Notes under the pieces: model-generated
Seen by the model: only the letters and a program-made list of their open reading frames with translations
Database searches by the model: none
Told to the model about the DNA's origin: nothing
Shown: positions 1-31,408 of the stretch, in pieces
How the letters are laid out: each line of letters begins with the position of its first letter
How positions within the stretch are numbered: position 1 is the stretch's first letter
Virus record (IMG/VR): IMGVR_UViG_3300025127_000142
Span: 1-31,408 of that record
DNA from: a virus
DNA: 31,408 bases
Reading direction: 5' to 3' (one strand)
Program-made: the position numbers and the translations under genes

Positions 1-2
1 CT

Positions 3-188
3 AGACCAGAAGTAGATCTACCACAAGCCCAATTAGGGTTAGTAAGAACTACAGGGCCGAGTAATACGACCGACTCAGGGCGTAATATAGGGGGCCAGCC
101 ATTAGGTGTTGTAGACCCTATAGGCACAGATTTTATAGGTGTCTCGGGTACTGGTAGTGTTGGGGCTGTAACGGTGACGACAACATGA
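3..188 (+). CDS. C-terminal end of an upstream virion protein (partial)
   Basis: An open frame runs from base 3 to a TGA at 186-188, giving about 61 residues of the C-terminus of a gene that starts outside the window. The stop overlaps the next start (ATGA at 185-188), which indicates translational coupling. The visible part is low in charge. It ends with one copy of the Gly/Val/Thr motif GVSGTGSVGAVTV, followed by TTT. The same motif is repeated six times in the protein at 1539-2108 and occurs in variant form at the end of the protein at 9237-9572. The upstream gene is therefore probably a virion protein too. Its function cannot be read from this fragment. Confidence 0.75.
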   Translation, partial: RPEVDLPQAQLGLVRTTGPSNTTDSGRNIGGQPLGVVDPIGTDFIGVSGTGSVGAVTVTTT

Positions 189-820
189 GTTTTACTTTAA
201 GCACTTTAAAAACAGCTGTCCAAAATTATGTAGAAAGTGCTGAAACGACCTTCGTCGCATCATTAGATACTTTCATAAAAGAGGCAGAAGAAAGAATACT
301 AAAGGCGGTAGAGTTACCTGTGTTCCGTAAAAATGTCACAGGCACCGCTACCGCTAGTAATACTTATCTAAGTACCCCTACGGATTTTTTAGCGTCCTAT
401 AGCCTCGCTGTAATCTCTAGTAACGTCTATTCGTATTTACTTTATAAACACGTTTCTTTTGTTAGAGATTTCACACCGAATGCTTCAACGACAGGGTTGC
501 CTAAGTATTACGCTTTATTTGACGACAACAGTTTTATTTTAGCACCCACACCAGATCAAACTTATTCGTTTGAGTTGCATTATAAATATAGACCAGCGTC
601 GTTGACGACGACGAGTGGTACAGATACGACATGGCTTTCCGACAATGCACCAGATGCACTTTTATACGGAACGCTAGTAGAAGCCGCTAACTTTTTGAAA
701 AATCCTCAAGAGATGGCAATATACGAACAGAGATTTATACAAGCAGTCAATGGTCTCAAAAATCTGGGTCAAGGATATGGCTCTCGTGACGAATATCGTT
801 ACGATATTAATAGAGGATAA
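185..820 (+). CDS. Phage head-tail adaptor-like protein
   Basis: A 211-residue protein that resembles the podoviral adaptor family (T7 gp11 or phiSU10-type adaptor), which docks under the portal and carries the nozzle. The N-terminal part is helical, with an LDTFIKEAEERILKAVELP stretch at about residues 27-45. A beta-rich middle follows, with STPTDFL near 63-69 and a YKYRPASL segment near 132-139. A C-terminal helical segment (ALLYGTLVEAANFL, then YEQRF) looks like the end of the adaptor helical bundle. This helical / beta / helical order and the length of about 200 fit the family. The assignment rests on recognising the pattern, not on a search. The gene starts inside the stop of the preceding gene and is followed by other virion genes. 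Confidence 0.6.
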   Translation: MSFTLSTLKTAVQNYVESAETTFVASLDTFIKEAEERILKAVELPVFRKNVTGTATASNTYLSTPTDFLASYSLAVISSNVYSYLLYKHVSFVRDFTPNASTTGLPKYYALFDDNSFILAPTPDQTYSFELHYKYRPASLTTTSGTDTTWLSDNAPDALLYGTLVEAANFLKNPQEMAIYEQRFIQAVNGLKNLGQGYGSRDEYRYDINRG

Positions 821-822
821 AT

Positions 823-1107
823 ATGGAAGCTCCGAAGCTGGAGGTTGGTAACTTTTTAGTAACTGCTACAGAACAAAAAGGACATTCTCCTGACTTTTGG
901 GCAAAATCAGCGTCTGATAGAATTATCAGCGTAGGTAATAAATCACACCCTTTAATAGCACAACAAGCGGAAGCATTTAAAGAAAGTGTAGAGAAGATAG
1001 TCCTTTTCTATCTGAAAGAGGCTATCAAAAGTGATAGAACAACTTTAATCGCAGAATTAGAAAAACAGGGTCAACAAGAGATGGCCAATATACTGAGGAG
1101 ATTATAA
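823..1107 (+). CDS. Conserved phage protein of unknown function, virion module
   Basis: A 94-residue protein that starts 2 bases after the adaptor stop. Its last base is shared with the ATG of the next gene (TAATG). It has a short N-terminal strand-like part (LEVGNFLVTAT), then a helical C-terminal half with an SHPLIAQQAEAFKESVEKIV stretch and an AIKSDRTTLIAELEKQG segment. No signal peptide, membrane segment or catalytic motif is visible. Its place between adaptor and other virion genes suggests a small structural or assembly protein, but I do not recognise a named family. Confidence 0.7.
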   Translation: MEAPKLEVGNFLVTATEQKGHSPDFWAKSASDRIISVGNKSHPLIAQQAEAFKESVEKIVLFYLKEAIKSDRTTLIAELEKQGQQEMANILRRL

Positions 1108-1538
1108 TGGCTATTACGACAGCTATGTGTACGACTTTTAAAAAAGAACTTTTAGAAGCTGTACATAATTTTAAAAACTCTGGTGGCAGCACCTTCAATC
1201 TTGCTTTGTATACAAGTTCTGCTTCTTTAGGGGCAAGTACCACTGCATACACAACGTCTAATGAAGTATCTGGTACAGGGTATACAGCTAAAGGAGCATC
1301 GTTAACTCGCGTTGATCCAAGTAACGATGGGACTACAGCGATTACAGATTTTTCTGATTTGACGTTTTCTTCTAGTAGTCTGACTGCGAGAGGGGCATTG
1401 ATTTTTAATGACAGTGCTTCTGGTGATCCAGCAGTCTGTGCTTTAGATTTCGGCGCAGATAAAACGTCTACGTCAGGAGATTTTACGATACAGTTTCCTA
1501 CTGCCGACGCTAGTAATGCGATTATTCGTATCGCCTAA
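1107..1538 (+). CDS. Putative virion protein, beta-rich
   Basis: A 143-residue protein with a helical N-terminus (TTFKKELLEAVHNF) followed by a Ser/Thr/Gly-rich beta domain. Recognisable segments are FNLALYTSSASLGASTTAY, EVSGTGYTAKGASL and LTARGALIFND, and the end has ALDFG. This pattern recurs in tailed-phage proteins near head-tail genes, usually annotated only as a hypothetical or minor structural protein. There is no signal peptide or membrane segment. It starts on the TAATG overlap with the preceding gene and ends one base before the repeat protein at 1539. A virion role is inferred from composition and neighbours. Confidence 0.7.
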   Translation: MAITTAMCTTFKKELLEAVHNFKNSGGSTFNLALYTSSASLGASTTAYTTSNEVSGTGYTAKGASLTRVDPSNDGTTAITDFSDLTFSSSSLTARGALIFNDSASGDPAVCALDFGADKTSTSGDFTIQFPTADASNAIIRIA

Positions 1539-2108
1539 ATGTCTAACCTTACCGGCTGGGGCAGAGGTGCGTGGGGCGATGGCGGCTGGGGTCAACCTAG
1601 TCCTGTCCCAGTTACAGGTGTTTCTGGTACGGGTGCGGTTGGGACGGTCACAGTCGCAGCCAGTGCAGTTGCCGCTGTCACAGGCGTTTCTAGCACAGGG
1701 TCAATCGGGTCGGTTACGGTCGTCCAAGGGACAGGTGTTACCGCGACTCCTACAGGCGTGGCAGGCACTGGATCTATCGGAACGCTTACTGTTACCGGCG
1801 ATGCGAGTGCTTCTGTTACTGGGATTGCTGGGACTGGAGCGGTTGGTTCAGTTACGGTCGTTGCAGCAGCGACTACTTCTGTCACTGGAGTACAAGGTAG
1901 CGGAAGTGTCGGAGACGTTTCAGTTACAGGAGCGGCTGTCGTTATACCGACAGGTGTTAGCGCAACTGGGGCTATCACTCCTGTCAACGTGTGGGGACTG
2001 GTGGACGATAGTCAAACGCCTAGTTGGGCAGCTGTATCGGATAGTCAAAGTATTACTTGGTCGACTGTGTCAGACAGTCAAACCCCAGATTGGGAAGAGG
2101 TAGCTTAA
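1539..2108 (+). CDS. Repeat protein with GVSGTGSVG-type and DSQ-W repeats, putative virion protein
   Basis: A 189-residue low-complexity protein in three parts. The N-terminus (about residues 5-18) is a Trp/Gly motif, GWGRGAWGDGGWG. Residues about 25-150 are six degenerate copies of a 22-23 residue unit with core TGV(S/A)GTG(S/A)(V/I)G(S/T)VTV and variable Ala/Val/Thr linkers, probably a stacked beta repeat. The C-terminus has three short units of the form V(S/D)DSQ(T/S)xxW, ending DWEEVA. Similar motifs appear at the C-termini of the partial gene at 3-188 and of the 9237-9572 protein, and a GAWGSGTWG variant occurs in the 7357-9237 protein. This suggests a shared surface or assembly module. 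ORFs in other frames here are produced by the GC-rich repeats. Function unknown. Confidence 0.7.
   Translation: MSNLTGWGRGAWGDGGWGQPSPVPVTGVSGTGAVGTVTVAASAVAAVTGVSSTGSIGSVTVVQGTGVTATPTGVAGTGSIGTLTVTGDASASVTGIAGTGAVGSVTVVAAATTSVTGVQGSGSVGDVSVTGAAVVIPTGVSATGAITPVNVWGLVDDSQTPSWAAVSDSQSITWSTVSDSQTPDWEEVA
1611..1989 (+). repeat. Six in-frame degenerate repeats of about 66-69 bp
   Basis: Six tandem coding repeats, each encoding a variant of TGVSGTGSVGTVTV plus a linker of 6-10 residues. The copies differ at many synonymous positions, so they look old and kept by selection on the protein rather than recently amplified. Confidence 0.7.
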
Positions 2109-5066
2109 ATGGCAACATATGTTAATGATCTACGTTTAAAAGAGATCGCTACAGGTGATGAATCAGGAACGTGGGGAACGAGTACGAACACCAACCTAGA
2201 GTTGATTGGAGAGGCTTTCTCGTTTGGGACGGAAGCTATTTCTACTAATGCTGATACTCATACTACCACCATCGCTGATGGCGCTACTGATCCTGGCCGC
2301 AGTATCTTCCTCCAATACACTGGCGCTCTTGATAGCGACTGCACCGTCACTATAGGGCCAAATACAGTTTCAAAACTGTGGTTTATAGAAAATGCAACGA
2401 CAGATTCAGGTTCATCTGGCCCGTACAATATCATTATAAAGCAAGGTTCTGGTGCTACGGTCACAATCCGTAATGGTCAAGTCAAAGCCATTTATTCTGA
2501 TGGCGCAGGCTCTGGCGGTAAAATGGTTGATGCGTTTACTGACTTAAACGTGAAAAACCTTATAACGGAGCAAGCGGGTAATACCACTGGTCTTCAGCTT
2601 ATTTCTACAGACGCAGATGCAGCGGTTGGCCCACGTTTAGATTTAACAAGGTTAAGTGCGAGTCCTGCAGATGATGACGCAGCTGGTCAGATTCGTTTTA
2701 TGGCGAACAATGATGCTGGAACAGAAACCAGCTTTGGCTTTATTCGGATGTTACTTTCTGACGTTTCAAGTGGTTCAGAGGACGGCCTGTTAGAAATAGA
2801 TACTAGAGTCGCTGGAACGAATAGAAGTCGAATGGAAATCTCTTCAACAGAGACTGTATTTAACCAAGATAGTGTTGATCTAGATTTTCGTGTCGAAAGC
2901 AACGCAGTCACAGATGCTCTAAAAGTTGATGCTGGAAACAATCAAGTAATAATAGGCTCAGGGGCAGATTTACTTACCGCATCGGCAGGCAGTGATAATG
3001 TCCGAATAGGAGAAGGTGCAGGGGATACCATTGCCTCTGGGGGCAATGATAATGTCGTTATAGGTAAAAATGCAGGTACAGCAATAACGACAGCAGATGC
3101 GAATGTAGCTATCGGCACTCAAGCACTAAACACGGAAGACGCACACGGAGGTAACGTCGCAGTTGGTTATCAAGCACTTCAAACACAAAACAGCGGTGCG
3201 ACAGTTTATAACGTAGCTGTTGGATACCAAGCAGGGAAAGCTATAACAACAGCTCAAAATAATGTAGCTATCGGCGGTCAAGCTCTTAAATCAGCCAATA
3301 CCGGCGGCAACAATGTAGTTATAGGGTATGTGGCAGGCGACTCTATGACAACAGGTAATACTAACGTAGCAATCGGAAGTGCAGCACTAGGAACAAATGT
3401 TGAGGCCGATAGAAATGTTGCGATTGGTTATCAAGCTCTAAAAACATTTAATCCAGGTTCCGATAGCGATACATACAATGTTGCTATCGGTTATAACGCT
3501 GGTTTAAGTCAAACAACATCAACTAACAACATTTTTATAGGTGGCCTTGCAGGTGATGCAAATACAACCGGCGGGAGCAATGTTGCTATAGGTCGTAGTA
3601 GCCTTGGTGCAGATACGACTGGTATTCAGTCTGTTGCGATAGGGCGAGGTACATTACAAGCTCAAAACTTTAGCGGCAGCGAAGCGACTGGCAATACAGC
3701 AGTTGGGTATAACGCAGGTAACGATATTTCGACGGGACTTAACAACACGCTAATCGGTCACAGTGCGGGAGACGCTCTCTCGGATGCTGACCTTAACGTC
3801 GCAGTTGGGGATAGTGCTTTAACAGCAGATACACTGGGAAGCAGATCTACAGCAATCGGACGATCAGCACTCTCTTCTCAAAACTTCACATCAGCCACTA
3901 ATTCTAATCAAACAGCGGTAGGCTTTAATGCAGGCACTTCAATTACCACTGGGGTTCAAAATACGCTTGTCGGCTCAGGAGCTGGTGATAATCTTACAAC
4001 GGGAACTGACAACGTAGCGGTTGGGTATGCTGCTCTTGATACTGAAGATGCGCATGGGTTAAACACCGCAATCGGCACTCTGTCTCTTTTAAATCTAAAT
4101 GCTGGTGCTAATGCTTACAATACCGCCGTTGGGTATGCATCTGGCAGTGCTTTAACAACGGGAATCAATAACACCATTGTGGGCGCTCTTGCGGCTGATG
4201 CGTTGACCGATGCTGACCAAAATACCGCGATGGGTTACGGTGCTTTGAGCAGGGATGAAAAGGGTAGTAGGACAACTGCCGTAGGTTATTTAGCCTTACA
4301 AGATCAAGACTTCGATTCATCGACAGATACTAATAACACGGCTGTAGGCTGGAAAGCAGGTAATAACCTTACTACTGGGCAAAACAACACCTTTATTGGT
4401 GCTTCAGCAGCATCTTCTGCTACTGTCACTGGTAATTCGAATAATGGGGTAGGAGTGAGTGCTCTTTCTGCACTTACGTCCGGCGCTAATAACACCGCGA
4501 TAGGTGATAGTGCTGGATCATCAGTAAATTCAGGCGACAATAATACTCTTTTGGGCCACGACGCAGGTCGTACAGGAAGCCCCGGCGGAAATATCAATAC
4601 TGAAAATAATGAAATTGTGTTGGGCGATGAAAACATATCTCAAGCCCACATTCAGGTTTCTTTGACTGTGGCATCTGATGAACGCGATAAGACCGACTTT
4701 GTAGATTTAGACCTTGGTTTAGATTTCGTAAAAGCGTTAGAGCCTGTCACTTACTACTGGGACAAGCGTTCTAAGTACGGCGATAAGTATGCCGACGATT
4801 ACGATCTGAATGCACAGACGCCAGATGGTACGCACAAAGAAGATTGGATGGATATTGGTTTTAAAGCGCAATCTGTGTTGGCGCTTGAAGAAGCTGCTGG
4901 TTATAAAATTGCAGAAAAGAAAAACCTCACCGTCTCGCTATCAGGTGACGGCAAACAGTACGGTTTGCAGTACGAAAAATTTATACCGATTCTTGTCAAA
5001 GCTATCAAAGACCAAGACGCAATTATTACATCACTGACTGCGCGTGTAACCGCGCTCGAATCGTAG
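2109..5066 (+). CDS. Tail fibre/spike with YadA-like beta-roll shaft and C-terminal S74 chaperone
   Basis: A 985-residue fibre. The N-terminus (about 1-150) probably anchors to the virion. Residues about 150-275 form a linker. Residues about 278-844 are a long array of Nx(V/A)(I/V)G(x)xAGxxxTTGxN units of roughly 20-28 residues. These resemble the left-handed beta-roll of YadA/trimeric autotransporter heads and predict a trimeric shaft. The C-terminus has the intramolecular chaperone of peptidase family S74: SDERDK at residues 856-861 (the usual self-cleavage motif), then GFKAQSVLA, and YEKFIPILVKAIKDQ with a short coiled coil at the end. In known S74 proteins the chaperone drives trimerisation and then cuts itself off. 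The protein probably binds a host receptor. The small genes that follow may assist assembly. Confidence 0.88.
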   Translation: MATYVNDLRLKEIATGDESGTWGTSTNTNLELIGEAFSFGTEAISTNADTHTTTIADGATDPGRSIFLQYTGALDSDCTVTIGPNTVSKLWFIENATTDSGSSGPYNIIIKQGSGATVTIRNGQVKAIYSDGAGSGGKMVDAFTDLNVKNLITEQAGNTTGLQLISTDADAAVGPRLDLTRLSASPADDDAAGQIRFMANNDAGTETSFGFIRMLLSDVSSGSEDGLLEIDTRVAGTNRSRMEISSTETVFNQDSVDLDFRVESNAVTDALKVDAGNNQVIIGSGADLLTASAGSDNVRIGEGAGDTIASGGNDNVVIGKNAGTAITTADANVAIGTQALNTEDAHGGNVAVGYQALQTQNSGATVYNVAVGYQAGKAITTAQNNVAIGGQALKSANTGGNNVVIGYVAGDSMTTGNTNVAIGSAALGTNVEADRNVAIGYQALKTFNPGSDSDTYNVAIGYNAGLSQTTSTNNIFIGGLAGDANTTGGSNVAIGRSSLGADTTGIQSVAIGRGTLQAQNFSGSEATGNTAVGYNAGNDISTGLNNTLIGHSAGDALSDADLNVAVGDSALTADTLGSRSTAIGRSALSSQNFTSATNSNQTAVGFNAGTSITTGVQNTLVGSGAGDNLTTGTDNVAVGYAALDTEDAHGLNTAIGTLSLLNLNAGANAYNTAVGYASGSALTTGINNTIVGALAADALTDADQNTAMGYGALSRDEKGSRTTAVGYLALQDQDFDSSTDTNNTAVGWKAGNNLTTGQNNTFIGASAASSATVTGNSNNGVGVSALSALTSGANNTAIGDSAGSSVNSGDNNTLLGHDAGRTGSPGGNINTENNEIVLGDENISQAHIQVSLTVASDERDKTDFVDLDLGLDFVKALEPVTYYWDKRSKYGDKYADDYDLNAQTPDGTHKEDWMDIGFKAQSVLALEEAAGYKIAEKKNLTVSLSGDGKQYGLQYEKFIPILVKAIKDQDAIITSLTARVTALES
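2940..4640 (+). repeat. Coding repeat array for the fibre beta-roll
   Basis: About 1.7 kb of degenerate coding repeats, each encoding a unit with core N(V/T)A(I/V)G followed by an Ala/Gly/Thr turn such as AGxxxTTGxNN. Units alternate between short (AGD..TTG type) and long (ALxxxN type) forms. The DNA copies are diverged, so the repetition is clearest at protein level. Confidence 0.75.
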
Positions 5067-5075
5067 GAGGACGAA

Positions 5076-5336
5076 ATGTCAGAAGAAATAGAAGTTCGCA
5101 CTGACGAAGAAAAAGCGAAGATGTACAAAGCTATGCTAAATGGCGCAGATACTATTACCAGTGTATTAGATGCAAACAACCCCTTTTATAACGATGAAAC
5201 AAATGCTGAAAAGCAAAAGCGTATATTGCGTAGTGCTAGTTATTTAGAATTTGGCAAAACATTCAACGATTGGGGGTCAGAAGATTTTTCTGTTATCGAC
5301 GCGGCTATTGCTACTGCAAAAGCCTATACACCATAA
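5076..5336 (+). CDS. Small conserved phage protein after the fibre
   Basis: An 86-residue acidic, mostly helical protein. It starts 9 bases after the fibre stop with a good ribosome site (GGAGGA at 5067-5072). It contains LNGADTITSVLDANNPFYND, KRILRSASYLEFG and an Ala-rich end, AAIATAKAYTP. There is no membrane segment or known catalytic motif. Its position directly after the fibre would fit a fibre assembly or attachment factor, but nothing in the sequence proves this. Confidence 0.65.
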   Translation: MSEEIEVRTDEEKAKMYKAMLNGADTITSVLDANNPFYNDETNAEKQKRILRSASYLEFGKTFNDWGSEDFSVIDAAIATAKAYTP

Positions 5337-5348
5337 GGAAAACACATC

Positions 5349-5537
5349 GTGCAACTAGAACTGAACGAAAACGAAATTAACGCGATCCTGGCGATTCTCG
5401 GAGAAATGCCTAGTAAAAGTGGGACGTGGCCTTTGATGATGAAGATTAAAGTGCAAGCTGATGCTCAGTTGGTTGAACCTGAAGAAAAGCCAGAAGAGGG
5501 CGAGGAAGAAGCTGCTGTTGAAGCCATAAATGGCTGA
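5349..5537 (+). CDS. Small acidic protein with GTG start
   Basis: A 62-residue protein starting at GTG 5349, with AAGGAAA at 5335-5341 at ribosome-site distance. The N-terminal half is a helix-like LNENEINAILAILGEMPS segment. The C-terminus is very acidic (EPEEKPEEGEEEAAVEA). Function unknown. The acidic tail suggests interaction with a basic partner; two very basic proteins are encoded at 9575-10089, but any link is speculative. Confidence 0.55.
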   Translation: MQLELNENEINAILAILGEMPSKSGTWPLMMKIKVQADAQLVEPEEKPEEGEEEAAVEAING

Positions 5538-5545
5538 GATCTGAT

Positions 5546-5752
5546 ATGGAAATAGGGTCAGTCAGCAATACTGCTCAAGTCAGTTGGAAGCAGGTTGCAG
5601 TTCAAAAACAAGAGCGCCTGCGTACAGGTGCCGAAGGTGAGACTATTAGGGAGATGGTCGAAACCGTTATGCCCGTACTTTATACGAAGGAGGGCACTAA
5701 GGTCGAGGCACAACCATTAGCATCGACACAACGTGTAAATATAAGCGTATAA
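5546..5752 (+). CDS. Small hypothetical protein
   Basis: A 68-residue protein between the small acidic gene and the membrane-anchored coiled-coil gene. It has a Ser/Val-rich N-terminus, a basic middle (KQERLRTG), a helix (GETIREMVETVMPVLY) and a Thr/Val-rich end. No TM segment or recognised motif is visible. The ribosome site is weak (GAGA at 5536-5539), so the exact start is uncertain. It is kept because the reading frame fills an otherwise empty gap in a tightly packed operon. Confidence 0.45.
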   Translation: MEIGSVSNTAQVSWKQVAVQKQERLRTGAEGETIREMVETVMPVLYTKEGTKVEAQPLASTQRVNISV

Positions 5753-5755
5753 ACC

Positions 5756-6220
5756 ATGATTATTGAATCTGTTGCAGCCGCTGGCATGCTCCTCCAGCAG
5801 ATCAATTCGGTGATTCAAAACGTCAACGAAGGTAAAGCGAACGTCCAACAAGCGATGGCTTTGGTCTCTGATTTTGGAGAGGCTCTAAATAATTTTGAAG
5901 TAGAACGTAAAAGTTCTACGTTCAAAGCATTATCTAAAAATGATATCCTCAAGCTGCAGATGCTTCGTAGGAATCAAGAAAGATACCAAAAAGATTTGAG
6001 AGATTTGCTCCTCGTCGCAGATCCAAAACTGTTAGAGGACTATGACCAAGCGATTAGGCAGCAGGAGCAAGATAGGAGGGCGCACGTAAAACTGATGGCA
6101 AAACAAAAACGCGATAGAGAGAGATTAATTCAACAACTTCTTGTCGGTGGAACAACACTGATTATCGGTGGCGGTTTAGCAATTTTAGTATTTGTATTAG
6201 TGATTAAAGCCTTCGGATAA
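5756..6220 (+). CDS. Coiled-coil protein with C-terminal membrane anchor, lysis region
   Basis: A 154-residue protein. Residues about 1-125 are largely helical and charged, with heptad-like stretches such as LQMLRRNQERYQKDLRDLL and RQQEQDRRAHVKLMAKQKR. Residues about 129-152 form one hydrophobic segment rich in Gly, Val, Ile and Leu, ending KAFG. It is therefore a tail-anchored membrane protein with a cytoplasmic coiled coil. It sits two genes before a 3TM holin and three before a lysozyme. That suggests a role in lysis timing or an antiholin/spanin-like function, but no lipobox or spanin pair is visible. Function not assigned. Confidence 0.65.
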   Translation: MIIESVAAAGMLLQQINSVIQNVNEGKANVQQAMALVSDFGEALNNFEVERKSSTFKALSKNDILKLQMLRRNQERYQKDLRDLLLVADPKLLEDYDQAIRQQEQDRRAHVKLMAKQKRDRERLIQQLLVGGTTLIIGGGLAILVFVLVIKAFG

Positions 6221-6222
6221 AT

Positions 6223-6558
6223 ATGGCGGCAAAGAAATTAGAAGATGGCAGTGATTACGCTGAATACGATGCGGATGGCGATGGTGTGGTTACTGACGAG
6301 GAGCTAGAAACTAGCAAAGAATTGCAAGAGTTAAAAATTAGCAATGAAAGAGCACAGGCTCAGCGCAGTATGAGTTGGTTCGCTTTGTGGGGAATGCTCT
6401 TATATCCGTCGTTAGTAGTCGTAAGCAGCTGGGCTGGGCTAGTGCAGGCGGCAAGTATTCTAGGAGATATGGCCTCAGTCTACTTTGTGTCAGTCGCAGG
6501 TATATTAGCAGCGTTCTTCGGAGCGCAAGCATGGTCAAACAGAGGAAACGGTAGATGA
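6223..6558 (+). CDS. Two-TM membrane protein with an EF-hand loop, holin-like
   Basis: A 111-residue protein whose end overlaps the start of the next gene by 4 bases (ATGA). Residues 16-27 are a canonical 12-residue EF-hand calcium loop, DADGDGVVTDEE: Asp at positions 1, 3 and 5, Gly at 6, a hydrophobic residue at 8 and Glu at 12. A charged helix follows (about 28-48). Then come two hydrophobic segments, at about 51-76 and 82-102, and a short basic tail. Size, topology and location just before a 3TM holin and lysozyme suggest a holin or holin regulator. Calcium binding is inferred from the loop alone. Confidence 0.65.
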   Translation: MAAKKLEDGSDYAEYDADGDGVVTDEELETSKELQELKISNERAQAQRSMSWFALWGMLLYPSLVVVSSWAGLVQAASILGDMASVYFVSVAGILAAFFGAQAWSNRGNGR

Positions 6559-6938
6559 GTTTAGTCGGGCAACTAATCGGGCCAGTAACAGGATTACTAG
6601 ATAAATTTATCGAAGATAAAGATCAGAAAAACGCCTTAGCTCACGAAATCGCTACGATGTCGGAGCGCCATGCTCAAGAGGCGCTCAAAGGCCAGTTAGA
6701 AATCAATAAAATGGAAGCGGCACATAAATCTTTATTTGTCGCTGGGTGGCGACCAGCCATCGGCTGGATTTGTGCGATAGGTTTACTATACAACACAATC
6801 ATTGCCAATGTTTTAGGTATCTGGATGACAGTCCCAGAAGTAGATACAACTTTACTCGTCCCAGTTATGATGGGAATGCTTGGTTTGGGTGCTATGCGCT
6901 CATACGAAAAAGTAAATCAGGTGGCTAGAGAAAAGTAA
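6555..6938 (+). CDS. Holin of the 3TM (GTA holin) type
   Basis: A 127-residue protein. An amphipathic N-terminal part with a long charged helix (about 20-58) precedes the motif HKSLFVAGWRPAIGWICAIG, then a hydrophobic segment at about 69-90 and another at about 98-115. The sequence FVAGWRPAIGW is typical of the 3TM holin family of gene transfer agents and marine phages. Its predicted job is to permeabilise the inner membrane so that the endolysin encoded next can reach the peptidoglycan. The stop (TAA 6936-6938) overlaps the lysozyme ATG (TAATG). Confidence 0.8.
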   Translation: MSLVGQLIGPVTGLLDKFIEDKDQKNALAHEIATMSERHAQEALKGQLEINKMEAAHKSLFVAGWRPAIGWICAIGLLYNTIIANVLGIWMTVPEVDTTLLVPVMMGMLGLGAMRSYEKVNQVAREK

Positions 6939-7357
6939 TGAGTAAGCTAGTCGAGATGATTAAACGTCATGAAGGCGTAAAATCTAAAGTCTATTTATGC
7001 TCAGCAGGTTACGAAACGATTGGTGTTGGTAGGAATATTTCTGAGTCAGGGCTAGGGCTATCCGATGACGAAATAGATTATCTTCTACAAAACGATATAC
7101 AACGAGTGAAAGAGGAACTGAAAGATACTTACTTTTGGTTCGGTGCCCTAAGCGAAGCTAGACAAGACGCGATGATTGATATTTGTTTCAATCTTGGGTT
7201 GACACGGTTACGAGGTTTCGTCAAAGCATTAGAGGCTATGTCTAGGGAACAGTTTGATGTGGCTGCAGACGAATTTATGGATAGTAAATGGGCGCACCAA
7301 GTAGGTACAAGAGCGATTCGTGTTACTGAAATGATTCGCAGTGGTGAGTATATCTAA
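6938..7357 (+). CDS. GH24 lysozyme (endolysin) with Cys replacing the catalytic Asp
   Basis: A 139-residue glycoside hydrolase family 24 muramidase that cleaves peptidoglycan at lysis. The fold signature is RHEG at residues 10-13, then GYETIGVGR at 24-32, and the C-terminal ARQDAMIDICFNLG. Aligned with T4 lysozyme, Glu12 corresponds to catalytic Glu11 and Thr27 to Thr26. Cys21 sits exactly where Asp20 should be (VYLCSAGY against IYKDTEGY). T4 lysozyme with a D20C change is known to keep substantial activity, so this enzyme is probably functional. There is no signal peptide, so export should depend on the adjacent holin. Starts and stops overlap both neighbours. Length is slightly shorter than T4 lysozyme (164). 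Confidence 0.9.
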   Translation: MSKLVEMIKRHEGVKSKVYLCSAGYETIGVGRNISESGLGLSDDEIDYLLQNDIQRVKEELKDTYFWFGALSEARQDAMIDICFNLGLTRLRGFVKALEAMSREQFDVAADEFMDSKWAHQVGTRAIRVTEMIRSGEYI

Positions 7358-9237
7358 TGCCATTACAGAAATTTATTTTTAATCCTGGCATCAATAAAGA
7401 AGGCACTGATTATACTGCCGAAGGCGGGTGGTTTGACGGTAATTTAGTTCGGTTTCGTAAAGGCTTGCCTGAAAAAATAGGCGGCTGGGTGAAATATCTA
7501 ACTTCATCTATAAAAGGAAAAGGAAGAAAACTACACGCATACGTTACTTTAAACGGCACTCGTATTTTTTCAGTAGGTACGACTTTTAAACTTTATTGGC
7601 AAGAAGGAGATAATTATAACGACATTACTCCTATCCGATCCACAACAAGTGCTGGAGACGTTACTTTTTCTGCAACGAATGGCTCTTCAACCATTACTGT
7701 TAACGATACTGCTCACGGTGCAGACTTAAATGATTTCGTTACATTTTCAGGCGCAGCATCGTTAGGTGGTAATGTTACAGCAGCGGTTTTAAATCAAGAA
7801 TATCAAGTTACTGCTGTTACTTCTGCTAACGCATTTACGATTACCGCTAAAGATACAGATGGTAATACTGTTACAGCTAATTCTTCTGATACAGGTAACG
7901 GAGGTAGCTCTACTGTTGGTGAATACCAAATTAGCGTTGGGTTAGATGTATTTATCGACGGCACAGGTTGGAGTGCTGGCGCGTGGGGATCAGGTACTTG
8001 GGGATCTACTAGCTCATTAGCTGCTAATAATCAGTTGAGATTATGGTCAATAGATAATTTCGGCGAGGATTTAATCGCTAATGTACGGGCTGGAGGTATT
8101 TTTTATTGGGATTTTTCTACGGCAAGCCAAAGAGCTAAAGCGTTAAAAGATATTCAAAACGCTAATTTTGTACCGACTGTGGGGTTACAAGTTTTAGTTT
8201 CTGATATAGATCGTCATGTTATCGTTTTAGGTGCAGACCCGATCGAAGGCGGTAGTCGTTCTGAAGAAATAGATCCGTTATTAGTCGCTTTTTCTGATCA
8301 AGAAAACCCTTTCGATTTTGAACCAAGAGCTACTAATACAGCAGGTTCTTTACGCTGTTCTGCTGGGTCTGAAATTATTGGCGGTCTTCGAGCGAGACAA
8401 GAAACGCTGATATGGACTGATGTGGCGTTATATAGCTTACAGTTTGTCGGCCCTCCTAATACATTCGGGCTTCAGTTAATAAATGAAGGCGTTAGTTTGA
8501 TTGGCCCTAATGCTGCAGTCAACTCGCCGACAGGTATCTACTGGATGGATAAAAAAGGTTTTTACACCTACAATGGTTCAGTAGTTCCCCTGCCGTGTAC
8601 CGTACACAGTTTTGTATTCGATAATTTTAACGAAAAACAAGCATTCCAAGTATTTGGTTTTTTAAATAAACAGTTCGATGAAGTTGGCTGGTTTTATTGC
8701 ACCGCAGATAGCGTAACCATAGATAGGTATGTCGTTTTTAATTATGTCGAAGGAACGTGGGCGATAGGTGCTCTTTCTCGTACTGCATGGTTAGACGAAG
8801 GTATCGTTTCTTTCCCGAGAGCTGCTGGTTTTGCAGACGATAGAAACTATATTTACTCTCACGAAACAGGGCACGACGATGACGGTTCGCCTATGGATAA
8901 TGTTTTTATCGAAAGTGCTGATTTCGATATTGGCGAGGGCGAAGAGTTTCAGTTTATCCGTCGGTTTATACCTGACGTAAAATTTACGGGGGATAGTGGT
9001 GATACTCAAACTTTAAACGTCGTTTTAAAAGCTAGAGATTTTCCAGGACAAAGTTTAACTACCGATCAAACTACAGCATTTACAGCATCTACAACGAAAG
9101 TAGATACGAGAGCTAGAGCTAGACAAGCTGCGGTACGTTTTGAATCAGATGATGACGCCGACGTAGGAACGAGGCTAGGGTTAGGGTTTACGATAGGAGC
9201 AACACGTTTAGATTTACAGCCTAACGGTAGACGCTAA
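7357..9237 (+). CDS. Tail nozzle / packaged-DNA stabilisation-like virion protein
   Basis: A 626-residue protein rich in beta strands, Trp, Tyr and Phe. The N-terminus reads FNPGINKEGTDYTAEGGWFD, then NLVRFRKGLPEKIGGW, a signature I associate with podoviral nozzle or P22 gp10-like stabilisation proteins that plug the tail below the portal. An inserted Ser/Thr-rich beta domain lies at about 100-195 (GSSTITVNDTAHGADLNDFV, then an EYQVTAVTSANAFTITAKD segment), resembling a phage Ig-like or Ubiquitin-activating-type insertion. A GWSAGAWGSGTWG motif follows at about 208-220. The rest looks like a propeller, for example LRARQETLIWTDVALYSLQF and GIYWMDKKGFYTYNGS. The start overlaps the lysozyme stop. 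Exact family uncertain. Confidence 0.65.
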   Translation: MPLQKFIFNPGINKEGTDYTAEGGWFDGNLVRFRKGLPEKIGGWVKYLTSSIKGKGRKLHAYVTLNGTRIFSVGTTFKLYWQEGDNYNDITPIRSTTSAGDVTFSATNGSSTITVNDTAHGADLNDFVTFSGAASLGGNVTAAVLNQEYQVTAVTSANAFTITAKDTDGNTVTANSSDTGNGGSSTVGEYQISVGLDVFIDGTGWSAGAWGSGTWGSTSSLAANNQLRLWSIDNFGEDLIANVRAGGIFYWDFSTASQRAKALKDIQNANFVPTVGLQVLVSDIDRHVIVLGADPIEGGSRSEEIDPLLVAFSDQENPFDFEPRATNTAGSLRCSAGSEIIGGLRARQETLIWTDVALYSLQFVGPPNTFGLQLINEGVSLIGPNAAVNSPTGIYWMDKKGFYTYNGSVVPLPCTVHSFVFDNFNEKQAFQVFGFLNKQFDEVGWFYCTADSVTIDRYVVFNYVEGTWAIGALSRTAWLDEGIVSFPRAAGFADDRNYIYSHETGHDDDGSPMDNVFIESADFDIGEGEEFQFIRRFIPDVKFTGDSGDTQTLNVVLKARDFPGQSLTTDQTTAFTASTTKVDTRARARQAAVRFESDDDADVGTRLGLGFTIGATRLDLQPNGRR

Positions 9238-9572
9238 TGGCTAAACTACTACAAAGTAGATTACCGTATTACAACCCATATTATTCGCGGGTCGTTGATG
9301 CTATCTCATTTAATCGTTTCGTTAGGGTACTTGAGCTAAATCTAGACGCTTTCGACCCTAGCGCGACCCCACAGTTTACTAGCGCCGATCGTGACCAAAG
9401 ACAGTTCGCTGCTGGCGACATTATTTGGAATACTACAGAGGGTGTTCTTCAAGTATATTTAGGCAATGTTTGGCAGAATATTTCTACGCCAAGTACGTCA
9501 GGACTGAGTGCAACAGGGAGCGTAGGCACAGTCCAAGTTGTTACGAATGGTAATATCGTAGTAGCGTTATAG
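9237..9572 (+). CDS. Small putative virion protein with a GSVGTV tail
   Basis: A 111-residue protein whose ATG overlaps the previous stop (TAATG). It has a Tyr-rich N-terminus (LPYYNPYYSRVVDAISFNRF), a central segment (DQRQFAAGDIIWNTTEGVLQ, then a VYLGNVWQNIS strand) and a C-terminus LSATGSVGTVQVV. That last part is one copy of the repeat found in 1539-2108 and at the end of the partial gene at 3-188. The central VWQNIS type of segment is common in phage structural proteins that present loops. A minor virion role is inferred. Confidence 0.6.
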   Translation: MAKLLQSRLPYYNPYYSRVVDAISFNRFVRVLELNLDAFDPSATPQFTSADRDQRQFAAGDIIWNTTEGVLQVYLGNVWQNISTPSTSGLSATGSVGTVQVVTNGNIVVAL

Positions 9573-9574
9573 TT

Positions 9575-9802
9575 ATGAAAAAGACGAAGAAAAAACCTAA
9601 AGTCCCTGCGAAATACCTAGCTGGTTTGACTCCGAAAGAAAAAGAAAAACGGAAAAAAGAAATAGCTAGGAATAAAAAGAAGGCAATGGATGATCCTTCG
9701 GCTTACAAATTTTCGACTGATAAGAAAAAAGGTAAGCGTAGGAAAACGATTGAATCTAAATATACTCGCAGGTTTAAACAGAGGTTCGGCACAAAGTCAT
9801 GA
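9575..9802 (+). CDS. Very lysine-rich small basic protein
   Basis: A 75-residue protein in which about 31 residues are Lys or Arg, by my count. It begins MKKTKKKPKVPAKYLAGLTP, continues with KEKEKRKKEIARNKKKAM, and ends RRFKQRFGTKS. No fold or catalytic motif is visible, but the composition implies nucleic-acid or polyanion binding. The end overlaps the start of the next basic protein by 4 bases (ATGA), so the two are made together. Possible roles are DNA condensation inside the head, scaffolding, or binding an acidic partner. I do not recognise a named family with certainty. Confidence 0.65.
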   Translation: MKKTKKKPKVPAKYLAGLTPKEKEKRKKEIARNKKKAMDDPSAYKFSTDKKKGKRRKTIESKYTRRFKQRFGTKS

Positions 9803-10089
9803 GTCTTTCAGAAAAAACTAAAAAAGCCCTATCTAATAAAGCAGAAGCAGCCCGTAAAAAAGGCAAAAAAGTAACCGCTGGTCAACTCGCTCGTGTATAT
9901 AAACGAGGGCTTGCTGCATATAAAACAGGGCATCGTCCTGGAACTTCACAACACCAATGGGCTATGGCTCGTGTAAATTCTGTATTGACAGGCGGTAAAG
10001 CTGCTACTGTCGATAAAGATATTATGAAAGGCGGCAAAGCTAAAAAACCAGCAGCTAAGAAAAAGCCAGCTAAGAAGAAAAAATCATGA
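9799..10089 (+). CDS. Basic protein with histone H1-like Lys/Ala/Pro tail (DUF5824-like)
   Basis: A 96-residue protein with two parts. Residues about 1-75 hold a recognisable small domain: GQLARVYKRGLAAYKTGHRP, then GTSQHQWAMARVNSVLTGGK and AATVDKDI. This resembles the phage and giant-virus domain DUF5824 as I remember it. Residues about 77-96 form a Lys/Ala/Pro tail (KGGKAKKPAAKKKPAKKKKS) like the C-terminal tails of histone H1 and bacterial H1-like proteins, which bind DNA non-specifically. It overlaps both neighbours by 4 bases. Location among virion genes suggests a packaged or assembly-associated DNA-binding protein. The family assignment is tentative. Confidence 0.65.
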   Translation: MSLSEKTKKALSNKAEAARKKGKKVTAGQLARVYKRGLAAYKTGHRPGTSQHQWAMARVNSVLTGGKAATVDKDIMKGGKAKKPAAKKKPAKKKKS

Positions 10090-11060
10090 CACGACTTTTC
10101 GATGACGAACAAAGTTCTTCATTGATTACTTCGATGATGAATCCTGAATCTAACGCTTCTAAATTTATAGAACAAGGCGAAGATATCGGGCTACCTCGCG
10201 ATGTTACGATGGATATCCTTAATAAATACGCTACATATGGCGCGAATACGGGTATCGGTAATATCGGTGGTAAACGGTTAGTTAATGCTCTAAACGAAGA
10301 ATATCGGAAACAAGTCGACGCGCCTTTACAGCAGATGACTGGCAAAGCGATTACAGGGGATGCTGTTGCTCGAATAGCAGCAGAACTAGCAGAGCAACAA
10401 AGAATAGCAGACGCAATGGCTCAAAGTCAAAAAATGATGGACGCGATGCCGGATTTATCTGCGGCGGCTACCCCAGAAATGCAAGCTGCTTTAGATGACG
10501 CAATACAAAATCCTACACAGATTACTGACTCCGCGCTTAGTCCTGCAGAACAAGCAGTACAAGATGCCGTTGATGATCCCTCGAAAACAGTAGGCCAAGT
10601 AAACTCTCCACTGACGATAGCTGGAGAAAAAACCTCTCGTCTAGACAAGTTATCGAAATATTTAGAGGATAATCCAAACGTAGCTAGAATGTTAGAAAGG
10701 TCAGGCACCGACGTTGCAAAAATTATTGGTCAAGCAATCGGTGGTCGTGATAAGGGTCGTAAAACATCTTTTCGTGCTGTTCGACCTCCAAGATTTCAAG
10801 GTCGTCAAATACGAACACAACGTATCGGTATGGCGGAAGGCGGTAAACCCGATGAGGGTTCTGTGCTTGGTCGTAGATTATTTATACAAGGCGGCGAAGT
10901 TGATGGCCCTGGAGGGCCAAAAGAAGATTTAGTACCGATATGGGCAAGCGATAGCGAATACGTCGTATCGGAAAAAGGTGTTAGAAATATGGGCGGCGGC
11001 GATTTTGAAAAAGGGATCGCGGCTCTTGATAAAATAAATTTTGGTAAGCGAAATGTCTGA
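10086..11060 (+). CDS. Putative virion protein with Gly-rich GGEVDGPGGP C-terminal signature
   Basis: A 324-residue protein. The N-terminal two-thirds are helical and Ala/Gln/Asp-rich, for example AITGDAVARIAAELAEQQRI. The C-terminal region (about 240-320) carries a signature: MAEGGKPDEG, then GGEVDGPGGPKEDLVPIWAS, DSEYVVSEKGVR, and GGDFEKGIAALDKIN. I have seen versions of this GPGGPxxDxIPxxLSxxEYV motif at the ends of several marine-phage structural proteins. Its function is unknown to me. The start is coupled to the basic protein upstream (ATGA). The stop overlaps the ATG of the next gene. Confidence 0.65.
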   Translation: MTRLFDDEQSSSLITSMMNPESNASKFIEQGEDIGLPRDVTMDILNKYATYGANTGIGNIGGKRLVNALNEEYRKQVDAPLQQMTGKAITGDAVARIAAELAEQQRIADAMAQSQKMMDAMPDLSAAATPEMQAALDDAIQNPTQITDSALSPAEQAVQDAVDDPSKTVGQVNSPLTIAGEKTSRLDKLSKYLEDNPNVARMLERSGTDVAKIIGQAIGGRDKGRKTSFRAVRPPRFQGRQIRTQRIGMAEGGKPDEGSVLGRRLFIQGGEVDGPGGPKEDLVPIWASDSEYVVSEKGVRNMGGGDFEKGIAALDKINFGKRNV

Positions 11061-12420
11061 AGAACAACAAGCATATAGTTATCAAGCCCCAGACCAATAT
11101 CTTTATAATTTACTTACCGGCGGCGGCGGAGCGTTTGGGCTACTTCCTGAGGTTCAAAGGTATTACGCAAAACAGATTGATAAATTAGGTCAAAAAGATA
11201 GTAGCCCGTTTACTTATAGCGGCGAACGTATTGCAGATTTTTCTCCTAGAGAACAATATGCGATGCAACTTGCAGACGCAGGTATTGGCGCTTATCAACC
11301 ATATTTAGCTCGTGCTACAGGATTAACAGAAGAAGCGTTAGCTACACAAGCTGGAGGTATTTCCGAAGCTAGAGCTGCTCAATTAAGAGCGCAACAACAA
11401 GGCGAAGATTACACTCGTACAGGCATCGCTGCTACACAAGCTGCACAACGTGGGCTAGATCCGTTTTTACAAAGAGCGGAAAGGGATGTTAGGCGTAGTC
11501 AACGAGATTTTGACCCGAGTTCTATAGATGCGTTTATGGATCCGTACGAAGATGCGGTAGTCCAACAAACAATAAAAGATATTCAAAAAGGTCAAGCTAC
11601 TGGGGATATAGCAAGACGCGCTTCTGATGTAGCGCAAGGCGCATTAGGTGGTTCTAGGTCAAGAATATCCCAACAAGAATCTGATGATGCTGCAACTCGT
11701 GCGATGATGAAAGAAGTCGGTGCTATTCGTAGTGCCGGATTCGGTAGTTCTCGTGACGCAGCGATGAGCGAGTTTGCTCGGCAACGAGCGGCAGACGCAC
11801 AAGCTGCTGGATTGCGGTCTGGTTTAGGTGCGCAAGCGTATGGTGCTGGAATGGGTACAGCAGGAGCACTTACTGGAGCAGGTCAACAGCTTTACGGGAT
11901 GGGCGCTGGTTCTTCGGGTGCTTTAGCAGGATTGGCTGGTCAATTATCAGGTGCACAAATGGGTGCTGCAGGAGCGATGCAAGGGTTAGCTGGTCAAGAA
12001 GTAGGTTTCCGTCAAGGTGATGTAGCTTCGATGATGAACGTCGGTGCGATGAACCGTGCTAGAAACCAAGCACTGATGGATTTAAATTATCAAAATTTCG
12101 TAGGCCAATATAATTTACCGCAACAGTTAATGTCTGGTTATGCTAATTTCTTAACAGGCGCTGGCCCGTTATTAGGTGGTGTTGGTTATTCTGGGCCGAC
12201 GCAACAATCACCGTATGGTGCTGTTACGACAACTGGGATGGCTGGCGGCGGTCGAACAGACGGTAAACCGATACCTGAAGGAAATAAAGGATTAGCAGCT
12301 TTAGCTAATAAAGCACCTGAAGTTGTTAAGACAATGGGTTTCCAAGTTCCTCAAAAGAAACGAGCAGGCGGGATAGTAAACGCTCGTTTCCCGATGTCTT
12401 CTCGTAAGTTGGGAGCATAA
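11053..12420 (+). CDS. Ala/Gly-rich putative internal virion protein
   Basis: A 455-residue protein. I choose ATG 11053, 8 bases before the stop of the preceding gene, over the in-frame TTG at 11041, because it begins MSEEQQAYSYQAPDQYLY and ATG starts dominate here. The first third has FSPREQYAMQLADAGIGAYQ. A middle segment reads ASDVAQGALGGSRSRISQQE. Residues about 255-330 are imperfect Gly/Ala repeats (GAGMGTAGALTGAGQQLYG, then GALAGLAGQLSGAQMGAAGA). Such segments are common in proteins ejected with phage DNA. The C-terminus has another MAGGGR element. A role like T7 gp14 is possible from order and context, not from homology. Confidence 0.65.
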   Translation: MSEEQQAYSYQAPDQYLYNLLTGGGGAFGLLPEVQRYYAKQIDKLGQKDSSPFTYSGERIADFSPREQYAMQLADAGIGAYQPYLARATGLTEEALATQAGGISEARAAQLRAQQQGEDYTRTGIAATQAAQRGLDPFLQRAERDVRRSQRDFDPSSIDAFMDPYEDAVVQQTIKDIQKGQATGDIARRASDVAQGALGGSRSRISQQESDDAATRAMMKEVGAIRSAGFGSSRDAAMSEFARQRAADAQAAGLRSGLGAQAYGAGMGTAGALTGAGQQLYGMGAGSSGALAGLAGQLSGAQMGAAGAMQGLAGQEVGFRQGDVASMMNVGAMNRARNQALMDLNYQNFVGQYNLPQQLMSGYANFLTGAGPLLGGVGYSGPTQQSPYGAVTTTGMAGGGRTDGKPIPEGNKGLAALANKAPEVVKTMGFQVPQKKRAGGIVNARFPMSSRKLGA

Positions 12421-12421
12421 C

Positions 12422-14797
12422 GTGGCTAACGGTCGTGGTAATTTCGGATTTGATGTTGTTGGCGGCGGGGGTATCGCTAATTTAGTTCAAGCACCTAAAG
12501 TTACCCCTGCTCGTGCTTTACAGTTTACTGCCACGCCTCGTTTACAAACACAACGTGATGAAAAAGATCCTAAAAAACAAATTTTAGGTGCGATATTCGG
12601 TGGTGCTGCGCCATTTTTAGCTGAAGCCGGACTTGAAGCACTAGAAAAAATTCCAGGTGTTAAAGATTTTTTAGTTCAGTCTCGACCAAAAACTTTAGAA
12701 GAATTAGGTGTTGAGGAAAGTAAGTTCGGCAAAGGCACAGGGTTACCAAGTCTAGATCCGATTACAGGGAGAACTGCAGGTTTCGATCCGATAGAAGTAG
12801 AGAGGCGTCGATTAAGAGACAGAATAGATGATGCTTTACCAATTAGCGAAAAAATGGTTCCAGAGAGGAGAACTCTTCTAGGTAAAGGATTACGCGAAGC
12901 ATTAACTTTCTTACCGGCTTTAGCTTTAGGTGATGACGATGACGGGGGTGTCGCTGCTTTTATATCTGCTGCACAAGCGGGTAAAAAACTAGAAGGAGCG
13001 ATAGATGAAGCCCAGTTAGAAAACTACTTAAAAAGAATTACAGAACGCGATAAAGCTCTAACGAAAGATTTAGATTTAACTAGAAAAATAGCTTATCACG
13101 CAAGACAAACTCGAGAGGGCGATATAGAGCAGTTTTCTCGAGAAGTTTTAGTTACTAAAGACGGAAGTCGTAAATACGTTGTGAGCCAAGGGGATCCAGA
13201 AATAGATTTTTATTTCGGTAATCGAAGAGACTCTAACGGTAGACCTCAAAGAACTGTGATACCTAGGGGTGAAGCGTATCTTGATACTAATATTACTGGC
13301 GACGATACTGCGATACCTAACGCTCAAGTAGGTAATTATATAAACACGAATAAACCAACTGAAAGAACAATAGGATTTTTCTATCCGTCTAGGCCGACAG
13401 TAATAACTGATGCCGAAGGTAATAAACGACAGGCCCGTGAACCAAAAGTAATCTTACAGCATCCTCAGACCGCTGAGTTTTTGTCTGCCGAAGAATTTAA
13501 ACTTCCAGAAAATGGCAGTAAAAATTGGATTTTAGATACTCGAGGTATGGATGGAGCACCGTCTTTACAAAGTGGAGCTAAAACTCCTCAAACAGAAATA
13601 TTCGACGATCTTAACGAAAGACGGGGAGCTATTCAAAATGTTATAGGGTCTGCAAACGTAGTATTACAAATAGCTCAAGAAGCAGTTAAACAAAAAGACC
13701 CGTCTGTATTTACAAAAGGTGGTGTCTTTTTAAACGAGCTAAGTGATAAATTTAATAAAGAAATGGAAAGTGTTGATAAATTTTTCCAGGCTAATTTCAG
13801 CGGTAAAGTTAGAGATAGAATTATTAGAAGGGAAGACGCTCCGTCGAGTAATGTATTCGAAGTATATGACGCAGCTGTAGCTCATACCGAAGCGTTCGCT
13901 AACTACGATGGTGAATCACCAAAAACACAAGAACAACGCCTCGCTGACGCACGATTAGCTCAAGTGTTAAACTCTTTGGAACAAAGCACTTCAGGATCAA
14001 TAACAAATAGGCTAACTGGCAATGTATTTTCGATTGGTAATCAAGATGAGATTACAGATAACGTAGTACAACGAGGGCGATTAATTGCAGCACAAATAAG
14101 ATTAGCTTATGCCGCTGCAGCATCAGAGGGTCAAACAGGTCGAACTTTATCAGATAAAGACGTAGCTAATTTCTTAGAACAATTAGGTTATGGATCACAA
14201 AACCCTATGGATGTCGGTGTAAGAACCGCTAGTTTTATGGGAGAATTATTTAATAAAAATGATCGTGTAGTTCCTGTAACTGAAGAATTAATTAAATTTT
14301 CTCGTTCAAATAATCCAACGGATATAGCTCAAGCAGATTCTAGGATAGCGAGTCTATTCGAATTCGATGTTAAACTTCTGTCCGAACTTCGAGAACTTGA
14401 AAACGGGAAATTTAAATTATCAGACGAAGAGGCTTTAAACCAGTGGTTAATTATTAGTGATAGGATCACTAATAAAAATCCTAATGCTAATATGTATTTT
14501 CGTTATGATCCTAAAGATAGAAGAGTTAAATATAATGGTTTCGCTCGTCAATTTATTCAACAAGCAGCTCCAGGCCCTAACCAAGATCCTAGAGCCGCAA
14601 ACTTTTTAAAACCAGGAGGTTATTTCGATACCTTCAATATCGTAACAGACCCAAGCGGATTATTTTTATACGATTTCGAAGGTAGACGAAAAAATAGAAC
14701 GACTACACAAAAAAGGCAGGTAGAAGGAACAGGATTACCACTTCCAGGAACGGAAACGAAACAAACACAAGTAAAGGCTATCGGAAGTGGCTCTTAA
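12422..14797 (+). CDS. Large putative internal virion (ejection) protein, 791 aa
   Basis: A 791-residue protein starting at GTG 12422, with GGGAG at 12411-12415 six bases upstream. The N-terminus is Gly-rich (GFDVVGGGGIANLV), with a hydrophobic stretch (ILGAIFGGAAPFLAEAGLEA) at about 51-70. The remainder is helical and charged with no recognised enzymatic motif. Length and position match T7 gp15 (747 aa), the middle component of the ejectosome that carries podoviral DNA across the cell envelope. That match is by size and order only. The end overlaps the next gene by 11 bases. Confidence 0.65.
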   Translation: MANGRGNFGFDVVGGGGIANLVQAPKVTPARALQFTATPRLQTQRDEKDPKKQILGAIFGGAAPFLAEAGLEALEKIPGVKDFLVQSRPKTLEELGVEESKFGKGTGLPSLDPITGRTAGFDPIEVERRRLRDRIDDALPISEKMVPERRTLLGKGLREALTFLPALALGDDDDGGVAAFISAAQAGKKLEGAIDEAQLENYLKRITERDKALTKDLDLTRKIAYHARQTREGDIEQFSREVLVTKDGSRKYVVSQGDPEIDFYFGNRRDSNGRPQRTVIPRGEAYLDTNITGDDTAIPNAQVGNYINTNKPTERTIGFFYPSRPTVITDAEGNKRQAREPKVILQHPQTAEFLSAEEFKLPENGSKNWILDTRGMDGAPSLQSGAKTPQTEIFDDLNERRGAIQNVIGSANVVLQIAQEAVKQKDPSVFTKGGVFLNELSDKFNKEMESVDKFFQANFSGKVRDRIIRREDAPSSNVFEVYDAAVAHTEAFANYDGESPKTQEQRLADARLAQVLNSLEQSTSGSITNRLTGNVFSIGNQDEITDNVVQRGRLIAAQIRLAYAAAASEGQTGRTLSDKDVANFLEQLGYGSQNPMDVGVRTASFMGELFNKNDRVVPVTEELIKFSRSNNPTDIAQADSRIASLFEFDVKLLSELRELENGKFKLSDEEALNQWLIISDRITNKNPNANMYFRYDPKDRRVKYNGFARQFIQQAAPGPNQDPRAANFLKPGGYFDTFNIVTDPSGLFLYDFEGRRKNRTTTQKRQVEGTGLPLPGTETKQTQVKAIGSGS

Positions 14798-17700
14798 AGA
14801 TAGATTCGACGAAACAGCCCTTCCTCAGGCTATAGAAAGTGACGATTACTTATTTTATACCCGAGGAAATGTTTACGCTGATTATGTAGATGCTCGTTTA
14901 GCAGAGCTACAAAATGCAGAGATGGCGTTAAAAAACGAAGATACAGGTGAGTATTTTAGTTACGCCGATATTGTTTCTTCAGCGCCATATCAAACAGATA
15001 TAAAATTCCAACCTCAAGGAAGGGAGGAACAATACTATCCGAGTCCTTTAGAAAGATTTTTACAATTAGATTTCATTAATAATGTTACAGACGATACTGT
15101 ACAAAATGAATTTATAAATCGTATTCGTGAAAAACTTAAACAAGATAAAAATTACGTCGATACTGAAGGTAATTTAGATATAGATAAATTACAGAGTTTA
15201 GGTAACGCTGCACAATATAACGCTTTCGCAGAATACGTTTCTAAAAATGTAAGATTAGAAGGTGTTCCTTATGATGAAAGGGCAAGAGAACTTTCGGATA
15301 GACCGTTAGATTTAGGAACTAAAGCTAGAGAGTTAGCTAGTTATTTCCCAGCGACAGCTGCTCCACTAATAGCAGAAGGTATCGCTGCGGCTGAAGATTA
15401 CCTTTTCGAAATTAACGAAGATCAAAGAAAAGCGTATAGCGCACGAGGCGCGAATCCGGATAAATCTTATTTAACGATAATTCGAGAACAAGGCATAACT
15501 TTACCTGACGGGACTTTAGCTGTAGATGACTTAGTTAGAGGCCGTTCTCTCAGCCCTGGATCTTTAACAGCTAGAGAATTAGAAAATTTATTAAGTCGTT
15601 TCGATAAAACCGCAGAAGTACAACCTTTAGATTATAAAAATCCAGAGGGCACTGATTTTATTGTAACGAGCGAACTTACAGGCGGCAGACCTAAGGCCTT
15701 CGGTAATATTCAACCTTTAGAGGCCGCGTTTGCAGGGTCGCCAGAAGAATTAATCGACGAATTAGACGTATTTATTAGACAAGAAACACCAAAACTTATT
15801 TTAGGGATTGGAGGTGTTGGGTTACTACGTCGAGGTATTAAAAAAGCAGCAGAAAAACAAGCCCAAAGAAACGCTGAAAAAATAACCGAAGGACGCAGTA
15901 GTTTAGAACAACGGACTAAATTAGGAACTTTAGGACAGATAGCCGGTTATGCAGGGGTTTCTGGTATTGGTGAGGGTTTAGGGCAAGCAGCAATACTTTA
16001 TAACGGTAAATATAGCGGATATCAGCCAGATATGGCAGCGGAACGAATTTGGGAAACATCAGGTTTAGCCGCGATATACGCTTTTGGAGGAGAAGTTGTA
16101 GGGGAAGTAGCACTAAAACTTTTCGGCAAAATTGCTAACATGTTTACAGGAGAAAGAATCCCTGAACCTATTCTCGCGAGACTTCGAGCAGCTTCCGCAT
16201 ATATCCGCAATAAATCAGGAGTAACCTTAGACGATTTAGCAGAGGGTTCACCAGAACTTTCTGTAGAAACGATGAATGATTTCGTTACTCGTCAAGGTTT
16301 CGAAGTCGGTCAACAACTAAGAACTCTCGGCGATATTACTCAAGACGATGTGTTACAGGCGATGGAGTTTAATTTAATCCAAGCCGCAGACCCAGATTCT
16401 ATAAGTGGGGGTTTACCCGTAGACAGTCCTGCTCGAGGAATGTTAGAAGCTATCTTATCGAATCAAGATAAATCTTTAGATAAATATTATGAAGCCCTTA
16501 AACGTGGTTTAGGGCCGGACATAGATTTCGATCGTCCACAGTTTAACGATCTTGTTAATCGAATAAAGTTAGAAGGACAAGAACAACGCCGAGTACAATT
16601 CGAAAATAATTTAATAGAAACAGAGGGCGCATTAGATATAGAACAACAGTTTCCAGGTGTTTTAGATCCAGAAGCAGGAGGATCTCAAGAACTTGGAGAA
16701 AGTTTACAAAATATAGTTAAGGGCGGTAGACCCTCATACCCAGAATACTCTTCCGAGTTAATGAATTTATATAGGCAATATACAGACCCGATTAGGGAAA
16801 AATACGGAGAAGTATTTAAACGAACAGATATCAATTTAGAAACAGGCGAAACGTTTGCAACATATCAAGAGCCAGTCGTTGCTTTACCAAAATTTATTGG
16901 ACAAGCTCTTAATGATATGCTTTATGCAAATAAACCAGAAGGTAGGATTTTTGGTACGTCTGATAAAAAAGAAGTCGAAGAACTTATAAGAACTATTCTT
17001 CCTAATCGAGAGGAAGAAGGGATCAGCATTGAATTACTAGCAAACCCGCCTGCTTTTATAAAACAAAAACAATTTTCTATCGAAGAAATTACTCGAACGA
17101 TGGACGATTTAGAAAAAATGTTTAGTGCTAACCCTAATCCAGAAGTAAGAGAAGCAGGCGCTAAATTATTAGACGGGCTTGCTGACGCCAGAAGCGAAGC
17201 CTACAGAATACAGTATAGAAAAATTACGGGAGCAAAAAGAACACCAACCGAAGCTAAAGCTGCTCAAAAATTTGAAGATGATGTATTGTCTACGGTCGGT
17301 GGCGATATAAATACTATTCAAAGAGAAATACAAGACGAATTAGCAGAAGTTGACGGACGATATATTTACAGTCTCGCGACTAAAGAACCAACAGAACTAG
17401 GTAGATTTATACTCGACAGTAAACCTTCGAAAATAGACGGGGTGATACGGGTTTTAACCCAAACCCCTGAGGGATTACAAAAATTACAAACGATGAAACA
17501 AATCGTTTTTAACGAAATAGATCAACAAATCTTAGGAGACGCTCCTAGTGCAGTAGAGCAAGCAAGACGCTTTACTAGATTATCTAGTCGACGTAAAGAA
17601 CAACTAGCTAGGTTATTTCCAGAAGTAGAACTTAATCCAGCAAACTTTCGTAAAATAGAAATACAACTTAAAGAAAACCAAAAAAGTTTAGACGAAGTAA

Positions 17701-18557
17701 ACAAAATTATCAGTAATATGGTAGATCCTGCTACTGGTAGATTCTTAGACAATCCAATAAAAGTTCTCGATGATTACTTTAAATTAGATGCTGATGGAAA
17801 AAGAGCATTTAGAGGCACTGAAGCCTATGACAAACTGTTAGCTTTATCCGATATAGCAAATCAATATCCTGATTTACGGTTAGCTTTCCGTGGAGAACTG
17901 TTACGAAGGATGAAAGATTTAGCAGGAATAGATAAAGATCAAGCTAGAGGGTTAATTTATAAAAACGTAGGTGATCGTGAGAATAGTAATTTTGATTTAG
18001 ACAAGTTAGTTAATTTTTCTTTGGCATATCGTACTACAGGGGATTTGGCTAAAGATTTAGAGTTATTCGTAGGAAAAGATTTAGCGCGAGATTACGCTAT
18101 GAATCTAAGAAACTTTACTAGACGAGTAAGAAGTTTCGCTAATAAAGGGCCTGGAAAAAAGAAAAAAGAAGGACAGCTCCAAACAATTATGGAAGGAGTG
18201 GCAGCCACAGTCACCCGTATCCGTAGAGGTGCTTTTGGATTATTATCACGAGCGGGGTATAGAACTCAATTAGTATTAGACGCACTCGGGCCGAAAGTAG
18301 CTGAAGATTTAGCAACAATATTAGCTAACCCAGCAAAATTAGACGAATTTATGAAAATTTACGATAAAAAACGATTACCGCTAGGTGACATCCCTAGAGC
18401 TATTACTCAAATAGCGATGGGACGTGAGGGTGCAGAAGAACAAGAAACGACAGAAGTTGAGCAGTTCAGACAACGCATAAGAGAAGACTTTAATCTTGAC
18501 GACACTATCGTGCCTTTTAAACGACCCCGCTCTCCTCTTGATTTAATTATTGAATAG
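14787..18557 (+). CDS. Very large putative internal virion (ejection) protein, 1256 aa
   Basis: The largest protein in the window. It starts at GTG 14787, with AAAGG at 14773-14777 as ribosome site. It is mostly helical. Hydrophobic or glycine-rich helices occur near residues 330-350 (PKLILGIGGVGLLRRG), 375-400 (GQIAGYAGVSGIGEGLGQAA) and 425-450 (GLAAIYAFGGEVVGEVALKL), which could insert in a membrane during ejection. The size resembles T7 gp16 (1318 aa), the channel-forming ejection protein. I see no lytic transglycosylase motif such as T7 gp16 carries near its N-terminus. The rest has long charged helices and a basic stretch, GPGKKKKEG, near 1130. Function inferred from size, order and helix pattern. 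Confidence 0.65.
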   Translation: MALKDRFDETALPQAIESDDYLFYTRGNVYADYVDARLAELQNAEMALKNEDTGEYFSYADIVSSAPYQTDIKFQPQGREEQYYPSPLERFLQLDFINNVTDDTVQNEFINRIREKLKQDKNYVDTEGNLDIDKLQSLGNAAQYNAFAEYVSKNVRLEGVPYDERARELSDRPLDLGTKARELASYFPATAAPLIAEGIAAAEDYLFEINEDQRKAYSARGANPDKSYLTIIREQGITLPDGTLAVDDLVRGRSLSPGSLTARELENLLSRFDKTAEVQPLDYKNPEGTDFIVTSELTGGRPKAFGNIQPLEAAFAGSPEELIDELDVFIRQETPKLILGIGGVGLLRRGIKKAAEKQAQRNAEKITEGRSSLEQRTKLGTLGQIAGYAGVSGIGEGLGQAAILYNGKYSGYQPDMAAERIWETSGLAAIYAFGGEVVGEVALKLFGKIANMFTGERIPEPILARLRAASAYIRNKSGVTLDDLAEGSPELSVETMNDFVTRQGFEVGQQLRTLGDITQDDVLQAMEFNLIQAADPDSISGGLPVDSPARGMLEAILSNQDKSLDKYYEALKRGLGPDIDFDRPQFNDLVNRIKLEGQEQRRVQFENNLIETEGALDIEQQFPGVLDPEAGGSQELGESLQNIVKGGRPSYPEYSSELMNLYRQYTDPIREKYGEVFKRTDINLETGETFATYQEPVVALPKFIGQALNDMLYANKPEGRIFGTSDKKEVEELIRTILPNREEEGISIELLANPPAFIKQKQFSIEEITRTMDDLEKMFSANPNPEVREAGAKLLDGLADARSEAYRIQYRKITGAKRTPTEAKAAQKFEDDVLSTVGGDINTIQREIQDELAEVDGRYIYSLATKEPTELGRFILDSKPSKIDGVIRVLTQTPEGLQKLQTMKQIVFNEIDQQILGDAPSAVEQARRFTRLSSRRKEQLARLFPEVELNPANFRKIEIQLKENQKSLDEVNKIISNMVDPATGRFLDNPIKVLDDYFKLDADGKRAFRGTEAYDKLLALSDIANQYPDLRLAFRGELLRRMKDLAGIDKDQARGLIYKNVGDRENSNFDLDKLVNFSLAYRTTGDLAKDLELFVGKDLARDYAMNLRNFTRRVRSFANKGPGKKKKEGQLQTIMEGVAATVTRIRRGAFGLLSRAGYRTQLVLDALGPKVAEDLATILANPAKLDEFMKIYDKKRLPLGDIPRAITQIAMGREGAEEQETTEVEQFRQRIREDFNLDDTIVPFKRPRSPLDLIIE

Positions 18558-18565
18558 TATTTGTC

Positions 18566-19918
18566 ATGCAAATTAAAATCCACCAGCCACAATTATTAGA
18601 GACGCAAGAACCCGCCCAAATGAACAACGGCGGAGATGTCGAGTTAGAAGCGTTTATGCGTAACAATCCTATGGTCGCTGAAATGATATCAAACGGCGGG
18701 GCATCTGACTCTACTGACGATAATTCTACTATCCCTTATACGAATACCGCACAACCGACAAATTTTGGGGATGCTTACGCAGTTTGGCTACAATCTAAAC
18801 CAGAAGCTCCTCCTAAAGTGCGGGGTATGGGTCAGGCTTCAAAACTAGTTAAAGCAAGAAATAAAAAATATAAACAAGACCTCGCAGCTTGGCAAGCTAG
18901 TGAACCTGATTTCGCTACTTTTACTGCTTCTCAACAACAACAACAAGAAGAACCTGCGGATCGTGGGCCGAGTCCGATGGACTCAGATAATTTTAACGAA
19001 AGGTTTGCAACTGGACAATTAACCGGCGCAGAAATACAAAGATTAATCGAAGATGGAACTTTATCAGAAGAACAAGTCCAAACTTTAATCGGTAATTATC
19101 GATTATCAGAAGATCAATTAGCGCAACTTTTTAGTCAAGGATTACTTACTGAAGACCAAATAAGACAAATTATTGGCGAAGAAGTCGACGAAACTACGGA
19201 TGCAGAAAGTTCCGCAGAAGGTATCGCAGCTGGGTTGACCGAAGAACAAATTAATGAGTTAATTGCCCAAGGTTTAGCTAACCAAGATATGACGGGGTAT
19301 GCAACTACTGAACAAGTTCAAGGGTTAGAAAATTTATTTCAAAATTATTTAACACCTGAACAATTAGAAGCGTATTTACCACAAGATCAAACGGATACGA
19401 TAACTGCCTTAGAAAAGAAAATAGCTGACCTTGAACAACAATACGGTGATGTACAATCGCAATACGAAGCTGATGCAGTAAACCAGCAAATTTCTGACGC
19501 AAAACAAGAAGTACAAAACTTTTATGCAGCGTCTGCGCCTACTGGCCCACGAACAGGGTCTACATCACAATTTGATTCGGGTACGTCGTTCCTTCCAGGA
19601 GGTAGCCCGATGGCAAACCTTATCGGTAGCCAGCGAGAAGGACAAGGCGAAGATGCATTTACATCGTATTTAAAAACATTTACGCCGAGTTATAGTGCTT
19701 ACGACGAACCGTTTAGCCCTGAAGAATATAACGAAAGAAACCAACCGTTTATGGGCGGGATGTATAATAATCCGTTTACTGGCGGTATGTCGTATAAACC
19801 TCCAGGAGATTTTAATCAAGGAGGTCAAGTTTCTAACGGTATAATGGATTTAACAAATTTCGATACAAACGTACAACCGTTTCAAAATGCTTTCCGGCCT
19901 AATGTACCAAGGAATTAA
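18566..19918 (+). CDS. Putative virion protein with LSEEQ-type helical repeats
   Basis: A 450-residue protein, Gln- and Asp/Glu-rich. Residues about 145-250 hold short repeats of 14-18 residues with core L(T/S)EEQ(I/V)xxLIxxG: QLTGAEIQRLIEDG, TLSEEQVQTLIGNY, RLSEDQLAQLFSQG, LLTEDQIRQIIGEE, GLTEEQINELIAQG. A coiled coil follows at about 273-310. The C-terminal third is Gly/Pro/Asn-rich with a DFNQGGQVSNGIMDL element. I see no strong ribosome site before ATG 18566, so the start is less certain; an in-frame ATG lies at 18620. It follows the giant internal protein by 8 bases and is probably a virion or assembly factor. Confidence 0.6.
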   Translation: MQIKIHQPQLLETQEPAQMNNGGDVELEAFMRNNPMVAEMISNGGASDSTDDNSTIPYTNTAQPTNFGDAYAVWLQSKPEAPPKVRGMGQASKLVKARNKKYKQDLAAWQASEPDFATFTASQQQQQEEPADRGPSPMDSDNFNERFATGQLTGAEIQRLIEDGTLSEEQVQTLIGNYRLSEDQLAQLFSQGLLTEDQIRQIIGEEVDETTDAESSAEGIAAGLTEEQINELIAQGLANQDMTGYATTEQVQGLENLFQNYLTPEQLEAYLPQDQTDTITALEKKIADLEQQYGDVQSQYEADAVNQQISDAKQEVQNFYAASAPTGPRTGSTSQFDSGTSFLPGGSPMANLIGSQREGQGEDAFTSYLKTFTPSYSAYDEPFSPEEYNERNQPFMGGMYNNPFTGGMSYKPPGDFNQGGQVSNGIMDLTNFDTNVQPFQNAFRPNVPRN

Positions 19919-19920
19919 AT

Positions 19921-20313
19921 ATGATACCTCCAATGAATAACCCGCCAAATCGTTTAGATCAATTACGAGCTGGCGCTAGTCCAATGCCTCCTGCCGGTAG
20001 TGCCCCTATGCCTCCTCCTCCTGCCGGTGGGAGGCCTCCTATGCCGATGCCCCCGCCTCCTGCTGCGGCTGGCCCTAAACCGCCTATGCCCCCACCCCCA
20101 ATGATGGCCGAAGAACCACCTATGGAAGATGATAGATTAGGTGAACTTATGGCTATGGAAGAAGAACCGATGATGCCCGAAGAAGAATCATTTACTACGC
20201 AAGACGTAGCTACTGGTATAGCGACTTCTGCGTTACAAATATCGGGTTCGCCTGAACAAGCTCTAATGGCTGTAGAACAAGCAGCCGATGAATTACGAGC
20301 GATGTTAGGTTAA
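19921..20313 (+). CDS. Pro/Met-rich protein with acidic middle and helical C-terminus
   Basis: A 130-residue protein. Residues 1-70 are nearly all Pro, Met, Ala and Gly (for example PPMPMPPPPAAAGPKPPMPP). Residues about 64-95 are acidic with Met (EEPPMEDDRLGELMAMEEEP). Residues about 96-130 form a normal-looking helix, ALQISGSPEQALMAVEQAAD. The proline part is probably an extended flexible linker or a ligand for other virion proteins. It is the last gene of the left operon. Its stop (TAA 20311-20313) lies inside the end of the convergent minus-strand helicase gene. Function unknown. Confidence 0.6.
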   Translation: MIPPMNNPPNRLDQLRAGASPMPPAGSAPMPPPPAGGRPPMPMPPPPAAAGPKPPMPPPPMMAEEPPMEDDRLGELMAMEEEPMMPEEESFTTQDVATGIATSALQISGSPEQALMAVEQAADELRAMLG

Positions 20314-21750
20314 CCAATCTTCCCACTTATCATCGCCTAAGACTTCTTGGGCGAGATCAAGTTTATTCCGCAGCGCCGTTACAATCTTTTCGTCTACGGT
20401 ATCTTTAGCAACAAGGTCAACATAAGTTACGTTATTCTTTTGCCCGATACGGTGCGCTCTATCTTCTGATTGTAAGCGTTTTTCTAAATCGAAATTATTC
20501 GAGTAATAAATTACGTTTTGCGCTTCGGTAAGCGTAATACCGTACCCACCTGTTTGTGTATTACCTACGAAAAACCTAAGCGGTGAATCAGGGGTTTGGA
20601 ATTGTTTAATTACACGATCTCGTTCATCAGGTGTAGTATCTCCGAAGTAAGACGCTACTGCGTCAGGGCCAAACAATCCTTGTAGTGTCTCAACGATCTC
20701 TAAAATGTTTTGGCGATAGTTCGCCCAAATAATTACTTTGCCTTGCATTTCTGCAATAACTTCGATAAGTTCGTCGATACGATTATTATTAATAGGTGTT
20801 TCTGTACCGTCGTCACTTTTAATATGACCACAGACTATTTGGTGTAGCCTGAGTAGTTGTGTAAGCACATTCGTAACGCTAACCATCTCTTGATTAGCTA
20901 GTTCAGTAATCGCTAACTCTTTTAATTCACCGTATAGTTTCTTTTGTTCGGCAGTAAGGGTTACATCCCGACGAATATAAACTTTTTCCGGCAGGTCTAG
21001 ACAGTCGCTTTTTAAAACTCTGTAAGAAAAACTATCTAATTTTTGTGATAGTTCGTCTAAGTTCCGATACCCAACGACTTGCCGTACCGTTCGACCACCG
21101 AAATAACGATTAACTACTTCACCGTAATGATTTTGGAAAGAGTAAAAAGAGGTATAGCCGAGTAGGTTTGTATCTAATACTTCTGTTTGACTGTACAGAT
21201 CTAGCGGCGATTGTGTAATTGGTGATCCAGTAAGGATACGACGGTATTTTGTATTTTTAGCTAGTTTCGTAATCGCTTTAGTACGAGAGGCTTTCGGGTT
21301 TTTGATCGTCGTAGATTCATCTACCGCGAACAATACTTGATGACCGAGAATAAAGTTTTCAGTAAATTTGACACCTTTCGGTGTGCTAAACGCTTCCACG
21401 TTAATTAAGAATATTTTGAGTTTATCTAGATCCGTGTGGAACAGTTTTACTAAATCAGCTTTTTCTTGTTTGCGTGGTGCAGGCGACCATACCGCGACAT
21501 GTGTATCTATATGGTCAGGCATATGATCTGGTATCTCTTTCGTAGACCAGTTCCGATATACGCCTTTCGGCGCTACGATAACGACAGCGTTAATTGCACC
21601 TTTACCGTACAAAATACCGATCGTATCTATTAATACTTTTGATTTACCTGTACCCATTTCCATGAACAACCCGTAATTAGGTTTGTTCCATGAACGTAAT
21701 AGTGCAGTTTTTTGGTGCGCAAACGGCTCCGTTTTGAATTCGTATTTCAA
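20305..21750 (-). CDS. SNF2-type superfamily 2 helicase / translocase
   Basis: A 481-residue SF2 ATPase, the only minus-strand gene in the window. It starts at TTG 21750 with AAAGGA (21757-21762, minus strand) six bases upstream. Visible motifs are Gln13 with PFAHQ, Walker A MGTGKS at 32-37, motif II DEST at 144-147, motif III LTGSP at 173-177, and motif VI QSEDRAHRIGQ at 427-437, which is typical of SNF2 proteins. Such phage helicases translocate on dsDNA and may help replication, recombination or clearing of bound proteins; the exact role is unknown. Its orientation separates it from the replication operon, with which it shares the divergent region 21751-22046. Its stop overlaps that of the Pro/Met-rich gene. 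Confidence 0.9.
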   Translation of the reverse strand: MKYEFKTEPFAHQKTALLRSWNKPNYGLFMEMGTGKSKVLIDTIGILYGKGAINAVVIVAPKGVYRNWSTKEIPDHMPDHIDTHVAVWSPAPRKQEKADLVKLFHTDLDKLKIFLINVEAFSTPKGVKFTENFILGHQVLFAVDESTTIKNPKASRTKAITKLAKNTKYRRILTGSPITQSPLDLYSQTEVLDTNLLGYTSFYSFQNHYGEVVNRYFGGRTVRQVVGYRNLDELSQKLDSFSYRVLKSDCLDLPEKVYIRRDVTLTAEQKKLYGELKELAITELANQEMVSVTNVLTQLLRLHQIVCGHIKSDDGTETPINNNRIDELIEVIAEMQGKVIIWANYRQNILEIVETLQGLFGPDAVASYFGDTTPDERDRVIKQFQTPDSPLRFFVGNTQTGGYGITLTEAQNVIYYSNNFDLEKRLQSEDRAHRIGQKNNVTYVDLVAKDTVDEKIVTALRNKLDLAQEVLGDDKWEDWLT

Positions 21751-21756
21751 AGCTAG

Positions 21757-21762
21757 TCCTTT
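21757..21762 (-). promoter_or_regulatory. Ribosome site that decides the TTG start of the SNF2 gene
   Basis: AAAGGA on the minus strand lies six bases before TTG 21750. No upstream ATG in frame has a comparable site. Confidence 0.6.
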
Positions 21763-22031
21763 CTAAGTTCTAATAGTAAGTATATAGAATTTAGAAAATA
21801 AATAAATTGTTCCGTTTCGTAGGACGCCTCTTAATACTTCTAATAGTTCCTATTAGTTTTCCTCTCTATGAAATCGCTAGTAAGAACAAGCACTTAACGT
21901 CGTATCTATTAGAGATATTAGTCTATTAAAACGATTTATAAATTTTTTTATAAAAAATAAAATTTCTAGGTAGCTAATAGGAAATATCCCTTTACTCTCG
22001 AAAAGGGGCTACGTTAAGGTAAACGTCTATA

Positions 22032-22037
22032 AAGGAG
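22032..22037 (+). promoter_or_regulatory. Ribosome binding site AAGGAG for the first replication-operon gene
   Basis: A strong AAGGAG lies nine bases before ATG 22047 and fixes that start. Confidence 0.7.
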
Positions 22038-22046
22038 AAATTAGAA

Positions 22047-22397
22047 ATGACAGTGTATGTAGTCCAAGAAGTTCCTGGACGCAATTTAGTCCCTGCTCAT
22101 AAGTACGGCGACTTAGAACTTTTGCTACCAGCAAAAACCAATCTTATGTTATCTACTGGCCCCGAAATTAACAGGCTCAAAAGAAAACTTATTGATTTTA
22201 ATGACGACGATTACTTACTGTTGATGGGCGACCCCGCAGCAATAGGAGTTTGTTGCGCAATAGCAGCGCAGAAAAACGGTAGGTACAGCGTTTTAAAATG
22301 GGATCGTCAGCACATGACGTACTACCCCGTAGCCTTCTCTCTTCGTGGAAGTATAAACACCGAGGATTCTGATTTAGGAGATCTACATGTCCAGTGA
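22047..22397 (+). CDS. Hypothetical early phage protein
   Basis: A 116-residue protein, first gene of the rightward operon, after a strong AAGGAG site. It has HKYGDLELLLPAKTNLML, then LKRKLIDFNDDDYLLLMGDP and AAIGVCCAIAAQKNGRYSVL. The composition is that of a small soluble alpha/beta protein with no membrane segment. Its end overlaps the next gene by 11 bases. First position in the operon would fit an early regulator or host-takeover protein, but that is only position. Family not recognised. Confidence 0.65.
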   Translation: MTVYVVQEVPGRNLVPAHKYGDLELLLPAKTNLMLSTGPEINRLKRKLIDFNDDDYLLLMGDPAAIGVCCAIAAQKNGRYSVLKWDRQHMTYYPVAFSLRGSINTEDSDLGDLHVQ

Positions 22398-22968
22398 TGA
22401 CGATACGCCTTTATCGTTCGAAGAACTTACAGGCACTGCTTCCCAAGAAGAATGGAACGAAACGACGCTCGACAGTGAGTATCGAAAGATAAGTTCTATA
22501 GCTCAACAGTTACAAAAACTGCAAGAGGAAGTTAAGGAAACAGAACTGTTATTACAGGCACAAAAAGAAGCCTTACGCATGTACGAAGAACAATCTTTAC
22601 CTGAGGCGATGCAAGCAGCTAACCTCAAAGAGATCGTACTTACTAACGGTGCGAAAATTACCGTTAACGAATTCTATAAAGGGTATATCTCGGAAAAGAA
22701 TCGTGAAGCAGCACACGCATGGCTTTTATCTAATAACCACGGCGGCATTATCAAACACGAAGTTAACTTACGTTTCGGTAAGGACGAAGGCGATAAAGCT
22801 AATGACGCTGTGCAAAGTCTCAAACAGAAAGGGTTAGACCCTGCTGTTAAAGAGAGTGTTCACCCACAGACGCTAAATGCTTTTGTGAAAGAACAAATGA
22901 CGAGCGGGAAAGACCTTCCTGCAGACCTATTCGGGATATTCGTCGGATCCCGCGCCAAAATAAAGTAG
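22387..22968 (+). CDS. Coiled-coil protein upstream of the SSB-like gene
   Basis: A 193-residue protein. The acidic N-terminus (SSDDDTPLSFEELTG) is followed by a coiled coil at about residues 36-70 (IAQQLQKLQEEVKETELLLQ). A compact C-terminal domain follows, with LTNGAKITVNEFYKGYISEK, then AHAWLLSNNHGGIIKHEV and HPQTLNAFVKEQM. It precedes the SSB-like gene by 8 bases. Related genes sit beside ssDNA-binding proteins in other marine phages as far as I recall. A replication accessory role is plausible but not shown. Confidence 0.6.
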   Translation: MSSDDDTPLSFEELTGTASQEEWNETTLDSEYRKISSIAQQLQKLQEEVKETELLLQAQKEALRMYEEQSLPEAMQAANLKEIVLTNGAKITVNEFYKGYISEKNREAAHAWLLSNNHGGIIKHEVNLRFGKDEGDKANDAVQSLKQKGLDPAVKESVHPQTLNAFVKEQMTSGKDLPADLFGIFVGSRAKIK

Positions 22969-22976
22969 AGGTACAT

Positions 22977-23765
22977 ATGGCTAGTAAGAAAGTAGCTGAG
23001 GTAGATTCCTCAGACATCATCCCTTTCGATGACGATATGTTGTCAGAGGGTACAGGTCTCGAAGAAGCAGGAGCAGATGATTACGCGATACCGTTTTTAC
23101 GGGTACTGCAATCGATGTCTCCACAACTAAAGAAAAGTGACGGTAAATATATACAAGGTGCTGAGGAGGGTAACTTGTTCAATACCGTTACCGAATCATA
23201 TTACGACGGTACGGAGGGCGTAGCGATTATCCCTTGTGCATATAAGAAAAAGTATATCGAGTGGATTCCAAGGGAAAAAGGCGGTGGCCTCGTAGACGAT
23301 AGTCATGATGCTTCTGTTTTAAAACAGTGCAAGAAAAACGATAAAGGTCGTTTAATCTGGACTAACGATAATGAGATAGCAGAAACAGCGGAATATTATT
23401 GTATTTTATTAGCTGACGAATCTGCACCTGAGCAAGTATTGCTTAGTCTTACGTCGTCTCAGTTAGGGTTTAGCCGTCGTTGGAATACGATGTTAAACAA
23501 TGCTCGGGTACAAAATGCGAAAGGCGAAACGGTTGCAGCTCCGATGTTTTCATTTATTTATAACCTGACGACGATCCCCCAATCGAACGACCAGTACAGC
23601 TGGATGGGGTTATCTGTAGAAAAGGCCCGACCCACCCCAAAACCTTTAGCGATGGCAGCTTTAGATTTTATGAAAGCAGCGCGATCGGGCGAGGTAGAAG
23701 TAAAACATGAGCAAGAAGGTGCTGTTAATACAGTTGAGGATGATGACGAAGACGTACCGTTTTAG
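22977..23765 (+). CDS. Probable single-stranded DNA-binding protein
   Basis: A 262-residue protein. The body (about 25-230) is beta-rich with conserved-looking aromatic stretches, such as DYAIPFLRVLQSMSPQLKKS, GVAIIPCAYKKKYIEWIPRE and APMFSFIYNLTTIPQSNDQY. The last ten residues, VEDDDEDVPF, are an acidic tail ending in a Pro-Phe pair. This is the same arrangement as the SSB tail of E. coli (DDDIPF), which docks replication partners. Together with its place just before primase and helicase genes, this supports a phage SSB. The core does not look like a classic OB-fold by eye, so the fold is unproven. AGAGGT lies just upstream of the start. Confidence 0.65.
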   Translation: MASKKVAEVDSSDIIPFDDDMLSEGTGLEEAGADDYAIPFLRVLQSMSPQLKKSDGKYIQGAEEGNLFNTVTESYYDGTEGVAIIPCAYKKKYIEWIPREKGGGLVDDSHDASVLKQCKKNDKGRLIWTNDNEIAETAEYYCILLADESAPEQVLLSLTSSQLGFSRRWNTMLNNARVQNAKGETVAAPMFSFIYNLTTIPQSNDQYSWMGLSVEKARPTPKPLAMAALDFMKAARSGEVEVKHEQEGAVNTVEDDDEDVPF

Positions 23766-23782
23766 TTTTACAAGGGTGAGCA

Positions 23783-25306
23783 ATGTCGATACAGGAGCAG
23801 TTTGCCGCCCGTTTCGCGGGGTTGAGACACGGTTATAGTGTCTTTACCCCGACGAAAGAAACGAGAGAAGACGGCAAAGCAAAAGGTAAGTATGTAACAA
23901 TTTCGCAAACGCTCAATCAAAAAGAATTACAAAGTATTTGGGCAGAGCATTTGAGAGGAGAAAGAAGCCTAGGAATCGTTCCGATAGACGAAAATAATAT
24001 GTGCGTTTGGGGTGCCATAGATATAGACGACTATCCTCTAGATTTAAAAGGGCTGGCAAAAAAGATAAAGAAGTTCAAGCTACCAATGGTAGTTACGCGA
24101 TCTAAAAGCGGGGGCGCTCATATATTTCTATTTGTATTCGACCCTGTCCCGTGTTCCCTTATGCAACGTAAGTTGCGACAGGTATCAGCGGCGATAGGTT
24201 TCGGACAATCAGAAGTATTTCCAAAACAAACCCAGCTTTTATTAGAGCGAGGGGATAGGGGTAGTCCGTTACAGATGCCGTACTTCGGCGGCGAGGACGC
24301 TACTAGCTACGGATTTAGCGGTTTGGGAGGGGTATTAACTCCTGAGAAATTTCTAGACTATTGTGATGACATTGTCCTTACAGAAGAAGATTTAGAAAAA
24401 CTAGAAGTTACTCCGATTATCGAAGATTCAGAATGGTTAGACCATTCGCCTCCATGTTTAGAACACCTAATAGCGCAAGGCTTTCCAAAAGGTATGCGTA
24501 ACTCTGGACTGTTTAACGTAGGCGTATTCCTGCGTAAGAAGTTCCCAGACGATTGGGAAAAACGTATAGAACAGATTAATCATAAACACTTTAACCCGCC
24601 ACTTAGTGCGCAAGAAGTGTTAGGTGTAGCCAAGCAAGTACAGAAAAAAGATTACTTTTATAAATGTAACGATCAGCCGATAGCTGGACATTGTAATAGT
24701 CCGTTATGCCGTACCCGAAAGTATGGGATAGGCGCGTCAGGAGGGACGCCGTTATTTAGTAATCTGACTAAACAAAACAGTGATCCACCTATCTGGTTCT
24801 TAGATGTAGAGGGCGGTAGGCTTGAGTTAGAAACGGAAGAGCTGTTAAACCAGACTCGGTTCCAGCGTAAATGTATGGACAGTTTAAATATTATCCCACC
24901 GAAAGTACGGGATAACGTATGGAGAACGATTATCCAACAGTTGTTAGATAACTTGACGATTATCGAAGTACCACAAGATGCGTCTACCGAAGGTCACTTT
25001 AACGAACTGTTAGAAACTTTTTGTACAGAACGCCCTGCTAGAGAACGTGACGAGTTACTACTTGGTAAACCTTGGAACGAAAATACTAGAACGTATTTTA
25101 GATTAGCAGATTTAATGGACTTCTTACACCGTAAAAACTTTAGGGATTACCCTAGAAATAAACTTACGGCGAAGCTCAAAAATATGGGAGGCGAAGCGCA
25201 CTTCTTCAATATAAAAGGGAAAGGCGTAAACGTCTGGCATATACCTGAGTTCAAAACACAAACTGAATCTCATACCCTGCCAGAATTTAACGACTCGCCG
25301 TTGTAA
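23783..25306 (+). CDS. Archaeo-eukaryotic primase of the TOTE conflict type
   Basis: A 507-residue primase-polymerase. The catalytic metal site shows as WGAIDIDD with Asp80 and Asp82. The nucleotide-binding motif SKSGGAHIFLF has His113. A third conserved part lies around LQMPYFGGEDA (about 172-182). The C-terminal portion has a zinc-type cysteine cluster, Cys295, Cys304 and Cys309, in KCNDQPIAGHCNSPLCRTRK, followed by KYGIG. This arrangement matches the AEP domain named for TOTE conflict systems and used by some phages as their replicative primase. It sits between SSB and UvrD genes and starts after a good AAGGGTGAG site. Its stop overlaps the next ATG (TAATG). Confidence 0.85.
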   Translation: MSIQEQFAARFAGLRHGYSVFTPTKETREDGKAKGKYVTISQTLNQKELQSIWAEHLRGERSLGIVPIDENNMCVWGAIDIDDYPLDLKGLAKKIKKFKLPMVVTRSKSGGAHIFLFVFDPVPCSLMQRKLRQVSAAIGFGQSEVFPKQTQLLLERGDRGSPLQMPYFGGEDATSYGFSGLGGVLTPEKFLDYCDDIVLTEEDLEKLEVTPIIEDSEWLDHSPPCLEHLIAQGFPKGMRNSGLFNVGVFLRKKFPDDWEKRIEQINHKHFNPPLSAQEVLGVAKQVQKKDYFYKCNDQPIAGHCNSPLCRTRKYGIGASGGTPLFSNLTKQNSDPPIWFLDVEGGRLELETEELLNQTRFQRKCMDSLNIIPPKVRDNVWRTIIQQLLDNLTIIEVPQDASTEGHFNELLETFCTERPARERDELLLGKPWNENTRTYFRLADLMDFLHRKNFRDYPRNKLTAKLKNMGGEAHFFNIKGKGVNVWHIPEFKTQTESHTLPEFNDSPL

Positions 25307-26799
25307 TGCTAAAGTCAGATGCACAAATAATCCTTGGCCCTCCTGGAACAGGAAAGACTAGCACCTTACTTGGGTTGTTGGAGGAAGAACTAGACCGTGG
25401 TACTTGCCCAGAAGATATAGGCTTTTTTACGTTTACTAAACAGGCAGTACAAGAGGGCAAAAGCCGAGCGATGTCTAGGTTTGGCATAACGAATAATCAG
25501 CTACCGTTTTTTAGAACATTACATTCGCTTTGCTTTTTCCAATTAGGTCTATCGAAAGATAGTGTAATGAACGGCAGAGATTTTAACGATCTCAATCAAA
25601 AACTAAATTTACGGCTGACGGGATCTATTAGTTCTGACGATGGACACGTCTCAGGTATATCGAAAGATGACCGGCTAATGTTCATAGAAAACTTAGCTCG
25701 TATGCGACAGATTAGTTTAGAAAGCCAATGGCACGACTCTGATGACGTTGTAGGTTGGTTTGAACTAGAAAGATTTGCTAACGGGTTACGATTGTTTAAA
25801 AACGATAGATTACTTATCGACTATACCGATATGTTGCAGTTGTTTTTAGATCGTGGTCGCGCTCCTAGATTAGACGTTATGTTCGTAGACGAAGCACAAG
25901 ACTTATCTCCGTTACAGTGGGCGGTCGTTCGTAAGTTATGTGAATCAGCTGACCGTATTTATATCGCGGGAGATGACGACCAAGCTATCTATCGGTGGGC
26001 CGGTGCTGACGTAGATTACTTGATTCGTAATTCTAAAGATGCGATGGTTCTTAAACAGTCCTACAGAATCCCTAAATCTATTCATACATTAGCCGAGCGT
26101 TGTATCGGACAAGTAGCTTCACGGGTACAAAAGACTTGGAACCCTAGAAAAGAAACAGGCCATGTATCGTGGGAGAAATCTTACGAATCTATAGATATGG
26201 AAACAGGAGACTGGTTAGTATTAGCACGGACTAATTACTTGCTAAACGGTATCGAAGAACACTGCCGGTCAGAAGGATGGTTCTATAAAACCAAAAACCG
26301 TAACTCGGTATCCGAAAAGAAAGTAAAAGCGGTGCGTGATTGGGAGACTTTACGCAAAGGCGGCGAGATACTGCTCGTAGATCTTATCAAAGTCTTAAAT
26401 TATATGCGGGTTAGCGTACCTACCTCCCTAGAGAGAAACGACTTTGATAGTAATATCTCATTCGAAGAGGCGCAATCGTACTTACCTGACCTCAAACAAG
26501 AATACTGGTACGACCTTTTCGACGGTATCTCTGTATCTGAGCGGAGTTACATCCGAGCAATGCTTAGACGGGGAGAAAAGATCACTAAAGAACCTCGTAT
26601 CAAACTATCGACCATCCATGCAGCTAAAGGAGGCGAAGCAGAAAATGTAATCTTACTGACCGATATATCAAACCGAATCTATAAGTCTTATCAAGCTAAC
26701 CCTGACGACGAGTCTAGAGTTTTTTATGTAGGGCTAACTAGAGCAAAACAGAACCTATTTTTGATAGAACCTCAAACACAAAAGTACTTCCAGATTTAG
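25306..26799 (+). CDS. UvrD/PcrA-like superfamily 1 helicase
   Basis: A 497-residue SF1A helicase. Walker A is GPPGTGKT at 11-18, motif II VDEAQD at 194-199, and motif III GDDDQAIYRWAG from 222. QSYRIP lies near 250, motif V STIHAAKGGEAENV near 430, and motif VI VFYVGLTRAK at 472-481. It is shorter than bacterial UvrD (about 700), as is usual in phages, with reduced 1B/2B inserts. It probably unwinds DNA 3' to 5' for the primase and polymerase encoded on either side. The ATG is embedded in the primase stop (TAATG). Confidence 0.9.
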   Translation: MLKSDAQIILGPPGTGKTSTLLGLLEEELDRGTCPEDIGFFTFTKQAVQEGKSRAMSRFGITNNQLPFFRTLHSLCFFQLGLSKDSVMNGRDFNDLNQKLNLRLTGSISSDDGHVSGISKDDRLMFIENLARMRQISLESQWHDSDDVVGWFELERFANGLRLFKNDRLLIDYTDMLQLFLDRGRAPRLDVMFVDEAQDLSPLQWAVVRKLCESADRIYIAGDDDQAIYRWAGADVDYLIRNSKDAMVLKQSYRIPKSIHTLAERCIGQVASRVQKTWNPRKETGHVSWEKSYESIDMETGDWLVLARTNYLLNGIEEHCRSEGWFYKTKNRNSVSEKKVKAVRDWETLRKGGEILLVDLIKVLNYMRVSVPTSLERNDFDSNISFEEAQSYLPDLKQEYWYDLFDGISVSERSYIRAMLRRGEKITKEPRIKLSTIHAAKGGEAENVILLTDISNRIYKSYQANPDDESRVFYVGLTRAKQNLFLIEPQTQKYFQI

Positions 26800-26857
26800 T
26801 CCTTTACTTTGGTAAAAAGTATAAGGTAAAGTAGTAAACCGTAGAAAGGAGAATCTC
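26800..26857 (+). promoter_or_regulatory. Short gap with inverted repeat before the modification genes
   Basis: 58 bases separate the helicase stop from the methyltransferase, the largest gap inside the right operon. It holds a 6-bp inverted repeat TACTTT/AAAGTA (26805-26810, 26816-26821), two GGTAAA copies, and a clear AAAGGAG ribosome site at about 26845-26851. There is no T-run, so it is not a convincing terminator. It may be an operator or internal promoter (TATAAG at 26820-26825). Confidence 0.35.
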
Positions 26858-27718
26858 ATGGCGTCTATAAGAAAAACGCTTGAAGAAAATGTTAACGATA
26901 GTAAAAACACCCGTATGGATATTACCAGCGGCAATATGTTAGGTAATTGGCGTCCAGACGAAATTACGCATATGACTCGGTACGACAAAATTTCTAGCTT
27001 GTGTATCGAAGAAGCAAAAAAGCTAGAACGACCCATAGATGTATTAGAAGCAGGGTGCGGTGAGATATGGGTTCTGCGTAACTTGTATAAAGCCTACACT
27101 GTTAAAAAGTCTGACATTATCGGATCGTATCGCGGCGTAGATATTGACCCTGCGTGTCTTAATGAAAAAGTAGGCTATAGCAGCCCTACTGGATTTGTTC
27201 AAGATTCTACATGGTTCGCTAATTTCAATGGCAAGATCGATATTCAAGATCTTACAGTAAACCCTACATTCGACTTACCCGATAACTCTATAGATTTCTT
27301 TTGGACTACAGAAGTAATCGAACATATGGGACGCGAGTTTATTGCACCATGGCTTGATGACGCTAATCGTGTATTACGTCCAGGAGGACTGATCTACGTT
27401 TCTACCCCTAACCACGACGGGTCTAACGATAAGTTACCAGAAGATCACATTTACGAGTGGGGTTTCGAAGAACTTAAAGAAGAACTCGAAGACGAAACTA
27501 GAGGCTGGAAAATACAGTCTGTAGTCGGTACTTTCTGTCAGCTACCTAAACTTAAAAAAGCGATGGCTCAAGACGAAGATGATCACGAATGGCGCTGGTG
27601 GCCTGATCAGTACGAGTTACTTGAAGAACGATACGGTAGACAGTTTTTACGAGTGATTGCTGCTACGTTCTATCCAGAAGTTTCTAATAACTGTGCGTGG
27701 ATTTTAAGAAAGATCTAA
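26858..27718 (+). CDS. Class I SAM-dependent methyltransferase
   Basis: A 286-residue Rossmann-fold methyltransferase. Motif I is VLEAGCGE at 62-69, motif II GVDIDP with Asp95, and the motif IV region SIDFFWTTEVIEHMG has Glu155-His156. VLRPGGLIYVSTPNHDG follows at about 168-184. This is the Methyltransf_11/UbiE-like type that usually acts on small molecules or, in phages, on unknown acceptors. It has none of the DPPY or PC motifs of ordinary DNA base methyltransferases. Directly followed (stop/start TAATG) by the aGPT-PPlase-family gene, it may methylate an intermediate or side chain of a modified base. That role is inferred from context. The last third is acidic and rich in Trp. Confidence 0.85.
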   Translation: MASIRKTLEENVNDSKNTRMDITSGNMLGNWRPDEITHMTRYDKISSLCIEEAKKLERPIDVLEAGCGEIWVLRNLYKAYTVKKSDIIGSYRGVDIDPACLNEKVGYSSPTGFVQDSTWFANFNGKIDIQDLTVNPTFDLPDNSIDFFWTTEVIEHMGREFIAPWLDDANRVLRPGGLIYVSTPNHDGSNDKLPEDHIYEWGFEELKEELEDETRGWKIQSVVGTFCQLPKLKKAMAQDEDDHEWRWWPDQYELLEERYGRQFLRVIAATFYPEVSNNCAWILRKI

Positions 27719-28611
27719 TGACCAATTTTATACCAGCAGAGGTAGACCGATACGTTTATTGGATCGAAGAACGTGAACGGATACGTCGAGTAAAAGAGGA
27801 AGAGAAGTTAGAGCCGCCTTGGACTCGCGACCCGATATTACAAGAGTTTAAATTCTGTCAAGTTTTCCGAGAAGACGATCGGACTACCCGCTGGTTTAGA
27901 GAACATATTCGAGAGCCGTTGCGTAACAAACCAGAAGTGCTGATGGCGACTGTTATCTTTCGGTTTTTTAATCTTATAGAAACAGGACATACGTTACTCG
28001 ACCATAACTTACATATCGACTGGGATCGCCTCAAAGCTATTGAAGAAGTAAAAAAGCAACCGAAATGGATTACGGGTGCATATATCGTCAAAACTCCTAA
28101 CCGTATGGATAAAGTAACAGGGGTAGCTGAATGTATTACGCATCTATGGGTAGAACGAGAGCGGATACTAAAAGACTTTAGCCATTTCAAATCTCTATCT
28201 GATGCATGGAACTATCTTCTTCGGTTTCCTTATATCGGCCCATTCGTTTCTTACGAACTAGTTTCTGATCTAAGACATACCTACTTGTTAGAAAACGCTG
28301 AAGATATTTGCTCGTGGGCTAATGCTGGCCCCGGAGCAATGAGAGGATTAAACAGACTGACAGGTAGACCGCTAGAGTTTTGTAGACGTAGCTGGGATTG
28401 GAATAGCGAGATGCAAGCACTTTATAAATGGTGCACTGAGAATATTGATTTGAGCCAGTTTGATAAACCTTTCGAGATGCGCGAGATCGAAGGCGGTTTA
28501 TGCGAGTTCGATAAATACTCTCGGATACTACATGGTCAAGGACGCACCCGAAGCGTTTATGACTACTCACAAAAAGATCGCCCGTTGATCGAATACTACG
28601 GGAAACAATAA
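27718..28611 (+). CDS. 5-hmdU DNA kinase helical domain / aGPT-PPlase family base-hypermodification protein
   Basis: A 297-residue protein. I choose ATG 27718, overlapping the methyltransferase stop, over an in-frame GTG at 27697. Residues 35-59 have WTRDPILQEFKFCQVFRE followed by DDRTTRW. Residues 200-211 have WANAGPGAMRGL. Both match, from memory, the helical family called HMUDK_hel or alpha-glutamyl/putrescinyl thymine pyrophosphorylase. Related proteins act on 5-hydroxymethyl-uracil in phage DNA: a kinase or pyrophosphorylase activates the hydroxymethyl group, which is then replaced by an amine or other group. No P-loop kinase domain is attached here, so activation would need a separate enzyme or a different chemistry. 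The TS-family enzyme downstream would supply the hydroxymethylated nucleotide. Confidence 0.75.
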   Translation: MTNFIPAEVDRYVYWIEERERIRRVKEEEKLEPPWTRDPILQEFKFCQVFREDDRTTRWFREHIREPLRNKPEVLMATVIFRFFNLIETGHTLLDHNLHIDWDRLKAIEEVKKQPKWITGAYIVKTPNRMDKVTGVAECITHLWVERERILKDFSHFKSLSDAWNYLLRFPYIGPFVSYELVSDLRHTYLLENAEDICSWANAGPGAMRGLNRLTGRPLEFCRRSWDWNSEMQALYKWCTENIDLSQFDKPFEMREIEGGLCEFDKYSRILHGQGRTRSVYDYSQKDRPLIEYYGKQ

Positions 28612-28631
28612 TACAGCTGTAGGAGGCGTAA

Positions 28632-28868
28632 ATGGGAAAGCTAAAAGATTTGATTATAGATCTGGAACATAAAGATACTGAGTTCGTAATGGAGCATTAC
28701 GGATTGTTTTTAGAAAAAGCGATAAAAGATAAACAGATGCCGAATAGTTGGTCGGATGCGGTAAACGCTATCCATTGGGCAGCATATTTATCAGGCACTA
28801 ATTTAGTGCGAATACAGATCGAACATATTCTTAGACAACAAACGGAGAGTCTTTATGAAGGTGATTAG
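28632..28868 (+). CDS. Small unknown protein in the base-modification block
   Basis: A 78-residue helical protein with a strong ribosome site (GTAGGAGG at 28619-28626). It reads DLIIDLEHKDTEFVMEHYG, then DKQMPNSWSDAVNAIHWAAY, with no catalytic motif I can name. It overlaps the thymidylate-synthase-family gene by 14 bases and lies between the two strongest modification genes. It could be a partner of either, but the evidence is only position. Confidence 0.6.
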   Translation: MGKLKDLIIDLEHKDTEFVMEHYGLFLEKAIKDKQMPNSWSDAVNAIHWAAYLSGTNLVRIQIEHILRQQTESLYEGD

Positions 28869-29907
28869 CGCCGTCAATGTAAACGACGCTTTGTTACGAG
28901 GGATCGACTTGTTTAAATCCCAAGTAAATTATCGAGAACAAGAAAGTCGTAACGGCCCTACGATGGAGTGTCGTAGTCCAGTAACTACTGTTTACAACAA
29001 ACCTTGGCAGCGAGTGCTGTTTAGCCCTGAGCGAGACGCTAACCCTTTCTTTCATTTATATGAAGCGATATGGATGTTAGGTGGTTCTCGTAACCTGATG
29101 AAGTTAACACACTTTAACTCAGGTATGTCTGCATTTTCAGATGATAACGAAACTTTAAACGGCTCATACGGGTATCGCTGGAGAAAACAGTTTGATTACG
29201 ATCAGCTTTGGCATGTCGTAGATATGCTAAAAAGAGACCCTGACTCACGCCGAGTTGTTTTACAGATGTGGGATGCGGTTCACGATTTAGACAGCCCAAG
29301 CAAAGATATTCCTTGTAATACAAACATATATTTTAAGATCAGAGGCGGCGAGTTACAGATGACGGTCTGTAATAGATCGAACGATATGCTCTGGGGAGCT
29401 TACGGTGCGAACGCTGTTCATATGTCAGTGTTACAAGAATATGTAGCTGCCGCTCTCGGAATATACATAGGGCCGTATTACCAAGTCAGCGATAGCTTCC
29501 ACGTTTACCTCAATAAAGAATGGGATAAAGTCAAAAACCTAAGTGTTACGCCTTTTTTACCAGTGAGTGAATTCTATCCAGAAAAACATTACCCGCTATG
29601 TTCGAACCCTGAAACATTTTTAGAAGAGTGTGAAACTTTAATCGAAACCATCCCACCTCGTAGAGTATCTGGTAATCCAGAGCCTGTCGATGTCTGGCCG
29701 ACTATGTGGAAAGAACATGACTATCAAAATACGTTCTTTCCTGAAGTAATGATCCCGATGATTAAAGCCTACTTATGCCATAAGGAAAGAAAATATGAAG
29801 AATGCTATTCGCACTTGGCGAATATTGAGGCGGAGGATTGGCAATTCGCATGCCTCCAATGGATCAAAAGACGTGAAGCTAATTGGAGAAAGAAGAATGG
29901 GACTTGA
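28855..29907 (+). CDS. Thymidylate-synthase-family enzyme, possibly dUMP hydroxymethylase
   Basis: A 350-residue protein of the ThyA family, which transfers a one-carbon unit from methylene-tetrahydrofolate to a pyrimidine nucleotide. Recognised parts are EAIW near 69-72 (catalytic Glu), SYGYRWRKQ (about 103-111), catalytic Cys154 in DIPCN, Arg174-Ser175 and Asp177 in NRSND, Asn186 in GAYGANAVH, and His216-x-Tyr218. Cys-to-Arg spacing (20) equals that of E. coli ThyA. The usual PCH is PCN, and one residue is inserted between Asp177 and Asn186. True thymidylate synthase makes dTMP; phage relatives make hydroxymethyl-dUMP or -dCMP. Its place beside the aGPT-PPlase-family gene favours a hydroxymethylase. 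The C-terminus extends beyond that of ThyA (264). Confidence 0.85.
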   Translation: MKVISAVNVNDALLRGIDLFKSQVNYREQESRNGPTMECRSPVTTVYNKPWQRVLFSPERDANPFFHLYEAIWMLGGSRNLMKLTHFNSGMSAFSDDNETLNGSYGYRWRKQFDYDQLWHVVDMLKRDPDSRRVVLQMWDAVHDLDSPSKDIPCNTNIYFKIRGGELQMTVCNRSNDMLWGAYGANAVHMSVLQEYVAAALGIYIGPYYQVSDSFHVYLNKEWDKVKNLSVTPFLPVSEFYPEKHYPLCSNPETFLEECETLIETIPPRRVSGNPEPVDVWPTMWKEHDYQNTFFPEVMIPMIKAYLCHKERKYEECYSHLANIEAEDWQFACLQWIKRREANWRKKNGT

Positions 29908-30229
29908 TCCTAAATGGACAGAGATGAAAGATTTAGCTCAACAAGATATTGTAAGTCTGATCGAATCAGAAAAATCTTACGGCGACTCGTGGAAACGACG
30001 AGGCGGGACAGGGGCTTTTATGATGCTCGCTCGTAAATTCGATCGGATCGAACAACAAGCAGAAAACTGTAATTACGATGTATTCGTAGCAGGAGAAAGG
30101 TTCGGCGGTGACGATGGTTTACTCGACGATATCGGAGACCTTAGACGATATTTGTTTTTAGTAGAACACCATATTCGATACGGCATAGGAGATATCGACC
30201 CCGATGCAGATACCACTATTACAACCTGA
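29897..30229 (+). CDS. Nmad1-like small protein (nucleotide-modification associated)
   Basis: A 110-residue protein. I start it at ATG 29897, overlapping the previous stop, because GGAGAAAGAAG precedes it and a longer in-frame start would lie deep inside the upstream gene. It has KSYGDSWKRRGGTGAFMMLA at residues 26-45, then RKFDRIEQQAENC, and a helical end LRRYLFLVEHHIRYGIG. The YGDSW pattern recalls the Nmad1 (DUF1599-like) domain that occurs near thymidylate-synthase and base-modification genes in phages. The match is by memory and moderate. It overlaps the DNA polymerase start by 26 bases. Confidence 0.65.
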   Translation: MGLDPKWTEMKDLAQQDIVSLIESEKSYGDSWKRRGGTGAFMMLARKFDRIEQQAENCNYDVFVAGERFGGDDGLLDDIGDLRRYLFLVEHHIRYGIGDIDPDADTTITT

Positions 30230-31408
30230 GAGCGATTGGATAGCCCCGCAAGTCCTACCGAAGTTTGATCCTTACGAAACGCTTGCGGTCGATTTAGAAA
30301 CATACGACCCCAACTTAATAAATCGCGGCCCAGGATGGGCAACTGGTGACGGGTATATCGTAGGGATTGCGATATCGACAGATAAATGGTCAGGGTATTT
30401 ACCGATACGACACGAGAACGGCGGCAACTTAGAAGAAGAAATCGTACTCCGCTGGCTTAAAAGAACCTTTGAAAATCATAAAGGTACGATGGTTTTCCAT
30501 AATGCACTTTATGATGTCGGCTGGCTCAAACGCGAAGGTGTAGAACTAACTTGTCCTTTACGAGATACGATGTTCGCGGCCCCACTGTTCGATGAAAACA
30601 GATGGTCATACTCTTTAAATAATTTAGGTATGGATTTTTTAGCTGAATCGAAAGATGAAACACTCCTCGAAACAGCAGCTAAAGCATGGGGCGTAAATCC
30701 GAAAGGTGGTATGTGGGCATTGCCTGCTAAATACGTTGGGCCATACGCTGAACAAGATGCAGTGCTAACGCTCAAGCTATGGAAAATATTTAAAAAGCGG
30801 ATCGAGATCGAAGGCTTACAAACGATCTACGATTTAGAGTGTGACCTTATACCGTTGCTGATCGAGATGCGTTGGCGAGGTGTTCGGATCGATACAGATC
30901 GAGCAGAGCAAACTTCAGAACAATTATCTAAAAAAGAACAACAACTACTCGTAGAAATCAAACGTAGGTTCGGGGTCAACGTAGATATTTGGGCGAGCGC
31001 GTCGATACAAAAAGCCTTTGATAACAACAACTTATGGTATCCGCATACTGAAAAAGGCGCACCTAGTTTCCAAGGGCCATGGTTAGAATCTCACGAACAC
31101 GACTTACCGAAAATGATTGTCGAAGCTCGACGGATTAATAAAGCTCGGACGACATTTATCGAAGGCGCAATCTTAGAATATTCTCATCACGGTCGGATAC
31201 ATGCCGAAGCTCACCCGCTCAAAAATGATGGCGGGGGTACAGTAACGGGTCGATTTAGTTATTCGAATCCAAACTTACAACAAGTACCGGCTCGAGACCC
31301 AGAGATCGGTAAAATGATTCGGTCTCTATTTATCCCAGAAGAAGGTGCAACGTGGGGTGCGTTCGATTATTCGCAACAGGAACCTAGGATAACCGTACAT
31401 TACGCCTC
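30204..31408 (+). CDS. polA: Family A DNA polymerase with 3'-5' exonuclease (partial, 3' cut)
   Basis: The first 401 residues of a T7/Pol I-type replicative polymerase, cut by the window end. The proofreading exonuclease is complete: Exo I AVDLETY (Asp and Glu near residues 29-31), Exo II HNALYD near 99-104, and Exo III YAEQDAVLTL near 181-190. After a helical linker comes TGRFSYSNPNLQQVPAR (about 350-366), the conserved entry to the polymerase domain. Motif A follows as FDYSQQEPRI (about 388-397) with the catalytic Asp; the family usually has DYSQIELR, so QEP is a slight variant. Motifs B and C lie beyond the window. I see no CxxCxGxG zinc-finger insertion in the visible part. ATG 30204 is chosen because it is the first in this frame that keeps the exonuclease N-terminus. 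Confidence 0.92.
   Translation, partial: MQIPLLQPESDWIAPQVLPKFDPYETLAVDLETYDPNLINRGPGWATGDGYIVGIAISTDKWSGYLPIRHENGGNLEEEIVLRWLKRTFENHKGTMVFHNALYDVGWLKREGVELTCPLRDTMFAAPLFDENRWSYSLNNLGMDFLAESKDETLLETAAKAWGVNPKGGMWALPAKYVGPYAEQDAVLTLKLWKIFKKRIEIEGLQTIYDLECDLIPLLIEMRWRGVRIDTDRAEQTSEQLSKKEQQLLVEIKRRFGVNVDIWASASIQKAFDNNNLWYPHTEKGAPSFQGPWLESHEHDLPKMIVEARRINKARTTFIEGAILEYSHHGRIHAEAHPLKNDGGGTVTGRFSYSNPNLQQVPARDPEIGKMIRSLFIPEEGATWGAFDYSQQEPRITVHYA

Follow-up and report, generated by a model that had tools for sequence, protein, structure and literature searches.

A phage gene block with a methyltransferase in the kinase position and the possible O-methylation of 5-hydroxymethyldeoxyuridine in phage DNA

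Analyses of a five-gene block directly before the DNA polymerase gene of a metagenomic phage indicated a pathway for a DNA modification derived from 5-hydroxymethyldeoxyuridine (5-hmdU), and this much is well supported. The end point that we favor, tentatively and at somewhat less than an even chance, would be O-methylation of 5-hmdU to 5-(methoxymethyl)dU in the phage DNA. The sequence-only reading of this block had proposed thymine hypermodification; the 5-hmdU-based pathway stood and the methylated end base that it allowed for is favored here too, but an Nmad1 assignment was not borne out and an activating role for one of the proteins was not established. The evidence computed here comprised gene identities, synteny, the absence of a kinase and of an amino acid:DNA transferase (ADDT), and active-site signatures. 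Of these, the kinase and ADDT absence and a HEN1-like metal site are new relative to that reading, as is the pairing of the methyltransferase family with cytosine-type hydroxymethylases.

Gene content and synteny of the block

The window, a stretch of 31,408 nt from the IMG/VR record IMGVR_UViG_3300025127_000142, is a fragment that ends inside polA. Its final genes were as follows:

26858..27718, + strand: MT, class I SAM methyltransferase, 286 aa (Pfam Methyltransf_23, 1.8e-10)
27718..28611, + strand: HEL, HMUDK_hel (PF18723) protein, about 297 aa (PF18723, 1.2e-43)
28632..28868, + strand: 78-aa protein without family match
28855..29907, + strand: TS, TS-family predicted dUMP hydroxymethylase, 350 aa (phrog_5131, 8e-109; PF00303, 8e-23)
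29897..30229, + strand: N1, 110-aa protein, syntenic between TS and polA
30204..31408, + strand: polA, family A DNA polymerase, incomplete at the record end (DNA_pol_A, 4e-23; DNA_pol_A_exo1, 1e-14)

The open frames for five contiguous genes before the polymerase were present as first described, all co-directional and with overlapping or near-abutting ends, and the methyltransferase, HMUDK-helical and TS-family identities were borne out by the matches listed. HEL starts at ATG 27718, overlapping the MT stop codon as TAATG. The preferred start of N1 is ATG 29897, as an alternative frame from 29795 would be over-long relative to its relatives (about 107–135 aa). Profile searches of family databases with the 78-aa protein gave no match.

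A search for the same gene order in other phages, as the first reading had suggested, found MT-HEL-TS-N1-polA in 79/79 distinct MT-bearing loci that reached polA, with no violations, and the block is thus more than a chance arrangement. HEL accompanied all 83 distinct viral MT sequences and was directly adjacent in 82 of them, mostly overlapping, while N1 was found in each of the 114 loci having both TS and polA. In 51 loci the 78-aa gene separates HEL from TS; in 47 a 73-aa gene (cluster c11) takes its place. The carriers of the MT block are a widespread phage group known from metagenomes; Maricaulis was indicated as a host by one short binned contig alone and was not trusted.

TS and N1

The best solved match of TS was the CMP 5-hydroxymethylase MilA (5b6d, 3.7e-23). 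C154 was retained, the Trp80-equivalent was methionine (M91) in 18/18 sequences and the Asn177-equivalent was asparagine (N186), also in 18/18. Based on a CMP hydroxymethylase being the nearest solved enzyme, the methionine at the Trp80 position and the retention of Asn177, hydroxymethylation of dUMP is the most probable activity of TS. A cytosine hydroxymethylase, as the MilA match might suggest, was rejected on the ground that residue 177 is Asn and not Asp, the latter being the cytosine signature of hydroxymethylases (PMC8670742). The neighboring polA is expected to incorporate hmdUTP.

The last gene before polA had been labeled Nmad1-like. A DUF1599 (Nmad1) profile matched none of 21 N1 family members, nor the N1 gene in 16 genomes, profile comparison with DUF3310 gave no match, and no relative was found among solved structures. 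Both assignments were therefore rejected, and N1 is not detectably Nmad1. A homologue with 39.6% identity in Pseudanabaena phage Pam3 is annotated as “nucleotide modification”.

A methyltransferase in place of the kinase

Among the known clusters most similar to the block are the thymidine hypermodification clusters of the PaMx11/M6 type (Mesyanzhinovviridae), which have a hydroxymethylase, a PF18723 protein and a DNA polymerase in matching order; TS is 41–44% identical to theirs and HEL about 40% identical to PaMx11 gp50. However, their P-loop kinase, ADDT, YfbR-like HD protein and PLP, radical SAM, FAD and GNAT tailoring genes are missing here. The Pam3 cluster likewise has an N1 homologue, a PF18723 protein and TS before polA, and the window carries a Pam3 gp34-like gene upstream of its primase, but Pam3 owns a kinase, an ADDT and Nmad5 and has no MT. 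In the block, MT occupies the position held by the kinase in the PaMx11, Pam3 and M6-like SN1 clusters.

As the generic AAA_33 model missed some kinase controls, it was replaced by a profile built from our own kinase alignment, which matched the controls at 1e-23 to 1e-82. This profile identified a P-loop 5-hmdU kinase in 0/37 long records of the MT group, and an ADDT profile that found the controls PaMx11 and Pam3 (3e-29 and 6e-20) identified an ADDT in 0/35 and 0/16 records, the completeness of the IMG/VR records behind these counts being unstated. HEL carries no fused P-loop kinase, in agreement with the first reading. The distribution of MT was mutually exclusive with that of the kinase/ADDT route. 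Counting against the O-methylation reading, the record is a polA-ended fragment and a remote partner gene may exist in the window phage.

These absences bear on the proposal that an undetected activator completes the classical route from phosphate to amino acid, MT then adding an N-methyl group late in the pathway. The conserved small genes (N1, 78-aa and 73-aa) could hold the missing activity; even so, profiles that detect the control kinases and ADDTs found none in 35–37 long records and a reference search spanning 10 kb brought up no tailoring relatives of the DAO, GNAT or PALP kinds, and we regard this route as highly improbable.

HEL as a candidate recognition module

The assignment of the 27718–28611 protein to the HMUDK-helical family was upheld: judged by its profile score of 149.9 bits against a curated cut-off of 25, HEL is a true PF18723 member. 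About 47 invariant columns are common to HEL and the kinase-linked PaMx11, SN1 and Pam3 members, and the HEL proteins of the MT-bearing group formed a single clade (SH-aLRT 100). The HEL model (pLDDT 86) predicted a helical DNA-glycosylase-like fold. VIA-align gave Z 10.9 to MjOgg (3knt) and Z 10–11 to Ogg2-type glycosylases, DUF2419 and PUGT as a whole, a level that helical models can reach by chance, and Foldseek returned no significant match (E about 1).

The role of activating enzyme first ascribed to HEL was not established. HEL looks more like a recognition module than an activator, based on the absence of the kinase in the MT group and its absence from most TAGT-glycosyltransferase phages. 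The latter resemble the MT group in having HEL without an adjacent kinase, several of them on a UvrD/AEP-primase backbone, but a glycosyltransferase replaces MT (TAGT in 12/19 such records versus 0/10 MT-class records). Against a targeting role, D203 and D272/K273 are invariant and HEL could be an enzyme itself.

One such activity would be the substitution of a small nucleophile onto 5-hmdU DNA, MT then methylating the added group to give a larger final base. The fold likeness of HEL to PaMx11 gp46/PUGT (8z2n; Z 10.5, 4.2 Å over 218 residues, 9% identity), a 5-PmdU glycinyltransferase that carries out such a substitution on phosphorylated hmdU, is consistent with this, as is the range of MT fold neighbors, which span N- and O-methyltransferases with many acceptors. 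We nevertheless consider it quite unlikely, given that the kinase-made leaving group and ADDT are absent, that the MT motif favors a hydroxyl acceptor and that MT phages exist in which such a step is absent along with HEL.

Active-site signatures of MT

The nearest folds to the MT model (pLDDT 82) were RebM/AtmM/TleD/CmoM and HENMT1, with Z 15.7 to HENMT1 (4xcx) by VIA-align. E152, E155, H156 and H197 were invariant in 29/29 sequences and also in homologues at 24–28% identity. This E-x-x-E-H…H pattern aligned with bacterial Hen1 (3jwg) as EVIEH..STPN..DHxxEW, and its residues correspond to the four metal ligands of HEN1 (E796, E799, H800 and H860; PMC10781085). MT thus shares metal-ligand positions, motif context and fold with the RNA 2'-O-methyltransferases HEN1, bacterial Hen1 and HENMT1, but differs in its identity of about 20%, its own N- and C-terminal parts and its phage hydroxymethylase context. 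From these signatures, MT appears to keep a HEN1-type Mg2+ site and would work like HEN1, although we do not file it as a family member. It is not a base-methylating DNA methyltransferase, and we propose that it is a 5-hydroxymethyl-pyrimidine O-methyltransferase.

Three points count against the HEN1-like reading. The overall alignment to Hen1 was weak (E 0.09), and no Hen1 model matched MT in an NCBIfam search at E up to 1. In addition, O-methyltransferases of the UbiG/COQ3 type likewise carry E-x-x-E-H with a distal His, and the combination does not by itself mark a nucleic-acid enzyme.

MT homologues in phages without HEL

The homologues at 24–28% identity included those of AXL3, PW916, ct3Et533 and ctUtU524, all within hydroxymethylase clusters without HEL. 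Aligned hydroxymethylases from these phages had Asp, the cytosine signature, at the Asn177 position in 3/3 cases. The pairing of MT with both uracil-type and cytosine-type hydroxymethylases points to the 5-hydroxymethyl group, and not the base, as the common acceptor. AXL3 DNA resists 35/37 restriction enzymes and is cut by two only, both with A/T-only sites (PMC7504290). The AXL3 MT neighborhood is similar to the MetaGPA 5-hydroxymethylcytosine carbamoyltransferase clusters, in which a group-transfer enzyme lies beside a TS homologue, PRA-PH and dCMP deaminase; those clusters transfer carbamoyl and not methyl, involve cytosine only and have no HEL. The HEL-free phages also count against a general requirement for HEL, which is not needed for every MT family member.

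In the HEL-free phages, MT lies beside an NTP-PPase, a nucleotide kinase and the hydroxymethylase, and the carbamoyltransferase, whose function in its comparable cluster is analogous, accepts both 5hmdCTP and DNA (PMC8670742). Both observations would fit methylation of hmdUMP or hmdUTP by MT before replication, with a separate task for HEL, such as proofreading or the repair-like removal of unmodified or wrong bases, for which the invariant Asp residues within a glycosylase-like fold might be suited. Opposing this are the adjacent, mostly overlapping MT and HEL genes, and the lack of a dedicated nucleotide kinase adjoining the block in the MT group; we judge it unlikely.

Phages with 5-hmdU and no further modification exist, such as SP8 (PMC7653180), and VIA-align of MT also returned RNA enzymes (CmoM, METTL6 and cap methyltransferases). 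The block could accordingly leave plain 5-hmdU in DNA, with MT acting on RNA or protein and HEL binding hmdU DNA for replication or packaging. This is very unlikely, as the MT family is independently associated with hydroxymethylases in unrelated phages and its distribution is mutually exclusive with that of the kinase/ADDT route.

Proposed pathway and significance

In the O-methylation scheme, the TS-family enzyme would convert dUMP to 5-hydroxymethyl-dUMP, which would be phosphorylated, presumably by host kinases, and built into phage DNA. HEL, with its predicted DNA-glycosylase fold, would find and probably flip out 5-hmdU in the DNA, and the HEN1-like MT, translated together with HEL and probably metal-assisted, would transfer the SAM methyl group to the exposed 5-CH2OH. 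Some or all T positions would then carry 5-(methoxymethyl)deoxyuridine, a capped base that may shield the phage DNA against restriction enzymes of the host and be unreadable to enzymes acting on 5-hmdU. The hydroxyl acceptor, DNA rather than a nucleotide as substrate, HEL as the targeting partner and the benefit of protection are the parts of this scheme that we infer.

A literature search gave no title or abstract on O-methylated (methoxymethyl) uracil in phage DNA, and a December 2025 paper that lists transformations of the 5-hydroxymethyl handle names glycosylation, amination and carbamoylation but not O-methylation (PMC12783734). More speculatively still, and with somewhat less confidence, we suggest that T is replaced by 5-(methoxymethyl)uracil through a HEN1-like DNA/nucleotide O-methyltransferase, that the same family produces 5-(methoxymethyl)cytosine in AXL3-like phages, and that PF18723 serves generally as a module for recognizing 5-hmdU, partnered by kinases, glycosyltransferases or methyltransferases. 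AXL3 is a cultivable phage in which the O-methylation idea can be tested. If correct, a “kinase helical domain” would be shown to work without a kinase, and the natural DNA bases would gain a new member and 5-hydroxymethyl chemistry a SAM-dependent branch.

Organization and conservation of the gene block

The window, a 31,408-base IMG/VR virus record, ends within a family A DNA polymerase gene (polA). The genes of the block all lie on the + strand 5′ of polA, with overlapping or near-abutting ends:

26858-27718, +, methyltransferase (MT)
27718-28611, +, PF18723 protein (HEL), its start overlapping the MT stop as TAATG
28632-28868, +, 78-aa ORF
28855-29907, +, thymidylate-synthase-family enzyme (TS)
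29897-30229, +, 110-aa protein (N1)

Genes encoding a UvrD helicase, a primase of the AEP type and a protein similar to Pam3 gp34 are located 5′ of the block. The window polymerase has ~50% identity to that of pelagiphages HTVC023P/027P; the block was not found in the HTVC023P and 023Pt_psg01 regions examined. A low-complexity repeat gene (1516-2108) has long open reading frames in more than one frame and on both strands (1516-2103 +, 1539-2108 +, 1592-1987 -), of which likely one alone is real.

Analyses of viral contigs identified 83 distinct MT sequences, all accompanied by HEL, which was immediately 3′ of MT in 82. The sequence-only reading had proposed a thymine hypermodification block and a search for its gene order in other phages; MT-HEL-TS-N1-polA was found in 79 distinct viral loci, that is, in every MT locus that reached polA. 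Between HEL and TS the loci differed: some had the 78-aa ORF, some a 73-aa gene from a different cluster, and some no gene.

Two further genes of the relatives are not in the window. Most relatives carry, directly 5′ of MT, a Pyr_excise (PF03013), pyrimidine dimer DNA glycosylase-like gene (cluster c15, with 77 loci including L113:7773-8270). A large share have an AlkB-like 2OG-Fe(II) oxygenase (PF13532, 1.6e-19; cluster c17, L082:6459-7043 plus 54 related loci) encoded between the primase and UvrD genes; this enzyme could have methylated bases as substrates. A 5.2 kb contig binned as a Maricaulis MAG (NZMJ01000039.1) carries an MT with 54% identity to the lead sequence of the MT family profile, a weak hint of an alphaproteobacterial host.

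Comparison with thymidine hypermodification clusters

PaMx11, M6-like SN1 and Pam3 share a common order of amino acid:DNA transferase (ADDT), tailoring genes, P-loop kinase, PF18723, TS, HD protein and polA, whereas the window group has neither kinase, ADDT, HD nor tailoring genes, and MT occupies the kinase slot. A profile search (A7) found the kinase in 0/37 long records of the window group and was positive in controls (L136, L137 and SN1, 1e-23 to 1e-82). Searches for ADDT, with PaMx11 and Pam3 controls positive, found it in 0/35 and then 0/16 window-group records. MT and kinase never occurred together in the loci compared.

The HEL model (pLDDT 86, all-helical) resembled Ogg-type glycosylases, the DUF2419 queuosine salvage enzyme and the PaMx11 glycinyltransferase gp46/PUGT (Z 10-11, although helical models can reach middling Z values by chance; Foldseek alone was weak). 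HELs of the MT group formed a single clade (SH-aLRT 100), whose sister set (support 81) has an FkbM-type methyltransferase and a glycosyltransferase in place of MT. In L160, L162 and L163 of this sister clade, these genes (methyltransferase, PF05050) adjoin HEL, N1 and TS, and the base is perhaps a glycosylated and O-methylated hmU. The TAGT glycosyltransferase was present in 12/19 records of other HEL phages without MT and in 0/10 of the MT group. HEL phages with TAGT mostly have no kinase (L150, L146, L177, L161, L174, L187 and others), so "5-hmdU DNA kinase, helical domain" may be too restrictive a name for the Pfam family. We infer that HEL recognizes 5-hmdU in DNA and serves several group-transfer enzymes. 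Radical SAM/SPASM proteins near HEL in L197 and L154, with a further methyltransferase in L197, represent possible further hmdU chemistries.

Predicted functions of TS and MT

The best solved match to TS was the CMP 5-hydroxymethylase MilA. In E. coli TS, Trp80 guards against hydroxymethyl products, as known from TS mutants. All 18 aligned members, including PaMx11 and Pam3, had Met at this position and retained Asn177; specificity for dUMP versus dCMP is set by Asn/Asp at 177 (PMC8670742). Together, these residues make dUMP hydroxymethylase the best call for TS from sequence.

MT is modeled (pLDDT 82) as a class I methyltransferase, and the model places it with enzymes acting on small molecules and RNA, not with base-methylating DNA enzymes. 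Residues 1-30 are strongly conserved but modeled with low confidence, as though they became ordered upon contact with a partner or DNA. E152, E155, H156 and H197 are invariant, and HMMER aligned an MT stretch (EVIEH..STPN..DHxxEW, E 0.09) with bacterial 3jwg, which we take to be the Hen1 methyltransferase domain (PDB name "Methyltransferase type 12"). The equivalent HEN1 residues coordinate an Mg2+ ion that is also in contact with the RNA 2′-OH and 3′-OH (PMC10781085), and one of these residues is common to UbiG/COQ3 (PMC9774615).

As an independent test, MT homologues (24-28% identity, alignment A12) in the phage collection were examined; they were identified in phages AXL3, PW916, ct3Et533 and ctUtU524, where HEL was not found and MT adjoins an NTP-PPase and a hydroxymethylase. 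The three aligned hydroxymethylases have the cytosine-type Asp at the 177 position; MT therefore appears to go with the hydroxymethyl group, on U or C, which favors the hydroxyl as acceptor. AXL3 DNA resisted 35/37 enzymes, and those that cut it have A/T-only sites (PMC7504290). Such a pattern would be expected of DNA with modified C but does not demonstrate methylation.

Proposed pathway

We consider it very probable that the block is part of a 5-hmdU-based modification pathway. A December 2025 paper names glycosylation, amination and carbamoylation for the 5-hydroxymethyl handle, and not O-methylation (PMC12783734). As the likeliest route, we tentatively propose, at slightly under even confidence, that dUMP would be hydroxymethylated, the product incorporated into DNA and the incorporated base then O-methylated, yielding 5-(methoxymethyl)dU.
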